64,000 nucleotides of DNA from Polyangium sp. 15x6 (GTDB lineage: Bacteria; Myxococcota_A; Polyangia; Polyangiales; Polyangiaceae). The translations under genes were made by a program, and so were the position numbers. The DNA is taken from NCBI RefSeq assembly GCF_029960785.1, contig NZ_JASBQE010000040.1, positions 1-64,000 on the forward strand. Direction: 5' to 3'. Each line of letters begins with the position of its first letter. Positions within the stretch are counted from its first letter, which is position 1. The notes beneath the pieces were generated by a model that was not told the origin of the DNA, ran no database searches, and worked only from the letters and a program-made list of their open reading frames with translations. Positions 1-64,000 of this stretch are shown here, piece after piece.

Positions 1-246
1 GACGGCCGAGAAACCGCGCGATGCGCGGTTTCTCGGACGGGCCCGGGGCAAGACCACGAGCGGCGTTGCCAGCCGAGGCGGTTTTGACTGGCAAGGTCGT
101 CGCCGGTCTTGACCTGGCCCGTTCGATGAACTGCGCATCGCGCAGTTCATCGACCACGAGTCCAGCGCTTGCGCTGGTCCGGGGTGCAGGGGGCGGACAG
201 CCCCCTGCTGGGGTCCGGGGTGAAACCCCGGCACGCCGTCCTGGGC
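1..246. repeat. Composite inverted-repeat element, copy 1 (left end cut by window)
   Basis: This noncoding stretch holds a perfect 14-bp stem with a 3-nt loop at 6-36 (core AAACCGCGC), a second perfect 14-bp stem at 123-153 built on GAACTGCGC, and a short hairpin around 161-176. Between the stems lie the words GGCAAGACCA and GGTCTTGACCTGG, and the right arm is rich in GGGG/CCCC blocks. The same architecture recurs near 5.24-5.55 kb and 31.26-31.62 kb, so this is a dispersed family, probably a non-autonomous mobile repeat (BIME/MITE-like). A reading frame of the following gene runs back through it but shows no protein-like content. Confidence 0.7.
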
Positions 247-314
247 ATTGCGGTCGCTGCGTGAAGGGCGGGCTTCCGTGCGGGCCTGCGTCGCATTACC
301 CTTCGCATGCCTGC

Positions 315-1859
315 ATGGCTGAGCCTGCCCGAGTTTCTGCCCCGGTCGTCCGCATGGAGCACATGACCAAGCGGTTTGGCCGGGCTACCGTCCTCGATGG
401 GGTCTCGCTCGATCTCCATGCTGGCGAGGTGCACGCGCTCCTTGGCGAGAATGGGGCTGGCAAGAGCACGCTCCTCAAGATCCTGGCCGGCGTGTACACG
501 GATTATGGCGGCACGATACTGCTCGATGACCGCCCTGTCCGACCTCGCTCCCCGGCGCATGCGGGGGCCCTCGGGATTGCCGTCATCCATCAGGAGCTCT
601 CGCTCCTGCCTGCGCTTTCCATCGCGGAAAACCTCTTCGTCGAGCGGCCCCTCGGTCGTTTTGGCCTCGTCGATCGCCGGCGCGAGCGCGCTCGTGCGGA
701 GCAGATCCTTGCCGAGGTTGGCCTCGACCTCGATCCGGACATCCTCGTCGAGCGCCTCTCGTTGCCTGAGCGCCAGCTCGTCGAGATTGCGCGCGCCCTT
801 GGCCGCGGCGCGCGTGTCCTCATCATGGACGAGCCCACGAGCGCCCTCGCGGGACCTGCGATCGAACGCCTCTTCGAGCTCATCGCGGGCCTCCGGACGC
901 GTGGCGTCGCCATCGTGTACGTCTCGCACCGCATGGAGGAGATCGAGCGCATCGCCGATCGCCTCACGGTCCTGCGCGACGGCCGCGTCGTCGGCTCTGC
1001 GCGGGTGGGCGAGGTCCCGCTGGAACAGGTCGTCGCGTGGATGCTCGGACCGCGGAAAACGCCCGCCGACGTATCGCCGGTTTTACCCGCCGCGCGTGAG
1101 GAGCGACTCTCCGTCGAGGCGTTTTCCGTCGATTCGGCCGCCTTTGAACGACCCCTCGTCGATCGGGCATCGTTCGTCGCGTTCGCGGGCGAGATCGTCG
1201 GGCTCTTCGGGCTGACTGGCGCGGGCGCGAGCGAGCTCTTGCTCGGGCTCTCCGGCGCGCTCGGCGCGCGTGCGCGGGCCAAGGAGGTACGGCTCTCCTC
1301 GGTCCCCGTTCGAATTGGATCGCCGCGCGAGGCGAGGGCGCTCGGCGTCGCGTTCGTCCCGGCGGACCGGAAAACCATGGGCCTCGTGCCTGGCATGACG
1401 GCCGAACACAATGGCACCCTCGTCCGCCTCCCGGCGCTCTCGCCGCTCGGATGGCTTCGCCCCGCGCGCGAGCGGCGCGCCGCCCTTTCCATGGCCGCGG
1501 ACGTCGGCCTCCGGCCCGAGGCCCTCCCCATGGACGCGGCCACGCTCTCGGGCGGCAATCAGCAAAAGGTCGTCCTCGGAAAATGGCTCCTCGAACATCC
1601 CCGCGTCCTCCTCTGCGACGAACCCACGCGCGGGGTCGACGTCGGCGCCAAGGCCGAGATCCACGGAAAACTCCGCGCGCTCGCCGCCTCGGGCGCCGCG
1701 GTGATCGTGGCGGGCTCGGATGCGCGCGAGATCGCCGCGCTCGCGGATCGCGTCCTCGTGCTTCGACGAGGCCGCATCGTAGCTGAAATCGCGCGGGCCG
1801 AAGCGACCCCGGCCGCGCTGCTCGCCCTCGCCATGGGCCACGACGAGGCAGAGCCGTGA
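315..1859 (+). CDS. Sugar-type ABC importer ATPase, duplicated nucleotide-binding domains (RbsA/XylG/MglA family)
   Basis: About 514 aa, the usual size for double-ATPase subunits of ribose/galactose/xylose-type importers. The N-terminal cassette has Walker A (GENGAGKST), a LSLPERQ signature and Walker B (VLIMDEPTSAL). The C-terminal cassette has a degenerate P-loop (GLTGAGASEL), an intact LSGGNQQK signature and a CDEPTRGVDVG motif, which is the classic asymmetric pattern of this family. The ATG at 315 is preferred over upstream codons because those lie in the repeat element; ATG 354 is an alternative. It energises the permease encoded next, whose GTG start overlaps this stop by 4 bp, implying translational coupling. 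Substrate cannot be read from the sequence; a monosaccharide is likely. Confidence 0.93.
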   Translation: MAEPARVSAPVVRMEHMTKRFGRATVLDGVSLDLHAGEVHALLGENGAGKSTLLKILAGVYTDYGGTILLDDRPVRPRSPAHAGALGIAVIHQELSLLPALSIAENLFVERPLGRFGLVDRRRERARAEQILAEVGLDLDPDILVERLSLPERQLVEIARALGRGARVLIMDEPTSALAGPAIERLFELIAGLRTRGVAIVYVSHRMEEIERIADRLTVLRDGRVVGSARVGEVPLEQVVAWMLGPRKTPADVSPVLPAAREERLSVEAFSVDSAAFERPLVDRASFVAFAGEIVGLFGLTGAGASELLLGLSGALGARARAKEVRLSSVPVRIGSPREARALGVAFVPADRKTMGLVPGMTAEHNGTLVRLPALSPLGWLRPARERRAALSMAADVGLRPEALPMDAATLSGGNQQKVVLGKWLLEHPRVLLCDEPTRGVDVGAKAEIHGKLRALAASGAAVIVAGSDAREIAALADRVLVLRRGRIVAEIARAEATPAALLALAMGHDEAEP

Positions 1860-2881
1860 CCGAACACCAATCCAGCCTGCAAACACCCGCCCGGCGCTCG
1901 CCTGGAAAAACCTCCGCGTGGCACCGCTCCTCCCTCGCGCGCGCCTTGTTCTCCCTCGCGCTCGTGCTCATGCTCGGCGTGATCTTTCCGGCCGAAGGCG
2001 CCTTCTTCCGCCTCGGCACCCACCAGGGCGCCCTGCGACAGGCCTCCGTCGTCGGCATCCTCGCTTGTGGCTTGCTGCCTGTGATCCTCGCGGGCGGCAT
2101 CGATCTCTCCGTCGGCAGCGTCCTCGGCCTCTCGGCCGTCGTCGCGGCGAAACTCAGCATTCACGCCGGCGAGCCGGCCTGGCTCTCCGTGCTCCTCGTC
2201 CTCGGGATGGGCGCCGCTTGCGGGGCGGCTTCGGGCTCCGTCGTCGCGTTTGCCCGCGTCCAGCCGTTCGTCGCGACCCTCGCGATGATGGTCTTCGCGC
2301 GCGGCCTCGCGAAGACCACGAGCGGGGGAACGAAGGTCGCGACGGCCGTCCCGGGCCCCGACGGCGTCCTCCGCTACGTCGAGGTCCCGCCGCTCTTCCG
2401 CGCGCTCGACGCCCAGGTCCTCGACGGCAGCGTCGCCACCGTCACGCTGGTCTTCCTCGCCATCGCCGCGATCGTCGGCTTTTTATGCGCCCGCCACCGG
2501 CTCGGCCGGTATCTTTATGCCGTGGGGGGCAACGAAGAAGCCGCGCGGTTGTCCGGGGTGCCCGTGCGCGCCACGAAGATCCTCGCTTACGTCATCTCGG
2601 GCCTCTGCGCGGCCGCCGCCGGCATTTGCCAGGCCGCGCAGGAGCAGCAGGGCGACCCCGAGGCCGGCGTCACCTACGAGCTCACGGCCATCGCGATGGT
2701 CGTCATCGGCGGCACGAGCCTCAAGGGCGGCCGCGGCGGGATGGGGCTCACGCTGCTCGGCGTGCTCACCATCGGCTACCTCGACAAGATCCTCAGCATC
2801 AACGCCGTGCCGGAGGCGAGCCGGCTGATGCTCACGGGCGCCATCGTGATCGTCGCGGCGGTGGCCCAGAAAAACTCCTGA
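1856..2881 (+). CDS. Sugar-type ABC importer permease (RbsC-like)
   Basis: 341 aa, strongly hydrophobic inner-membrane protein of the branched-chain amino acid/sugar permease family. The segment GGIDLSVGSVLGLSAV is the family hallmark, and the C-terminal half carries GGTSLKGGRGG followed by a membrane helix. It starts with GTG inside the stop of the ATPase gene and is followed after 34 bp by the binding-protein gene, so the three genes form an ATPase-permease-binding protein operon. The family works as a homodimer with one double-ATPase subunit. Confidence 0.93.
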   Translation: MTEHQSSLQTPARRSPGKTSAWHRSSLARALFSLALVLMLGVIFPAEGAFFRLGTHQGALRQASVVGILACGLLPVILAGGIDLSVGSVLGLSAVVAAKLSIHAGEPAWLSVLLVLGMGAACGAASGSVVAFARVQPFVATLAMMVFARGLAKTTSGGTKVATAVPGPDGVLRYVEVPPLFRALDAQVLDGSVATVTLVFLAIAAIVGFLCARHRLGRYLYAVGGNEEAARLSGVPVRATKILAYVISGLCAAAAGICQAAQEQQGDPEAGVTYELTAIAMVVIGGTSLKGGRGGMGLTLLGVLTIGYLDKILSINAVPEASRLMLTGAIVIVAAVAQKNS

Positions 2882-2915
2882 GGGCGCGAAAGGCCGCCCG
2901 GAGGCGCGTACGGAC

Positions 2916-3884
2916 ATGTCCCGAATGCTTCGATTGACCCGCCGCTCGTTCACCCTCGGCCTCCTCGTCCTCGCCTGCGCCTGCAAGGGGGAATCAAAAG
3001 GGAGCGGGCCCGCGGAGGAGGGCGGCAAGAAGGGCCGCTTCGTGATCGGGATGTCGCAATGCAACCTCGGCGAGCCCTGGCGCGTGCAGATGAACGCCGA
3101 CATCGCCGCCGCGGCCAAGGAGCACCCCGAGATCGAGGTCATCTTCAAGGACGCGCAAAACGACACGCTCAAGCAGCGGGCGCACGTGGAAGAGCTCGCC
3201 TCCGCGAAGGTCGACGTGCTCCTCGTGAGCCCCAAGGAGGCGCAGCCGCTCACCGAGCCGATCGGCAAGGCCTTCGATGCGGGCATCCCCGTCATCGTGC
3301 TCGACCGGGCCGTGCTCGGCGAGCGGTTCACCACGTTCATCGGCGCCGACAACAAGAAGATCGGCCGCGCCGCCGGGGAATGGGTCAAAAAGGTCCTCGG
3401 CGGAAAGGGCAAGGTCGTCGAGCTGAAGGGGCTCATGACCTCGACGCCGGGGCAGGACCGGAGCGCGGGCTTCCGCGAGGCGATCGCCGGGTCCGAGATC
3501 GCGATCGTGTTCGAGGCCGACATGAAATGGCTCGAGCCGGAGGCGCGCAAGGAGATGGATTCGGCGCTCGCGCGGCTGCCGAAGATCGACCTCGTCTACG
3601 CGCACAACGATCCGGGCGCGCACGGCGCGTACCTCGCGGCGCGCGCCGCCGGCCGCGAGAAGGAGATGAAGTTCGTCGGGATCGACGCCTTGCCCCACGA
3701 GGGCGTGAGCTACGTCGCACAGGGGATCCTGGACGCGACGTTCCAGTATCCGACGGGCGGGCGCGAGGCCGTCGAGACGGCCTTGCGGATCCGGAAAGGG
3801 GAAAAGGTGCCGAAGACGATCACCCTCGGATCACGCCGCTTCACGAAGGACGACGTGCAGAAGGGCGGAGAGATCATCGAGTGA
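2916..3884 (+). CDS. Periplasmic sugar-binding lipoprotein of ABC importer (RbsB-like)
   Basis: 322 aa. An N-terminal signal ends in cysteine-containing LVLACAC, so it is probably a lipoprotein anchored outside the inner membrane. The mature part is a periplasmic-binding-protein fold of the ribose/LacI type: FVIGMSQCNLGEPW at the first strand, then DVLLVSPKEAQPLTEPI, VIVLDRAV, FIGADNKKIGRAAGEW and YAHNDPGAHGAYLAAR, which are characteristic ligand-cleft segments. It would capture the sugar and deliver it to the permease/ATPase encoded just upstream. The last gene of the operon; downstream is the tandem repeat. Confidence 0.92.
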   Translation: MSRMLRLTRRSFTLGLLVLACACKGESKGSGPAEEGGKKGRFVIGMSQCNLGEPWRVQMNADIAAAAKEHPEIEVIFKDAQNDTLKQRAHVEELASAKVDVLLVSPKEAQPLTEPIGKAFDAGIPVIVLDRAVLGERFTTFIGADNKKIGRAAGEWVKKVLGGKGKVVELKGLMTSTPGQDRSAGFREAIAGSEIAIVFEADMKWLEPEARKEMDSALARLPKIDLVYAHNDPGAHGAYLAARAAGREKEMKFVGIDALPHEGVSYVAQGILDATFQYPTGGREAVETALRIRKGEKVPKTITLGSRRFTKDDVQKGGEIIE

Positions 3885-3892
3885 TGGGGGGT

Positions 3893-4264
3893 CGAGCCTC
3901 GGACATGGTGCGTCGGAGGTCGACGGTACCAGGTCGGAGGCACGAACATCGTGCAGCGGGGCCGACGGAGGTTGTTCGGGCGCGTAACAAGCGTCATCGG
4001 GGGACGTCGGCAGGTGTTGCGGCGCGCGAACGAGTGTCGTCGGCGGTCGACGGAGGTTGTTCGGGCGCGTAACAAGCGTCATCGGGGGACGTCGGCAGGT
4101 GTTGCGGCGCGCGAACGAGTGTCGTCGGCGGCCGACGGGGGATTCCGTGCTCACGAACGAGGAGCATCGGCGGTCGACGAAGGCCGATCAGAGGTCGGGT
4201 ACGCCGACGTCGGGCGCGATGACGTCATGTCGCGCCGCCGAACAGGTGTCGTCGGCGCTCGACG
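3893..4264. repeat. Degenerate tandem repeat, 42/43-bp units with an 85-bp higher-order unit
   Basis: Nine consecutive units end in a GTCGGNGGNCGACGG-like block. Unit boundaries near 3927, 3969, 4011, 4054, 4096, 4139, 4181 and 4225 give steps of 42, 42, 43, 42, 43, 42, 44 and 40 bp. Two 85-bp blocks (3961-4045 and 4046-4130) are nearly identical, differing at only about one position. The region lies between two convergent genes. It stays open in minus-strand frames with a 14-residue periodicity, but this follows from the repeat period and I do not call a protein. Confidence 0.85.
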
Positions 4265-4275
4265 TCACCTGTTCG
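4239..4275 (-). terminator. Strong hairpin just downstream of the esterase gene
   Basis: The 16-bp arms CGAACAGGTGTCGTCG (4239-4254) and its near-complement (4260-4275) pair with a single mismatch around the 5-nt loop GCGCT. It lies 4 bp past the stop of the leftward esterase gene and is formed partly from the last tandem-repeat unit. There is no T tract, so it may act as a transcript-end stabiliser or factor-dependent terminator rather than a classical intrinsic terminator. Confidence 0.5.
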
Positions 4276-4279
4276 GGCT

Positions 4280-5227
4280 TCAGGATGCCCGTGCGAGGTG
4301 CGCCCGGAGGAAATCCGCGGCGCGCTCGGTCGAGGAAATGGCCTCGGGCAGGTACGTGGGGAACGCCTGGAAGCCGTGGATCATGTGCTCCCACACGTCG
4401 AGCACGGCCTCGCCGCCCGTGGCCTTCACCTTGTCGACGAGCCTGCGCGCATCGTCGAGCAGCACCTCGGCCGTGCCCACCTGCACGAAGAGCGGGGGCA
4501 ACCCGCCGAGATCGGCGAAGAGCGGCGAGCTCTTTTCGGGGTCCTTCCCCTGGAGAACCGCGCCGACCATCGTCGCCAGGCCGCGCGGATCGACGAGCGG
4601 ATCGCCGCTTCCGTTCGTCTTCATGGAATCGCCGGAGCCCGTGAAATCGACCCACGGGGAGAAGAACGCCGCGCAGCCCGGCAGCGGCAAGCCGGCGTCG
4701 CGCAGCGCGAGGAGCGTGGAGAGCGTGAGGCCGCCGCCCGCCGAATCCCCGGCGATCGCAATGCGGGAAGGCGCGACGTCCTGCGCGAGCAGCCAGCGAT
4801 ACGCCGCGACCGCGTCCTCACGGCAAGCGGGCCACGCGTGCTCGGGCGCGAGGCGATAATCGACGGAGAGGGCGCGCACGCCGGCGCATTTCGCGAGGCG
4901 GAAGACCGTCTCCAGGTGTGTCTCGGAAGACCCGAGAATGTAAGCGCCGCCGTGCAGGTACAGGATCACGCGGCTCGTGTCCGCGCCGGGCGGCGTGATC
5001 CAGTATGCGGGCACGTCGGAGGTGGAGCGCTCGAGCCGCGCCTCGCTGGGCACGGGCGTGGCTTGCACGAGCGCCGCGAACCAGGCGCGCATGTCAGCCG
5101 GCGCGGGGCTCTTCGGGGGATTCGATCGGAGATACGTGAGGAGCTCGGCGAGACCCGGATGTTCCATGAGCGCATGAGACGCCCACGGGCCTTCGTCGTC
5201 AAGCCGGGGCTCGAGGATGGGTTTCAT
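4280..5227 (-). CDS. Alpha/beta-hydrolase esterase, hormone-sensitive-lipase (HSL) family
   Basis: About 315 aa from the ATG at 5227; codons further upstream fall in repeat element copy 2. The order of motifs is that of HSL-type esterases: HGGAYILGS (oxyanion hole), GDSAGGG with the nucleophile Ser, then a DPRG segment, LFVQVGTAEVLLDDA with the acid region, and EHMIHGFQ with the catalytic His. No signal peptide, so cytoplasmic. It should hydrolyse short-chain acyl esters; the natural substrate is unknown. Transcribed leftward with the aminotransferase upstream, but the repeat element between them argues against tight coupling. Confidence 0.88.
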   Translation of the reverse strand: MKPILEPRLDDEGPWASHALMEHPGLAELLTYLRSNPPKSPAPADMRAWFAALVQATPVPSEARLERSTSDVPAYWITPPGADTSRVILYLHGGAYILGSSETHLETVFRLAKCAGVRALSVDYRLAPEHAWPACREDAVAAYRWLLAQDVAPSRIAIAGDSAGGGLTLSTLLALRDAGLPLPGCAAFFSPWVDFTGSGDSMKTNGSGDPLVDPRGLATMVGAVLQGKDPEKSSPLFADLGGLPPLFVQVGTAEVLLDDARRLVDKVKATGGEAVLDVWEHMIHGFQAFPTYLPEAISSTERAADFLRAHLARAS

Positions 5228-5236
5228 CTGGGAGGC

Positions 5237-5551
5237 GTCTCGCTGGGGCGTTGCCCCAGGCCCCACCAGGGGCTATCCGCCCCTGGACCCGGACCAGCGC
5301 AAGCGCTGGACTCGGGGTCGATGAACTGCGCGATGCGCAGTTCACCGAACAGGCCCGAGGCAAGACCGGCGGGCGACCCTGCCAATCAAGGCAGCCGCGC
5401 TGACGTTTCAAGCGGCAACGCCTTCCCACGGGCCCGTTGGAAGAACTGCGCGGAGCGCAGTTCTTCCACCCTCGGTCCAGGCCGTGCCTGGTCCGGGTCG
5501 AGGGGCGGACAGCCCCCGCGGGGTCCGGGGCAGAGCCCCGGCGCGGCGCCC
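5237..5551. repeat. Composite inverted-repeat element, copy 2 (complete)
   Basis: Two ~105-bp arms face each other around a ~90-bp centre. The left arm carries a GC-block region and a GAACTGCGCGATGCGCAGTTC hairpin core near 5324. The right arm carries a GAACTGCGC-type hairpin near 5447 followed by the GC-block region in the opposite orientation. The centre has the GGCAAGACC word shared with the other copies. The reverse complement of the right arm of the copy at 31.6 kb closely matches the left arm here. It fills the gap between the esterase start and the aminotransferase stop. Confidence 0.75.
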
Positions 5552-6844
5552 TCAGCCAGCCATGAGTGCGCGCAGGCGCGGGAATGCCGCTTGGATGTCG
5601 TCCATCGACACTGCGCCCACGCTCAGCCGGAACCAGCCGTTCTCCTCGCGCAGGCCGAATGCCTGGAACGGCACGACTGCGAGGCCTGCTTCTTCCAGCA
5701 GCAGCTTGCGGATCTCGTCGTTCGTCTGGATCGTGCGACCCCGGATCGTCTTGCCCATCCAGTCGAACTGCGCCGACAGGTAGATGGCCCCTTGCGGCGC
5801 GATCGCGTCCACGGGCAAACCTTCGCGCTTCATCGCGGAGAAACCGGCGAAGAGTGCGTCGAGCCGCTCCTTCACCTTTGCCTTTGCGCCCGAGAGGAAC
5901 GTGTGCATCGCGTCGGGCGTGTCGAGCAGCGCTGCTGTCGCTACCTGCTCGGCTTTCGGCGCCCAGGCGCCCACGTGCCCGAGGATGTCCGCCATGCGCC
6001 GCCTCACTGCGGGCGGCATGAACCCCCAGCCCACGCGCATGCCCGTCGCGCAGAACGACTTCGACAGCGCGTCGAGCAGGATCGCGTAGGGCGCGATCTC
6101 GGGCACGAGCGAGACGGGCGTCTCGTGGCGCGCCTCGCCGTGCGTGAGCATCCAGTAGACCTGGTCGTACACGAGGAACACCGGGCGCAGGTTCTCCGCT
6201 TGGCGCCGGCGGTTCTCTTCCAGCACCAGCTCGGCAATCCGGCGGAGCTCGTCCTTCGCGATCACCGTGCCGGTCGGGTTCAGCGGCGAGTTGATGAGGA
6301 GCAGCCGCGCTGTGTGGATGTGCGGGCGGAAATCGTCGGCGGTCGGGAAGAAGTTCGACGCGGCCGAGACGGGGATCTCCACGGCCCTCGCGCCGGACAG
6401 GTAGGCGTAGTGATTGTTGTTCCAGGACGGCACGGGGTAGACGGCCACGTCGCCGGGATCGATGAGCGTGCGGTAGGCGCCGTAGAGCAGCGGACGTGCG
6501 CCGCCGGCGACGAGCACGGACTCGAGCGGGTACTTGAGGCCGAGCTCGCGCTCGTAGAAGCGCACGAGCGCTTCGCGCAGGACGAGCACGCCGTCGGAGG
6601 GCGGGTAGTTCGTGTGGCCCTCGGCGAGCGCGGCGCGCGTGCCTTCGCAGAGCTCGGCGGGGATGGGGAAGTAGGCGGGATCGAAGTCACCCACCGTGAG
6701 GTTGCAGATCTGGGCGCCCTTGGCCTTCATCGCCCGGATCTCGCTGGCAATCTTCAAGATCTCGGAGCCGATGACGCCGCGCGCGAGCGCGGAGAGGCCG
6801 GCATCACCGACCTCGGGCGGAGGAAATTCGAGGGCCGTTACCAT
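5552..6844 (-). CDS. PLP-dependent aminotransferase, class I/II (aspartate-aminotransferase fold)
   Basis: 430 aa. Fold-type I residues are visible: the SPLNPTG motif (Asn189), YDQVYW (Asp227 and Tyr230, cofactor ring contacts), ALSKSFCATGMRVGW with the Schiff-base Lys262, and Arg270 of the MRVG segment. GDFDPAYFPIP and NYPPSDG near the N terminus fit the substrate loop of this subgroup. It transfers an amino group between an amino acid and a 2-oxo acid in the cytoplasm; the amino-acid preference cannot be assigned. The next gene upstream, a GMC oxidoreductase, is 108 bp away on the same strand. Confidence 0.9.
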   Translation of the reverse strand: MVTALEFPPPEVGDAGLSALARGVIGSEILKIASEIRAMKAKGAQICNLTVGDFDPAYFPIPAELCEGTRAALAEGHTNYPPSDGVLVLREALVRFYERELGLKYPLESVLVAGGARPLLYGAYRTLIDPGDVAVYPVPSWNNNHYAYLSGARAVEIPVSAASNFFPTADDFRPHIHTARLLLINSPLNPTGTVIAKDELRRIAELVLEENRRRQAENLRPVFLVYDQVYWMLTHGEARHETPVSLVPEIAPYAILLDALSKSFCATGMRVGWGFMPPAVRRRMADILGHVGAWAPKAEQVATAALLDTPDAMHTFLSGAKAKVKERLDALFAGFSAMKREGLPVDAIAPQGAIYLSAQFDWMGKTIRGRTIQTNDEIRKLLLEEAGLAVVPFQAFGLREENGWFRLSVGAVSMDDIQAAFPRLRALMAG

Positions 6845-6952
6845 GGGGGACGCGGAGCATACCCCCGGATCCGAGGTCGGGGAATGGATGTTCGGAGCGC
6901 TTTTGGGGTGCGCAATCCGTCCGGGGCAGGGGCGCTTCGAGTGGCGGGGGGC

Positions 6953-8479
6953 TCAGGCGCTGCGACGGCTGGCGAGTACGAGATCAGCGCCCTTGGCCGC
7001 TATCATCATCGTGGCCGCGGCCGTGTTTCCGGAGACCGTCGTGGGTATGATGGACGCGTCGACGACACGCAGACCCTGGGTGCCTCGGACCTCGAGGTCG
7101 GGCGTCACCACGGCCATGTCGTCCACGCCCATCTTGCAGGTGCCTGCATAGTGGTAGCAGGTGTCGGCGGTCCGGCGAATGTAGGCTTCCATCTCGGCAT
7201 CCGTTTGCACGTGGGGTCCAGGTAGGATCTCCTCGGCGAACCAGCCGGAAAGGCCTCGGTCCTGGCCAATTCTGCGGGCGAGCTCGACGCAGAAGATGCC
7301 GCGCTGGATATCCTCGGGGGCCTCGAGATAACGAGGATCGATGAGGGGGTGCTCGGCAGGGTTTGGGCTCGCCAGCTTGATTGTGCCACGGCTCCCGAGG
7401 AGCTGGAGGTTCGGGTAGATGAAATAGCTCTGCCGCTTGTCTGGAGATAACTCCAACCCCTCCATGGTGCCGCTGGCCAGGGAGCACTCCACGTCGGTGA
7501 GATAGGGGAGGGTGGAGGGATCCGTGGACGTGAAGATCACCGCACCCATGAGGCCGTAAGGCTGTGGTGGCAGGGGCTTTTTGCTCAGGAACATGGCCGT
7601 GACGAAGAGGTCGTCCTGGAAGTTCTCCCCGACGCCGGGGAGCGCTGATACCACGGGGATACCCAGATCCCGGAGCTGACTCTCCGGGCCCACCCCGGAG
7701 AGCAGCAGGAGATGCGGGCTGCCGATGGCACCCGCTGCGACCAGAATCTCTCGGCCGGCGTGAATCTCCACCTGGCGCTGGGTGCGCAAGTCGGTGGCCG
7801 CCACGGCCACGGCGCGCCGCGCGTGATCGAAAAGGATGCGATCGAAGCGGACGCCGCTCGCGATGTGGAGGTTTTTGTGGCTCCTCGCGCCCAGGAAGTT
7901 CTTGAACGTGGTCTCCCGCTGCCCTCCTGGGCTGATGAGAAACTGGAATGGGGAGACACCGAACTGGTGAGGGGACGTGTTGTAGTTGGGGTTGTAGGGG
8001 ATGCCCATGTGATTGCAGGCGACCACCAGATCCTCGATGAAAGGATCCATCTCTGCCTGGGTGATGTGCATCCGCTCTTCCACCCGCTCGAAATAGGGGA
8101 GGAGCTCCTCGTACGCCCAGCCCACGCAACCCTCGCGGGCCCACCGGTCGAAGCCGTACGCGCCGCCGCGCACGTACACCATGGCATTGTGTACGCTGCA
8201 TCCGCCCAGCGCCTTGGCCCGACCGAGCTTGATCTCGCGGCCATCGAGTCCCCGCTGGGCGACCGAGCGGTAGCCCCACTCCAGCGTTCGATCACGCGAA
8301 ACCAGGACCCATTTCGTGGGGTCCCAGACGGTCTCGTGATGGGGAGGAATGTCGTCGCCGGCCTCCAGCAAGAGAATCCGGTCGTCGGGGAGACGCTCCG
8401 CGAGCATCGCGGCAAGGATACAGCCGGCGGAGCCGGCGCCGAGAATGATGTAGTCGAAGACCCCTTCGAATGGGCTCAT
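6953..8479 (-). CDS. GMC-family FAD oxidoreductase (choline/alcohol dehydrogenase-like)
   Basis: About 508 aa from the ATG at 8479, which has a GGGGGAG ribosome-binding site 6 nt upstream; an ATG 27 bp further upstream lacks one. The N terminus holds the FAD-binding YIILGAGSAGCILAAML and LLLEAGDD; GGCSVHNAMVYVRG is the GMC signature 1 region and GAIGSPHLLLLSGVGP is signature 2. The C terminus has CYHYAGTCKMG and DASIIPTTVSGNTAAATMMIA with the catalytic His and Asn. It oxidises an alcohol or related CH-OH donor. No signal peptide is seen. The gene encoding a three-heme lipoprotein starts only 24 bp upstream in the same operon, which suggests electrons pass to a cytochrome. Confidence 0.92.
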   Translation of the reverse strand: MSPFEGVFDYIILGAGSAGCILAAMLAERLPDDRILLLEAGDDIPPHHETVWDPTKWVLVSRDRTLEWGYRSVAQRGLDGREIKLGRAKALGGCSVHNAMVYVRGGAYGFDRWAREGCVGWAYEELLPYFERVEERMHITQAEMDPFIEDLVVACNHMGIPYNPNYNTSPHQFGVSPFQFLISPGGQRETTFKNFLGARSHKNLHIASGVRFDRILFDHARRAVAVAATDLRTQRQVEIHAGREILVAAGAIGSPHLLLLSGVGPESQLRDLGIPVVSALPGVGENFQDDLFVTAMFLSKKPLPPQPYGLMGAVIFTSTDPSTLPYLTDVECSLASGTMEGLELSPDKRQSYFIYPNLQLLGSRGTIKLASPNPAEHPLIDPRYLEAPEDIQRGIFCVELARRIGQDRGLSGWFAEEILPGPHVQTDAEMEAYIRRTADTCYHYAGTCKMGVDDMAVVTPDLEVRGTQGLRVVDASIIPTTVSGNTAAATMMIAAKGADLVLASRRSA

Positions 8480-8502
8480 GTGTGCTCCCCCCGCTCGAAA
8501 GC

Positions 8503-9660
8503 TCATGGACTACCACATACCTCGTTCGAGTCCACGCTCGAAACCCCGCCGGCCTTGCATTGCGCGCGATAGCAGTAGACCGTCGCGGACGAATAGGCGC
8601 CGTCGTCGTGCTGCTCGACCGTGCTACCTCCGAGCGTGTAGACGAGCGAGAACGCACCGCCGCCCTCGTTGCGGTAAAGGAGGATCTTGTCGCAGCCCGT
8701 CGCCGTCCAGGTGACGTGGAGCGCGTCGCCCATCGGGATCACCTGGTCGAGCACGGGAGGGAGCGGCGGGGGAGGCGCGTCGTACGCGCGCGGCCACACC
8801 AATCGACCCGGCGCCCCCTCCGTGCCCTGCTCGGTATGGCATTTGTTGCAATCTCCGTCGGTCTGGGGCGCATTCATGGAGCGCGTGACCCCATTCGCGA
8901 CGAGCCGCGCCGAATAAGGAATGGGCACGCCCGCCACGATGGCGCTCGACATGAAGTTGCCCGCGGCGTTCGGCGTGAGCGTCATCGTCACCTTGCCCAT
9001 CGCGTCGAGGATCTCGACCTTCGCCCCGGGAGGCGGCGGGCTCATGCAGAGGTCCTTCTCGTGGAACGCGGGAAAGACCGTGCCCATGAAGAAATAATTG
9101 AAGTCCGATGCCTGGGTCTTGTGACACGCGCGGCACGCGAGGCCCGGGTTCATCTGCGCCGTCGGGGTCGCGTTCGTATCCCACGTCTTGCCGCTCGCGC
9201 ACGTGGTCTCCGCCGGTTTTTCGGGAATGGCCCCGCACGTCCCCGCCGGCATGCCCGCCGCCACCCACTGCTCGAACACCGCCATCTGTTTCGGAGACGC
9301 GGGTGGTTCCGATAAAGGAGGCATCGGCGCCACCGCCAAATGCATTCGTTCGAGGCTCCGTTCACCGACGGTCTTGCCGGAGTCCCCCGAGAGAGCAAGG
9401 AAATCGTGCCGCGTGAGGAGAGGCATGGGCGCCCCTGCCGCGACAGGGGACGCGTGGCAGCTCACGCAGATCTCTTCGAGGACCTCGCGCACGTCGCATG
9501 GAAGCTCGTTCGGTCCCAGGTCGACGCCGCCGTCCGGCGCCTGGCCCGTCGAGGACGCGCCCTGAGGGGCATCGTCGGAAGGAGGGCCTTCCGACGTGCA
9601 ACCGAAGGCGGACACCAGAAGGAAAGGGAGCAGCGAAAAAGCCGTTTTTCGGGCGCGCAT
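8503..9660 (-). CDS. Three-heme c-type cytochrome lipoprotein with C-terminal FN3-like domain
   Basis: 385 aa from the ATG at 9660, chosen because it opens a lipoprotein signal with lipobox Cys21 (SAFGC). Three CXXCH heme sites are visible: CVSCH (65-69), CRACH (176-180) and CNKCH (271-275). After a proline-rich hinge near residue 300, the remaining ~85 residues (LHVTWTATGCDKILLYRNE..) look like a fibronectin III/Ig-like domain. The protein should sit on the periplasmic face or outer membrane as an electron carrier. It lies 24 bp upstream of the GMC flavoprotein and 70 bp downstream of a tiny lipoprotein gene, all leftward. I know of no exact named family. Confidence 0.82.
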   Translation of the reverse strand: MRARKTAFSLLPFLLVSAFGCTSEGPPSDDAPQGASSTGQAPDGGVDLGPNELPCDVREVLEEICVSCHASPVAAGAPMPLLTRHDFLALSGDSGKTVGERSLERMHLAVAPMPPLSEPPASPKQMAVFEQWVAAGMPAGTCGAIPEKPAETTCASGKTWDTNATPTAQMNPGLACRACHKTQASDFNYFFMGTVFPAFHEKDLCMSPPPPGAKVEILDAMGKVTMTLTPNAAGNFMSSAIVAGVPIPYSARLVANGVTRSMNAPQTDGDCNKCHTEQGTEGAPGRLVWPRAYDAPPPPLPPVLDQVIPMGDALHVTWTATGCDKILLYRNEGGGAFSLVYTLGGSTVEQHDDGAYSSATVYCYRAQCKAGGVSSVDSNEVCGSP

Positions 9661-9730
9661 GGGCTCGAGTATCGCCGACGACGCGCCGCTCGGCCATGCG
9701 GCGGATTGTCGCATGGCGCGCCCGTCAGCC

Positions 9731-9997
9731 TCATTGAGGAAGGGCGAGGCCGGGCGGAATGAACTCGCAGGGCAGTTTTCCGTTCGGTGGCCTCGGCAAT
9801 GCATCCACCTCGTCGATACACGAGACGAGCGCCGTGGGCTCCTCGCCGCCCGCGCCGCCGCTCCCGCCGGTGGAGCTGGAGGAGGAGGAGCCACCGCCTG
9901 CGCCGCTCGAAGACGAGGTGCTCGTATTCTGCGAGGGATCGTCGGAGCACCCCCACAGACAGGCCACCGCGGTGGCCAAGAAGAGCCAACGTTTCAT
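9731..9997 (-). CDS. Small Ser/Gly-rich lipoprotein
   Basis: 88 aa. A clear lipoprotein signal ends in CLWGC, followed by a low-complexity Ser/Gly linker of about 35 residues and a short C-terminal region containing two cysteines (SCIDEV and LPCEF) that could pair. It sits 16 bp downstream of the YcnI-like gene and 70 bp upstream of the heme lipoprotein gene on the same strand. Function unknown; the linker suggests a surface-exposed tether or small accessory subunit. Confidence 0.7.
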   Translation of the reverse strand: MKRWLFLATAVACLWGCSDDPSQNTSTSSSSGAGGGSSSSSSTGGSGGAGGEEPTALVSCIDEVDALPRPPNGKLPCEFIPPGLALPQ

Positions 9998-10013
9998 CGG
10001 AGCATCCTCCCGG

Positions 10014-10712
10014 CTAGTAACGAACCCAGATTTCGTCGTTCGCCTTCACCCCGTCCGCGGACAGCAGGTTGACGCCCTGCGTGCCCTTGATGAGGTCGAC
10101 GGTGGCGTCATTGAAGCTGTAGGCATCCGAGCCGCGCCAGACGATGAGCGCATCCTTGAAGAAGATGCTCAGGTCCGGGATATCGGCGGGCACGGTGTAC
10201 TTGTTCCAGCCCGGGAGGTGATCGGGGACGATGGCCTGCGCGGCGGCGGGCTCGCCCATCTCGCCAGGCAGGGCCACCCATTCGGCGTACGAGAGGGTCG
10301 CGTCGGCCGCGCGGCAGACCTGATGAATCTTGTAATAGATCGAGGTGAACGGCGTGCTCGGCACCCGCGCTCGGAATGCGATCTTGTAATAGTTCGTGTC
10401 ACCCGGCAGGGCGTCCGCGTCGTCCTTCTGCCACGTCAAGCTCGTCACGAGGGCGGGGTCGGCTGCGTCATAGGTGAGCGAGGTCTTGCCGAAGTCGCTC
10501 CCCATCGGGCGCACCGAGGTCATGCCCTTGGGGATGTCCACGGTGAGCGCATACGTATCCGAACCCTCGCAGCCGTGACCGACGCCGAGCTCGACGACGA
10601 TGGTCTTTCCGGCGACGGCCGTCGGGCTCACCGCGCTGATATGGGCCTGCGCGGAGGCGCTCGCGGCGAGCACGCCCGCAATGGCCGAGAAGCTGAGCAA
10701 TTTGTTCTTCAT
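10014..10712 (-). CDS. YcnI-like (DUF1775) secreted copper-site protein
   Basis: About 232 aa. ATG 10712 is preferred because the AGGAG at its 5' side is 9 nt away; ATG 10718 would leave only 3 nt. A signal peptide ends at AQA, so the mature protein begins with His (HISAVSP), as in YcnI-type domains where the N-terminal His is a Cu(II) ligand. The GHGCEGSDTYALTVDIPKG segment matches the DUF1775 core. It is longer than the single domain, with an extra C-terminal region of unknown role. Family members are linked to copper handling. It heads the leftward run through the heme lipoprotein and GMC oxidase genes. Confidence 0.82.
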   Translation of the reverse strand: MKNKLLSFSAIAGVLAASASAQAHISAVSPTAVAGKTIVVELGVGHGCEGSDTYALTVDIPKGMTSVRPMGSDFGKTSLTYDAADPALVTSLTWQKDDADALPGDTNYYKIAFRARVPSTPFTSIYYKIHQVCRAADATLSYAEWVALPGEMGEPAAAQAIVPDHLPGWNKYTVPADIPDLSIFFKDALIVWRGSDAYSFNDATVDLIKGTQGVNLLSADGVKANDEIWVRY

Positions 10713-10749
10713 TTCCATGGGCTCCTTCCGGAGGCCGAGGATTAGCATG

Positions 10750-10783
10750 GCGACATGGCGATGACGGTGCGTCACGATGTCGC
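10750..10783. promoter_or_regulatory. Dyad symmetry between divergent genes
   Basis: An interrupted inverted repeat, GCGACAT...TGACG / CGTCA...ATGTCGC, is centred near 10768 between the leftward YcnI-like gene and the rightward lipoprotein gene. Its position fits an operator for one or both divergent promoters. No cognate regulator gene is adjacent. Confidence 0.35.
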
Positions 10784-10818
10784 ATGGAACGCCTGGAGCT
10801 TCTTGCTATAGGAGCGCC

Positions 10819-11358
10819 GTGCTTGATCGAGCTCGGAATTTCAAGGTGGAGCACCATGCGCTCGCGGCGCTCGCGCTCGTGCTGGCGGTGACGGGCTGCT
10901 CACGTCGCGACGAGGGGACCAGTGAGCCGGCGCCGAAGCCGCTTTCCTCCGCGGCGCCGCAGGCGACGGCGGCGCCGGTGAGCAGCGGCAAGAGCGCGGC
11001 GGCCGCCGATGCGGAGCCGCAGCCCGATTTCATCAAGCATCCGCCGGTTCACCTGAAGCCTCCGTGTGGGAGCTCGAGCGGGACGGCTGCAAATGAAGGC
11101 GGTAACCGCTGCATCACGCTGAGCCTGCGTTGCGCCGAGCTCGACCGAGGCGAGCCGGTATGGTTGGCGACGACGCCGCCCCTCGCGAAGGTTCGATTGC
11201 CCGAAGGCGCGAAGGGGCTCCGGGTCACCGCCGAGGACGAGGTCTCGGCGACGGTCTGCTGCAAGGCTGCCGCCGCCGAGCGAGGGCCCGTCAAGACGCA
11301 GCTCCGGCTCTTCACGGATGAAGTGGTCGGCTCGACGCACGAGCTCGAATGCCCTTGA
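10819..11358 (+). CDS. Hypothetical lipoprotein
   Basis: About 179 aa from the GTG at 10819, which is preceded by AGGAG with a 4-nt spacer. The N terminus ends in a lipobox (LAVTGC), followed by an Ala/Ser/Pro-rich linker and then a compact domain with six cysteines (CGSSSG, CITLSLRCAEL, VCCKAA, ELECP), which may be disulfide-bonded in the periplasm. I do not recognise the family. It ends about 120 bp upstream of the nrd promoter region. Confidence 0.7.
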   Translation: MLDRARNFKVEHHALAALALVLAVTGCSRRDEGTSEPAPKPLSSAAPQATAAPVSSGKSAAAADAEPQPDFIKHPPVHLKPPCGSSSGTAANEGGNRCITLSLRCAELDRGEPVWLATTPPLAKVRLPEGAKGLRVTAEDEVSATVCCKAAAAERGPVKTQLRLFTDEVVGSTHELECP

Positions 11359-11479
11359 AAACCGCCATGGCGGAGCGCAGGGCGGAAGCGGAAGCCGGGC
11401 CGCGCGGGCGATGGCGCCCGGCGGGACTGGCAAAAATGCACCCAAATTCAAGTTGTTACGCATCATCACAACATCTCGG

Positions 11480-11509
11480 TTGACACCGTGCCCGATCCGA
11501 CCATAGGGT
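11480..11509 (+). promoter_or_regulatory. nrdA: Candidate promoter of the riboswitch-nrdAB transcript
   Basis: A consensus -35 TTGACA (11480-11485) is followed after 18 bp by TAGGGT, a weak -10 element. It overlaps the 5' edge of the riboswitch, so the exact transcription start relative to the first aptamer helix is uncertain. Confidence 0.45.
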
Positions 11510-11703
11510 GCGTCCCGTGCTGGTGGTTGGGCTTCGGCCCGGCCTTAAAATGGGAACCCGGTGGAAATCCGGGACTGCCCCGCAGCGGTAAGCGAGAACG
11601 AAATTCGCCACATGCACTGGGATCTTCGGGTCCTGGGAAGCGGCGGACGTAGGAATCCGGCAATCGCCGAAGCGCTCGTGAGTCCGAAGACCTGCCCGCA
11701 CCC
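11506..11703 (+). promoter_or_regulatory. Adenosylcobalamin (B12) riboswitch
   Basis: The leader contains the hallmark cobalamin aptamer words in order: GGGAA, CCGGTGGAAATCCGGGACTG, CCCCGCAGCGGTAA and the B12-box region GAGTCCGAAGACCTGCC. GGGTGCG (11506-11512) and CGCACCC (11697-11703) can close the outer helix P1. It lies upstream of class I ribonucleotide reductase genes on the same strand. In Streptomyces a riboswitch of this class represses the B12-independent class I enzyme when cobalamin is available, and the same logic is expected here. This predicts a B12-dependent class II reductase (nrdJ) elsewhere in the genome. Confidence 0.95.
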
Positions 11704-11897
11704 GACCCCGGGAGACATCCGGAGTCGGTTCGACCTGGGAGCCTCGTGGGAAGGCGGGAAGGTCCGAGCGGCGCACCCTGGTGCGCTCGTCCCGGTCTCG
11801 ACCTGTCCCCTCGCGCTGGTGTTCCAGTTGCCCGCGGGGGCGAAGGTCGGTCCGAGGGCTCCCAACGTTCCCAGCGCGGGCGCGCCTCGGCTGGCTT

Positions 11898-11962
11898 CCT
11901 CTCTCGTGGGTTTTCAACCCGAGCGGTCTGGTCCCGCTCGGAACCCGAGAGCGGAGAGGAGG
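11898..11962 (+). promoter_or_regulatory. Putative riboswitch expression platform sequestering the nrdA ribosome-binding site
   Basis: CCTCTC (11898-11903) can pair with GAGAGG of the nrdA Shine-Dalgarno (11955-11960), extended by CTCTCG..GGGTT pairing with AACCCGAGAG (11942 on). An alternative local hairpin, CTCGTGGGTT-TTC-AACCCGAG (11903-11923), uses the same left strand with a second AACCCGAG copy and would free the site. The two folds exclude each other, suggesting translational control. The long ~200-nt gap from the aptamer is unexplained. Confidence 0.5.
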
Positions 11963-11969
11963 CAGCCTG

Positions 11970-14471
11970 ATGCGGAACGAGACGAGCCCGAACAGCAACG
12001 GCGCGGCGCCGTTGCGGACGACGACCCCACGGACGACGAGCTCGACGGCTGGCGAGACGTATACGCAGACGACCATGCGCGTGAAGAAGCGCAATGGATC
12101 GAGCGAGCCAGTCGACGTCAACAAGATCGTACGCGCCGTGGGCCGATGCTGCGCGGGACTTTCGGACGTCGATGCCTTGCGCATCGCGACCAAGACCATC
12201 AGCGGCCTTTACGATGGCGCGACGACCCGCGAGCTCGATCAGCTCTCGATCCAGACGGCGGCCGGGCTCATCGTGGAAGAGCCGCAATACGCGCGGCTCG
12301 CGGCCCGGCTGCTCTCGACGTACATCGAGAAGGAAGTCCGAAATCAGGAGATCCATGCCTTCTCGCAGTCGGTCGCCACGGGGCATCGCCTCGGGCTCGT
12401 CAACGATCGCCTGCAAACGTTCGTCGCGGCGAACGCGCGCAAGCTGAACGACGCGCTCGTCCAGGAGCGCGATCGCGAGTTCGAGTATTTCGGCCTCCGG
12501 ACGGTCTACGACCGATATCTGCTCAAGCACCCCGCCTCGCGCCTCGTCATCGAGACGCCGCAGCAATTCTTCATGCGCATCGCGTGCGCCCTGTCGGAGA
12601 CGGTCCAGGACGCTCTCGGGCTCTACCACCTGTTCTCGTCGCTCGAGTACCTGCCGGGCTCGCCGACGCTCTTCAATGCAGGGACGCGCCACGAGCAGCT
12701 CTCGAGCTGCTTTCTCCTCGATTCCCCCGAGGATCACCTCGAGAACATCTATCGGAGTTACATGGACGTCGCGATGCTGTCGAAGTTCTCGGGCGGCATC
12801 GGGCTCGCCTACACCCGCGTCCGCTCGCGCGGCTCCCTCATCGAGAGCACGAATGGATACTCCAACGGCATCGTGCCGTGGCTCAAGACGCTCGACGCCT
12901 CCGTCGCGGCCGTCAACCAGGGCGGCAAGCGCAAGGGCGCGTGCTGCGTGTATCTCGAACCGTGGCACGCGGACGTCGAGGAGTTCCTCGAGCTGCGCGA
13001 CAACACCGGCGACGAAGCGAGCCGCACGCACAACCTGAACCTCGCCAACTGGGTCCCGGACCTGTTCATGAAGCGCGTCGAGGCCGACGCGCTCTGGAGC
13101 CTCTTCGACCCGAAGACCGTGCCGGATCTCCCCGATCTCTACGGCGAAGCCTTCGAGCGTCGATACGAGGAGGCCGAACGAGCAGGCCTGGCGATCAAGA
13201 CGATCAAGGCGCGTCACCTTTATGCGCGGATGATGCGCACGCTCGCGCAGACCGGAAACGGCTGGATGACGTTCAAGGACAAGTCGAACCTCGCTTGCAA
13301 CCAGACAGCCCTCCCCGGACGCGTCGTGCACCTCTCGAACCTTTGCACGGAGATCCTCGAGGTGACGTCGAGCGAGGAGGCCGCGGTCTGCAACCTCGGC
13401 TCGATCAACCTCGCTCGACACACGAACGTGGACGACGAACGCGTCGTTTCGTTCGACTTCGACAAACTTGGGCGCACCGTGAGGACCGCGGTCCGGCAGC
13501 TCGACCGCGTCATCGACCTCAACTACTACCCCATCGCCATCACGAGGGCGTCGAACCTGCGCTGGCGACCGATCGGGCTCGGTCTCATGGGGCTTCAGGA
13601 TGTCTTCTTTCAGATGCGCCTCGCGTTCGACGCGCCCGAGGCCCGCGCGCTCTCGAAGCGAATCTCGGAGGAAGTCTATTTTCACGCGCTCACGGCGTCC
13701 GTCGAGCTCGCGGAGGAAAAAGGGCGTCACCCGGCATTCGAGGAGACGCGCGCCGCGCGCGGAGAGCTCCAGTTCGACGCGTGGGGCGTGACGCCTGACG
13801 ACCTGGGGCGCTGGGAGCTCCTTCGCGCCCGGGTCGCCACGCATGGCATGCGCAACTCGCTGCTCTGCGCCATTGCGCCGACCGCGACCATCGCCTCCAT
13901 CGCCGGCTGCTACGAGTGCATCGAGCCGCAGGTGAGCAACCTCTTCAAGCGGGAGACCCTCTCCGGCGACTTCCTCCAGGTGAACCGATACCTCGCCCGC
14001 GAGCTCAAGGCGCTCGGGCTGTGGACGGAGGCAATGCGTTCGCGCCTCAAGCTCGCGGAGGGATCCGTGCAGAGGCTCGACGAGCTGCCGGAGGAGCTGC
14101 GCGCCATTTACCGCACGGCGTGGGAGATCCCGATGCGCTCGCTCCTCGACATGGCCGCCGATCGTGGGGCCTTCATCGACCAGAGCCAGTCCCTCAATCT
14201 CTTCATGGAGAGCCCCAACATCGGCCAGCTCTCGTCGATGTATTTCTACGCCTGGAAGAAGGGCCTGAAGACGACCTATTATCTGCGGTCACGCCCTGCG
14301 ACGCGCATCGCGAAGGCCACGGTCGAGGAGCCGAAATCGACATCGAGCGGGGAGGGGCATCCGGGCGGCACGCCCGGATGGACGCCGCCGCCTCCCCGCG
14401 CCGCGACGACGGACGACGCTGCCGTGGCGTGCTCCCTCGAAAACCCCGAGAGCTGCGAGGCGTGCCAATGA
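11970..14471 (+). CDS. nrdA: Class I ribonucleoside-diphosphate reductase, alpha subunit
   Basis: 833 aa. The ATG at 11970 has a strong AGGAGG 7 nt upstream. The protein opens with a Thr/Ser-rich tail, then an ATP-cone (from MRVKKRNGS, residues ~36-125) for allosteric activity control, then the catalytic barrel. Active-site residues by motif: Cys247 (SSCFLLDS), Asn457-Cys459-Glu461 (NLCTE), Cys474 (VCNLGSINL), the radical-transfer tyrosines in TTYYLRS, and the shuttle pair near the C terminus (ESCEACQ). It reduces ribonucleoside diphosphates to deoxy forms with the beta subunit, whose start codon overlaps this stop (ATGA). Expression is predicted to be switched off by cobalamin through the leader riboswitch. 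Confidence 0.97.
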   Translation: MRNETSPNSNGAAPLRTTTPRTTSSTAGETYTQTTMRVKKRNGSSEPVDVNKIVRAVGRCCAGLSDVDALRIATKTISGLYDGATTRELDQLSIQTAAGLIVEEPQYARLAARLLSTYIEKEVRNQEIHAFSQSVATGHRLGLVNDRLQTFVAANARKLNDALVQERDREFEYFGLRTVYDRYLLKHPASRLVIETPQQFFMRIACALSETVQDALGLYHLFSSLEYLPGSPTLFNAGTRHEQLSSCFLLDSPEDHLENIYRSYMDVAMLSKFSGGIGLAYTRVRSRGSLIESTNGYSNGIVPWLKTLDASVAAVNQGGKRKGACCVYLEPWHADVEEFLELRDNTGDEASRTHNLNLANWVPDLFMKRVEADALWSLFDPKTVPDLPDLYGEAFERRYEEAERAGLAIKTIKARHLYARMMRTLAQTGNGWMTFKDKSNLACNQTALPGRVVHLSNLCTEILEVTSSEEAAVCNLGSINLARHTNVDDERVVSFDFDKLGRTVRTAVRQLDRVIDLNYYPIAITRASNLRWRPIGLGLMGLQDVFFQMRLAFDAPEARALSKRISEEVYFHALTASVELAEEKGRHPAFEETRAARGELQFDAWGVTPDDLGRWELLRARVATHGMRNSLLCAIAPTATIASIAGCYECIEPQVSNLFKRETLSGDFLQVNRYLARELKALGLWTEAMRSRLKLAEGSVQRLDELPEELRAIYRTAWEIPMRSLLDMAADRGAFIDQSQSLNLFMESPNIGQLSSMYFYAWKKGLKTTYYLRSRPATRIAKATVEEPKSTSSGEGHPGGTPGWTPPPPRAATTDDAAVACSLENPESCEACQ

Positions 14472-15490
14472 GCGCCGCTGCCCGTCCCGCCCGCCTGCTC
14501 GACCCGGGCCTTTGCCTGACGCTGCGGCCGATGACGTACCCGAAATTCTTCGAGATGTACCGCGCGGCCATCAAGAACACGTGGACCGTCGAGGAGGTCG
14601 ATTTCTCGACCGACGTCGGCGACCTCAAGAAAAAGATGAGCGACGCCGAGCGACACCTCGTGCAGCGCCTCGTCGCCTTCTTCGCGACCGGCGATTCCAT
14701 CGTCGCGAACAACGTGGTCCTGAACCTGTACAAGCACATCAACGCGCCCGAGGCGCGGATGTACCTGTCGCGACAGCTCTACGAGGAGGCGCTCCACGTG
14801 CAGTTCTATCTGACGCTCCTCGACACGTACGTCCCCGACCCGGAGGATCGTCACCGCGCGTTCGCCGCGGTCGAGAACATCCCCTCCATCCGGAAGAAGG
14901 CAGCGTTCTGCATGAAATGGCTCGACTCCACGCGCGCGCTCGAGCAGCTCGATTCGCGTGCGCAGCGGCGAGCCTTCCTCCTGAACCTCATTTGCTTCGC
15001 CGCTTGCATCGAGGGGCTCTTCTTCTTCGGCGCGTTTGCGTACGTATATTTCCTTCGCTCCCGCGGGTTGCTCCACGGGCTCGCGGCGGGGACCAACTGG
15101 GTGTTCCGTGACGAGAGCGCGCACATGGCGTTCGCCTTCGAGGTGGTGAAGACGGTGCGGCGCGAGGAGCCGGAGCTCTTCGACGACGCGCTGTGCAGCG
15201 CGGTGAACGACATGCTCGAGGAGGCGATCGAATGCGAGATGCAGTTCGCCGAGGACCTGCTCGGGGATGGCATCGCCGGAATGTCGACGCGCGACGTCCG
15301 TCGCTACCTCGAGTTCTGCGCGGATCAGCGTCTCACGACGCTGGAGCTCCCGAAGCGTTACAGGACGAAAAACCCGTTCTCGTTCATGGATCTCCAGGAC
15401 GTGCAGGAGGTCACCAATTTCTTCGAGCGGCGCGTGTCGGCTTACCAGGTCGGCGTGTCCGGGGAGGTCGTGCTCGATGCCGCGTTCTGA
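14468..15490 (+). CDS. nrdB: Class I ribonucleoside-diphosphate reductase, beta subunit
   Basis: 340 aa ferritin-like radical protein. Carboxylate/His metal ligands are visible: Glu107 and His110 in YEEALHVQFY, then IEGLFFFGAF and RDESAHM with the second Glu and Glu/His pair. The radical position, four residues after His110, is Tyr114, so this is a tyrosyl-radical enzyme rather than the Phe-bearing chlamydial class Ic type. It starts inside the nrdA stop (ATGA overlap), which implies translational coupling and shared riboswitch control. Needs oxygen for cofactor assembly. Confidence 0.96.
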   Translation: MSAAARPARLLDPGLCLTLRPMTYPKFFEMYRAAIKNTWTVEEVDFSTDVGDLKKKMSDAERHLVQRLVAFFATGDSIVANNVVLNLYKHINAPEARMYLSRQLYEEALHVQFYLTLLDTYVPDPEDRHRAFAAVENIPSIRKKAAFCMKWLDSTRALEQLDSRAQRRAFLLNLICFAACIEGLFFFGAFAYVYFLRSRGLLHGLAAGTNWVFRDESAHMAFAFEVVKTVRREEPELFDDALCSAVNDMLEEAIECEMQFAEDLLGDGIAGMSTRDVRRYLEFCADQRLTTLELPKRYRTKNPFSFMDLQDVQEVTNFFERRVSAYQVGVSGEVVLDAAF

Positions 15491-15544
15491 CGCTCGAATG
15501 CCCTCGAAGGCCGCCAGAATGGCGGGGACAGCGCCCGCCGTGTT

Positions 15545-15965
15545 CCCTTCGCCCTCCGAGCTTGCCTACCACGCAGCCAGGAACGTTCCCCCCGTCCTCC
15601 GAGCTTGTCTCTGACGCAGGGGGAAACGTTCCCCCCTCTCTTGTAGCGTCGCGATGACGCAGGGGGGAACGTTCCCCCCGTCTTCCCAGCTTGTCTCTGA
15701 CGCAGGGGGGAACGTTCCCCTCTCTCATGTAGCGTCGCGAGGATGCACCGCGGAACGTTCCCCCCGTCCTCCGAGCTTGTCTCTGACGCAGGGGGGAACG
15801 TTCCTCCCTCTCTTGTAGCTTGTCTCTGACGCAGGGGGGAACGTTCCCCCCTCTCATGTAGCTTGTCTCTGACGCAGGGGGGAACGTTCCCCGCTCTCAT
15901 GTAGCGTCGTGATGACGCACTGCGAAACGTTCCCCCTCTCTTGGAGCGCCGCGATGACCTGCGCG
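15545..15965. repeat. 43-bp tandem array of GGGGGAACGTTCCCCC palindromes
   Basis: Nine AACGTT cores begin at 15582, 15625, 15668, 15711, 15754, 15797, 15840, 15883 and 15926: every step is exactly 43 bp. The best units carry an 18-bp perfect palindrome of six G, AACGTT and six C. Spacers alternate between a GTCCTCCGAGCTTGTCTCTG type and a TCTCTTGTAGCGTCGCGATG type for the first units (86-bp higher-order period), then become hybrids. Degenerate units flank both ends. The array lies between nrdB and the amine oxidase gene, both rightward. All minus-strand frames are open across it, an expected side effect of a 43-bp period, and I do not call a gene. Confidence 0.95.
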
Positions 15966-16026
15966 CGCATGCAAGCCCGTGACATGGGCCCGCCTGGGCG
16001 CCAGCTATGCCGCTGGGAGGGCGCTG

Positions 16027-17670
16027 ATGGCACGGACACCACTCTTGCGATCGCTGGAGAAGCTGGCCTCGGAGCACCGCGCGGCGCGCGCGCGAGGGCT
16101 CACCCCCGCTGCGCTGCGCGAGGAGCGCATGGCCGCTCGCGAACGGGATGCCCGCCGCGGGATTTCCCTCGATCGCCGCCGCTTCCTCGGCGCCACGGCC
16201 GTGGGGGCCTTGACCCTCGCGCTTCCGCGCGCGCTCCGCGCCGCGGATTCTCCAACCATCGCCATCGTCGGCGGCGGCGTCGCCGGCCTGACCTGCGCCC
16301 TCGCGCTGCGCGATCGCGGCCTCTCGGCCACCGTGTACGAGGCCTCCGGCCGCATCGGCGGCCGCATGTTCTCGAACACCACCTCCTGGGACGCGGGTCA
16401 AGTGAGCGAGTGGTGCGGTGAGCTCATCGATAGCAACAACCGCACCCTGTTCGCCCTCGCCCAACGATTCGGCCTGACGATGGACAGCCTGGAGGGCCCA
16501 CAGCCGTCCGGCCTGGAGAATACGTATTTCTTCGACGGCCGCTATTACCCCGTCGCCGAGGCCGAGCGCGATTTTGCGCATGTCTATCCCGCTCTCCTCA
16601 CGGATCTGGGCGCCGCGGGCGAGATCACCACCTACGACCACGCGACACCCGCGGGGCGCGCGCTCGATCGAATGAGCGTCTACGACTGGATCGCCTCGAG
16701 GGTCCCGGGCGGGCACGCCTCGCCGCTCGGGCAGTTGCTCGACGTGGCTTACGTCATCGAATGGGGCGCCGATTCGCGGGATCAGTCCGCCCTGAACCTC
16801 GTCTACCTGCTCGGCCACCAGCCCGAGCCCGAGCATTTCTCGATGTTCGGCGAGTCCGACGAGGCGTATCACATCAAGGGCGGCAACCAGCAGATCCCCC
16901 TGGCCATCGCCGAGGCGCTCGGTCCGGACGTGATCGAGCGCGGGCACCGGCTCCTCCGCCTGCGCGAGAGCCCGGCGGGGAGGCAGATCCTCACGTTTCA
17001 GCGAGGCTCGGGCACGATCGACGTCGTGGCCGACTGGGTCGTCCTCGCTATCCCGTTCGCCGTATTGCGCACCATCGACCTCGGGGACGCCGGTTTCGAC
17101 GCGCGCAAGCGCCTCGCGATCGAGCAGCTCGGCCGGGCGCACAATGGCAAGCTTCACCTCCAGTTTTCGCGCCGCTACTGGCGCGACGAGGGCCCCTGGC
17201 CAGGCAGGAGCGATGGGTCGACCTATGCCGATACCGGCTATCAGAACACCTGGGAGGTGAGCCGCGCCCAGCCGGGCGAGCCCGGGATCCTCGTCCTGTA
17301 CACCGGCGGGGACGTGACGGACGCGATGTCGACGCGAAAGCCTTTCGCCACCATCAAGGACGCGGGCGTCCTCGCGGACGCGCGCGCGGGGCTCGGCTGG
17401 CTGGAGAGGGTCCTGCCGGGAGGATTCACGCACTGGAACGGGAAAGCGACGCAATCGATGCCGCACTTGAACCCGCTCTACGAGGCGTCGTATTCGTATT
17501 ATCGGGTGGGTCAGCGGGTCCTGTTCGGCGGCCACGAGGCGGCTCGCCAGGGCGGGGTGCTCTTCTGCGGCGAGCACACATCGCTCGATTTCCAGGGGCA
17601 CATGGAGGGCGCTGCCTCCCAGGGCGCGCGCGCGGCGGAGGAGCTCGCGCGGCTCGTGAAGGGGAGGTGA
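16027..17670 (+). CDS. Tat-exported flavin amine oxidase (MAO/L-amino-acid-oxidase-like)
   Basis: 547 aa from the ATG at 16027, with GGGAGG 6 nt upstream. A twin-arginine leader (DRRRFLGATAVGALTLALPRALRA, residues ~49-72) follows a charged N-terminal extension. The FAD Rossmann motif IAIVGGGVAGLTCALAL is followed by VYEASGRIGGRMFS, typical of monoamine-oxidase-like flavoproteins. The C terminus has VLFCGEHTSLDFQGHMEGAASQGARAAEEL, the second FAD-contact region. It should oxidise an amine or L-amino acid to imine with O2, in the periplasm and in folded form. Substrate unassigned. Faces no obvious partner; the lodA-like oxidase downstream is also an amino-group oxidase type. Confidence 0.9.
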   Translation: MARTPLLRSLEKLASEHRAARARGLTPAALREERMAARERDARRGISLDRRRFLGATAVGALTLALPRALRAADSPTIAIVGGGVAGLTCALALRDRGLSATVYEASGRIGGRMFSNTTSWDAGQVSEWCGELIDSNNRTLFALAQRFGLTMDSLEGPQPSGLENTYFFDGRYYPVAEAERDFAHVYPALLTDLGAAGEITTYDHATPAGRALDRMSVYDWIASRVPGGHASPLGQLLDVAYVIEWGADSRDQSALNLVYLLGHQPEPEHFSMFGESDEAYHIKGGNQQIPLAIAEALGPDVIERGHRLLRLRESPAGRQILTFQRGSGTIDVVADWVVLAIPFAVLRTIDLGDAGFDARKRLAIEQLGRAHNGKLHLQFSRRYWRDEGPWPGRSDGSTYADTGYQNTWEVSRAQPGEPGILVLYTGGDVTDAMSTRKPFATIKDAGVLADARAGLGWLERVLPGGFTHWNGKATQSMPHLNPLYEASYSYYRVGQRVLFGGHEAARQGGVLFCGEHTSLDFQGHMEGAASQGARAAEELARLVKGR

Positions 17671-17697
17671 GGACCGATCCGCCTCGGGGCCTGTGCT

Positions 17698-17820
17698 TCA
17701 CGGCGTGATCACGACGGCCATTCCGTCGAGGATTGCCCCGACGTTTTTCAGGCTCTTGTCGAGCGCGAGGGCCGCGCTCCGGGGCGCGAGGCCTCCGGGG
17801 AGCCACGCCTTGCCGCCCGG
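17698..17820 (-). pseudogene. Possible C-terminal gene remnant
   Basis: On the minus strand a ~40-codon stretch after an in-frame TGA reads GGKAWLPGGLAPRSAALAL then DKSLKNVGAILDGMAVVITP before a stop at 17698-17700. The ending looks protein-like (amphipathic, natural composition), but there is no start codon or upstream continuation in frame. It may be the residue of a displaced gene, or chance. Confidence 0.3.
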
Positions 17821-17874
17821 TCATCGGGCGGGGTGGCTCGTCATTCGCCGGAGAGCGATTGCGTGAAGCGTATC

Positions 17875-17906
17875 AGCCTCGAATCGATCCAGAATCGAGG
17901 CTTTTT
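17875..17906 (+). terminator. Rho-independent terminator after the amine oxidase gene
   Basis: AGCCTCGA (17875-17882) pairs with TCGAGGCT (17895-17902) across a 12-nt loop and is followed directly by a run of five T. This is the best canonical intrinsic terminator in the window and lies about 205 bp after the amine oxidase stop. Confidence 0.7.
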
Positions 17907-18354
17907 CGCGGGACTCGTCACGCCCGGACCCTTCGACCGATCGATCTGGTGATCGATCAGGTCAGATCGGTCGATCCATGACGAGCCAGCAGAGCAACCC
18001 CACGGCGATTCTGCGCGCGAGCCCGCCGCCGCGCCGGGGCGGCGCCCCAGCGAACCGGCTTCGAGATGAACCAATGCTCAGGACCAGGGGCTGAGCACCG
18101 GTGCCCTGCCGGCGCTGCCCAAAAGTGCTTGACATCTTACAGGGGTTCTGATGTCCTGAACACTCATGAGGGGAGGGGCATCGCACGCGAAGTGCGTCCG
18201 GGTGCCATTTGGGAAATGGCGTGCCCTGATGTGAAGGGGACCTGCGAGGCGTGCTTTTGTCCGGCCTCGGAAGCCGCAGTGCTGTCGATGCTGACCCGCC
18301 CCCTGCCGATCCAAGCGCAGCGAAATCCTAGGTCATTCTACTCGGGAGATACTC
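17907..18354. other. Intergenic leader of the lodA-like operon with GATC-rich dyads
   Basis: No gene is seen. Around 17935-17975 several overlapping GATCGATC/GATCGGTC words form short inverted repeats, and GACATC/GATGTC (18131-18153) forms another dyad overlapping a TTGACA at 18129-18134, a possible -35 element, although no good -10 follows. Base composition drops in G+C towards the lodA-like gene, marking a likely boundary of acquired DNA. Confidence 0.4.
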
Positions 18355-20478
18355 ATGAGCACGAACCATCCCAAGTTCCGGATCTACCCCTCCATTGGCG
18401 TCGCCCGCCTCGGCAATGGCCCTGCTCTTAAAGACCAGGCCATTTTCAGTCCCGAAATTCCCTGGGACAACCTGTACAAGACAGACGAGCAATATCTTAC
18501 CGATGACGGCAAGATCAAGAAGCAGGCGCAGCGATTCTATGTGTATGAATGCGACGCGCAGGGCGTGCCGGTGAAGCGGGTCGACCCCAACGAGTACAGA
18601 ATCGAATGGCACGTCGAGGTCGCGAACAAGAAGCCGTTTTGGTACAATTTCAACAACTGCCTGGACCTCTCCATCCTCTCGACCAACCAAAACCTCAGCC
18701 CCAATTTCGCGAAAGAGAAGCTGGCGCCGGGCATCGGAGCGACGCAGCGCAACCCGAATGTGTTGGACATGCACGTCCGCGACCCCGAGCACCCCTATAA
18801 CTACCGCAAAGAGCTGGTGAATCGCCCCGGCCTGACCACCGTGCGCAGCGGGGATGGCCTGACGCCCTTGCGAGGGCATTTTCCTTTTCCAGAACACGAC
18901 CACAGCAACGGCGACCAATCAGGCAAGAAAGTTAGCCGGCTGGCTATGAGCCTGAACACCGAGCACAAGGACGTCAATTTGGGCAGCATCGAATACGATG
19001 ATGGTGCCCTCATTTTTTACGCGGCCGATGGTAAGTCGGCGTCCCTGAACCCGTCCGACCTCAACACTGATTTTGCCGACAATTCCAATTGGTTCGACGA
19101 CATCTGCGACGGTAGGGTCACAGCGACGCTGGTTTCGAGGGGCGATGATAGCAGGATTGAGTTGACGGACGCCCAATCCGCTGCCTGGATCGTCACCGCA
19201 CCGCCGGATTACGCGCCGCAAATACAGCCGATTGCCACCATGTACGACATGATCCTGGGTGCGTCGAACGAGACGTTCCCGTTCGACTTCTCGCTGGTGT
19301 TTCCGCTGCTGTACCGGCTTTATCGGATGCAATGGGTCAACCTCGGTGATTTTCTTTCGCCCTCGTTCAAGGAGACCATCGACAGGCTGACGGCGGACGG
19401 TAAATTCAAATATCTGTTCAAGAAAGAGCCGGCTGCCGAGGCCGCCGCCGTGCGGGAACAGGTGTTTCGCTTGTTCCGCGACCCCGCCTACCCCTACAAC
19501 AACGAGCCGATCATCCCCAGCAAGTGCGCCACCAACATCGAGAACCGGGGCAGCGGCACAGACGAACTGAAGCTGCCGTTTTACCCCGGCGACGGCATCG
19601 ACTACCCTGGCAGCCCGGCGCAGTGGTTCGCGATCCCGCCGATGCTGTTCGACGCCTTGAAGCAATGGCGCGACGGCAATTTCGCTGCCATCGAAGGGCT
19701 GGAGGTCGAGAACATCGACGCGCTCGGCGCCTATTTCCGCTCCAAGTTCCTGGAAGCAGCGGCAGACCCGTCGAAAAAGCCACTGCTCATGACCAGGGCG
19801 GTGCTGGAAACGCTGTACGGCGGTGGCTTCCACCCGGGCGTGGAGCTGACCTGGCCGATGCGCCACAACCTGATGTACTCCGAAAACCGCGAAGTGTTCA
19901 AGAGCGTGGCGCCGGGGTTCAGCCTGTTTGGCCTGCGCGAGGTGCGCATCAATTCCGCTTCCAAGGCCGAGCAGGAGGAAATCTTCTTCAATGATTTCGG
20001 GCTCCAGATGGGGCCGGAGGACATCCGGGAGTCGATGCGCATCGACGACCGCGGCGTCAGGCACTGGCTCTGGAGAATCACGCCGGGCGACCTGACCAAA
20101 TGGATGGGAATCCCCTGGCAGTCAGACGCAGGAAGCTGCCAGGCGGTGTTCATCGAGAAGCAATATCCGGTGCCAGCATGGTGGGCCGCCAACCTGCCGG
20201 TGCACGTGATCCCCCAAGAGAGCTTCCGTAAAATGAGCGACCCGCAGATCTTGCCCGAGACCAAGAAGCACATCTATGCCAATCGCCTGCCCTGGCTGCA
20301 AACCACCAATACTGGATTCGTCGGTTATCACGCCGAGGGTGGCTACATGAACGGCTTGATCAGCATGGTCTACCAATGGGACAAGATCGGGATGGTGACC
20401 GGACGCAAAATGGATCCGCCGATCGAGGGCGTCCCGGAGATCGTGTACGTGGCGTTCAACGGCAAGTCGAACCGCTGA
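18355..20478 (+). CDS. LodA/GoxA-family oxidase-like protein, with the expected quinone-forming Cys apparently replaced
   Basis: 707 aa, typical family length. The start FRIYPSIGVARLGN is the family hallmark, and AVLETLYGGGFHPGVELTW plus LTKWMGIPWQSD..SCQ match the conserved cofactor regions. LodA/GoxA enzymes oxidise free amino acids (Lys or Gly) with a cysteine tryptophylquinone made from one Cys and one Trp. The Trp is present (Trp588 in PWQSD). At the position where I recall a Cys (LExCxGGxFxPG), this protein has Leu487 (LETLYGGGF). Codon use is clearly more A/T-rich than in neighbours, suggesting transfer. A LodB-like gene follows after 14 bp. Family certain from motifs; activity uncertain. 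Confidence 0.85.
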   Translation: MSTNHPKFRIYPSIGVARLGNGPALKDQAIFSPEIPWDNLYKTDEQYLTDDGKIKKQAQRFYVYECDAQGVPVKRVDPNEYRIEWHVEVANKKPFWYNFNNCLDLSILSTNQNLSPNFAKEKLAPGIGATQRNPNVLDMHVRDPEHPYNYRKELVNRPGLTTVRSGDGLTPLRGHFPFPEHDHSNGDQSGKKVSRLAMSLNTEHKDVNLGSIEYDDGALIFYAADGKSASLNPSDLNTDFADNSNWFDDICDGRVTATLVSRGDDSRIELTDAQSAAWIVTAPPDYAPQIQPIATMYDMILGASNETFPFDFSLVFPLLYRLYRMQWVNLGDFLSPSFKETIDRLTADGKFKYLFKKEPAAEAAAVREQVFRLFRDPAYPYNNEPIIPSKCATNIENRGSGTDELKLPFYPGDGIDYPGSPAQWFAIPPMLFDALKQWRDGNFAAIEGLEVENIDALGAYFRSKFLEAAADPSKKPLLMTRAVLETLYGGGFHPGVELTWPMRHNLMYSENREVFKSVAPGFSLFGLREVRINSASKAEQEEIFFNDFGLQMGPEDIRESMRIDDRGVRHWLWRITPGDLTKWMGIPWQSDAGSCQAVFIEKQYPVPAWWAANLPVHVIPQESFRKMSDPQILPETKKHIYANRLPWLQTTNTGFVGYHAEGGYMNGLISMVYQWDKIGMVTGRKMDPPIEGVPEIVYVAFNGKSNR

Positions 20479-20492
20479 GCCTTGGCGCGCCC

Positions 20493-21590
20493 GTGTCGGA
20501 GACCGATGTCATCATCGTCGGCCAAGGCATAGCCGGGGTTTCGCTATCGCTGCTGCTGGAAAGGCAGGGCGTGGCGCATACGCTGCTCGGGCGAAAGGGT
20601 GGTGGCAAGGGGTTCGCTCTCGCCGAGACCTTGCCACCGTCCGCCTTGCCTTTGCTCAGCCGGCTCGATCTGCTGGAGGTGTTCGAAGCCGCCGCCATCC
20701 AAAGAACCCATGGCTACCATTCCGTGTGGGGACGGGACGTGGTGACGGACAACAATTTCTTCTTTCACCGCGGCTTCCAGCACGGCTTGAAGATCGACAA
20801 GCAGGCGCTTTCGGCGACGCTGCTCGGACGTCAGGCGGCGCATGTCGTCTGGTTCGAAAAGCTCCTGTCGGTGTCCTGCGACGGGCCGGAGGTCGCGGTC
20901 ACGTTCAGGCACGACGAACGGACACATCGCATTTCGGGGAAACTGCTGGTCGATGCCACGGGCAGGCAGCGCGCGGTCCTGCGCCGCTTGGGGATCCGCA
21001 CGCAGGATTTCGACAGCCTGACCGCCTTCAGTTGCCATGTACCTCGGGTGGATCACCCAGCGCTGCCGCACGGAGTGCTGATTGAGGCGTTCGAGGCAGG
21101 ATGGGGGATCGTTTCGCGGTTGAACGAGCGGGAAAACGTGTTCACGCTGTTCACCCGAACCGCGGGAGCAAACGAGGTGGCCGGTCAGGATGCGCTGCTG
21201 GCCCCATTGCACAAATATGCGAACTGGCATCGCCACCTGAGCGAGACCAAATTCTTGCGCCATTTCTTGAGCGGGGACGGCGCCACCAAGGTCTTAGGGG
21301 CCAAGGCCAACTCTTCCAAGGCTCATACCATGGCGGGCCGTCACTGGCTCGCGCTGGGCGACGCCGCGTTGAGCTTCGACCCGCTTTCCTCCCACGGCAT
21401 CACCAACGCGGTGTACACGGCGCAGCTGGCCGCTTCGACCATCGTGGCGGCGCGAAGCGGCGGGGGCGAAGGCGCGTTGCGGGAATACGAGGCCACCTTG
21501 ACGGCCATTTTCATGCAATACCTGCAAAGCAAAGACCAGTTGTACCGTCAGGAGAGGCGCTGGCCCCATGCCGCGTTTTGGCGGGTTTGA
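20493..21590 (+). CDS. LodB-like FAD-dependent oxidoreductase (LodA maturation partner)
   Basis: About 365 aa from the GTG at 20493. The N terminus has the FAD motif VIIVGQGIAGVSLSLLL; the mid-C region has LALGDAALSFDPLSSHGITNAV, the flavin-contact GD motif seen in tryptophan-halogenase/hydroxylase-type flavoproteins and in LodB. LodB proteins are needed to form the tryptophylquinone of the LodA partner encoded next to them. Retention of this partner 14 bp after the LodA-like gene argues that some post-translational modification still occurs. Base composition resembles the LodA-like gene, so both were probably acquired together. Confidence 0.87.
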   Translation: MSETDVIIVGQGIAGVSLSLLLERQGVAHTLLGRKGGGKGFALAETLPPSALPLLSRLDLLEVFEAAAIQRTHGYHSVWGRDVVTDNNFFFHRGFQHGLKIDKQALSATLLGRQAAHVVWFEKLLSVSCDGPEVAVTFRHDERTHRISGKLLVDATGRQRAVLRRLGIRTQDFDSLTAFSCHVPRVDHPALPHGVLIEAFEAGWGIVSRLNERENVFTLFTRTAGANEVAGQDALLAPLHKYANWHRHLSETKFLRHFLSGDGATKVLGAKANSSKAHTMAGRHWLALGDAALSFDPLSSHGITNAVYTAQLAASTIVAARSGGGEGALREYEATLTAIFMQYLQSKDQLYRQERRWPHAAFWRV

Positions 21591-21712
21591 GGCGTAGAGA
21601 GCACGGGCTTGCAGACGATTCGCGCACTTCGAGCGCCGCAGCGGAAAGGTACGCCACGTTTCTCGGGTCATGTCGAACCACGACTTCTGGGTATGTCTCT
21701 GGGAGGGTTATC

Positions 21713-23191
21713 GTGAGGAGAAGAACACCATCGAATCTACCGCAGCCGCGGCTCCGCCACCTGCTGGCGGCGCTGCTGTCGATCCTGCTCGTCGCCGTCG
21801 TCGGAACTTCGTTTGCCGCCGACCACAACGACGGCAGCAACTTCAAGGAACATCCGGACTGGGACATCTCCGACTTCTTCATCTTTCCGAGGGTGGATGC
21901 GCATCAGCAAAAGCGTCTCTCGCTGATCCTGAGCGTCCATCCATACGCTCCCCCGACGGCGCTCTTCAGTGATGTATTGACGTACAGCTTCCGCATGCGC
22001 GCCGTCAAAGGCTTTCAGAAATCTCCCTTCAAGGCTCTCGTATCCGACGAGGAATTTCGGATCGACTGCCGCGTCACGGGCACGGCCGCCCCGCAGGTCC
22101 TGAACTGCGAGCTTTTGCGCCTGCAGGCCAAGGGGAAGGCGCCGGAGCCGATCATGAAGGCCACCGTGAACACGGGGGACTCGGGGGGCGGCTCGAACCC
22201 TGACTTCAAGATCTTCGGAGGGCCCAGGGCCGATCAGTTGTTCACGGACCGGGCACGGGTGAGGATGCCGGTCTGGCGTGACACCGATCTGAGCTCCGCG
22301 GAGGAATGGCCGGGGGTCAACACGTTCGACGGAAAGAACGTCCTCAGTATCGTCGTCGACCTGAATCCCGAGAAGTTTTTGAAGGCGGATACGCATCTTC
22401 TCGCGGCGGTCGCCGAGGCCTCGTACATGGATAAGGGAGAGATGCGCCGGGTCGATCGCATGGGGCGGGTGGAGATCACCGTCTTCCTCGTTCGCGATAA
22501 CGAGACCAAGGATCTCTGGAATGCAGATGATGCGTTCTCCCTCAAGCCCGAGAACGTAGGTAAGTATCGGGAGAAGCTGAATGCGGGACTGCACCGGCTG
22601 GATGGGTTCGAGATGCTCGAGCTCGACGCGCCCGTCATCAGTGTATTCGACTGGGACAACCCTCACCCCTGGGTCGACCTCCTGATGGATGATTTTCTCA
22701 TCGTCAATGTGGAGCAGCCGACGAAGCCCTCCAGTGATGCCAATGGATATCTAGGCATCGAAATGGGAGAATTCCGCGGGGGGCCGGCGCCGATCGTCGG
22801 TGGCCGTCTCCCCAACGAAGACGTCATCGAGACCACGCTGACGGTGTTCATCAACGGCCTCGACCGCCTGAAAGGACCGAAGAGGGGCGTCGGCGTTTCC
22901 AGGCCGGCCCGCGCGACGGTGGATGAATTCCCGTTCGTGCCGCCTCCGTTCGCGCCGCCTTCCGAAGCGGCCGGCGAACCGATGAAGGCGAATGCCGGTC
23001 CGCCTCCCAAAGCGGCCGGCGAACCGATGAAAGCGAATGCCGGTCCGCCTTCCGAAGCAGCCGGCGAATCGATGAAAGGGAATGCCTGCGGATGTGGCGT
23101 GCGCGGGTCACCGGCTACCGGTGGGCTCTGGGTCGGGCTGGGGGTGCTGCTCGCGGTGCGGCGCCGACGCGCGCGCCTCACACCAGGCTGA
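21713..23191 (+). CDS. DUF4331 secreted protein with MYXO-CTERM-type surface anchor
   Basis: About 492 aa from the GTG at 21713 (GGGAGGG, 5-nt spacer). A signal peptide ends near GTSFA. The mature start ADHNDGSNFKEHPDWDISDFF is the DUF4331 signature. The domain runs to about residue 395. A Pro-rich region with three 15-residue repeats (SEAAGEPMKANAG) precedes a C-terminal tail with a CGC motif, a hydrophobic stretch (GGLWVGLGVLLAV) and RRRRAR, which is the layout of MYXO-CTERM sorting signals that anchor proteins to the myxobacterial surface. DUF4331 has no firmly assigned biochemical role. It lies 122 bp after the LodB-like gene and may be cotranscribed. Confidence 0.87.
   Translation: MRRRTPSNLPQPRLRHLLAALLSILLVAVVGTSFAADHNDGSNFKEHPDWDISDFFIFPRVDAHQQKRLSLILSVHPYAPPTALFSDVLTYSFRMRAVKGFQKSPFKALVSDEEFRIDCRVTGTAAPQVLNCELLRLQAKGKAPEPIMKATVNTGDSGGGSNPDFKIFGGPRADQLFTDRARVRMPVWRDTDLSSAEEWPGVNTFDGKNVLSIVVDLNPEKFLKADTHLLAAVAEASYMDKGEMRRVDRMGRVEITVFLVRDNETKDLWNADDAFSLKPENVGKYREKLNAGLHRLDGFEMLELDAPVISVFDWDNPHPWVDLLMDDFLIVNVEQPTKPSSDANGYLGIEMGEFRGGPAPIVGGRLPNEDVIETTLTVFINGLDRLKGPKRGVGVSRPARATVDEFPFVPPPFAPPSEAAGEPMKANAGPPPKAAGEPMKANAGPPSEAAGESMKGNACGCGVRGSPATGGLWVGLGVLLAVRRRRARLTPG
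22961..23095 (+). repeat. In-frame 45-bp coding repeat (three copies)
   Basis: Units begin at 22961, 23006 and 23051, each encoding a 15-residue Ser/Pro-Glu-Ala-Ala-Gly-Glu-Pro-Met-Lys-Ala-Asn-Ala-Gly-Pro-Pro repeat in the DUF4331 protein. The nucleotide sequences are nearly identical, so the expansion is recent. It forms the stalk before the surface anchor and is likely length-variable between strains. Confidence 0.85.
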
Positions 23192-23199
23192 GCGCCGGG

Positions 23200-23219
23200 G
23201 GGCGCGGCGGCCCGCGCCC
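23200..23219. terminator. GC-only hairpin between convergent genes
   Basis: GGGCGCGG (23200-23207) pairs with CCGCGCCC (23212-23219) around a 4-nt loop, in the 44-bp gap between the DUF4331 gene and the convergent TPR gene. No T tract is present on either strand, so it is at best a weak bidirectional terminator. Confidence 0.35.
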
Positions 23220-23235
23220 AGGGCGGGCCCGAAGC

Positions 23236-24477
23236 TTACGGCACGGCTGCCGGCTTACAGGCGTCTGCGGCGATGGCGCGGAGCATCCCGCTCGCATAGG
23301 GAAGCTTGGCGCCATCCTGCCCGAAGGTGCAGGCCTCGGCGCGCGCCCCCGCTGCGAACGCCGCCAGCATGGCGAGCTGATAGGCCTTCTCGGTACGGCG
23401 CACGGCGAGGTTCGTCTTTGCGAACGCGAGGGCGTTCTGGGGCTCCTTGCCCTCGTCGAGGAGGAACCATCCGGCGTGCTCGGCGTAGGCCTCGGGGTGC
23501 TTGTCGACCAGCTCGGCGTAGCGTGCCCGCACATGCGCCGCCCGCGCGTCCGCGTCGGCGACGTCGCCGTGCGCTCGCAGGCGGTTGACGAGGATGTGCT
23601 CGAACTCGGGATCATCGGACGCGTCGGCGATCGACTTCAACAGCTCGATGCCGACTGCGGGCTGCTCCAGCGTGGCGAGGTGTGCCGCGGCGTGAACGTA
23701 TCCAGGGAGCCGTTCGTGCGCGGCAGCGTAGAACGTTTTGGCGCGAGCGACGTTGCCGGCTCGCTCCCAGAGCAAGCCCTGCTGGAGGAAGAGCCAGGCC
23801 ACGGGGAACGGGGAGACGTCGCGGTACTCCGCAGCAGCGCGGCGGAAGAGTCCGACCGCCTCGTCGGTCCGGCCCATCTGGCCGACGAGCGCCCCCTCGA
23901 GGCCGAGGGCGTTCAGGTTGGGATTGAGCTCGCGCATCTTGCGCCGGAGAGCGAGCGCGCCGTCGAGGTCGCCCTGCCCCTCCAGGATCATCGCCTTCTG
24001 GGCGATCAAGTTGGCCGGGGGCTCGCCCCTCTTTTCTGCTTCGGCGAGATCGGCGAGGGCCTCGGTGAAGCGGTGCATCGCGGCGCGGGTGTGGGCGCGC
24101 GCTGCGTAGGCCCATGGGCGGGTGGGCGCATCGCGCACCAGCTCCTCGGCCATCGCGGCGGCGCGCTCGGCATCCGCGATGCGGCCGAGGTACTGGCCGC
24201 GCGCGGCCAGGAGCTCGATGAGCTGCCGCTTCGACTCGAGATCCCCGGGGTGGCTCTCGAGGTTCCTGGTCAGGGCCTCGATGTGCCCGATGAGGTTGGT
24301 GGTGGCAATGATGCCATGGGTCGTGGGCATCTCGGCCTGGGAAGGCGGGCCCAGCGGATCGTGCTGCGCAGGCGCTGCCGCTGCGGTCGGCTTCGGGGCG
24401 TCGCTCGGTCTGTCACAGGCAGAGGCGATCAAGGTCGAGCCAGCAAGAATCACTGCGCGAACGCCGAGTTGCTTCAT
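23236..24477 (-). CDS. TPR-repeat lipoprotein
   Basis: About 413 aa from the ATG at 24477, with GGGGAG 5 nt upstream. The signal ends in LIASAC (lipobox), followed by a Pro/Ala linker and then repeated helix pairs typical of tetratricopeptide repeats from about residue 60 on (AYAARAHTRAAMHRFTEAL, AGNVARAKTFYAAAHERLPG). TPR proteins are scaffolds for protein-protein contacts; here on the periplasmic or outer-membrane side. No catalytic motif is visible. Converges on the DUF4331 gene. Confidence 0.82.
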   Translation of the reverse strand: MKQLGVRAVILAGSTLIASACDRPSDAPKPTAAAAPAQHDPLGPPSQAEMPTTHGIIATTNLIGHIEALTRNLESHPGDLESKRQLIELLAARGQYLGRIADAERAAAMAEELVRDAPTRPWAYAARAHTRAAMHRFTEALADLAEAEKRGEPPANLIAQKAMILEGQGDLDGALALRRKMRELNPNLNALGLEGALVGQMGRTDEAVGLFRRAAAEYRDVSPFPVAWLFLQQGLLWERAGNVARAKTFYAAAHERLPGYVHAAAHLATLEQPAVGIELLKSIADASDDPEFEHILVNRLRAHGDVADADARAAHVRARYAELVDKHPEAYAEHAGWFLLDEGKEPQNALAFAKTNLAVRRTEKAYQLAMLAAFAAGARAEACTFGQDGAKLPYASGMLRAIAADACKPAAVP

Positions 24478-24647
24478 GTCAGCTCCCCTTGTTTTGTTTG
24501 TGCTGGCCCACGCGACCATGATTCTCTCGAACCAGCCACCGCTCCTGGCGCATGTTCGCGCCATTGGGGGTGTCCACGGAAGCGGGGCCCGCACCGGCTC
24601 GGAGCATGGCGCCTGCCAGGCTCGCATCGGCCTGAGCCGAGCGCCGC

Positions 24648-24812
24648 TCAATCCTCGTCCTTGCCCGCGCCGGCCATCAGCCGATCCACGCGCCGCTTCA
24701 TCATGATGCGCGTGATCCCGAGCAGCCGCGCCGCTTCGCGGAATAGGCCATCTGGCCCGGCTTGCGCACGACGAGGTGGGGCATGGAGGCTCTCGCGTGC
24801 ATCGTAGAGCAT
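24648..24812 (-). pseudogene. Small Fis-type helix-turn-helix ORF, probably remnant of a sigma-54 activator
   Basis: A 54-codon ORF begins with ATG at 24812, preceded by AGGAG with a 4-nt spacer. It reads MLYDARESLH..., then DGLFREAARLLGITRIMMKR and RVDRLMAGAGKDED. The REAARLLGITR..MKRRVDRL segment is the C-terminal Fis-type DNA-binding helix-turn-helix of NtrC-family activators. No AAA+ or receiver domain precedes it. It is either a decayed activator reduced to its last domain or a genuine tiny DNA-binding protein; the good ribosome-binding site keeps the second option open. Confidence 0.55.
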
Positions 24813-24883
24813 CGTTCTCCTCGACTGAACGATGATCTCGTATGTGTCGCAACGTGCGTTCGTCGCGGCGAGGTTCCTTGCGA

Positions 24884-25300
24884 TCAGGCGGGCGGCTCGG
24901 GGACGGGATACGGCGCGGGCGGCTCGGGGACGGGGTAGCCGGCCGGCGGCTCGGGGATGGGGTACGGGGCGGGCGGCTCGGGCGTCGCGTAGGCCTCGGG
25001 CGCGGCTGGCACCGGATAGGTTTCCGGGGGAATGGGCGGCACGTAGGGCGCGGCGGCGGGCGCCGGGGGCGCCGCTGCAAAGGGGCGCGGCGCGAGCGGG
25101 GAGGGCGGGATCACGGGCGGCGGCGGAATGGGCGGCGCCTCCGGGACGACCGGGTATTCTCCTGCTCCTGGCCCGGCGGGCGGATCGAGCTTCGGCACCT
25201 CGACCTCGGGAATGGCCGGCATGGGCGGCACCTCGACCTCGGGAATCGCGGGGAGGGGGATCACGTTCGCCTTCTTCTCCGGCGTGCTCGCGTCGCTCAT
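24884..25300 (-). CDS. Proline-rich repetitive protein
   Basis: 138 aa, more than a third proline. After a short charged start (MSDASTPEKKANV), it consists of PAIPEVEVP repeats, a PPPP/Ala region and C-terminal YPVPEPPAPYP-type repeats. No signal peptide, no membrane segment, no cysteines, so an extended, disordered cytoplasmic protein is likely. The gene lies 15 bp downstream of the LysR regulator gene on the same strand and is probably cotranscribed with it. Function unknown. Confidence 0.65.
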   Translation of the reverse strand: MSDASTPEKKANVIPLPAIPEVEVPPMPAIPEVEVPKLDPPAGPGAGEYPVVPEAPPIPPPPVIPPSPLAPRPFAAAPPAPAAAPYVPPIPPETYPVPAAPEAYATPEPPAPYPIPEPPAGYPVPEPPAPYPVPEPPA

Positions 25301-25315
25301 GACGTTTTTACTCTG

Positions 25316-26320
25316 TCACGAGGCGTGCTCGGGGGCGAGCGGGGCCTTGGGGCTTTTGGCCTTTTTATCGCTCCGCGATCCTCGCGCCTGGGCGAGCGCC
25401 TGGGCGAGCGGCTGCGCGACCCGCACGAGCGCATCGCGCAGCCAGCGCGCCCCGGGATCCTCGTGCGTCCTTTCGTGCCACACCATCGTCATCGTGACCG
25501 GCGCGAGGTCGAGCTCGGGGGGCGGCTCGAACGTCGCGAGGGGCAGGAGCGTGGTGAACGTCGCGGCCACGTGGGCGAGCATCGTCGTCACGTGATTCGA
25601 GGTCGCCACGATGTGCGGCACGACGAGAAAATGCGGGACGGTGAGGGCCACGCGCCGCACGAGGCCCTTCTTCGCGAGCGCGCCGTCCACGATCCCGCCC
25701 GGCTTGCCGCGCGGCGACACGAGCACGTGCGAGAGCTCCGCGTACGTCGCGAGATCGAGCTTTCCGCGCGCCTTCGGGTGGCCTTCGCGCGCCACGCCGA
25801 CGAACGTGTCCTGGAAGAGGGGCACGCGGCGCACGTCGAGCGGCATTGTTTCGTGCTCGAAGCGCCCCACGGCCAGGTCGATCTCGCCGTCGCAGAGCGA
25901 CTCGGACGCCGGAGGAACGCCGATGGGCAGGATGTGCAAGGTGAGGCTCGGCGCCTCGCGAGAGAGGAGCTCCTCGAGCGCGGGCAAAAGGACGAACTGC
26001 ACGTAATCCGTGGCCCCGAGCTTGAAGGTGCGGCGGCTCGTCTTCGGATCGAACGAGGGCAGGGGCGCGAGCAGCGCTTCGAGCTCCTCCACGACGGCGC
26101 GAGCGCGGGGCACGAGGGCCTCGGCGCGAGGCGTGAGCGTCATGGCGCGCCCCACGCGCACGAGCAGCGGATCGCCGAGCGTCTCGCGCAGCCGTGCGAG
26201 CGCGTGGCTCATCGCCGGCTGGCTGAGCCCGATCCGCCTGGCAGCCTCGGTGACGCTGCGCTCCTGGAGCAGGGCATCCAGGGCGACGACGAGGTTCACG
26301 TCGATGCCTGCAAGGTTCAT
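25316..26320 (-). CDS. LysR-family transcriptional regulator (NodD/SyrM-like branch)
   Basis: 334 aa. The N-terminal winged helix-turn-helix (VALDALLQERSVTEAARRIGLSQPAMSHALARLRETLGDPLLVR) is canonical LysR. An effector-binding periplasmic-like domain follows (LKLGATDYVQF.., LAVGRFEHETMPLDVRRVPLF), ending in a Lys/Ala-rich tail. Acts as a ligand-responsive DNA-binding tetramer, often on a divergent gene; the divergent neighbour here is the alpha/beta-hydrolase lipoprotein gene 215 bp away, a reasonable target. The co-inducer is unknown. Confidence 0.93.
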   Translation of the reverse strand: MNLAGIDVNLVVALDALLQERSVTEAARRIGLSQPAMSHALARLRETLGDPLLVRVGRAMTLTPRAEALVPRARAVVEELEALLAPLPSFDPKTSRRTFKLGATDYVQFVLLPALEELLSREAPSLTLHILPIGVPPASESLCDGEIDLAVGRFEHETMPLDVRRVPLFQDTFVGVAREGHPKARGKLDLATYAELSHVLVSPRGKPGGIVDGALAKKGLVRRVALTVPHFLVVPHIVATSNHVTTMLAHVAATFTTLLPLATFEPPPELDLAPVTMTMVWHERTHEDPGARWLRDALVRVAQPLAQALAQARGSRSDKKAKSPKAPLAPEHAS

Positions 26321-26454
26321 CGCCCCGAACAGGGCTACACGATCCTCGCGGAGGAAGAAATCCCCTAGCGCTTATGGAAGTGCATACATAAATGACGGCC
26401 GTTTCCGCCGGCCGACACGCGCCGAAGGCCGTCCAGGCCCCGAGACGAATCCTG

Positions 26455-26505
26455 TTGACCCCCTCGTGCGAATCCTTGTAATCGTTTGGTAAACGAACGT
26501 TCGTT
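26455..26505 (+). promoter_or_regulatory. Promoter with perfect palindromic operator at the start site
   Basis: TTGACC (26455-26460) and TGTAAT (26477-26482) are separated by 16 bp and resemble a sigma-70 promoter. AACGAACGTTCGTT, a perfect 14-bp palindrome at 26492-26505, falls over the expected transcription start and just upstream of the hydrolase lipoprotein gene. This layout suits a TetR-type repressor. It does not look like a LysR T-N11-A box, so the adjacent LysR protein need not be its ligand. Confidence 0.55.
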
Positions 26506-26535
26506 CAGAAGTTCGCATCACATAGAAGTAGCCCC

Positions 26536-27648
26536 ATGCGTACTTACCTTGCTTGGATGCTCGTGTTCGTTCCGCTCCTCGCGTGCGGACAGGCCGCCGA
26601 TGACCAGGGACCCGGCTCCGGAGGCAGCGCCGCGGCGGGCGGCGCTCCAGGCACCGGCGGGCTCGGCGGCGGAGCCGGAGGTGCTGGAGCAGGTGGCGGC
26701 GGCGGAGCGGATCCGGGCCCGTACCTCGTCGATCTCGATTTGCCCGAAGCGTCCACGCCGCCGATCCCCACGGACAGCGTCGACGTGACCTTTTACGCCG
26801 ACGTCGCGTACGGCTCGGATCCGTTGCATCGATTCGATGTCTTCCTGCCGAAGAGCGCCGCGCCCACGCCGCTCATGATTTACATCCACGGCGGCGGGTT
26901 CACCGGTGGGGACAAGGCCGAAAAGTACAATGCGAAGATCACGGGCGTGCTCGCCCAGGGCGTCGCCTTTGCGAGTCTCAATTATCGGCTGCTCGATCCC
27001 GTGGATACCGAGGGCGTCGCAAAACCCCTCGGCGATTGCCGGCGGGCATTGCAGTTCCTCCGGTACCACGCGAGCGAGCTGAACATCGACGCGAGCAAGG
27101 TCGCGCTGCTCGGAAGCTCGGCGGGCGCGGGCACCAGCCTGTGGCTCGCGTTTCACGATGACATGGCCGCGGCCGGCGGCGCCGATCCCGTGGCGAAGCA
27201 GTCCACCCGGCCGATCGCCGTGGCGGCGAACGCCACGCAGGCGACGTACGATCTGATCAAATGGGAGACGGTCGTGTTCAAGGAATACGGCATCTCGATG
27301 GTCGAGGCCGCCGCCGCCCTGGGCCTCGAGCAGCGCTTCGCGTCGTTTTACGGAATGGAATCGATCGACGAGATCGACACGCCGCCCATCCAGGCCTATC
27401 GCGCCGACGTCGACATGCTCGGCCTCCTCGGCGCCGACGATCCGCCCGTGTACGTGCACAACCAGCTCGCGACGCTGGAATCCCCCAAGAACACGGGCGA
27501 GCTCTTCCACCACGCCCACCATGCACGCGCGGTCATGGAGGCAGCGCAGGCCGCGGGGGTCCCGGTGGTGGCGAAGATCGAGGCCCTCGGCGTCGATACC
27601 TCCATGGGGCAGGATGAATGGGCCTTCCTGCTCGCCAAGCTGAAGTGA
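26536..27648 (+). CDS. Alpha/beta-hydrolase lipoprotein (BD-FAE/carboxylesterase-like)
   Basis: 370 aa. A lipoprotein signal ends at LLAC (Cys17), followed by a ~45-residue Gly/Ala/Ser linker. The catalytic domain has the oxyanion motif IHGGGFTGGD, the nucleophile elbow LGSSAGAG and a C-terminal HHAHHARAV region near the expected catalytic His. Likely an esterase acting at the cell surface or in the periplasm; substrate unknown. It is single-gene, rightward, under the palindromic operator described upstream. Confidence 0.87.
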   Translation: MRTYLAWMLVFVPLLACGQAADDQGPGSGGSAAAGGAPGTGGLGGGAGGAGAGGGGGADPGPYLVDLDLPEASTPPIPTDSVDVTFYADVAYGSDPLHRFDVFLPKSAAPTPLMIYIHGGGFTGGDKAEKYNAKITGVLAQGVAFASLNYRLLDPVDTEGVAKPLGDCRRALQFLRYHASELNIDASKVALLGSSAGAGTSLWLAFHDDMAAAGGADPVAKQSTRPIAVAANATQATYDLIKWETVVFKEYGISMVEAAAALGLEQRFASFYGMESIDEIDTPPIQAYRADVDMLGLLGADDPPVYVHNQLATLESPKNTGELFHHAHHARAVMEAAQAAGVPVVAKIEALGVDTSMGQDEWAFLLAKLK

Positions 27649-27716
27649 CGCCGCCGAGGAACGGCGATTGCCGCCCGAACCGGCCCTGCTGAGAGCGGCT
27701 ACGCCCGACGCCGCGC

Positions 27717-28361
27717 TCAGGTCGCCGGGGTCGGGTCTGGCGCGTAAAACTTGGTCGTGTTCTCGACGCACTTCTTGGCGTCTTCGGCGGATGCGCCGGC
27801 GGCTTGATTCGCGGCGCCCCAGTCGACGCTGCTCCCGATGATGAATTGCCTCGCCTCCGGCGTCAGGCTCCAGGCGTCCTTGTCTTCGAGGAAGATCGAA
27901 CGAAGCTCCATGGCCAGGCCGAGCAGCGTGAGATCCCAGCCGACGCCCACGGCGCCGGGCCCGTATTCGGACCACATGCCGGGGGGCACGATGGCTGCGT
28001 GCTCGAGATCGAGGATCGTCTGGGCGTCCTCGCCGACCGACAGCCGCACCTCGACCTTGCTGTTCTCCTCGTCCTTCGGGTCCATCGACCACGTCACTTC
28101 GAGCAGACGGGGCGGTTCACAGCGCAGGATCTTGCCGCCGGCATTGCCTTTGAGCTTGTAACGCCCGCCGAGGCGCAGATCGCCCTCGACCGGGAGAAAC
28201 CAGCGGCGGATGCGGTCGGGATTCGTGATCGCATCCCAGACGTCCTCGATCTCCGCATCGTAGCTCCGCCTCAGCTTCACCGTGCGGCCTTCGCCCCCGG
28301 GCATCGTCCTGGGGCCGGTCTCCCGATGTACGGCGATGAGCTCCTTCATGATGTCCATCAT
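27717..28361 (-). CDS. SRPBCC/AHSA1-domain protein partnered with ArsR regulator
   Basis: 214 aa. The segment KLRRSYDAEIEDVWDAITNPDRIRRWFLPVEGDLRLGGRYKL is the start of the AHSA1 (Aha1 C-terminal-like) helix-grip fold, which forms a hydrophobic ligand cavity. The last ~60 residues extend beyond the usual domain. Its start overlaps the stop of the ArsR gene (4 bp), an arrangement repeatedly seen for ArsR-AHSA1 pairs. The ligand is unknown. Confidence 0.88.
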   Translation of the reverse strand: MMDIMKELIAVHRETGPRTMPGGEGRTVKLRRSYDAEIEDVWDAITNPDRIRRWFLPVEGDLRLGGRYKLKGNAGGKILRCEPPRLLEVTWSMDPKDEENSKVEVRLSVGEDAQTILDLEHAAIVPPGMWSEYGPGAVGVGWDLTLLGLAMELRSIFLEDKDAWSLTPEARQFIIGSSVDWGAANQAAGASAEDAKKCVENTTKFYAPDPTPAT

Positions 28362-28747
28362 GGTTTGTCCTTCTCCCTCGTGGTCGTATCGTCGTTCGTG
28401 GACGAACGCGCTTCGGCCTTCAAGCGGCGTTCACGTTTGCCTCGGGCGAGCTCCGTCGCGAGCGCGTCGAGGCGCTGCTCCCAGAATTGGCGGAAGCGAT
28501 CGAGCCACAGGTCGACCTCCTGCAAAGGCCGGACGTCGACGGCATAAAGCCGCCGCGTGCCCTCCGCCCGTACCGTGGCAAACCCATTGTCCCGCAGCAC
28601 TTTGAGGTGCAACGATACCGCCGGCTGCGAAATCCCGAACTCCCTCTGGATGACCTCGGTGATCGCCCCCGAAGTCTGCTCACCGTCGGCGAGCAGCTCG
28701 AGGATCCGGCGGCGGACCGGGTCCCCGAGGACGTCGAACGCTTCCAC
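28358..28747 (-). CDS. ArsR/SmtB-family transcriptional regulator
   Basis: 129 aa. Winged helix-turn-helix: FDVLGDPVRRRILELLADGEQTSGAI.., GISQPAVSLHLKVLRDNGFATVRAEGTRRLYAVD. No CXC metal site is seen, so it belongs to the non-metal group that usually controls an AHSA1 partner. The GTG at 28747 is the only start in frame. A candidate promoter (TTGACT 28783-28778, 16-bp spacer, GATACT 28761-28756, minus strand) would start the RNA only a few bases upstream, suggesting a nearly leaderless transcript. The near-palindrome CCTGATGTACGTCAGG (28785-28800) lies just upstream and may be an operator. Confidence 0.9.
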   Translation of the reverse strand: MEAFDVLGDPVRRRILELLADGEQTSGAITEVIQREFGISQPAVSLHLKVLRDNGFATVRAEGTRRLYAVDVRPLQEVDLWLDRFRQFWEQRLDALATELARGKRERRLKAEARSSTNDDTTTREKDKP

Positions 28748-28795
28748 GGAGGATGAGTATCATCGTCCGCTTATATTAGTCAAGCCTGATGTACG

Positions 28796-29347
28796 TCAGG
28801 ACGAGCAGAGCGTCGTCATCTCGATCCGCTGCCCGCGCGGGAGCCCGACCGCGTCCGCATACGCCGCGTCGAGCGCCGCGAGCACCGTGGAGAGCGTCGC
28901 TTGATCGAGCACGGCCCGGGGATCGAGCGACGCGAGATCCTGCCCGGCGAAGTTCTTCGGGCAGGCGTCGACGACCGGGAGCGACCGACCGCCCGTTCGC
29001 TCCGTGAAACGAATCGGCAAGCCGTGCGTCCGGCAGATCGTGGGGCGCGCCTCGTACACGGCGCAGCGGCCGTCTTCACCGAGGGCAGGGCAATCCGTCC
29101 CCGCGGGATCCGCCGCCCGCGCCGCGATCGTTTGCCGCTCCTCGGCCGGCAGGCGATCGAGCGCTTCCTGCACCTCCGCCGCCTCGATCGTCGTCACCGA
29201 GAATCGCCGCCGGCAGCAGTCGTCGCAGCCCGCGGCGCAGGTGATCGCCTCGCCACACCGGCTCTTCGCGTGCGCGAAGAACGAGTCGACCTTGAGGAAG
29301 AGCTCGTGCAAGCGCTCGCGGGGGGAGGGCGTTCGGACCTCGGACAT
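28796..29347 (-). CDS. YkgJ-family cysteine-cluster protein
   Basis: 183 aa. Clustered cysteines (CGEAITCAAGCDDCCRRR, then DCPALGEDGRCAVYEARPTICRTHG and DACPK) match the YkgJ/CxxCxxCC domain thought to bind zinc or iron. Cytoplasmic, no signal. Biochemical role not established for the family. Its stop overlaps the palindrome upstream of the ArsR gene, so it may read into the ArsR/AHSA1 operon. Confidence 0.85.
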   Translation of the reverse strand: MSEVRTPSPRERLHELFLKVDSFFAHAKSRCGEAITCAAGCDDCCRRRFSVTTIEAAEVQEALDRLPAEERQTIAARAADPAGTDCPALGEDGRCAVYEARPTICRTHGLPIRFTERTGGRSLPVVDACPKNFAGQDLASLDPRAVLDQATLSTVLAALDAAYADAVGLPRGQRIEMTTLCSS

Positions 29348-29454
29348 CCGGGCTGTCTAGCATCCGTTCACGCCAAACACGAGCCGACGTTCCCTTTCCA
29401 CGCCGCGTACGGCCCCGTTTGCCTCACACGAGCCCGCTCGGGTAGGCTCGCTCC

Positions 29455-31248
29455 ATGTCCATGACGCCGCCGCCGGGCCCGAACGAGCCGATCGACATCA
29501 CCGTCATCCTCCACGATCGCTCGCGCGCGGAGCTCCTGGACCTCGTGATCGAGTGCTCCGACCCCGCGAGCCCGCGTTACGGCCGCCACCTGTCGCGCGC
29601 CGAGCTCGGGGGCCTCGTCGCGCTCCACGACACGCAGATCGAGGCCGTGCACACCTGGCTTCGCCGCGCCGGCCTCGAGCCGCTCCCGTCCGGGCCCGTC
29701 GGTCGGCAGCTCATCGTGGTGCGCGCGCCCGAGGAGCCGATCCGCCGCGCCTTCGGCCGCCACCTCGCCGATTGGCTGCGCGAGCCCGCCGGGCACCGCG
29801 CCCCGCGCGTCGACACCGCCGTCCCCCGCGAGCTCGCCGGCTACATCCAGGCCGTCCACGGCCTGCGCAACGCGCCCGAGGCCCGTAGCTCGATGGTCTC
29901 CCGCGCCCGGCAAGAGGAAGTTCCGCTCGAGCTCCGCGAGGGTTTTCCCTTTTCGGTCCGCAGCGAACCGAACAAACCCCCGCCCGGCCTCGCCGGCGTC
30001 ACGCCCGCCGACATCCGCCGCATTTACGCGTTTCCGGACCATCTCACGGGCGAGGGGGAAACCATTGCGCTCCTCATGCTCGGCGGATCCATCGATATCG
30101 GCGACCTGCACCTCTTCTGGCGCGCCCACGGCATCACGCCGCCCGCGGTGGAGATGATCGATCTCGGGCCGACGCGCGGCGGTCGGCTCGTCGATCCGCT
30201 GCACCGGCTCGAGGCGACGATGACCGTCGCCTGGGCCGGCGCGATGGCGCCCGGCGCGCGCCTCGTCGTGTATTTCGTCGACCCCGAGGTCGTCGCGGAT
30301 CCCTGGTCGATGTTCCTGCTCGCGGTCATCGGCGACGAGGAGCGTAACGTGACGGTGGCCTCGACGAGCTGGATCACGCCCGAGCGGCGGTATTATCGCA
30401 TCTTCGGATCGAGCGTCGTCACGGGCCTGCTCGATCAGGCCGCGGCGCTCGGAATCACCGTGGTCAGCGCGGCGGGCGATTGGGGGGCGCTCGACGGCAT
30501 TCCGCGCCGCATGGTCGACGGTTACGCCGTGAGCGACGCGCCCTGGCCACACGGCGTGTTTCCCGCGGTCGAGGAGCGCGTGCTCAGCGTCGGCGGGACG
30601 ATGATCACCTGCGTGGATCCGCTCACCGAGCTCGCCTGGAGCGGCCCGCCGCCGGTCGCCGTCGCCAAGCTGGTGCAATTCACACAGCTCGCGTCGAGCG
30701 GCGGCTTCAGCCAGGACGTCCCCATTCCAGCCTGGCAGCGCGACAGTCTGCGCAAATGGTATGCGCGCGGCGCGAACACGCCCGCGGTCGTCCCGTACGG
30801 CCGGGGTTTTCCGGACGTGGCTTTGATGGCGTCCGGCCCCGCGGTGCAGCGCGGCGAGGTGCTCTCGGCGCTCGGTTATCAGGCGGTGATCGGCCGCAAC
30901 TGGATCGATTACGCGGGCGGCACGAGCATGGCCGCGCCCATCTGGGCGGCGATCATCGCGCTCGCGAACGAGGCGAGGCGCCAGGCAGGCAAGGGCCGGG
31001 TCGGATTCGCCAACCCCGCGCTGTATTCGCTCCGCAAGGCCGATCCGCCGGCCTTCCGCGACATCACGATCGGACAAACCGACGTCTGCGTGCGCGTGGC
31101 GAACAGCGTGGGCAAGGCCGTCGTGCAGCGCGTCGACGGCTACAGCGCGTGCTCCGACTGGGATCCAGTGACAGGCCTCGGCGTGCCACACGTGACGAAC
31201 CTCGTCGAGCACCTCGTTGCGCTCGGCAAGCCCCTCGAAGGCGGATGA
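29455..31248 (+). CDS. S53 peptidase (sedolisin/kumamolisin) with altered catalytic triad
   Basis: 597 aa. The first ~190 residues are a pro-kumamolisin activation domain (VILHDRSRAELLDLV.., SPRYGRHLSRAEL). The catalytic domain has Ser491 in YAGGTSMAAP, the oxyanion Asp342 in SAAGDWG, and a calcium-site-like DWDPVTGLG at the C terminus. Alignment of HRLEATMTVAWAGAMAPGA with kumamolisin EVELDIEVAGALAPGA puts the catalytic Glu at 253 but Thr at 257, where the triad Asp belongs. No signal peptide is evident. Either an atypical or an inactive sedolisin. Confidence 0.88.
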   Translation: MSMTPPPGPNEPIDITVILHDRSRAELLDLVIECSDPASPRYGRHLSRAELGGLVALHDTQIEAVHTWLRRAGLEPLPSGPVGRQLIVVRAPEEPIRRAFGRHLADWLREPAGHRAPRVDTAVPRELAGYIQAVHGLRNAPEARSSMVSRARQEEVPLELREGFPFSVRSEPNKPPPGLAGVTPADIRRIYAFPDHLTGEGETIALLMLGGSIDIGDLHLFWRAHGITPPAVEMIDLGPTRGGRLVDPLHRLEATMTVAWAGAMAPGARLVVYFVDPEVVADPWSMFLLAVIGDEERNVTVASTSWITPERRYYRIFGSSVVTGLLDQAAALGITVVSAAGDWGALDGIPRRMVDGYAVSDAPWPHGVFPAVEERVLSVGGTMITCVDPLTELAWSGPPPVAVAKLVQFTQLASSGGFSQDVPIPAWQRDSLRKWYARGANTPAVVPYGRGFPDVALMASGPAVQRGEVLSALGYQAVIGRNWIDYAGGTSMAAPIWAAIIALANEARRQAGKGRVGFANPALYSLRKADPPAFRDITIGQTDVCVRVANSVGKAVVQRVDGYSACSDWDPVTGLGVPHVTNLVEHLVALGKPLEGG

Positions 31249-31261
31249 TTGGTCTCGTCGG

Positions 31262-31615
31262 GCAACCGTTGCGCCGGGGCGCTGCCCCGGGCCCCGCGGG
31301 GGCTGTTCGCCCCTCGACCCGAACCAGGGCAAGCCCTGGACCATTTGGGAAGAACTGCGCGATGCGCAGTTCTTCCACAGGCCGGTGGCAAGACCAGGAA
31401 GGTGCGTTGCACGCTGGTGACGGGCACGTTGCCTGTTGAATCGTCAGCGCCGCGGTCTTGATGGGCAGGGTCGTCGTTGGTCTTGACCTGGCCTGTTCGA
31501 TGAACTGCGCATCGCGCAGTTCATCGACCCCGGGTCCAGCGCTTGCGCTGGTCCGGGTCCAGGGGCGGATAGCCCCGGTGGGGCCTGGGGCAAAGCCCCA
31601 GCGCAGCGCCTGCCG
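31262..31615. repeat. Composite inverted-repeat element, copy 3 (complete)
   Basis: Left arm: GC-block region, then a GAACTGCGCGATGCGCAGTTC hairpin core near 31352. Right arm: a GAACTGCGCATCGCGCAGTTC core near 31502, then a CCAGCGCTTGCGCTGG hairpin and GC blocks. The reverse complement of the right arm matches the left arm over ~105 bp with scattered mismatches. The centre carries GGCAAGACCA and GGTCTTGACCTGG, as in copy 1. It starts 14 bp after the sedolisin stop. Confidence 0.78.
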
Positions 31616-31656
31616 AGATGCTACCGGTCCTGCCTGGCGCGTGTCATGATCCGGAC

Positions 31657-31848
31657 ATGAGCAAGTCTCGGAAAGAGGTCCTCGAGGAGTCCAAGAAGAA
31701 CGCCGTCAAGGCGGGCGTGGTGACGGCCGGCACGGTGGCGTTGGCTGTAGCGGGCATGCCCGTCCTCGCGACCGTCGCGGCGGTCCCGGCGGCCGTGCTC
31801 GGCTGGAAGTGGTGGAAGCACCGGGCGGAGAACGGGATCCGGTTTTGA
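31657..31848 (+). CDS. Small membrane protein
   Basis: 63 aa from the ATG at 31657. A Lys/Glu-rich N-terminal helix (SKSRKEVLEESKKNAVKAG) is followed by one long hydrophobic stretch (about residues 19-47) and a basic tail (WKWWKHRAENG). Probably a single-pass or hairpin inner-membrane protein. No clear ribosome-binding site. Function unknown. Confidence 0.55.
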   Translation: MSKSRKEVLEESKKNAVKAGVVTAGTVALAVAGMPVLATVAAVPAAVLGWKWWKHRAENGIRF

Positions 31849-31872
31849 GACGGGCGTCCGCGCGACGCCTCC

Positions 31873-34011
31873 TCAGCGCCGCTTGGGGAGCCGCGCCGTG
31901 CTCGTGTCGATACGCTCCCCGTCCTTCGCGCCGCCTGGCGCGTAACGATGCAGCTCTGTCACGAAGACCGACGAATCTCCCACGTAAGCCCAGAGCGCCG
32001 CGCCATCGGACACGACCTTGAATCGGGCGCTGCCGGATTCGAGCCGCCAGGGCGCCCATTCTTCGCCGCGAAGGGCGAAGTTTTCGTCGCCGCGCGCGAC
32101 GATCGTGCCGTCGGGCGCGCGGAGCAGGTCCCACGTGCGTTTCGGCAGGTAGGCCGCGATTCGACGGAAGGCCCCGTTCTCGAAGACGGAGACGCCGGCC
32201 GCGCCCTTCCAGACGATCCCGATCTGCGTGTGCATGAGCTCGTCGGAAGGCTCGATGGGGATCATCTGCGATTTGTCCTGGAAAAGGACCTGAATCTTGG
32301 GTTTGCCGTCGCAGGATGTCCCGAGGAAGAAACGCGCCCCCTCGTGCTTCGGCCAGCCGTAGAGATCACGCATCGGCGCGAGCTTCGAGGCCGGCGGGGG
32401 CGAGGCTTCACACGAGGGCGGCATGTGCGGGCCCGTCGGCTCCTCCCACTCGTTGTCGTACCCCGGGAGCTGCTTCCCCCCGGCGAGCGGCTCGTAATGG
32501 TGCGCCTCGCCCCGCGCGCTCGGGTCCCGCACCACGAGATAGAGTTTTCCGTTCTTCTCGACCACATGCTCGGCGAGGAGGTGGCCTTCGATCCGGTGCT
32601 TCTTGAGCGGCTGGAACTTCGTTCCGCGCAATTCGAGGACATGAATCCAGTATGGAGAAGGGGGCCCCTCGCCATTGCTTATCCTGGAGTTCTCCTCCAC
32701 GAGGAGGACAAACACCTTCCCGCCGGCGAACGAGACCGTCGTCGGCTCCGCGAATTCCCCCGAAACGACGAACGGCCGCTCGGCCGCGGCGAGCTTCGGC
32801 TCGGGCGTCGCCGGCGGCGGGGGCGCGACGCTCGGCGGCGACGCGTTCTTGACGGGGACCACGGGCGGCTCGGGATCCTCGTACAGCTTGCGCCGGGCGA
32901 TCCGGGGGGGTTTGGCGTCGAGCTCGAGCCAGTACACGTACGAGCCCGCCACCGCCACCCAGTCCGGCTTTTCGCGGTCCGTCGCGATGGCGTACGGCGG
33001 ACAGGCTCCGTCCTTCGGGACCCGAAAGATCGCGCCGCGGAGGGGAGATGCCCAGTAAACGAACTGCGCGTCCGTGACGAGGGGCCCTGCGGGGAGCGTC
33101 GCGCCGCTCGGATGCGCCGGGACCGCGGGCCCGAGGAGCCGCGCGTCCTTGCCGTCCTTCGTGAGCCGCGCCATCTGCATGCCGCCGAGGTTCGGGTGCC
33201 CGTGCAATGCAAAAATCTCGTCCCCGTCGACCGTGAAACGACGCCCATCGAGCCCGCCGAAGGCCTCGCCGATCTTCCCGTTCGACACCTCCACGGCCTC
33301 GCCGCCGCCGAGCGGCATGCGATGGAGCCCGTCGTAACCCCCCGGGAAATAAATGAACGCTCCGTCCGCCGCGACGCCGCGATATCCGCCGAACGGACGC
33401 AGGAGCGTTTTTCCGGGCCCTCCTTTTCGGGGCGCTGCGTAAAGCCCGCTCGAGATGCCCGTGATGGTCGGGACCGATTCTTCCCGCGTGAACACGACCC
33501 GATCGGGCGTCAGGGCAAACCCCGTGATGCACCCTTCCGGCGAAACCGACGTGACCGGACCGCCGTTTTGCCCGACGAACCCCAAGAGCCCCGCGCAGCC
33601 CTGATCATATCGTTCCTCCGCCCGGAACCACACTTCTCCATTCGATAAACCGAGCCCTCGGACCACCGCGCTCTTCGTGGCATCCGCGACGAGCGTCTTG
33701 CGATCACCGCCGTTCAGCGAGGCGCGCACGATCGCGCGCCCATCGGACCAGACCAGATACGCGCCGTCGGTCGTGAACACCGCGGCGCCCTCGGCCGTGG
33801 TGAGCTCCTCGATCGGCGCCGTCGGCAGCGCGCACGTATCCGCGACCGGCTTCGGCCGCTTCGGCGGCTTTCGCTCCTCGGCCGTCGGGGCCTCGGCCGT
33901 CGCCGCGGCGCGCTCCGTCGGCGGGACGCTCGGCGGCGCGGGTTCGGCGCCCCCGCACGAAACGATCGACGCGGAGGCGAGGAGAAAAGCCGTGGGCCCG
34001 AGCGTTCGCAT
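31873..34011 (-). CDS. Large propeller-like lipoprotein, unknown function
   Basis: 712 aa. The lipoprotein signal ends at SIVSC, followed by a Pro/Ala/Glu linker to residue ~60. The N-terminal half contains repeated blade-like segments (FTTDGAYLVWSDGRAIVRASLNGGDRKTL.., DGAFIYFPGGYDGLHRMPLGGGEA, DAQFVYWASPLRGAIFRVPKDG) typical of beta-propellers that report values in myxobacterial lipoproteins. A second Pro-rich linker near residue 395 separates a C-terminal half with similar beta-rich segments. No catalytic motif. The esterase-like gene upstream is 9 bp away on the same strand. Confidence 0.8.
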   Translation of the reverse strand: MRTLGPTAFLLASASIVSCGGAEPAPPSVPPTERAAATAEAPTAEERKPPKRPKPVADTCALPTAPIEELTTAEGAAVFTTDGAYLVWSDGRAIVRASLNGGDRKTLVADATKSAVVRGLGLSNGEVWFRAEERYDQGCAGLLGFVGQNGGPVTSVSPEGCITGFALTPDRVVFTREESVPTITGISSGLYAAPRKGGPGKTLLRPFGGYRGVAADGAFIYFPGGYDGLHRMPLGGGEAVEVSNGKIGEAFGGLDGRRFTVDGDEIFALHGHPNLGGMQMARLTKDGKDARLLGPAVPAHPSGATLPAGPLVTDAQFVYWASPLRGAIFRVPKDGACPPYAIATDREKPDWVAVAGSYVYWLELDAKPPRIARRKLYEDPEPPVVPVKNASPPSVAPPPPATPEPKLAAAERPFVVSGEFAEPTTVSFAGGKVFVLLVEENSRISNGEGPPSPYWIHVLELRGTKFQPLKKHRIEGHLLAEHVVEKNGKLYLVVRDPSARGEAHHYEPLAGGKQLPGYDNEWEEPTGPHMPPSCEASPPPASKLAPMRDLYGWPKHEGARFFLGTSCDGKPKIQVLFQDKSQMIPIEPSDELMHTQIGIVWKGAAGVSVFENGAFRRIAAYLPKRTWDLLRAPDGTIVARGDENFALRGEEWAPWRLESGSARFKVVSDGAALWAYVGDSSVFVTELHRYAPGGAKDGERIDTSTARLPKRR

Positions 34012-34020
34012 CCCCTTTCG

Positions 34021-34830
34021 CTACGTGCGCGGCCGCGCACCGTCAAGCCCATTCGGCGCGATCCGCCCGACGAAGGCCCGCACCGCGTCGAGGACCGCCT
34101 GCGGTTGATCCTTGTGGGGAGAATGGCGACAGGCTTCGAGCTCGACGAGCGCCACGTCCTTTGCTTGCGCGGCGATGCGGTGGATCTGGTCCATCGTGCC
34201 GTATTCGTCGTCCACGCCCTGGATCGCCAGGATGGGGCAGCGAATGCGCGGCAGGTACTCCTCGATGTTCCAGGCGCGGAAATCCGGGTGCAGCCAGATG
34301 TCGTTCCAGCCCCAGAAGGCCGCGTCCACGTCCTCGTGATACTTGCCGAGCCGCGCCGGCAAATCCGTGGTCGTATAAGCGACCCTGGCCTTCTCGATGC
34401 TGCGGATCGAGATATCCTCCACCAGCACGTGCGGCGCCATCACGACGAGGCCCGCGAGCGGGGTCTCGGTGCCGCCGGCGCAGATCAGCGCGATCGAGCC
34501 GCCGTCCGAATGCCCGAGCAGGATCGGCCGCTCGATTCCGAGCGTCTCGAGCAGCGCAGGCAGGACGAAGAGCCCCTCGTCGTGCATGTAGCGCGGCAGG
34601 CGCGGTAGCTTTGCCGGATCGGACCCGCCATACCCGGCGCGGGAATACACAACGACCTCGCACCCGGTGGCATCGGCCACTTTTTGCGGAAAATCCCTCC
34701 ACATTGCGACCGAGCCAATCCCTTCGTGCAGGAATACGAGGGAAGGGGCCCCCGCGCGGGGCGCGGCCGAGAGGAGGCGAACGTATTCGAGGCGGGCGCC
34801 GTGGACGGGGATGGGGTTTGATGCAGACAT
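34021..34830 (-). CDS. Alpha/beta hydrolase (haloperoxidase/BioH-like)
   Basis: 269 aa, cytoplasmic. LVFLHEGIGSVAMWRDFP holds the HEG oxyanion region, LLGHSDGGSIAL the nucleophile Ser, IQGVDDEYG the acid and ACRHSPHKDQP the catalytic His. All triad residues are in canonical spacing, so it should be active on a small ester or related bond; substrate unknown. It is followed after 9 bp by the propeller-like lipoprotein gene. Confidence 0.88.
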   Translation of the reverse strand: MSASNPIPVHGARLEYVRLLSAAPRAGAPSLVFLHEGIGSVAMWRDFPQKVADATGCEVVVYSRAGYGGSDPAKLPRLPRYMHDEGLFVLPALLETLGIERPILLGHSDGGSIALICAGGTETPLAGLVVMAPHVLVEDISIRSIEKARVAYTTTDLPARLGKYHEDVDAAFWGWNDIWLHPDFRAWNIEEYLPRIRCPILAIQGVDDEYGTMDQIHRIAAQAKDVALVELEACRHSPHKDQPQAVLDAVRAFVGRIAPNGLDGARPRT

Positions 34831-34969
34831 CCGAGGCCGTGAAGATATCCGAGGTGCGCCGGTTGTCGAGGTGCGCCCGCGGGTCGTTGGAGGTCAAATC
34901 GTGCCTCCGTGATCTTTGGGCTTGAGTTTCTGGACGATCCGAGGGAAAAGAAGCGACCCGCGAGCTTCC

Positions 34970-35491
34970 ATGACGCGCCCCTCGATGGCATACGACCCGA
35001 CAGGGCGCCGTGATCGGTGCCCGCCCGAAGGTCGCCCGCTTCCACGCGGCCTCGTCGCGGGCCTGTTCGTCCTCGTCTCGCTGGTGGTGAGCTCGCTCGG
35101 CCTCGCGCCGGCGCGCGCCAGCGGCGGCACGGGCACGCCTTCCACGCTGCGGACCGTGGGCGCGGTCGTCGAGGTCCTGCAGCAGGTCGCGACGCCCGTC
35201 CCCGCGCAGACCCGGGTTCGCCCCGTGCCCGAGGGCCCGGGCGATCAAGCGGAGCGTCCCTCCCGGCTCTCGTGGCCCTCGTGGGCGCGGTCCCGCGGCC
35301 CGATTCGCTGGGATACGTCGCTGGATCCCGCCTCGATCGGCTGGCCCGCGTGGGTCGTCCGCGCCGAGGCTGCGCGTGTGCTCGCGGGTTCGCCGCTCGA
35401 GCGGCGCAAGTCCCTGGAGCTCCCCGAGCGGGCGCTCCGTTCCTCCGATTATCTGGCCGTCAACCCGGCCCGAGGTCCTCCCCGCGCCTGA
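34970..35491 (+). CDS. Hypothetical protein with one N-terminal membrane helix
   Basis: About 173 aa from the ATG at 34970; ATG 34985 is equally possible and neither has a good ribosome-binding site. A hydrophobic segment (GLVAGLFVLVSLVVSSLGLAPARA) acts as signal or anchor, followed by a Pro/Arg/Trp-rich region without known motifs. The frame is supported by third-position G+C and lack of stops only. The ~190 bp between its stop and the next small gene hold nothing recognisable. Confidence 0.4.
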   Translation: MTRPSMAYDPTGRRDRCPPEGRPLPRGLVAGLFVLVSLVVSSLGLAPARASGGTGTPSTLRTVGAVVEVLQQVATPVPAQTRVRPVPEGPGDQAERPSRLSWPSWARSRGPIRWDTSLDPASIGWPAWVVRAEAARVLAGSPLERRKSLELPERALRSSDYLAVNPARGPPRA

Positions 35492-35683
35492 AGGCTGGAC
35501 TCGCGTCGTCGCGGCTCCGCCTTCTTCGTTCATCGCCACGGAAGCCAAGGCTTTTCGCGCCCTCCGGAGCACGGATCGGGTGCTGTTTGTCCTGGCGTCC
35601 TTCGATGATGCACGCCGTCGGGACGCGTGTGCCCCGGCGTGCTTTGGCCTTCGTGCGCCCGAGGGCTCGGGTTCGAGGAAAAG

Positions 35684-35842
35684 ATGTCGACATTGGTTGC
35701 GGTCATTTTGCGCTCGGAGCTTTTGCTCCTCCTGTCTGCGTCGGTCCCCCTGTTTCTGGGTGTGGGGATCCGGCTCATGGCCGGCCGTCTCGGCCGCGCG
35801 CTCTTTGCGCATCGAGGGGCCGAGCCCCCGACGGGGGCGTGA
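35684..35842 (+). CDS. Small single-pass membrane protein upstream of secF
   Basis: 52 aa from the ATG at 35684, preceded by GAGGAAAAG. Nearly the whole N-terminal half is hydrophobic (TLVAVILRSELLLLLSASVPLFLGVGIRLMAG), ending in a basic tail. It stops 3 bp before the secF start, so it is surely cotranslated. Size and position suggest a small translocon or SecF accessory protein, but I recognise no family. Confidence 0.6.
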   Translation: MSTLVAVILRSELLLLLSASVPLFLGVGIRLMAGRLGRALFAHRGAEPPTGA

Positions 35843-35845
35843 GCC

Positions 35846-37090
35846 ATGGAGTTCATCAAACCCGGACGTCAGTTCGATTTCATGAGCAAGCGCCGGTATT
35901 TCATCGGCGGAAGTGTCCTCTTGCTCCTCCTCTCCATCGTCACGTATTTCACCCCCGGCCTCCGGCTCGGCACGGATTTTCGTGGGGGCACCGAGATCGA
36001 GGTCGCGCTCTTGCAGAGCGTCCCCACGACCGAGATCCGGGCGGCCGTGGAGCGCGCGGGATTCGAGTCCCCCGAAGTGATCGAAGTCACGAGCCCCGGA
36101 ACGCCGAACCGGGTGATGATTCGTGTCCTCGAGGTCAACGCGCTCTCGGAGGAGCAAAAGCACGCCGTGCGGCAGCGGTTCTGCCTCGCGGAGGAGGGCG
36201 AAACGAAGGCGGATCCGCGTTGCGAGAGCACGCTCGTCCCCACCGAGATCCGCTTCAGCCCCGGCGGCGACAAGATATCGCTCCGCTACGAGAGCGCCCC
36301 CGACCTCGCAGCCATCCAGAAGCAGATCGAAGGCATCGAGGGAATCACGCTGCAATCACCCGAGCGGGGCGTCGTCCTCGCGAACGAGCGCGATCACAAG
36401 GTCGAGATCCACCTTCGATCGAAGGGCGATCTGCTCCTCGACGGCCTCCGCCAGGAGCTCGGCGCCGACAAGGTCCCCGCGCAGGCGCTCCGCGTCGAGT
36501 GGATCGGCCCGAAGGCAGGCGCGCAGCTCCGGGACGCGGCCATCAAGAGCGTCCTCATCGCGCTCGTCTTCATCATGGCCTACATCGCGTTCCGCTTCGA
36601 TCTGCGCTTCGCGCCGGGCGGCATCGTCGCGCTCGTCCACGACGTCGGCATCGCGCTCGGGGCCATGGCGATTACCCAGCGCGAGATCACGATCTCCACG
36701 GTGGCCGCGATGCTCACGATCGTCGGCTACTCCATCAACGACACGGTGATCGTCTACGACCGCATCCGCGAGAACCTCCCGCGGCACCGCGGGCTCTCGT
36801 TCTCGGCGATCATCAACCTCTCCATTTCGGAGATGCTCGGCCGCACGATCATCACGTCGGGCGTGACGGCCCTCTCGATGTTCGCGTTCCTCTGGTGGGG
36901 CACGGGCATGATCAAGGACTTCGCTTTCGCGCTGCTCGTCGGCATCGGAGTCGGCACGTATTCGTCGATTTACGTCGCCGCCCCGCTCACGGAGTGGATC
37001 GACAAGCGGTTCTTCCGCGGAAGCGCTGTCCAGCAGCGCCGCGTGGTTTCTCGCGCGAAGGTGCAGAAGCGCCCGGACGCGATCGTATGA
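35846..37090 (+). CDS. secF: Protein translocase subunit SecF
   Basis: 414 aa, longer than the ~300-320 aa of most SecF proteins. The first membrane helix is followed by GLRLGTDFRGGTEIEVAL, the SecF signature; the periplasmic P1 region is expanded (to about residue 225, with an insert containing two cysteines, RFCLAEE and RCEST). Five more membrane segments follow, including LRDAAIKSVLIALVFIMAYIAFRF and TIVGYSINDTVIVYDRIREN. SecDF uses the proton gradient to aid late secretion. No secD is adjacent; instead a 52-codon membrane protein gene sits 3 bp upstream. Confidence 0.92.
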   Translation: MEFIKPGRQFDFMSKRRYFIGGSVLLLLLSIVTYFTPGLRLGTDFRGGTEIEVALLQSVPTTEIRAAVERAGFESPEVIEVTSPGTPNRVMIRVLEVNALSEEQKHAVRQRFCLAEEGETKADPRCESTLVPTEIRFSPGGDKISLRYESAPDLAAIQKQIEGIEGITLQSPERGVVLANERDHKVEIHLRSKGDLLLDGLRQELGADKVPAQALRVEWIGPKAGAQLRDAAIKSVLIALVFIMAYIAFRFDLRFAPGGIVALVHDVGIALGAMAITQREITISTVAAMLTIVGYSINDTVIVYDRIRENLPRHRGLSFSAIINLSISEMLGRTIITSGVTALSMFAFLWWGTGMIKDFAFALLVGIGVGTYSSIYVAAPLTEWIDKRFFRGSAVQQRRVVSRAKVQKRPDAIV

Positions 37091-37105
37091 AACGGAGACG
37101 GGCCC

Positions 37106-39145
37106 ATGGAACAGATTCCCCTCCTCGATGAAATTGCCGTCATTGCCGCCCTCGGGGTGCTCGTCACGGTCATCCTCTCGCGCCTGCGCCTGCCGACCGT
37201 GGCGGGCCTGCTCTTCTCGGGCGCCCTCGTGGGGCCGTTCGGCTTCAAGCTCGTCCATTCGATCCACTCGATCGAGATCCTCGCCGAGGTAGGCGTCGTC
37301 CTCCTGCTCTTCACGATTGGCCTCGAGTTTTCGCTCGCGCGCCTGAAGAGCATTTTCAAGCAGGTCGCGCTCGGCGGCATTCTCCAGGTGGGTTTGACCA
37401 CGGGCGTCGTGGCCGGCGTGGCCGCGGCGCTCGGGCAAACCCCGGGGCGGAGCGTCTTTTATGGGTTCGTCTTCGCGCTCTCCAGCACCGCGATCGTGCT
37501 CCGGGCCCTCGCGGAGCGGCGCGAGCTCGACGCGCCGCACGGGCGGTTCATCGTCGGCACGTTGATCTTCCAGGACCTCTGCGTCGTGCCGATGGTCCTC
37601 ATCGTGCCCATGCTCGGGACGGCCGCGCCGGGTGGCGACATGGCCCGCTCCATTGGCGTGGCGCTCGGCAAAGCCGCGGCCCTCGTCATCGCGACCGTCC
37701 TCGTCGCGCGCCTCGTCGTCCCGCGCGCGCTCCGGTGGGTCGCCGCGGCGCGCAGCCGCGAGGTCTTCCTGCTGGCCGTCCTGGCCCTCTGCGTGGGCAC
37801 GGCGTGGCTCACGGCGAAGGCGGGCCTCTCGCTCGCGCTCGGCGCCTTCCTCGGCGGCATGGTCGTCGCCGACACCGAATACGGGCACCGCGCCATGGGA
37901 GACATGCTGCCGCTGCGAGACGCCTTCGTGAGCGTCTTTTTCGTATCGCTCGGCATGCTCTTCGACGCGCGGGTGGTGCTGGAGCAGCCGCTCCTCGTCT
38001 TGCTCCTGCTCGGCGGGTTCCTCGTGGCGAAGGGGTTTCTCGCGACGATCGCGGCGTTCGCCATGCGTTTTCCGGCGCGTGTCGCGTGGCTCGCGGGCGT
38101 CGGGCTCGCGCAGTTCGGCGAGTTCGGATTCGTGCTCGCGCGGCTCGGCGAGAGCGCGGGCGTCGTCGACGCGGGGGCGACGCGCCCGCTGCTCGCGGCC
38201 GGCATCACGAGCATGTTCCTCACGCCCGTCGTCGTGCGCGTGGCCCCGCATTTGACGGCCGGCGAGCGCCTGCTCTTGCCGCTCGAGCGGCTCATCGGCG
38301 TGCGTAGCATCGACGAGGCCGACGGAGGCGACGAGCATTCCCTCGCGGGGCACGTTGTGATCGTCGGGTACGGCGTCGCGGGCAAGCTCGTCGCGCGCGC
38401 GCTCGCCGCGTGCGGGGCGCGGTACGTGGTGCTGGAGCTCAATGCGGAGACGGTGCGTATCGCCCGCGCGGCCGGCGAGCCGGTCTATTACGGCGACGCG
38501 ACGAGCGAGGAGGCGCTCGGCCACGCGCACCTCGAGAAGGCCCGCGCGCTCCTGCTCCTCATGAACGACCCGCAAGCTGCGCAGCGCGTGGTGGACACGG
38601 CCAAACGCGTCGCGAAGGACGTGCCCATTCTGATGCGGGCGCGATACATGCTCGAAAAGGAGCCGCTCCTCGCCATGGGCGCGACCGACGTGGTCGCCGA
38701 GGAGATCGAGGGCGGCGTGGAGATCCTCGCGCGGCTTTTGCGCTGGCTCGAGGTCCCGCGCAACGTCATCGAGGAGCGGCTCGACGAGGCGCGCGCTTCC
38801 ACGCAGACGACCGAGCGAGCCAAGACGATTCCGCGACGCGCGCTCGGCGAGCATGCGGATCTGGCCGAGCTGAAGATCGAGAGCGCGCTCTTGACCGAGG
38901 CGAGCGCGGCCGTCGGGCGATCCGCGGCCGCGCTCGGGGTGCGAAAACACACAGGTGCGCTCATCGTGGCCGTGCGGCGCGAAGGAAAGCTCCTCGAACA
39001 GACGGACCCGAACGAGCCCTTCCTGGTCGGTGACGTCGTGTATCTCGCCGGGGCGGTCGGCTCGGTGAAGAAAGCGCTCGATATGCTGACGCGCCCGCCC
39101 TCTCCCTCCGCGCAGCCGGCGGCCTCCGGCGAGCTCTCGCCCTGA
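37106..39145 (+). CDS. KefB-type monovalent cation:proton antiporter (CPA2) with RCK domains
   Basis: 679 aa. About 12 membrane segments form the CPA2 core (LPTVAGLLFSGALVGPFGF, VLLLFTIGLEFSLARLK, FVFALSSTAIVLRAL, LALGAFLGGMVVADTEY). Residues ~415-530 are a TrkA-N/RCK_N domain (HVVIVGYGVAGKLVARAL with a Rossmann GXGXXG), which binds a nucleotide, followed by a TrkA-C-like domain (residues ~585-670). Likely a K+/H+ antiporter controlled by ligand binding. Starts 15 bp after secF. Confidence 0.92.
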   Translation: MEQIPLLDEIAVIAALGVLVTVILSRLRLPTVAGLLFSGALVGPFGFKLVHSIHSIEILAEVGVVLLLFTIGLEFSLARLKSIFKQVALGGILQVGLTTGVVAGVAAALGQTPGRSVFYGFVFALSSTAIVLRALAERRELDAPHGRFIVGTLIFQDLCVVPMVLIVPMLGTAAPGGDMARSIGVALGKAAALVIATVLVARLVVPRALRWVAAARSREVFLLAVLALCVGTAWLTAKAGLSLALGAFLGGMVVADTEYGHRAMGDMLPLRDAFVSVFFVSLGMLFDARVVLEQPLLVLLLLGGFLVAKGFLATIAAFAMRFPARVAWLAGVGLAQFGEFGFVLARLGESAGVVDAGATRPLLAAGITSMFLTPVVVRVAPHLTAGERLLLPLERLIGVRSIDEADGGDEHSLAGHVVIVGYGVAGKLVARALAACGARYVVLELNAETVRIARAAGEPVYYGDATSEEALGHAHLEKARALLLLMNDPQAAQRVVDTAKRVAKDVPILMRARYMLEKEPLLAMGATDVVAEEIEGGVEILARLLRWLEVPRNVIEERLDEARASTQTTERAKTIPRRALGEHADLAELKIESALLTEASAAVGRSAAALGVRKHTGALIVAVRREGKLLEQTDPNEPFLVGDVVYLAGAVGSVKKALDMLTRPPSPSAQPAASGELSP

Positions 39146-39240
39146 ACGGTCGATACGACCCTCGGCGCATCGGGGACGCCCCCTGATCGGCCTACTCGCC
39201 GGAGGGTTTAGCTGGTAAGTTCTGGGGCCCCGCGGGCTTC

Positions 39241-41910
39241 GTGCGGGCGTGCCCGAGGGGCCTCGCGGACGGGGGGGCCTTGCCACGATCCATCGAACAC
39301 CTGTCTTCCCTGGGGGCCGCGCTCGCGCCCATCGCCGATGGGGTGCTCGTGGTCGATACCGATCTCCATGTCGTGTTCGCGAGCGGCCCCCTGCGACCGC
39401 TCATGCAGCGCCCCCTCGCGAGCCGTGAGGACATCCGGCAGGTGGTCGAACAAGCGACCATGCGCCGGAAGGACGGGCGAATCATGGCCTGGGACGAGAC
39501 ACCCCTCGCGCGGGCGCTCGGCGGCGCTTCCGTGGTCGACGAGGTCCTCTCGTTCGACGTCCCGGGCGCCGCCGAGCGTCTGGTCGCCGTGACGGCGAGC
39601 CCCATCCGGGACGAAGCCGGCGAGCTCTCCGGCGCCTACGTGCTGCTCCGCGATGTCACGCGCCGCATTCGGACCGAGGAGGCGCTGCGCGAGAGCGAAT
39701 CGCGCTTCCGTCACGTCGTCGAGGCACTCCCGGACGTCGTTTTTTATCAGGACCTCGAGCTCCGTTATACCGCGGTCTACAATCCCTATCCGCCCATTCG
39801 TCGGGAGGATGTGATCGGTCGGACCGATTTCGACGTATTTCCGCCGGAGTCGGCCGAGGAGCTCACGGCGGTCAAGAAGGCGGTCCTCGCGACGGGAAAG
39901 GGCGCGCGGATCGAATCCTGGCTCGCCGTCGGCGGCGAGCGCCGCTGCTTCGACACGTTCTTCGAGCCGCAACGCGACGCCGACGGGCGGATCATCGGGG
40001 TCGCGGCGTTTGCCCGGGAGGTCACGGAGCGCAAGAAGGTCGAGGAAGCGCTCCGGCGGAAGACGAAGGAGCTCGAGGCGGTCTTTTCGGCATTGCCCGA
40101 TCTCTACTTCCGGTTCGACGCCGACGGCACCTACCTCGATTGCAGGGCAGGGCGCCTGGCCGACCTGTACCTCCCGGTCGAACAGATCCTCGGCAAACGT
40201 GTTCGCGACGTGCTGCCGCCCGAGCTCGCCCGCCGATGGGAGTCGACCGCCGCCCAGGCGCTCGCCACCGGAGGCCTCGCCACGCTGGAGTACGAGCTCA
40301 CGTGGGGCGAGCGCACGGGCTGCTTCGAGGCGCGCATGTTGCCCCTCGTCGAGGACCAGGTCATCGCGGTCGTCCGCAACGTCACCGCCGAACGGCAGGC
40401 CGCGTCGGAGCGCGAGCGGCTGCTCCAGCGCATCGAGACCGAGCGCGGGCTCCTCGAGGCGGTGCTGCGCCAGATGCCCTCCGGCGTGAACATCGTCGAC
40501 GCGGAGGGCAGATTCCTCCTCACGAATGAACAGAGCACGCGCATCGCCGGTTTTTCGCAGCAGGCCTCGACCCTCGCCGAATGCGAGGGCGCCGCTTTCT
40601 TTCACGAGGGGAAGCTGTGTCACGTCGAGGATTTTCCGCTCACGCGCGCGCTCCGGGGAGAGACCGTGCGCGACGAAGAATACGTCTTCGTCCGCCCGAG
40701 CGGCGACAGGATCGAGGTCAGCATCAGCGGGGCGCCGGTCGTGGATCGCGCGGGGCGCATCGTCGCGGCCGTGTGCGTGTTCTCCGACATCACCGAGCGA
40801 AAACGGATGGAGCACGCGCTCGCGACCGCGCGCGCGGAGGCGGAGCGCAAGGCGGCCGAGCTCCGCGCGCTCCTCGGGAGCATGGCCGAATCCGTGATCG
40901 TCATCGACGGCGAGGGCCACGTCGTCCTGCAAAGCCAGGCGAGCCGCATGATCGCCGGTCACGTCCAGGCTCACGTCCGCGAGGTCCTGCAGCACATGCG
41001 CCTGCTCTCGCTCGGCGGCGTGCCCTTGCACTGGGAGGAATACCCTTCCCAGAGGCTCCTCCGGGGCGAAGCCATCACGGACGACGAATACATCGTCGAA
41101 TGCCGCGACGGCTCCCGCCGCCACGTCCTCATCAGCACGAGCGCGGTCCAGGACGGCGACGGCCCGATTGCCCTGGGCGTCGTGATCGGGCGCGACATCA
41201 CCGAGCTCCGGCGGCTGGAGAAGGCGAAGGAGGACGTGCTGCACGCCGTTTCGCACGACCTGCGCCAGCCCATCACGGTCATGATGTCGGCCGCGCAGAT
41301 GCTCCGGCGCACGCTTTTGCGCGCGCGAATGGAGCACGAGGCGAGCGTGGTCGACCGCGTCGTCGGCAGCGCCAAGCGAATGGCCTCGATGATCGACGAC
41401 CTCGTCGACTCGGCGCGGCTCGACTCGGGCCAGCTCCTCTTGCGCACCGAGCCCTGCGATTTCCTGTCCCTGATCCAGGATATCGTCTCGCGCGCGTGGA
41501 CCACGCAGGACCAGGCGCGCCTCGCGGTCGAGCGCCCGGCCGAAGCGCTGCCGCCCGTGCTCCTCGACGCGGCGCGCTTCGAGCGGATCTTCGTCAACCT
41601 CGTCGGCAATGCGCTCAAATATTCGCCGCCCGAGGAGCTCGTGACGATCGGCGTCGAGGCGCGCGACGCGGAGCTCGTCGTCGCCGTGCGGGATCACGGC
41701 TACGGCGTGCCGCCCGAGGAGCTCCCGCATCTCTTCGAACGGTATTACCGCGCGAGGACGGGCAAGAAGATCGAGGGCCTCGGGCTCGGGCTCTTCATCG
41801 CCCGCCAGCTCGTCGAGGCGCACGGTGGACGTATCTGGGTCGAGAGCGAAATGGGGAGGGGCAGCACGTTCGCATTCACGCTGCCCCTGCTCCGCGAAGG
41901 CCGGAGCTGA
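39241..41910 (+). CDS. Soluble multi-PAS sensor histidine kinase
   Basis: 889 aa from a GTG; a TTG at 39280 is an alternative. About five PAS-like domains are stacked (each ending in a DXTERK/R-like linker near residues 140, 260, 390, 525 and 655). No membrane segment. The kinase core has the H box [10 protein letters not shown] (His672), N box [13 protein letters not shown], and G boxes [10 protein letters not shown] and [12 protein letters not shown]. It senses a cytoplasmic signal and phosphorylates an unlinked response regulator; no regulator gene is adjacent. Confidence 0.92.
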
Positions 41911-41916
41911 GCGCCG

Positions 41917-42135
41917 TCAGCCCGGGTCCGCGCAGCCGCAGACGCCCTTGTGATGCGAACAGCAGCCACGACGCGGCCCGTCACAGGTACACGTCGGCGA
42001 GAGGGTGCCATCACAGCAAAGCAGCGGGCGATCCGGCGCGGGCGTCGGGGCCGGCGCGGGATCGGCCATGGCCGACGATGCGATGCCGAAGAGAAAACCG
42101 ACGAAGAGGAACGATGCGCCGAGTTTTGCGAACAT
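41917..42135 (-). CDS. Small secreted cysteine-rich protein (DUF3761-like)
   Basis: 72 aa. A signal peptide ends at SAMA, leaving a ~48-residue mature protein with nine cysteines: LCCDGTLSPTCTCDGPRRG then CCSHHKGVCGC. The DGTLS...CSHHKGV pattern resembles DUF3761-type periplasmic domains. Probably disulfide-bonded. Its gene lies 56 bp downstream of amtB on the same strand and ends 6 bp from the convergent kinase gene. Confidence 0.68.
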   Translation of the reverse strand: MFAKLGASFLFVGFLFGIASSAMADPAPAPTPAPDRPLLCCDGTLSPTCTCDGPRRGCCSHHKGVCGCADPG

Positions 42136-42191
42136 ACGATCAGGATCGCAAGATTCGCGGCGGAAGGGAAGCCCGTCGTGGGGCGGATCCG

Positions 42192-43406
42192 TCAGGACGC
42201 GTAGCCCGTCTCGCCGTGCTCCGTCGCGTCGAGGCCCTCGCGCTCCTCGTCCGCGGCGACGCGCAGGCCGATCACCTTGTCGATTCCCTTGAGCAGGAGC
42301 CACGTGACGATCGCCGCATAAAGACCGACGACCACGATGCCGGCGAGCTGCGGCCAGAGCTGCGCGACGTTGCCCGCGAGCGCGCCGTCCCGGCCGGATT
42401 CGTTCAAAGCCTTCTGCGCGAAGACGCCCGTGAGGAGCGCGCCGATCGCGCCGCCCACGCCGTGCACGCCGAAGGCGTCGAGGGCGTCGTCGTACCCGAG
42501 CCGCTCTTTTCCTACGACCGCGAAATAACACGCCGCGCCCGCGGCCACCCCGATGACGGACGCTGCGGGCGGCGAGACGAACCCGGCCGCCGGCGTGATC
42601 CCGACGAGCCCCGCGACGAGGCCCGAGGCGACGCCGAGCGCCGTGGGTTTGCCGCGTTGCCACCATTCCACCGCGAGCCACCCGAGCGCGCCCGCGGCCG
42701 CGCCGACGTGCGTCGTGACGATCGAGAGCGCGGCGAGCGCGCCGGATCCGAGGGCGCTGCCGGCATTGAAGCCGAACCAGCCGAACCAGAGGATGCCGGC
42801 GCCCGTGAGGGTCATCGTGAGGTTGTGCGGCTGGTGGCGTTCGTGCGGATACCCGACGCGCTTGCCGAGGACCACCGCGCAGACGAGCGCCGAAGCGCCG
42901 GCCGAGAGATGCACGACGGTGCCGCCCGCGAAATCGAGCGCGCCCATCTTGAAGAGCCAGCCGCTCTCGCTCCAGACCCAGTGCGCGACGGGATCGTACA
43001 CGAGCGTCGACCAGAGGAGGACGAACACGGCATACGCTGGAAACCGCATTCGCTCGGCGAAGGCGCCCGCGACGAGGGCCGGGGTGATCACGGCGAACAT
43101 CATCTGGAACGCGCAAAACGCCAGGTGCGGCACGGTCCCGCGCGCCTCGGTCGCGAGCGGCGCGAGCCCGGCATACCCGAGGCCACCGACGAGCCCTCCG
43201 ATCGACGGCCCGAACGCGAGCGAGTACCCGAAGAGGACCCACTGGAGCGTCACGATCGGAAGCGCGGCGAAGGCGTGCATCAGCGTGGACAGCACGTTCT
43301 TGCGCCGCACCATCCCGCCGTAGAAGAGGGCGAGGCCCGGCGTCATGAAAAGCACGAGGGCCGTGGAGACGAGGAGCCAGGCGGTGTCGCCCGTATCGAC
43401 CTTCAT
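42192..43406 (-). CDS. amtB: Ammonium transporter
   Basis: About 404 aa from ATG 43406; a GTG five codons upstream is possible. Eleven membrane segments with Amt/Rh motifs: FMTPGLALFYGGMVRRKN, DFAGGTVVHLSAGASALV and DAFGVHGVGGAIGALLTG (the two pore histidines), and the conserved cytoplasmic tail DATEHGETGY. It conducts NH3/NH4+ across the inner membrane. No glnK is adjacent, so PII control would come from elsewhere. Confidence 0.95.
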   Translation of the reverse strand: MKVDTGDTAWLLVSTALVLFMTPGLALFYGGMVRRKNVLSTLMHAFAALPIVTLQWVLFGYSLAFGPSIGGLVGGLGYAGLAPLATEARGTVPHLAFCAFQMMFAVITPALVAGAFAERMRFPAYAVFVLLWSTLVYDPVAHWVWSESGWLFKMGALDFAGGTVVHLSAGASALVCAVVLGKRVGYPHERHQPHNLTMTLTGAGILWFGWFGFNAGSALGSGALAALSIVTTHVGAAAGALGWLAVEWWQRGKPTALGVASGLVAGLVGITPAAGFVSPPAASVIGVAAGAACYFAVVGKERLGYDDALDAFGVHGVGGAIGALLTGVFAQKALNESGRDGALAGNVAQLWPQLAGIVVVGLYAAIVTWLLLKGIDKVIGLRVAADEEREGLDATEHGETGYAS

Positions 43407-43554
43407 GCTCGATCGATACACTCCTGCATGTTTCGCGAATGTTTCCGCGGTGCGTCATGACGCGCGCTTCGCGGAATCGGGCGACGGAGGTGGGGGATGT
43501 CACCTCCGTCGGGGCCGGCCGGCGTCCGTCAAGCCTGGCAGGGGAGGCGTGCTT

Positions 43555-44517
43555 CTATTTCGCGGCCGCCTTCGCCGCCTGTTTTCGCCAGACCTCTTCG
43601 AGTCCGACATCCAGGAAAACATCGTAATCGAGCCCCGGATACGCCTTCATCATGCGGTCCTTGACCCGATCGATCGCTCCCGCCGGCGGCGGCATCGCGG
43701 GTTTTTCCTTGGCCACTTCCTCGAGCAGCCGCCGCAGATACCCCGTCTCCCATTCGAGCAGATCCGCCCCGGCCGTCTTGCCTCGGCCCGGGTTCACGAA
43801 TTTCGGCTTCAATGCCGCGATCTCCGCGAGTCGCTCGATCCACGCCTCGATCTCGCCGATTTCGACCCAGGCGTGCGTCCCTTGCCCCACGAGATCCCCG
43901 ACGAACACGTGCCCGTCGTATTCGACGACCACGTGCGCCTCGGAGCAACCCGCGCCGAGGACGTGCGCCTTCACCGTCACCCCGCCGGCCGAGAGCTCCT
44001 GCGTGGCGTCGCCGAAGCTCTCCGGTCTGGGCAGCTCCGTCGGGTAATCGGGCGCGTACCGCTCCGCGAACGAGCGCGTGCGGATCTCGTGGACGTGCGG
44101 GATCTGGGCGATCACCTGCGCCGACGTGACGACCTTGATGCCCCGCTTCTGGAAGACGGACGTACCATTGAATTTGTCCGGATTGGGGTGCAGGACGATC
44201 GCGAGCTCGACCTTCTTGCCCGTGACGGATTCGGCCCGCTCGACGAGCTCCGCCGCGGCGGAGGGCAAGAACTGGGTGTCGATGACGATGAGCCCCTTCG
44301 GGCCCTCGATCCAGAACGAGTTCGTTTCGAACCCCCACGGAACGGACGTGTAGACGCCGATGCGCGGATCAGCCTCGAGCCGCGTCGTCTTGCTGGTGGG
44401 CTTGGCCCGGCCCGACGCGGCCGTCTCCGACGTGGAGGCGGCGCCGCCGCAGGCGGACAAGGACGCACCGAGGAAGAGCACGCAGAGGAGATTCGAAGCG
44501 GAACGGAAGAGACGCAT
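43555..44517 (-). CDS. MBL-fold lipoprotein with degenerate metal motif
   Basis: 320 aa. The lipoprotein signal ends at SLSAC. A metallo-beta-lactamase-like fold is visible (TNSFWIEGPKGLIVIDTQFLPS, GDATQELSAGGVTVKAHVLG, HVFVGDLVGQGTHAWVE), but the metal motif HXHXDH reads HPNPDK: one His and the Asp remain, the second His is Asn and the third is Lys. A Cys (GAGCSEAH) replaces another usual His ligand region. Either mononuclear or no metal site; hydrolase activity is doubtful. Confidence 0.8.
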   Translation of the reverse strand: MRLFRSASNLLCVLFLGASLSACGGAASTSETAASGRAKPTSKTTRLEADPRIGVYTSVPWGFETNSFWIEGPKGLIVIDTQFLPSAAAELVERAESVTGKKVELAIVLHPNPDKFNGTSVFQKRGIKVVTSAQVIAQIPHVHEIRTRSFAERYAPDYPTELPRPESFGDATQELSAGGVTVKAHVLGAGCSEAHVVVEYDGHVFVGDLVGQGTHAWVEIGEIEAWIERLAEIAALKPKFVNPGRGKTAGADLLEWETGYLRRLLEEVAKEKPAMPPPAGAIDRVKDRMMKAYPGLDYDVFLDVGLEEVWRKQAAKAAAK

Positions 44518-44612
44518 GCGCGGAGGGTATCCGCTATCAGGGGATGCCGTGCAAGATGGAACGTTCTTCCGTGTGATCCCGCAATCGCATTCCCATGACG
44601 GCCGCGCGAAGG

Positions 44613-46094
44613 TCAGGCCTTGAAGTCGGCGCCCGAGAGGCCGTGCTTGCGGAGCAGGTCGTGGAAATCCGTGCGATTGCGCCCCGCGAGCTTGGCCGCG
44701 GCGCTGACGTTGCCGCCGGCGCGGCGGAGCGCTTCGACGAGATACGCGCGCTCGAACGAGTCGCGCGCGGCGCGCAGCGGCGGCAGCGGGATCTCGGGAT
44801 CACCGAGCACCGCGAGCCCGAGCGGCGGCTCCTCCTCGGCCGGCTCGGCCGGCTCGGCCGGCGCCTCGCTCGAAATGGGTGTGGGCGGCCGGGCGGGCGT
44901 CGCAAGCGTCGCCAGGATGTGCTGCGGGCGAATGCGTTCGTCCTGACAAAGCAAAATGGCGCCTTCCATGACGTTCGCGAGCTCGCGGACGTTGCCCGGC
45001 CACGAATGGGCGAGCAGCACGCGCATCGCCTCGGGCGTGAGGTACGGCTCGGCCAGGCCGTACCGCGCGGCCGCTCGGCGCAGGAAGAGCTCGGCGAGGA
45101 GCGGGATGTCGTCCTTGCGCTCGCGCAGCGGCGGCATGACGATCGGCACCACGTGCAGCCGGTAAAAAAGGTCCTCGCGGAAGCGGCCCGCGGCGACCTC
45201 GGCGCGTAGATCGCGGTTCGTCGCGGCCACGATGCGCACGTCCGCGTCTTCCTCGGTCGCCGATCCGACCTTCGAAAAACGCTTCTCCTGGAGCACCCGG
45301 AGGAGTTTTACCTGCACCGGCGCCGGGGCCTCGCCGATTTCGTCGAGCAGGAGCGTACCCCCGCGCGCCGCCGCGAAGAGGCCGTCCTTGTCGCGGCTCG
45401 CGCCCGTGAACGCGCCGCGCACGTGCCCGAAGAGCTCGCTCTCCAGGAGCTCCGCCGGCAGCGCCCCGCAGTTCACGGCGACGAACGGCCGCGCCTTGCG
45501 CGCCGAGAGCGCGTGCAGCGACCGCGCCGCGAGCTCCTTGCCCGTGCCGGACTCGCCGAGCAGGAGGATGGTCGCGTCCGCGGGCGCGACGCGCGCGATG
45601 CGCTCGCGTACGGCCGCGATGCTCTCGCTCGTCCCGAGCAGACGGATGTCGCTCGACGCGTCCCCCACGATGCGCCGAAGGCCCGCCACCTCGCGCTTGA
45701 GCCGCCCGCTCTCGATCGCGTGCGCGAGCTTCTGGAGCAGCTCGTAATCCTGGAACGGCTTCGTCAGAAATCCATATGCGCCCCGCTGGATCGCGAGGAC
45801 CGCCGTCTCGATGGTGCCGTGGGCTGTCAGGATGATGACGGGCAGATCGGGCGCGCGTTTTTGCACCTCGCCGAGCACCTCCATGCCGTCGGCGTCTTCG
45901 AGGCGCAGGTCGAGGATGATCGCGTCGATGTCGCCTTGCTCCAGCGCCTCCATCCCGCCGCGGGCCGAGAGCTCCGTGGTCACGCGGTAACCGTGGTGCT
46001 CCAGGCGGTAAGCGAGCAGCTCGCAGAGGTGGGGCTCGTCGTCGATGACGAGGATGTGCGGCCGCGGGGTGGTATCGGGCTCGTCCTTCCGCAT
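44613..46094 (-). CDS. NtrC-family sigma-54-dependent response regulator
   Basis: 493 aa. Receiver domain (ILVIDDEP; phospho-acceptor Asp62 in IILDLRLED; Thr in ILTAHGT; Lys in LTKPF), central AAA+ domain with Walker A GESGTGKE, the sigma-54-contact GAFTGA in HVRGAFTGASRDK and Walker B GGTLLLDEIGE, then a Glu/Pro-rich linker and a C-terminal Fis-type helix-turn-helix. It drives transcription from sigma-54 promoters after phosphorylation, by the histidine kinase encoded 20 bp upstream. Confidence 0.96.
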   Translation of the reverse strand: MRKDEPDTTPRPHILVIDDEPHLCELLAYRLEHHGYRVTTELSARGGMEALEQGDIDAIILDLRLEDADGMEVLGEVQKRAPDLPVIILTAHGTIETAVLAIQRGAYGFLTKPFQDYELLQKLAHAIESGRLKREVAGLRRIVGDASSDIRLLGTSESIAAVRERIARVAPADATILLLGESGTGKELAARSLHALSARKARPFVAVNCGALPAELLESELFGHVRGAFTGASRDKDGLFAAARGGTLLLDEIGEAPAPVQVKLLRVLQEKRFSKVGSATEEDADVRIVAATNRDLRAEVAAGRFREDLFYRLHVVPIVMPPLRERKDDIPLLAELFLRRAAARYGLAEPYLTPEAMRVLLAHSWPGNVRELANVMEGAILLCQDERIRPQHILATLATPARPPTPISSEAPAEPAEPAEEEPPLGLAVLGDPEIPLPPLRAARDSFERAYLVEALRRAGGNVSAAAKLAGRNRTDFHDLLRKHGLSGADFKA

Positions 46095-46114
46095 GGCTGG
46101 TTCGTCGGGTTTTA

Positions 46115-47611
46115 TCACACGTGCGCAGGCAGGGCGCGCGGTGACGGCGGCTCGGAGGCGTCGAGGGGCAGCCACATGCGGAACACCGCCCCGCCTGCCG
46201 GGTCGTCCGAGGCCTCGATGTCGCCCCCGTGCGCCCGCACGATTTCGCGAGCGAGCGCGAGGCCGAGCCCGATGCCCACGCGCTTCGGCGAGCTGTCCAC
46301 GCTGTGCGTCACGAACGCGTCGAAGATGATCGAGCGGATCTCCGGCGGGATGCCCGGCCCCTGGTCGGCGACGCTGATCTGGGCCCACGTTCCGGCGATC
46401 CCGCTGGGGCCTTCGGGCACGAGGTCGCGGCGGACCCGCACGTGCTGGCCCTTCTTGGACACGGCGACGGCGTTGCGCACGATGTTCGCGATCGCCCGCT
46501 CGACGAGCACCGTGTCGAGGTAGGCCTTGGCCGCCTCGCCGGGCGTCTCGACGTCGACCGTGACGCCGCGCTCGCGGGCCTCGATGTCCTCGTCGCGGAC
46601 CGCGCTCCAGACGACCTCGTCGACGGAGGCGCCGGGCTTGCGTTGCAGGGGCACGCCGGCGCGCAGGCGCGACAGATCGAGGAGCGTGGTCACGGTGCGG
46701 ATCTCGCGCTCGCAGGCGAGCTGCGCGATCTGCACGATACGCGCCTGCCGCTCGTTCAGCTTGCCGCCCGCGCCGTCGGACAGGAGCGAGAGCGCCTCGC
46801 GGATCTTCGTGAGCGGCGTGCGCATCTCGTGGGAGACCGACGCGAGAAACCCCTGCTTGAGGGACTCGAGCTCGGCGAGGCGGCGGCGCATCACCTCCAT
46901 CTCCTCGGCGAGCTCGTACACCTCGCGCGGGCCTTGCGCCTCGATCGTGACCGTGAAGTCGCCGCGGCCCACGCTGCGCACGCTCGACGAGAGCGACGCG
47001 AGCGGCTGCGTCACCGTGCGCGCGATCCGCTGCGCGAGCAGGACCGCCACGATGCACGCCACGAGCGCGAGCACGATGCCGCTCGACAGCGCCGAGCCGG
47101 CGGCGCGGCCCGACTCCTCGTCCTTGCGGAGGAGCGCGGAGTGGAGCTCGAACATGCGCGAGATCCAGGCGTCCGTGAGCTTCTCGTCGAGCCGCTCGCG
47201 CTCGAGGCGCGTGGTGGTCGTGACGAGGTGGGCGCAGGTGTCGCCCGAGGAGACGCGGGTGGCGAGCGCCTGGTAGCCGCGGACCGGCTCCAGCATGATC
47301 TCGCGCACGGGTTTTTCCGCGGACTCGAGCACGGCGTCGAGATCCCGCAGGCGCTGCTGGATGACCCGCGCGGCGTCCTCGGAGGAGCGACCGTGCTCGC
47401 AGTCCACGGCGCCGTGTCGCACGGCGATCTCGACGGCCCACGCGGCGCGGTGGACGGCCTCTTCCGTGTTCAGCGAGCCGAGCTCTGCGTCACGCACCTC
47501 CTTGAGCGACGAGCTGATCTGCGCGAGCGAGCCGAGCATGACGACGAGCGCGCAGACCATGAGGCCGACGGGGAGCGCGTGCGAGAGGACGAGCCGCGAG
47601 ACGAGCCGCAT
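46115..47611 (-). CDS. Membrane sensor histidine kinase, partner of the sigma-54 regulator
   Basis: About 498 aa from the ATG at 47611 (GGAG, 7-nt spacer). Membrane segments at about residues 8-32 and 180-205 flank a ~150-residue helical periplasmic sensor. HAMP (ARTVTQPLASLSSSVRSVGRGDF), H box SVSHEMRTP (His261), N box AIANIVRNAVAVS and G boxes DQGPGIPPE, GIGLGLALAREI follow. It should phosphorylate the downstream NtrC-type regulator; signal unknown. Confidence 0.94.
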   Translation of the reverse strand: MRLVSRLVLSHALPVGLMVCALVVMLGSLAQISSSLKEVRDAELGSLNTEEAVHRAAWAVEIAVRHGAVDCEHGRSSEDAARVIQQRLRDLDAVLESAEKPVREIMLEPVRGYQALATRVSSGDTCAHLVTTTTRLERERLDEKLTDAWISRMFELHSALLRKDEESGRAAGSALSSGIVLALVACIVAVLLAQRIARTVTQPLASLSSSVRSVGRGDFTVTIEAQGPREVYELAEEMEVMRRRLAELESLKQGFLASVSHEMRTPLTKIREALSLLSDGAGGKLNERQARIVQIAQLACEREIRTVTTLLDLSRLRAGVPLQRKPGASVDEVVWSAVRDEDIEARERGVTVDVETPGEAAKAYLDTVLVERAIANIVRNAVAVSKKGQHVRVRRDLVPEGPSGIAGTWAQISVADQGPGIPPEIRSIIFDAFVTHSVDSSPKRVGIGLGLALAREIVRAHGGDIEASDDPAGGAVFRMWLPLDASEPPSPRALPAHV

Positions 47612-47895
47612 CGAGGAGCTCCGGACATGAAAGAGGGCAAAAGCCGGGAATTCGTGGATCGTGATGGATCGTGCCGGGCATGAGCTGACACGGCCCGCGG
47701 CGCCGCGCCAATGTCGCCGATTCCCGACACTGTCGGTGAGGGCCGTCGATTCGGCGTCGGCGCACCCCGACGAGGGACTGTGAGCGCGACCGGAGTTCCC
47801 CGCGTTCTGCGGGTGATCCGCTGCTGGCACGCTCCGTGAACATCCGCTCCGGTTCGAGGAGCAACCCCCCAACAAACTCGCACGAAGGGATGTTG

Positions 47896-48669
47896 ATGTC
47901 GGTCGCGCTTCACACGCCTCCCACGATTTTCTCGTTGCGCCACGCGCCGAGCTGGATCCTGCTTGCGCTCGCCGCGGGGAGCGTCAATGCAGGCGCTTTT
48001 CTCGCTTGCCAGCGATTCGTCACGCACGTCACGGGCCTGACGACCCAGCTCGGCATCGACGCGGGGCTCTGGGGCCTGATGGCCGAATATGGGCTCGTGG
48101 TGCTCTGCTTCATCGCAGGCGCCATGGCGTCCGTGATCGTGCTGCAGCGGCGCCATCAGCGCGGCAAGCCGCCGCTGCACGCCGCGCCGTTGATCTTCGT
48201 GTCGATCATGCTCGCGTGCGTCGCGATCGCGGGTCACGCGGGGCTCTTCGGCCAGTTTGGCACGTCCGTCGAGCAGCCCAGGGACTTTTTGCTCCTGTCG
48301 CTCCTGAGCTTCGCCATGGGGCTGCAGAATGCGACGGTCTCCACGGCCACGGGCGGAGCCGTCCGCACGACGCACATGACGGGCCCCGCGACGGAGCTCG
48401 GCGTGCAGCTCGCGAGCTCGTTTGCCATGGATGGCGAGGCCCGACGCACGGCGCTCCAGGGCGCGATGTTGCGCGGGTCGAAGATCGTCGCATTCGCGTC
48501 TGGCGCGGCCCTGATGGTGCCCGCCGTGCGCGCCGGCGGTTATCTCGCGTTCCTGATCCCGGGGGCGTTCATCATCACGGCGACCGTGCTGAGCTTCATC
48601 CCGGGCATGAGCGTCGATACGCCGTCCACGCGGGAGCCGACGCTGAGCCGAGGTCACCGCATTGCATAG
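47896..48669 (+). CDS. YoaK/DUF1275 family membrane protein
   Basis: About 257 aa from the ATG at 47896, with GAAGGG 6 nt upstream; ATG 47890 is possible. Seven or so membrane helices with family motifs: GSVNAGAFLACQRFVTHVTGLTTQLG near the start and LLSFAMGLQNATVSTATGGAVRTTHMTGPATELG in the middle, an internal repeat of the first. Transport role is suspected for the family but not established. Divergent from the kinase gene, sharing a 284-bp upstream region in which I see no clear motif. Confidence 0.88.
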   Translation: MSVALHTPPTIFSLRHAPSWILLALAAGSVNAGAFLACQRFVTHVTGLTTQLGIDAGLWGLMAEYGLVVLCFIAGAMASVIVLQRRHQRGKPPLHAAPLIFVSIMLACVAIAGHAGLFGQFGTSVEQPRDFLLLSLLSFAMGLQNATVSTATGGAVRTTHMTGPATELGVQLASSFAMDGEARRTALQGAMLRGSKIVAFASGAALMVPAVRAGGYLAFLIPGAFIITATVLSFIPGMSVDTPSTREPTLSRGHRIA

Positions 48670-48717
48670 AAATCATCCATTCAGAAGAACCGTCACGACA
48701 GTACGAACGAGGAATTC

Positions 48718-49140
48718 ATGACGACGTTGCCGAATTACCAGACGCGAGAGGAGCTTTCATTCGCGCGCCCGGAGCGAGCGGCGAAGACCGAGAAGTCCGC
48801 GCTCGTGAATGCCGAGCTCGTGGTGGCGCGCGCGCAGGGCATTCACGCCCAGACGATCCAGCAATCGCGCCTGCTCTCGGCCGTTTGCTTCTTCGCCGCG
48901 ACCGCGCTCGCCGTCTGGCAGATCTCGACGACCTTCATGATCGTCTTCCTCGCGCTCGCCGTGCTCGTGTCCGTGACGAGCCGGATCCTGGCCCTGCGCG
49001 CGTTCCGCCAGGAAATCGAACGAACGGCCCTCGCGCAGGGTTTGGCCGAGGACACCGCGCGGCGCGTGGCGGCCACGAAGACCGCGGCATTCCGGGCGAA
49101 GCGCGCGAGCGGAGACGACGGGCTCGAGGTCGAAGCGTAA
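48718..49140 (+). CDS. Hypothetical protein with two membrane helices
   Basis: 140 aa; AGGAATTC precedes the ATG. A soluble helical N-terminal part (residues 1-50) is followed by a hairpin of two hydrophobic segments (LLSAVCFFAATALAVWQI and TTFMIVFLALAVLVSVTS) and a charged, Ala/Arg-rich C-terminal helix. No family recognised. Lies 48 bp after the YoaK-like gene and is probably cotranscribed. Confidence 0.62.
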   Translation: MTTLPNYQTREELSFARPERAAKTEKSALVNAELVVARAQGIHAQTIQQSRLLSAVCFFAATALAVWQISTTFMIVFLALAVLVSVTSRILALRAFRQEIERTALAQGLAEDTARRVAATKTAAFRAKRASGDDGLEVEA

Positions 49141-49224
49141 AACGCCGCGCCCGCCTGCGCGCTCTTTCCCGCCGCGCGTCCTGACACTCCACGCCGCTCC
49201 GCATTACATGCAGGGCGGGGCTTC

Positions 49225-51552
49225 GTGACCGAACCCGAGCGCGCGGACAGGAGTGCGTGGGAAGGCGAAATGTTCCGGCTGCTCGCCGAGAACGTCGTCG
49301 ATTACGCCATTTTCATCACCGATCCGCACGGCATCGTCCTCCGCTGGAGCAAGGGCGCCGAGCGACTTCTCGGCTATCGCGAGGACGAGGTCCTCGGCAA
49401 GTCGTCCGACCTCTTTTTCACGCCGGAGGACATCCGGAGCGGCAAGCCCGAGCTCGAGCGCGAGCAGGCCTCGAGGAGCGGCCGCGGGGACGACGACCGC
49501 TGGCACGTCCGCAAGGATGGCACGCGGTTCTGGTCGGCCGGCGTCGAAACGCCGCTCCGGGACGAGCGCGGACACCTCCGCGGCTTCGCCAAGATCATGC
49601 GGGACCGCACCGACGTGAAGCGGCTCCAGGAGGCGGACCGCGAACGGGAGCGGCAGCTCGAGCTCCTGACCAATCACGTCCCCGTCTTGATCGCCCACTG
49701 CGACGCGGACCGCCGTTACAAGTACGTCAACAGGCCTTACGCCGCCCGCTTGCATCGGACGCCGAGCGAAGTCGCTGGCCGAACCATCCGCGACGTCATC
49801 GGCGAAGCTGCATACGCGTCCATCGAGCCGCACGTGGAGGCTGTCCTTCGCGGCGAGCGGGTCGAGTTCGAGGCCGAGGTGACGTTCGAGGGCGGCCAGA
49901 GCACGCAGATCATGCGGTGTGCGTACGACCCGGAGTTCGACGATGAAGGCCGGGTCACGGGGTTCGTCGCGGCCATCGTCAACGTGACCGAGTCCCAGCG
50001 GGCGAGGAATGCCCTGCGCGAGACCGAGGAGCGGCTGCGGACCCTCAGCGACAACCTGCCGCGGGGAGCGATCTACCAGCTTTTGGCCGAACCCACGGGG
50101 CACAGGCGATTCCTTTATATCAGCGCGGGCATCGAGCAGCTCGTCGGCGTCACCCCTGCCGAAATTCAGGCGGACGCCTCGGCCCTCTATGGACTCATTC
50201 ACGAGGACGACCGCCCCCGCATCCTCGAGCTGGAGGCCGCCGCCCTCGGTGGTGGTGTCCCGTTCGATTGTGAGTGTCGATTGTGGACGCGCTGGGGCAG
50301 CATTGTCTGGATTCATTCCCGCTCGGCTCTCCGGCGCCTGTCGACGGGCCAGACCATGTGGGAAGGCATTTTCATGGACGTCACGGCCCGCAAGGAGGCC
50401 GAGCAGGCGCTCCGCGACGCCGATCGCCGCAAGGACGAGTTCTTGGCCATGCTCGCCCACGAGCTGCGCAATCCCCTCGCGCCGATCCGGAACGCCGCCC
50501 AGATCCTCCGGCTCGTCGGCGCGGCCGATCCGAGGATCGAGCGGTCCACGGCGATCATCGAGCGCCAGGTCCAGCACATGACCCGGCTCGTCGACGACCT
50601 GCTCGACGTCAGTCGCATCACGAGCGGCAAGATCAAGCTGCAGAAGGGGCGGGTGGACGTCGCGCCGATCGTCTGGCGGGCCCTCGAGACGGCGAGGCCG
50701 CTGCTCGACGCGCGCAAGCACGAGGTCGCGATCGAATTGCCGCCCGAGCCGGTCTGGGTCTACGCCGATCCGACGCGGCTCACGCAGATGATCGAAAACC
50801 TCCTGACGAACGCGGCCAAGTACACGGAGGAGCGCGGGCACATCACGATTGCCGTCGAACGGGCGGGGGATACGGTGTCGATCCGGGTGCGGGACACCGG
50901 CATTGGCATTCCTCAGGAAATGCTGACGCGTGTCTTCGATCTCTTCACGCAGGTGGATCGCTCGCTGGCCCGGTCGGAGGGCGGCCTCGGGATCGGGCTG
51001 ACGCTGGTGAAGAACATCGCCGAAATGCACGGCGGCGCGGTCGAAGCACGCAGCGAGGGGCGAGGGAAGGGGAGCGAGTTCATCGTCCGCCTGCCGATCT
51101 TGCCGGAGGCGGAGCCGCCGTCGGGCGCGCGGGCATCGGCAGGGAGCCCCCCGGCGGAGCCCCGCCGCATTCTGATCGTGGACGACAATCCCGACGTCGC
51201 GGAGAGCCTGTCGATGCTGCTGCGCATCGCGGGGCACGTGGTCCACACGGTGTACGACGGCAGCGCGGCGCTGGAAGCGGCGCGGACGTTCCGGCCCGAG
51301 GTCGTCTTGCTCGATATCGGTTTGCCCGGAATGAACGGATACGAGGTCGCCCGAAGGCTTCGCCAGGACCCCGACCAGGGCCAGGCGATTCTCGTCGCGC
51401 TGACGGGGTATGGCCACGAGGAGGACCGCCGACGAACGAAGGAGGCGGGTTTTGCCGCCCACCTGGTGAAGCCCGTCGATCTCGCCACGCTGGACGCGAT
51501 CCTCGCGTCGGTCGGGGCGAAAACCGGCGCGCGTGGCCTCCCAAAGAGCTAG
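49225..51552 (+). CDS. Hybrid sensor histidine kinase, PAS-PAS-PAS-HK-REC
   Basis: 775 aa from a GTG. Three PAS domains (about residues 15-130, 145-255 and 270-385) precede a kinase core with H box MLAHELRNPLAP (His412), N box MIENLLTNAAKY and G boxes DTGIGIPQE and GLGIGLTLVKNI. After a Pro/Ala linker, a receiver domain (ILIVDDNPDVAESL, Asp697 in LLDIGLPG, Lys in LVKPVD) ends the protein. No membrane segment, so a cytosolic sensor; output probably through another phosphotransfer protein. Confidence 0.94.
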   Translation: MTEPERADRSAWEGEMFRLLAENVVDYAIFITDPHGIVLRWSKGAERLLGYREDEVLGKSSDLFFTPEDIRSGKPELEREQASRSGRGDDDRWHVRKDGTRFWSAGVETPLRDERGHLRGFAKIMRDRTDVKRLQEADRERERQLELLTNHVPVLIAHCDADRRYKYVNRPYAARLHRTPSEVAGRTIRDVIGEAAYASIEPHVEAVLRGERVEFEAEVTFEGGQSTQIMRCAYDPEFDDEGRVTGFVAAIVNVTESQRARNALRETEERLRTLSDNLPRGAIYQLLAEPTGHRRFLYISAGIEQLVGVTPAEIQADASALYGLIHEDDRPRILELEAAALGGGVPFDCECRLWTRWGSIVWIHSRSALRRLSTGQTMWEGIFMDVTARKEAEQALRDADRRKDEFLAMLAHELRNPLAPIRNAAQILRLVGAADPRIERSTAIIERQVQHMTRLVDDLLDVSRITSGKIKLQKGRVDVAPIVWRALETARPLLDARKHEVAIELPPEPVWVYADPTRLTQMIENLLTNAAKYTEERGHITIAVERAGDTVSIRVRDTGIGIPQEMLTRVFDLFTQVDRSLARSEGGLGIGLTLVKNIAEMHGGAVEARSEGRGKGSEFIVRLPILPEAEPPSGARASAGSPPAEPRRILIVDDNPDVAESLSMLLRIAGHVVHTVYDGSAALEAARTFRPEVVLLDIGLPGMNGYEVARRLRQDPDQGQAILVALTGYGHEEDRRRTKEAGFAAHLVKPVDLATLDAILASVGAKTGARGLPKS

Positions 51553-51591
51553 GCGGGGCGGATCTTTCGGGCTACCCTGGTTCCGCCCACG

Positions 51592-52578
51592 ATGAAGCTC
51601 GACTTCGACGCGATGAGCCTGACGGAAATCATCCGGCTCCAGACCCAGCTCTCGCAGGTCCTCACGCGGAGGTTCGAGAAGCCGCTCGCCCTCGGCTTCA
51701 CCGACATCGTCGGGTCGACGGCTTATTTCGCGCGCTTCGGTGACAAGGCAGGAAGGGCGCTGCAGCAGCTCCACCACGATCTCCTGGGGGAGTCGATCCA
51801 GCCGTTCGGCGGGCGAATCGTCGACGTCGCGGGCGACGGCGCGTTCACTTGTTTTCCCGACGTCGAAAAGGCCGTGGGCGCGTTCGTCGTCTTCCTCGAG
51901 CGCGCATCGCGGGAGAACGAGACGCGGGCGCGGGATCATCGGCTCGTGGTGCGGCTCGGCGTGCACTTCGGGCCGGTCTTGACCGACGGCGTGATCGTGT
52001 CGGGCGACGCGGTGAACCTGTGCGCGCGGATCGCCTCGACGGCCGAGCCCGACGAGCTGCGCCTCTCGGCGGCGGCGCTGCGCGAGGCTCCGCACGGCAT
52101 GCGCGTGCGCGTCTGGCCCGTTCCGCCCGTCGTCGTCCGGGGGCACGAAGGGCCGCTCGTGCTCTTTCGCTTCGATTGGCGGGACGAACACCGCCTGCCC
52201 GGGAGCGTGGTCGTGCGCGAGACCGGCGACAGCTTCGTTTTGCCGCGGCAGGACCTCATCAGCTTCGGCCGGCTCCGCGGGGAGGAGGGGATGCGGGCGA
52301 ACGACGTGGTCCTTTCGCTGCGCGACAAGAAGCTCGAGCAGCTCGTGAGCCGGTTTCATTTCGAGCTCCGGCGCAAGCCGAAGGAGGGGTACGTGCTGCG
52401 GCCCGTCTCGCGCCAGCCGACGGAGGTGGACGGGCGGCTGGTCGAGACGAACCAGGAAGCGCCGATCCTGGCCGGCTCGGTCGTGCGGCTCTCCAAGGCC
52501 GTGACGCTCGAATTCAAGGCCCAGCCGGAGGCGGGCTTCGGGAATGCTTCGCCGACGATCGAACCGAAATCAGGTTGA
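51592..52578 (+). CDS. Class III nucleotidyl cyclase fused to a C-terminal FHA domain
   Basis: 328 aa. The N-terminal half is a cyclase homology domain: LGFTDIVGSTAYFARFGD with metal Asp38, GRIVDVAGDGAFTCFP with the second Asp82, and GDAVNLCARIASTA with the catalytic Asn/Arg region. From about residue 205, LPRQDLISFGRLRGEEGMRANDVVLSL and SRFHFELRRKPKEGYVLRP resemble a forkhead-associated domain, a phosphothreonine reader. Cytoplasmic. Suggests cAMP synthesis controlled by binding a phosphorylated partner. It lies 40 bp after the hybrid kinase and is likely cotranscribed. Confidence 0.88.
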   Translation: MKLDFDAMSLTEIIRLQTQLSQVLTRRFEKPLALGFTDIVGSTAYFARFGDKAGRALQQLHHDLLGESIQPFGGRIVDVAGDGAFTCFPDVEKAVGAFVVFLERASRENETRARDHRLVVRLGVHFGPVLTDGVIVSGDAVNLCARIASTAEPDELRLSAAALREAPHGMRVRVWPVPPVVVRGHEGPLVLFRFDWRDEHRLPGSVVVRETGDSFVLPRQDLISFGRLRGEEGMRANDVVLSLRDKKLEQLVSRFHFELRRKPKEGYVLRPVSRQPTEVDGRLVETNQEAPILAGSVVRLSKAVTLEFKAQPEAGFGNASPTIEPKSG

Positions 52579-52600
52579 ACCGGAGGCCTCGGAGAAAACG

Positions 52601-53317
52601 ATGCATTCGACGATGAGCACCGGGACGACGAAAATCACGCGCCAAGTCCTTTCCGTCGAAGGTGAGCAGCTCCCCCTGACGATTGCGCGATCCAGCGGCG
52701 TCGGCGCGGCCCTCGTGATCCTGCCGTCCGCGTTCGGGGTCGCGCCCGATCTCGAAGCGCAGATGGAAGAGCTCGGGGCGGACGCGAGCCTCGTGGTCAC
52801 CTTCGATCCGTTTTTCCGGACCGACAGCGGGCATGCCCCGTACGACGACATGGCGCGCGTGATGGCGCGGGTCAAGGGCGTCCAGCCCGAGCGCATCTAT
52901 CGCGATCTGCGGGCGCTGATCGAATGGGCGCGAGCGGAGAGTCGTGGCCGGCCCGTCGTGATGCTCGGGATCTGCTTCGGCGGGCCGTTTGCGTTTCGCG
53001 CAGCCGCCGACGGCCTGGTCTCCGGCGTCGTGACGTGGCACGGCACCGGGCTGGAAAAACACCTCGATCGCGTGGTCGAGATGCGTTGCCCGATGCGCCT
53101 GCATTTCGGGAGCGTCGATCCGTTCGTGCCGCCGCCGGCCGTTGAGGCGGTCCGCGCTGCGTTCGCCGGGCGCGACGATGTTCAGGTTTTCGTGCACGAG
53201 GGCGCGACACACGGCTTCAGCCACCCGGCCGCGGTGAAGGCGTACAACGAGACGGCGGAGCGAGCGGCCATGAGCTCTTTGCGCGAGCTCGTCGCTGCGG
53301 TGGGCTCTCAGGCCTGA
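52601..53317 (+). CDS. Dienelactone hydrolase family protein
   Basis: About 238 aa from ATG 52601 (GGAG, 6-nt spacer). The Cys nucleophile lies in LGICFGGPFAF and the catalytic His in GATHGFSHPAA; FGSVDPFVPPPAVE holds the acid. These are dienelactone hydrolase features, a Cys-His-Asp hydrolase fold. The last 10 bp overlap the convergent VOC gene. Substrate unknown; many members act on other esters. Confidence 0.9.
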   Translation: MHSTMSTGTTKITRQVLSVEGEQLPLTIARSSGVGAALVILPSAFGVAPDLEAQMEELGADASLVVTFDPFFRTDSGHAPYDDMARVMARVKGVQPERIYRDLRALIEWARAESRGRPVVMLGICFGGPFAFRAAADGLVSGVVTWHGTGLEKHLDRVVEMRCPMRLHFGSVDPFVPPPAVEAVRAAFAGRDDVQVFVHEGATHGFSHPAAVKAYNETAERAAMSSLRELVAAVGSQA

Positions 53318-54078
53318 CGCGTCGCCGTGGCGCGCGAAAGCCACTCTGATAGCCTTTCCGCGGCCTTCAGCTCCTCGGACAGGCGGTCGCGCTCTTCCTC
53401 GGACAGGGGGAGCGCCTTTAGTTGCTCCCGGAGGGCCTGGCCCGACGCCGCGTCGTCCAATGCAATCGCAAGCTCCATCCGGGCCGCCATGGCTCGCACC
53501 CGGTCCTCCACCGGGGCTCCTGCCCCGTATTTGGCGAGGGCGACGTCGAGCACGCGCGCGGCGCCTTTGTCGTCGTTCTTGAAATCACGCAGGATGCGGG
53601 CATTGTCGATCGTCTTCGCCAGGCCCGAGAGCGCCTTCGAGCCGCCGTATTCGAGGTCCGGCTCGCCCCGCTGGATGAAGATGATGTTGTTGCCCGAGGG
53701 GTCGATCAGCGAGAAGCGGCTCTGACCCGGCCGAAAGCGGGTGATCCGGGGCCTGCCGCGGGCCAGCACCTTGCCGTACTTCGCGCGCAGGGCCTCGGTG
53801 AACGTGCGGTGATACGGCTCCACGGCGTCCACGAGGACCAGACAGCCGCCCGAGCTCTCCTCCTTCGGATCCAGTCCCTTGGGCCCCTTGCCGAAGTGCA
53901 GCTCGAATCCACGGAAGCGCAGCGCCAGATACAGATACGGCCGCGTCATCTCGTAGGTGGTCTCGAAGCCGAGCGCCCGATAAAACGCGAGCGTCTCGTC
54001 GGGCGAAACGCAGGGCAGGAGCGGAATCGTCGTCTCCTTCCCCTCGAGGGCGGGACCTTGGGCCGTATCTTTCGTCAT
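53308..54078 (-). CDS. VOC (glyoxalase/bleomycin-resistance) superfamily protein with C-terminal helical extension
   Basis: 256 aa. The first ~130 residues form a VOC domain (LPCVSPDETLAFYRALGFETTYEM.., SRFSLIDPSGNNIIFIQRG), with a single domain of two beta-alpha modules. The C-terminal ~110 residues (ARVLDVALAKYGAGAPVEDRVRAMAARM.., LSEEERDRLSEELKAAERLSEWL) are helical and absent from typical VOC proteins. Metal ligands cannot be assigned with confidence. The gene overlaps the convergent dienelactone hydrolase by 10 bp. Confidence 0.82.
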   Translation of the reverse strand: MTKDTAQGPALEGKETTIPLLPCVSPDETLAFYRALGFETTYEMTRPYLYLALRFRGFELHFGKGPKGLDPKEESSGGCLVLVDAVEPYHRTFTEALRAKYGKVLARGRPRITRFRPGQSRFSLIDPSGNNIIFIQRGEPDLEYGGSKALSGLAKTIDNARILRDFKNDDKGAARVLDVALAKYGAGAPVEDRVRAMAARMELAIALDDAASGQALREQLKALPLSEEERDRLSEELKAAERLSEWLSRATATRQA

Positions 54079-54133
54079 GGCTCGCTGATCCGACCTTTCC
54101 GGTGGCGAACGGTTGGAATGGGATGGCGTCGCG

Positions 54134-54964
54134 TCAACGTGCTTCAGGCGTGAACAGCGGCTCCCCGCTGGCCTTCACGCCGAACGCGCCGATGAGCGCC
54201 CGCCCCTCGGGCGAAAGGAGAAACTCCGCGAACGCGCGCGCCCCCTCCGCGTTGGCCCCTGCGCCGGCCTTCGGCTCGATCACGGAATACGTGTTTCGCA
54301 GCGCCGCGTCACCCTGGAACACGATTGACAGCTCCAGGTCTTTCTGCTTGGCCACGAATGTCGCGCGATCACTCAACGTGAACGCGCCCTCGTCCGACGC
54401 GCGCTCCAGCGTCTCGCCCATCCCGGCGTTCGCCCGCACGATGAACGTGCTGTTCGCGCCGATCCCCGCGGCCTTCCACAGCGCCATTTCGCGCTGGTTC
54501 GTCCCCGAGTCGTCCCCGCGTGACAGGAACGTCCGCCCCGACGACGCGATCCGCCGCAGCGCCTCCTGCACGTCTCCCGCTCCGGCCACGACGCCCACCT
54601 GATCGGCGGGCCCGACGATCACGAACTCGTTGTGCATGAACGGGCTCCGCCGCCCCACCTCACCTGCGGCGACCGCCGCTTGCTCCTCGGCAGGCGCGTG
54701 CGTGATGGCCACGTCCGTCGCGCCGTCGCGCAGCGCGCGCAGCGCCTTGCCGGACCCGAGCGCATTCACCTCGACGCGGTAGCCCGTCTTCGCCTCGAAC
54801 GCGGGGAGCAGCTCGTCGACGAGCCCCGTATCCTTCAAGCTCGTCGTCGTCGCGAGCCCGAGCGCGCGCCCTCCCGCGGGCTGCTTCCCGCAGGAAAGGC
54901 AGCACAGCGCGAGCAAGAAGAACACCCAGAGCGACCCGAACGAGCGGCGTGACAGCGCGTGCAT
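54134..54964 (-). CDS. tupA: Tungstate/molybdate-binding lipoprotein (TupA-like)
   Basis: 276 aa. The signal ends at CCLSC (lipobox). LATTTSLKDTGLVDELLPAFEAKTGYRVEV and FLSRGDDSGTNQREMALWKAAG are the TupA/ModA-like oxyanion-binding segments (TTTS and SRGDDSGT). It binds tungstate or molybdate in the periplasm for an ABC importer whose permease and ATPase are not in this window. The divergent neighbour is a molybdopterin oxidoreductase, giving the gene a clear metabolic reason to be here. Confidence 0.86.
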   Translation of the reverse strand: MHALSRRSFGSLWVFFLLALCCLSCGKQPAGGRALGLATTTSLKDTGLVDELLPAFEAKTGYRVEVNALGSGKALRALRDGATDVAITHAPAEEQAAVAAGEVGRRSPFMHNEFVIVGPADQVGVVAGAGDVQEALRRIASSGRTFLSRGDDSGTNQREMALWKAAGIGANSTFIVRANAGMGETLERASDEGAFTLSDRATFVAKQKDLELSIVFQGDAALRNTYSVIEPKAGAGANAEGARAFAEFLLSPEGRALIGAFGVKASGEPLFTPEAR

Positions 54965-55082
54965 GACGCGGCGACTCTACCACTTCGTGTTTGCCCGGTC
55001 TGCCCTCGTGTTCGCCCGCGGGGGATGCTCCGCAAAACGCTTGTTTTCCGAACGCTCCCCGGCGCATGATCCCGTCCGGAAC

Positions 55083-57569
55083 ATGGCCAGCGATTCGAAC
55101 TTCTCGCGTCGTGGATTCCTCAAGTTGTCGGCTGCGACCAGCGCCGCGGCGGGCTTCGTGGCCGGCTGCGAGGCCACCGCGCCTCCGCCTCCGGCCGAGC
55201 CTCCGCGCGTGGCGCTCGATTTCACCCGGAGCTCGGGCGCGCTCCAGCCCGACGAGATCGTTCGCGCTGCTTGCCAGTTCTGCAACTCCCTCTGTGGGCT
55301 TCAGGTCCACAAGAAGGGCGGGCGCATCATCGACATCAAGGGTGAGACGGCCGATCCGGTCCAGGACGGTAACCTCTGCGTCAAAGGCCCGATGATGGCG
55401 CAGATCGCCTACAACCCGCACCGCATTCGTACGCCGCTCCGGCGCGTCTCCGGCGCGAAAGGCTCCCCCGATTCGCGCTTCGAGCCCATCGGCTGGGATC
55501 AGGCCCTCGCCGAGATCGCCAAAAAGCTCGTCGAGATCCGCGACACCACCGGCGCCGCCGGCGTCGCCAGCAAGACCTCGGGGCGGCTCGTGCGCGGCGT
55601 CGGATCCATCATCGGCCGGTTCTTCGATCTTTACGGCTCGCCCAATGCGACCGACGTCGGCCCCGTCTGCAACGACGCGGGCGGCGATGCCCTCGCCTGG
55701 ACCTTCGGCCTCGGCAATTTCACCAATGGCTACGGCAAGGACGGCATCACGGGAGAGGAGGACCTCGGCAGCTCGAGGTTTTTCCTCTTCTTCGGCACGA
55801 ACCAGGCCGAGACGCACCCCGTCACGTTCGAGCACCTCCTCCGGGCGCGCGCGCGCTCCGGCGCGAAGCTCGTCGTCGTCGACCCGCGGCAAACGCCGAC
55901 CTCCGCCTTCGCCGACCAGCACATCGCCATTCGACCGCACACCGACATGGCGCTCGTGTACGCCATGCTCGCGCACATCCTCCGGCAGAAGCTCTACGAC
56001 GCGGCGTTCGTCGAGCGGTGGGTCGTCGGGTTCGACGCGCTCGTCAAGCACGTCGAGGCGCAAGGGTTTTCCCCGGAGTGGGGCGAGCGGATGACGACCG
56101 TGCCCGCGAGCACGATCCGCGCCCTCGCCGAGGCGTACGCAAAGGCCCGTCCCGCGGCGATCTTTTGCAATGCGGGGATCTCGCACCAGATGAACGCGTT
56201 CCACACCTACCGGGCGATGGCGTTTCTCGCGGCGATCACCGGCAACGTCGGCAGGCCCGGCGGCGGCTGCAATTTCATGCACAACACCTGGCCGGGGGAT
56301 CTCCGCTTGCCGAAGATCCGCGGCGACGTCCCGGAGAAGAAGGGCCCCGCGCTGCTCGGGCCCGACACGTTTCCGCGGGCGATCCTCGACGAGGATCCGT
56401 ATCGCCTGCGCGCCGTGTTCCTGATGGGAAACCCGCTCGTCGACGGCGCGAACGCAGCGCGGGTGCGCGCGGCGTACGAAAAGCTCGAGCTTCTCGTGTA
56501 TCCGGGCCTCTTCCTGGAGGAGCCCGCGCTCTTCGCCGATTACGTGCTCCCGATCCCGAGCGTGCTCGAACAGGAGTGCGTCTACATGCGCCGCGACGAT
56601 CGCGCCATTCGCTGGTCGGACAAAGCGATCGACCCGATCGGCGAAGCGCGGCCCGACATTCACTTCTGGATCAACCTCGCCCACGCCATGGCCGAGGTCG
56701 ACAAGAAGAATCCGCCCTCGTACTGGAAGGACAATCTTCCCGCGGCGTGGAAGGACTACCGCACGCTCTGGGACGAGGTTTTCGTCAAGAACACGCCGGG
56801 CATGGCGGGGATGACCTCGAAGCGCCTGCGCGAGAGGACCGAGCCGCTGAGGTGGCCTTGCCCCTCCGCGGATCATCCGGGCACGAGCACGCTCTACCTC
56901 GACCATCCCTCCTGGGCATCCGTGGCGAGCGCCCTCGGGCACGCGGGCAAACGATTCTTCACGCCGAGCGGAAAGATCGAGATTCACACGCCTGCGATGC
57001 ACGAAAAACTCGCCCGCGCCGGGCACGCCGCGTTATCGCCGTTTTATTCGCACCCGGAGGTCGGCGCCGGGGTCCCGACGATCGAGCACCTCGCCGAGAA
57101 GGTCCCGAATCCGCTCCATCCCGGCTCCTCCACGCCGCGGGTCAAGCTCGGCGTGCCGCCGAACGAAGGCGCGCGCGCGGGCTTCCCGCTCCTCGGGATG
57201 ATCGGCCGGCCGAGCGTGGTCCATTTCGCGACGATGACGCAATGGACGCAGACCGGGAAGCTGATGAACGGCCTCCGGCTCGTGCAGATTCACCCCAGCG
57301 CCGCGGCGCGGGCGGGCATCCGCGACGGCGACGTGATCCGGGTGGAGAGCCCGCGGGGCGTGATCACGGCGACGGCGCTGCTCTTCGACGGCATTCGCGA
57401 GGACACGATCTTCGTGCCGAATTTCTTCGGTCCGGCGCAGAAGGTCGGCGACGATCTCGGCCTGCCGCGGTACGAGCCCGCGAACGTGCTCGTCGATGAA
57501 CGGCATTTCGATGCGCTGTCCGGGCAGCAGGCGTATAAATGTTTCGCGTGTCGGGTGGTCCGGGCCTGA
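55083..57569 (+). CDS. Molybdopterin oxidoreductase with Tat leader and lipobox
   Basis: About 828 aa from ATG 55083. A twin-arginine motif SRRGFLKLS is followed by AAAGFVAGC, a lipobox, so the protein may be an exported folded lipoprotein. Iron-sulfur cysteines Cys64, Cys67, Cys71 and Cys99 (CQFCNSLC..NLC) form the [4Fe-4S] site; Cys196 in GPVCNDAGG is the likely Mo/W ligand. Later DMSO-reductase-family segments include LFFGTNQAETHP and RPHTDMALVYAMLAHIL. The C-terminal domain (LVQIHPSAAARAGIRDGDVI.., YEPANVLVD) is intact. Enzyme identity within the family is not assignable. No b-type or iron-sulfur partner subunit follows. Confidence 0.92.
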   Translation: MASDSNFSRRGFLKLSAATSAAAGFVAGCEATAPPPPAEPPRVALDFTRSSGALQPDEIVRAACQFCNSLCGLQVHKKGGRIIDIKGETADPVQDGNLCVKGPMMAQIAYNPHRIRTPLRRVSGAKGSPDSRFEPIGWDQALAEIAKKLVEIRDTTGAAGVASKTSGRLVRGVGSIIGRFFDLYGSPNATDVGPVCNDAGGDALAWTFGLGNFTNGYGKDGITGEEDLGSSRFFLFFGTNQAETHPVTFEHLLRARARSGAKLVVVDPRQTPTSAFADQHIAIRPHTDMALVYAMLAHILRQKLYDAAFVERWVVGFDALVKHVEAQGFSPEWGERMTTVPASTIRALAEAYAKARPAAIFCNAGISHQMNAFHTYRAMAFLAAITGNVGRPGGGCNFMHNTWPGDLRLPKIRGDVPEKKGPALLGPDTFPRAILDEDPYRLRAVFLMGNPLVDGANAARVRAAYEKLELLVYPGLFLEEPALFADYVLPIPSVLEQECVYMRRDDRAIRWSDKAIDPIGEARPDIHFWINLAHAMAEVDKKNPPSYWKDNLPAAWKDYRTLWDEVFVKNTPGMAGMTSKRLRERTEPLRWPCPSADHPGTSTLYLDHPSWASVASALGHAGKRFFTPSGKIEIHTPAMHEKLARAGHAALSPFYSHPEVGAGVPTIEHLAEKVPNPLHPGSSTPRVKLGVPPNEGARAGFPLLGMIGRPSVVHFATMTQWTQTGKLMNGLRLVQIHPSAAARAGIRDGDVIRVESPRGVITATALLFDGIREDTIFVPNFFGPAQKVGDDLGLPRYEPANVLVDERHFDALSGQQAYKCFACRVVRA

Positions 57570-57585
57570 GCCTCTCTCCCTTCGT

Positions 57586-58577
57586 TCAGCGCATGAGCTT
57601 CTCCACCGGCACGTGGAACGTCGCGCGCAGGATGCCGAGCCATGATTGCGTCGTCCCGGGCCCCTCGATCGGCGCCGTGTCGTATGCCGTGAAATACCCG
57701 GCGGCCGAGACGGCGCAGAACTGCGTCGCCCACCATCGAATCGCCGCCGAGACCCTCGTGGCCCCGCCGGGCTCGACGTCGCGCGCGCCTTGCCCGAGGG
57801 ATAGCCGCTCGAATCGCCCCGCGAGCTCCAGCGCGCCGATTCCCCACGATCGCCCCGGCCGCTCCGTCGGCCAGATCCCCGGCGCGCGCCGTTGTCCCGT
57901 CAGCATCCAGGCTGCCTCGACGAATCCACCGAGCGACCGGATGAAGTCTTGCGGCACGCGCGGCGTCGCCGGATTGCCGTCCGTGTCCTTGGCGCGGCTC
58001 TCCTTGGCGACTCCGATTTCCCCGAGGATCCGCACCGGCCCGAGATATGCGGCCGCGTGCGCCTCGGCGACGTGCCGCGGCCCGTACACCGTGGCGGCTC
58101 GATAAAAGATGAACCCGTCCGCGGTCGTACCTCGGACGCCGATCCGATCCTCCGCGCTCTCCGCGTGTATCCCGGCGCCGAGGCGCAAGCCGAGGAGCGG
58201 CGCGCCTTTCGTCTGTGGATTCGCGCGCCCCAGCGCGACGTCGAGCCGCGCGTCGACGAGAAGAGCGGCGTCTTGCGCGCCCCGAGGGAGAGCTCCCACG
58301 ACGCCGACGGCCGAATGGACGCGTAGGCGTCGAGCAGCGCCGGTTTTTCCTGGGCCCATTCGGCCTGCGCAACGGCGTGAAACCAGGGCGTGAAATCGGC
58401 GCGCGCGCCGAGGCGCAGGCGCGCGACCGCGAAGCCGTCCTCGCCCTCCACGCGATCGGCGGAGTGCAGCCGCGCGTCGATGTCCCCCTGGAAAAGAGCC
58501 TGCACCCGCGGCCCTTCGGCGCGGGCGACGGCCGGCGACAGCAAGAGCGCCACGAGGGCGAATCCGCGGCGCATCAT
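57586..58577 (-). pseudogene. Frameshifted outer-membrane porin-like protein
   Basis: Reading 5'-3' on the minus strand, a signal peptide (MMRRGFALVALLLSPAVARA) is followed by amphipathic beta-strands (VQALFQGDIDARLHSADRVE.., FAVARLRLGARADF, WELSLGARKTPLFSS). The frame then breaks near 58262-58268, and the sequence continues one frame over (LVDARLDVALGRANPQ.., GLRLGAGIHAES, FIFYRAATVYGPRHVAE) to the end at 57586. One missing base restores a ~330-aa beta-barrel resembling phosphate/polyphosphate-type porins. It starts one base inside the stop of the upstream gene (TGATG). Real decay and sequence error cannot be told apart here. Confidence 0.72.
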
Positions 58578-59516
58578 CAATCGACCGGCAGGATCCGAAG
58601 GAAATGCGTCACGCCGTCCTCTTCGATCCCATCGTGATCGGCGAGGAAGAGACCCGGTTTTCCGCGTCGTACGCCACGCCGCGCACCTCCTGGAATCCGC
58701 TGGCGAATTCGCTCCACTCGCCGCCGCCCACGATCTGCCGGACGCTGCCGTCCTTGCCGCCGGTGAAGAACGTTCCATTGGGCCCGTCGGTCAGGAGATC
58801 GGGCCCGACGAGCTGCGCGATCACGACGAGCTGATCCGGCGAGGCGATCGGCGCCCGGAGCACGTTGCCCGTCTCCTGCTCGGTGACGATGAAGTCGCCC
58901 TTCGCGGCGAGCACGCCGACGGGTTTTTGAGGCCTGTGATGATCTCGGCTTCGGCGCCGGCGAGATCGAGCTCGGCGACGCTGCCGAGCTTGATGCCATT
59001 CATCGCGACGAAGAACGTATCGTACAGCGTGCCCTCCTCGGATACGGTGAGGCCGATGCGGCGGCGGAGGGGATCGAGATTCGGGACCACGCCGTTCGTC
59101 CCGTCGGGCCTGGCATAAACGACGTCGCCCGCGGTGCCGCCGCCGAACCTGGGCACGACGAGCGTGCCGTCCTTCATCTTGACGACCTGACCGAGCCCCG
59201 CGCTGTCGGGCGGCGCGGCGGGCAGCTCGGCGGCGAGGCCGAGCCCCTGGGTATCGGTCCACGAGAGGATCCGATTGCCATTGTCGTCGGCGATGAAGAG
59301 CGTGGCGGTATCGGCATCTCAGAAGAGCCCGTTGGGATCGCCGTCGAGCGAGATGCTGGTGGGCCCGCGATCGACGACGACGCCGCTGCCGCCGCCCGAG
59401 CTCGCGCCGGAGCCGGAGCCGGATCCCGAGGCGGAGGGCGAGGTGCCGCCTCCACACGCGGTGAGCATGCCGGGTATGGCGACGGCGGCGAGGGTCGTGA
59501 ACGTCGGATGGTGCAT
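58577..59516 (-). pseudogene. NHL/SMP30-like lipoprotein broken by one stop and two frameshifts
   Basis: Begins MHHPTFTTLAAVAIPGMLTAC (lipoprotein), a Ser/Gly linker, then ISLDGDPNGLF and an in-frame TGA at 59321-59319. Reading on, DADTATLFIADDNGNRILSW, VVKMKDGTLVVPRFGGGTAG and TLYDTFFVAMNGIKLG follow, as in NHL/SMP30 propellers. A single-base deletion near 58925 (A5/C3 run) and another near 58655 (A4 run) shift the frame, but sense resumes each time (VGVLAAKGDFIVTEQETGN; PGLFLADHDGIEEDGVTHFL). The TGA sits where a Trp (TGG) would fit GLFWD. Likely a dead gene. Confidence 0.75.
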
Positions 59517-59537
59517 GAATGGTTGTCCTCCCTTGCC

Positions 59538-59770
59538 TCATGGAACAGCACAAGTCGGGGATGCGGGGCAAGGAGCTTGTCGGGAGCGGGGCGGGGGCAG
59601 AACAACCTCGAGCTCCGCGGGTGCGCCGCTCGTTTCGAGAGTCGCCACCTCCGCCTCGACGGACTGAAGCTCTGCCCGCAGCGCGCGCACCCGGTCGAGG
59701 ATCGCGACGTCGGGTTCTGGCGCTGAGTGGACTTCCCGACCATGGCCGCGCCGCATTGCGGACAGGACAT
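59538..59770 (-). pseudogene. Frameshifted small zinc-ribbon/coiled-coil protein
   Basis: Starts MSCPQCGAAMVGK with a CPXCG half zinc-ribbon. Near 59731-59737 the frame shifts by one base, after which a heptad-like helix continues (DVAILDRVRALRAELQSVEA, EVATLETSGAPAELEVV). A single added base would join the two parts into a ~75-residue protein. First of three consecutive damaged genes on this strand. Confidence 0.5.
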
Positions 59771-60403
59771 GATGCCCGGGCCCGACACGTTGACAGAATG
59801 GGATTTGGCAGGGGTTCCGGTGCGAATCGAAGTTTGGGCGGGGAGGGGGGTGGGGGCTTGAGCCCCCGGCGCCCGTGCCGGTATATCGCGAGCTTGCTTG
59901 CGCGGTCCAGATACGCGGTGGCGAAGAACGAGGTGCCGCGCTGCACCGCGCCCTCGAAATCGGGGAACGTGAGCAACGCGGTGCAGGTGGTCGCTGGAAC
60001 ACGGAAAGCAGGATGCAACGATACAATACCGAGTTCCTCACCGCGTCCGGTGATCGGATCAAGCTCGGGGTGACACATGGCGCTTATTGCGAATACGAGC
60101 GGGGTCTCGATGGCAAGGGAGCCGATTGCGCAGCGCGCGCAACACGCACGTCTTGCCGAGGCCGGGCTCGCCCAGCTCGGCGTCCTTCATCTCTACGAAG
60201 AAAGCGTGCGAGCGGAGACCCAAGAAGGCCCCCTCCCGGCCTTCACGAAGCATGACGTTACGCGACGATAGTCTAACACGTGCCACAGATTACGTTTTGC
60301 GCGTTCTTGGCCGGAATCTTGCTTTGCCACGATCGGACTTGACCGGTGGTACCTGCCACATTAAGCTTCGCCCGCTTTTGTAAAATAAACCTAATACGTT
60401 CGA
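59771..60403. other. Gene-poor stretch with a possible P-loop gene remnant
   Basis: No intact gene is seen. On the minus strand around 60140-60200, MKDAELGEPGLGKTCVLRAL resembles the Walker A region of an ExeA/TnsC-type AAA ATPase, but the frame stops at 60059 and nothing supports a full domain. A second protein-like patch (VPATTCTALLTFPDFEGAVQ, RGTSFFATAYLDRASKLAIY) lies near 59880-60010 in another frame. These are probably debris. From 60270 on, the DNA becomes A/T-richer up to the polyketide synthase start. Confidence 0.4.
60339..60367 (+). promoter_or_regulatory. Weak candidate promoter of the polyketide synthase gene
   Basis: TTGACC (60339-60344), a 17-bp spacer and TAAGCT (60362-60367) lie 37-65 bp upstream of the start codon in the only A/T-rich stretch of the area. 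The -10 match is poor (3 of 6), so this is tentative. Confidence 0.3.
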
Positions 60404-63400
60404 ATGACGACATTGAGCAGCAAGGCTCCCCAAGGAAGCCGCACGCTGGTCGATCTCCTTTGCTGGAGAGCAGAACAGCTGTGCGATCGGACTGCATTTA
60501 CCGCCATCACGGACGGCGAGCACGAGGAGGACAGTGTCTCCTATGCGGAGCTCGATCGCAGGGCGCGCGCCATTGCTACGCAATTGCAGTCGCGTGGCGC
60601 GAGCGGCGAGCGCGCCCTGCTGCTCTATCCACCCGGCGTCGATTTCATAGCCGCTTTCTTCGGCTGCCTGTACGCGAACGTCATCGCCATTCCTGCGCCG
60701 CAGCCGGAGCCCGCGCGTTTGAAGCGGACCGTGCCGCGCTTGCAGGCAATCGCCAGGGACGCCGGCGCCTCGATCGCGCTCACGACCTCGGCGCTCGTCG
60801 CGACCTCGGAGGGAATGCGCGCGCACGCCGAGGAACTCGGGCGGCTCTGCTGGATAGCCTCGGACGCCCCCACCGAGGGCGCCGAGCACGCGTGGCAGCC
60901 CCCGGTCATCCGCGAGGATTCGCTCGCATACCTGCAATACACGTCCGGCTCCACCGCGACGCCCAAGGGCGCCATGCTCGCGCACCGGAACGTCCTGCAC
61001 AACGTCGGCACCATCCATCGCGCAGCAGGCTACTCGCAGGACAGCGTCTCCGTGTCGTGGGTGCCCAATTTTCACGACTATGGGCTCGTGTCCGGCATCA
61101 TCCTGTCGCTCTACGCCGGCACGCCCTGCTACATCATGTCGCCGGTGACCTTCGCGAGGCACCCCTTGCGGTGGCTCCAGGCCATCTCGCGCTATCGGGC
61201 GACCCACAGCGAAGGGCCCAATTTCGCGTACGACTATTGCGTGCAGAAAATCACCCCCGAGCAGCGCGCAAAGCTCGACTTGCGGTCGTGGCGCCTCGCG
61301 AGCAACGGGGCAGAGCCTGTCCGGTGGGAGACGCTGAAGCGCTTCGCGGAGACGTTCGCGGAGTGCGGAGTGCGCTTCGACACGCATTGCCCCGTCTATG
61401 GCCAGGCCGAGGTGACGCTGCTCGTCTCGATGCGGCACGACGGGGAATCGCCCTCCGCGTGCACGGTTGACGGGGCGGCGCTGCAGCAGAACCGCGTCGT
61501 CTACGTACCCGAGGGCAGCCCCGGCGCGTACACGCTGGCCAGCAGCGGCCGCATCCTCGAGGACGCGGATCTGCGCATCGTCGACCCTGTCACGGGTCGG
61601 CAATGTCCGCCGGACCGGGTGGGCGAGATATGGATCTCTTCCCCGAGCGTCTCGCTCGGCTACTGGAATCGCCCGGAGGAGACGGAGCGGACCTTCCACG
61701 CGCGCATCGCGGACACGGGCGAGGGGCCGTTCCTTCGCAGCGGAGATCTCGGGTTCATCAAGGACCGGGAGGTGTACGTCACAGGTCGTTACAAGGACGT
61801 CATCATCATCCACGGCGCAAACCATTACCCGCAGGACATCGAGTTCACGGTGGAGCGGTGCCACGAGGCCCTCCGGCTCGGCTGCAGCGCCGCATTCTCG
61901 ATCGAGGTGGGGGGCGAGGAGCGCCTCGTCGTTGCGGCAGAGATGCGGGATACGCGTGTGCCCGAAGGCATCGTCGAGACCATCAGGCAGGCGGTGGCGG
62001 AGGCGCACGAGATCCCCGTTCATGCATTGGCGCTCCTTTCGCCGGGGACGATCCCCAAGACGTCGAGCGGCAAGATCCAGCGCAGAGCCACGCGGAGCGA
62101 ATTCCTCGACGGAAAGCTCGAGGCGCTGCTCTCGTGGGTGAGCGGGGAGGCGCGGAGCCCGCAGAAAAAGAATGCGGCGCCGGCCCAAGGCAAGAGCGCG
62201 GAGAGCATCGAGGCGTGGCTCGTCAGCGCGCTGGCGGAGCAGACCGGCGAGCCGCGCGAGGGTATCGACCACCGAGAGCCCTTCGCCCGCTACGGGCTCG
62301 GCTCTCGGCAGATCGCGGGCTTTCTCGGCGAGCTCGAGCGCTGGCTCGGCACGACGCTGCCCGCCACGATCCTGTGGGAGTATCCCACCATCGAAGCCCT
62401 GGCGCGGCACCTGGCCGGTGAGCCGAGGCAGAAGGAGGCGCCGCGGGCGGTTCCCTCGAGCCGGAGCGGCGAGCCCGAGCCGATCGCCATCATCGGGATA
62501 GGCTGCCGATTCCCGGGGGACGCAAATGGCCCCGGGGCATTCTGGCGGCTTTTGCGCGAAGGCGTCGACGCAATCACCGAGATTCCCGCGGATCGCTGGG
62601 ACGTCGACACGTTGTACGCGGCCGATCCGACGGCGAGCGGCAAGACGAATGCGCGCTGGGGCGGTTTTTTGCGCGACGTGCGCGGCTTCGATGCCGCGTT
62701 CTTCGGGATCTCGCCGCGCGAGGCGGAGCGCGCCGACCCGCAACAGCGACTCCTGCTCGAGGTGGCGTGGGACGCGCTGGAGGACGCGGGGCTGCCGTGG
62801 GAGAGGATCAAGGGTACGGAGACCGGCGTCTTCGTCGGCATCGCGAACCAGGATTATGGCAGGCTGCACGCAGGGGCGCTCGCGCAATGCGACGCGCACC
62901 TGGCCACGGGCACGTCGCAGAGCATCGCCGCCAATCGGATCTCCTATGCGATCGATCTGCGGGGTCCGAGCATTTCGGTCGACACCGCCTGCTCGTCGTC
63001 GCTCGTGGCGGTCCACCTGGCGTGCGAGAGCCTGCGGCGCGGCGAGGTGGAGCTCGCGCTGGTCGGCGGGGTGAATCTCATCCTATCGCCCGAGCTCACG
63101 GTCCAGATGACGAAGGGCGGGTTTCTCGCGCCGGACGGGCGGTGCAAGCCGTTCGACGCGCGCGCCAATGGCTACGTGCGCTCCGAAGGCTGCGGCGTCG
63201 TGGTCTTGAAGTCGATGTCACGCGCGCTCGCCGACGGGGATCGGATCTACGCGCTCATCCGGGGCAGCGCGGTCAACCAGGATGGACGCAGCAATGGCCT
63301 GACCGCGCCGAACCAGCACGCCCAGCAGGAGCTGGTCCAGACGGCCTGCGCGAATGCGGGGATTCGGCCGAGCGCAATCCAGTACGTCGAAGCGCACGGC

Positions 63401-64000
63401 ACGGGGACGCCGCTCGGTGATCCGATCGAGGCGAGGGCGCTCGGCGCCGTGCTGTCGGAGGGGCGCCCGGCCGCGAGTCCCGTGAAGCTCGGCTCGGTGA
63501 AGAGCAACCTCGGGCACCTCGAGGCGGCAGCCGGGATTGCGGGCCTCATCAAAGTGGCGCTCTCCATGCACCACGAGGCCTTGCCAGCGAGCCTGCACAT
63601 CAGCGAGCCGAGCCCCCACATTCCCTTCGGCGACCTCCAGCTCGACCTGCAAACGGCGCTGGCGCCCTGGCCCCGGGAGCAGGGCCGGCCGAGGCTCGCC
63701 GGCGTGAGTGCATTCGGCTTCGGCGGCACCAACGCCCACGTGGTGCTCGAGGAGGCGCCGGCCGCAGCAGAGGCGGTCGCGCCGAAAGATTCCGAGGGGC
63801 GCGCGGAGCTCTTCGTGCTGTCGGCGCGCAGCCAGCAGGCCCTCGTCGCGCTTGCGAGCGCGTATGCGTCGAGCATAAGTGAGCAGGACGGGCTCGGCGC
63901 GCTCTGCGCGGCCGTGGCGCGGCGACGGGCGCAGCTCGAACATCGTGTATCCGTGGTGGCGAGCTCCCGGGGCGAGCTCGGCGAGATGCTCGGCGCGTTT
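60404..64000 (+). CDS. Type I polyketide synthase starting FAAL-ACP-KS (3' end beyond the window)
   Basis: Open from the ATG at 60404 to the window edge (over 1,199 codons). Residues ~1-585 form a fatty-acyl-AMP ligase (LAYLQYTSGSTATPKGAMLAHRN, TGRYKDVIIIHGANHYPQDIE). An acyl carrier domain follows with Ser634 in RYGLGSRQI. The ketosynthase starts near residue 693 (PIAIIGIGCRFPG), with active-site Cys863 (DTACSSSL), His998 (EAHGTGT) and His1038 (SNLGHLEAAAG), all intact. The sequence ends in the KS-AT linker. The FAAL loads a fatty acid on the ACP and the KS extends it, so the pathway makes a lipid-primed polyketide or lipopeptide, or possibly a terminal alkene. No ribosome-binding site is obvious. 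Confidence 0.95.
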   Translation, partial: MTTLSSKAPQGSRTLVDLLCWRAEQLCDRTAFTAITDGEHEEDSVSYAELDRRARAIATQLQSRGASGERALLLYPPGVDFIAAFFGCLYANVIAIPAPQPEPARLKRTVPRLQAIARDAGASIALTTSALVATSEGMRAHAEELGRLCWIASDAPTEGAEHAWQPPVIREDSLAYLQYTSGSTATPKGAMLAHRNVLHNVGTIHRAAGYSQDSVSVSWVPNFHDYGLVSGIILSLYAGTPCYIMSPVTFARHPLRWLQAISRYRATHSEGPNFAYDYCVQKITPEQRAKLDLRSWRLASNGAEPVRWETLKRFAETFAECGVRFDTHCPVYGQAEVTLLVSMRHDGESPSACTVDGAALQQNRVVYVPEGSPGAYTLASSGRILEDADLRIVDPVTGRQCPPDRVGEIWISSPSVSLGYWNRPEETERTFHARIADTGEGPFLRSGDLGFIKDREVYVTGRYKDVIIIHGANHYPQDIEFTVERCHEALRLGCSAAFSIEVGGEERLVVAAEMRDTRVPEGIVETIRQAVAEAHEIPVHALALLSPGTIPKTSSGKIQRRATRSEFLDGKLEALLSWVSGEARSPQKKNAAPAQGKSAESIEAWLVSALAEQTGEPREGIDHREPFARYGLGSRQIAGFLGELERWLGTTLPATILWEYPTIEALARHLAGEPRQKEAPRAVPSSRSGEPEPIAIIGIGCRFPGDANGPGAFWRLLREGVDAITEIPADRWDVDTLYAADPTASGKTNARWGGFLRDVRGFDAAFFGISPREAERADPQQRLLLEVAWDALEDAGLPWERIKGTETGVFVGIANQDYGRLHAGALAQCDAHLATGTSQSIAANRISYAIDLRGPSISVDTACSSSLVAVHLACESLRRGEVELALVGGVNLILSPELTVQMTKGGFLAPDGRCKPFDARANGYVRSEGCGVVVLKSMSRALADGDRIYALIRGSAVNQDGRSNGLTAPNQHAQQELVQTACANAGIRPSAIQYVEAHGTGTPLGDPIEARALGAVLSEGRPAASPVKLGSVKSNLGHLEAAAGIAGLIKVALSMHHEALPASLHISEPSPHIPFGDLQLDLQTALAPWPREQGRPRLAGVSAFGFGGTNAHVVLEEAPAAAEAVAPKDSEGRAELFVLSARSQQALVALASAYASSISEQDGLGALCAAVARRRAQLEHRVSVVASSRGELGEMLGAF

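Follow-up and report, generated by a model that had tools for sequence, protein, structure and literature searches.

A 43-bp-step palindrome array downstream of nrdB in Polyangium sp. 15x6 belongs to a class of arrays with conserved spacing and may be an operator lattice

In the window (the whole 64,000-nucleotide stretch of the Polyangium sp. 15x6 genome analysed here), nine AACGTT cores follow one another between nrdB and a flavin amine oxidase gene. Each of the eight steps between them measures exactly 43 bp, with no indel from 15582 to 15926, as the first-pass annotation had stated (Table 1). The array is a real and unusual feature, and it belongs to a class of arrays found at other loci of this genome and in related genomes. 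We put at about 0.5 the probability that it is a lattice of helically phased operator sites, bound by a dimeric DNA-binding protein.

Table 1. The array, its units and the two flanking genes (positions in the window)
Feature	Positions	Strand	Remarks
nrdB, ribonucleotide reductase small chain	14519..15490	+	relatives' identity ends at the stop codon
Whole 43-bp-step array, type 1	15521..15957	+	nine intact cores and one degenerate 5' unit
Unit 1	15564..15606	+	core AACGTT at 15582
Unit 2	15607..15649	+	core at 15625
Unit 3	15650..15692	+	core at 15668; full GGGGGGAACGTTCCCCCC
Unit 4	15693..15735	+	core at 15711
Unit 5	15736..15778	+	core at 15754
Unit 6	15779..15821	+	core at 15797
Unit 7	15822..15864	+	core at 15840; full GGGGGGAACGTTCCCCCC
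Unit 8	15865..15907	+	core at 15883
Unit 9	15908..15950	+	core at 15926; 3' end degenerate
Flavin amine oxidase gene, directly 3' of the array	15979..17670	+	start may be 16045

The hexamer AACGTT occurs 16 times in the window, and nine of these occurrences are in the array; upstream of the nine cores lies a degenerate tenth unit with its core position at 15539. A search with GGGGAACGTTCCCC at up to three mismatches gave 12 matches in the window, nine of them inside the array, compared to a mean of 5.46 and a maximum of 11 in 100 dinucleotide-preserving shuffles of the whole window. The palindromic core proposed in the first-pass annotation holds for its AACGTT centre, which is present in all nine units, but the exact 18-mer GGGGGGAACGTTCCCCCC is found in the third and seventh units only. 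The periods given by TRF for the array were 43, 86 and 172 bp. Neighbouring units have 28, 30, 29, 25, 27, 41, 41 and 20 of their 43 bases in common, and units two apart have 33, 40, 36, 39, 27, 39 and 21. The 86-bp alternation that had been described for the first units is real, since units two apart are there more alike than neighbours; the last units break the pattern. With only 20 to 41 of 43 bases identical between neighbours, the 43-bp step has outlasted much base change.

We searched 183 genomes of the order for pairs of GAACGTTC at any step from 28 to 58 bp, and 21 genomes had at least one such pair. In Polyangium, 36 of the 37 pairs were at 43 bp (five of them the window's own), and the remaining one, in genome G148, was at 44 bp. 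Copies of the core in the genus thus keep the step, which is the outcome of the search that the first-pass annotation had proposed. One Polyangium genome, G151, had no GAACGTTC pair at 28-58 bp. Outside Polyangium, G068 had one pair at 43 bp and G070 had five at 42 bp. Thirteen more genomes had one or two pairs each, scattered from 30 to 58 bp (one at 43 bp in G147 and one at 42 bp in G005), as chance would give. Within the genome of Polyangium sp. 15x6, arrays of the core also lie on contigs C80, C221, C228, C235 and C42. All 23 core pairs of this genome are at 43 bp, including the five of the window, compared to three pairs of a reversed control pattern. This control, the core reversed (CTTGCAAG), gave five close pairs in G149 and eight in G073; further palindromes besides this core may form arrays too. 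Another form of AACGTT repeat was observed in a Myxococcales MAG (G168), where dense GAACGTTCGAGG-like repeats recur at about 12 bp (L200, 6411-7445).

The step was also followed in twelve other, hand-chosen arrays with degenerate GGAACGTTCC cores, a count that is, like the open-step pair search, free of the selection bias of ungapped lags. Exact multiples of 43 made up 58 of the 66 steps; seven were off by 1-2 bases, and one of 521 (L064) runs across a core-free stretch. Random indels between the cores of related arrays, named in the first-pass annotation as the pattern that would contradict it, are therefore not what we found for most steps, although length variants exist: a double step of 87 bp occurs in L028, and steps of 42/43 or of 21/22/64/65 are mixed in two G149 arrays. 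Unit sequences are quite different between arrays, and yet the step is common to them.

Alignment of 29 array segments to their own consensus, with costly gaps and trimmed ends, gave 843 mismatches and 2 indels, a count that is biased to few indels because the arrays were selected by ungapped lag identity. For aligned noncoding DNA of the same genomes there were 88 gaps per 1069 substitutions, in a baseline that pools ten overlapping locus pairs and whose counts are not independent. The costly-gap alignment replaced a wrap-around alignment with cheap gaps, in which 28 segments had 972 mismatches and 53 gap events, some of these lying where an array begins or ends.

A contiguous megabase of G149 (C1:1-1000000) was picked regardless of arrays. 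The commonest repeat lags not divisible by three were here 43 and 86 (seven and five segments, respectively, compared to 0 to 2 for the other lags of this kind), and six array loci underlie them. In samples of G149, G000 and G070 pooled to 1.8 Mb, the best common base period was 21.3 bp with a resultant of 0.76, compared to 0.57 for the largest resultant among 300 random sets. Since this test counts multiples from one array repeatedly, it was redone with one lag per array: 16 of 22 lags fell within 1.5 bp of a multiple of 21.3 bp, and eight of the 22 were exactly 43 bp. Before this test we removed 111 of the 133 clusters, all of whose lags were divisible by three; their periods suggest that most of them are coding repeats. 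A distance of 21.3 bp is about two helical turns, and 43 bp about four.

In 400 kb of contigs C209 and C198 of the window's own genome we saw no lag-43 array; two arrays there had a spacing of about 21.2-21.3 bp and one had 22/44. The samples of G147 and G181, 200 kb from each genome, likewise showed no 43-bp array; two of their seven arrays were near a multiple of 21.3 bp. Both genomes were labelled as lacking the protein family AAP (see below), a label that is putative for G181, which belongs to another family; G147 is not among the ten AAP-bearing genomes of 108 in the family, yet it has a lone GAACGTTC pair at 43 bp.

Compared to column shuffles, dyad symmetry of the unit consensus was significant (p<0.05) for 23 of the 29 rows, 17 of which reached p<0.005; for the window array p was 0.002. 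The symmetry was not significant in six of the 29 rows, including the AAP-linked L005 (p 0.13) and L072 (p 0.08). These rows remained from 32 after L028, L066 and L067, with fewer than three full units left, had been dropped, and they count L044, L064 and one G149 locus twice each. A dyad that extends over the full unit entails a second dyad 21.5 bp away, which is plain in some arrays, e.g. in L034, where it reads CTCCTCCCC A GGGGAGGA.

Such units are inverted repeats and could be folded on either strand, so that the array might be transcribed into hairpins and act as RNA. We hold this explanation to be less likely, and indeed improbable. Units around AACGTT were compared in two sets, 54 distinct ones of G type and 30 of GA type. 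At most positions, the bases that face each other across the dyad were complementary about as often as independent columns predict, or less often, with 0 to 3 compensatory units each. The exceptions, which would suit an RNA, were G-type pairs 18 bases from the axis (0.63 compared to 0.41 expected) and 19 bases from it (0.67 compared to 0.49), with nine compensatory units at the latter position. On the other hand, Rfam at gathering scores had no match at the array (its sole match in the window was a cobalamin riboswitch elsewhere), and an RNA has no need of a fixed helical step. On balance, the dyad-symmetric consensuses together with the few compensatory changes appear to favour symmetric recognition of double-stranded DNA by dimers over a maintained RNA hairpin.

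The surroundings of the array differ among relatives. NrdB is 94-97% identical in G149, G151 and G148 (none was found by a NrdB search in G150 and G152). None of these three genomes has an array directly after nrdB, and their DNA past the stop codon is unrelated to the window. As the identity stops at the nrdB stop codon, the window array and, with it, the amine oxidase and LodA-type genes stand at a synteny break; the three relatives lack the array at this place, so that it is not essential in them. A search of Pfam with eight window genes around the array gave other domains for seven and none for one; no ParA, ParB, Rep or Cas family was among them. Around 34 distinct Polyangium arrays with neighbours called in this analysis, the flanking genes have all orientations, convergent ones included.

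Several other repeats and elements were also observed. About 5 kb downstream of nrdB in G149 there is a 43-bp array of another type (L069, 4312-4537), related in sequence to an array at G149 C1:749170. The riboswitch of the window (11504-11713, RF00174, 105 bits) is upstream of nrdA, and by this sequence match the ribonucleotide reductase operon is predicted to be B12-controlled. A second intergenic array of the window, at 3922-4191 between convergent genes, consists of long imperfect palindromes with an 85-bp period, in agreement with 4 × 21.3 bp. Another repeat, about 320 bp long and with inverted ends (window 1-241, 5232-5551 and 31266-31611; L070 9916-10250), looks like a MITE; it is dispersed over many intergenic places of the genome and also present directly after nrdB in G151. 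At 22955-23086, a 45-bp tandem repeat in a DUF4331 gene encodes a repeated 15-residue stretch near the C terminus.

The commonest family of neighbours was a protein of 257 amino acids and no known function, which starts just 3' of the C80 array and which we named AAP, for array-associated protein. Its relatives are the nearest called gene (at L064 the second nearest) at 10 of the 34 arrays, and one more array, in L065, has a broken copy as its neighbour. At this broken copy (9504-9858), the type 1 array has eroded cores but retains several 43-bp steps. The arrays found 5' of AAP genes belong to three sequence types. With the type 3 array of C228 as a query in the genus, six further AAP genes, counted among the 39 AAP places listed, had a match on the 5' side at 183-202 bp from the matched AAP stretch. 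Type 1 arrays beside AAP have a common 105-bp flank in several species. In G068, which belongs to another genus, the AAP is 52% identical and has an array with GGGGGGAACGT(T/C)CCC cores on its 5' side; one more array of this type is found elsewhere in that genome. Two loci, L005 (3505-3535) and L063 (about 10144-10165), have a stem-loop in the DNA that separates the type 1 array from AAP; its arms differ in the two species and still pair, and it could be a terminator or an attenuator.

An array is known, always 5' of AAP, at 18 of the 39 AAP loci, the analysis having covered the upstream DNA of 19; since most of these loci were fetched for their array, this proportion is no rate (the C228 pair, L072, was not chosen by its array). 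One AAP fragment whose surroundings were read (L034, near 16276) had no lag-43 array. Conversely, none of the six arrays in the array-blind megabase of G149 was beside AAP, and none of the GA-type places listed was beside an AAP place. We found no AAP homologue in the window. Judged by its sequence, the window array belongs, as an orphan, to the type 1 that is linked to AAP elsewhere: its best match is the C80 array beside AAP (80% over 416 bp), followed by one on C16 of G150 (74%).

Within the family, AAP was detected in 10 of 108 genomes, namely in all six of Polyangium and in G068, G070, G109 and G130. A sample of the phylum (377 genomes) had it in six members of the same family, with one more marginal match that contains a stop (G248). 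AAP had no match in Pfam at E up to 5, nothing informative in NCBIfam, PHROGs, PADLOC or the PDB sequences, and was not found in plasmid and phage collections; for the G068 protein, one PHROGs family without a known function came up at E 0.21. The predicted structure is an all-helical bundle (mean pLDDT 88, pTM 0.60). Foldseek gave no match to it at E up to 0.001, and the best VIA-align Z, 9.6 over 110 residues, was to general helical bundles, for which such values tell little. The protein is near neutral (pI 5.3-7.9). With no basic charge and no known DNA-binding fold, AAP is disfavoured as the direct binder of the arrays; the model, as far as it goes, does not suggest an obvious fold of this kind.

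The position of AAP raises the possibility that the array is a cis-regulatory operator, which would control AAP where the two are linked and, in the window, the amine oxidase/LodA cluster. We regard this as somewhat unlikely. It would explain why the array is 5' of AAP in 18 of 18 linked cases, at 183-202 bp in the six type 3 cases placed by position, and the strand of the window array relative to its downstream gene is that of the C80 array relative to AAP. However, several arrays lie between convergent genes and have no promoter side, so promoter control cannot be the general role. Ordinary operators also generally have fewer than nine units.

Another explanation is that the arrays are selfish or neutral repeats like REP/BIME, which copy and disperse, with a unit length set by copying and no function for the host. 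Dispersed relatives were indeed found for three array types, and one G149 array has two further copies with 95% and 91% identity; these near-identical copies imply copying, and part of the uniformity may be due to common descent. The 86-bp doublets within arrays and the absence directly after nrdB in three relatives also agree with such an origin. In RAYT systems, palindromes lie beside the gene of a lineage-specific protein, and orphan copies occur elsewhere. The likeness to REP/BIME-RAYT is in the dispersed intergenic palindromes, some of them in arrays beside a lineage-specific protein family and others orphans. Unlike REP/BIME, the arrays have a four-turn step and long tandem runs, and AAP, the neighbour at 10 of 34 arrays, has no Pfam match and thus no recognisable transposase domain; the scan of AAP (E up to 5) recognised no HUH/Y1 transposase. 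Copying alone would hardly give sequence-unrelated types the 43-bp step in common or make lags cluster on 21.3 bp, and type 1 arrays by AAP keep their 105-bp flank in several species. We therefore consider selfish repeats an unlikely explanation, though one that deserves weight.

Most known tandem palindrome arrays of bacteria are plasmid centromeres or replication iterons. The iterons of plasmid replication origins are tandem sites about two helical turns apart, and the arrays resemble them in this spacing. Unlike iterons, they are palindromic and present at many loci, and no Rep was among the eight window genes tested. Short palindromic repeats at regular spacing also recall CRISPR, which we rejected: the spacers recur within and between arrays, the period is 43, and the eight window genes include no Cas. 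A coding repeat was rejected as well, because 43 is not a multiple of 3.

The closest known design is sopC of the F plasmid. As described in PMC6238139, sopC is built of twelve repeats of 43 bp that contain 16-bp inverted repeats and to which ParB_F binds; it is like the arrays in its tandem 43-bp repeats, a short palindrome in each and about ten units. The term 'parS-like' of the first-pass annotation is apt for this geometry and fails for the partners, as there is no ParA or ParB in the eight genes and no ParB_N gene on the contig. A true ParABS centromere, i.e. a homologue of parS or sopC, perhaps from an integrated plasmid, is highly improbable. The search for ParB_N genes in the genome found two, on C184 and C129, neither on the window's contig; a type 3 array is 31 kb from the one on C184, which is a point in favour. 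Unlike sopC, the Polyangium arrays are many, dispersed and chromosomal, their dyads differ, and they have a half-unit of about 21.3 bp; the window array is missing at the same place in three relatives, and AAP has no plasmid match. Membership in ParABS was rejected: tandem 43-bp repeats with an inverted repeat are present, but no ParA or ParB gene was found among the eight window genes around the array. In the titles and abstract openings of the literature on 43-bp, tandem or palindromic repeats in myxobacteria, Polyangium and Sorangium, and on helically phased arrays, the class was not described.

The operator lattice that we prefer could work as follows. Each 43-bp unit, about four turns long, has AACGTT and its G/C flanks as the main dyad and, about 21.5 bp from it, a second one that is weaker. 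Protein dimers would occupy the dyads along one DNA face and touch their neighbours along the lattice, which would produce a cooperative nucleoprotein complex like that of SopB on sopC of the F plasmid. The simplest common cause of the geometry and the symmetry would be one dimeric protein, or a related set, with dyads two helical turns apart; the class comprises many arrays whose dyad sequences differ and whose geometry is the same. Arrays before AAP genes might be autoregulatory or partner sites, and the others orphans. The orphan of the window, between nrdB and the amine oxidase cluster, could set the expression of the cluster or the local topology. The cooperative binder on one DNA face that the first-pass annotation had envisaged fits the kept step, the 21.3-bp lags, the dyads and the little covariation. 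The statements about sequence are firm; that a protein binds, that it does so cooperatively, which protein it is and what the array does, we infer.

A wider scheme may be considered, although it is unlikely. The arrays might form a chromosome-wide geometric code of many sequence-unrelated dyad lattices in each genome, with a dyad every two turns and a unit every four; each lattice type would have its own reader, a member of the AAP family or a co-evolving partner. Together they would be a new organiser of chromatin or gene islands in Polyangium and a few relatives.

In one genus, arrays of this kind are present at many loci (six in the sampled megabase of G149), their spacing is kept while the sequence changes, and some of them precede a protein family, AAP, that is absent from every library consulted. 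By its sequence features, the class points to an undescribed DNA-binding scaffold in Polyangium and its relatives. If dimers bind the lattices, Polyangium would lend itself to the study of how helical spacing gives rise to cooperative nucleoprotein assembly, and also of a chromosome-organising system that evolves in sequence and not in geometry.
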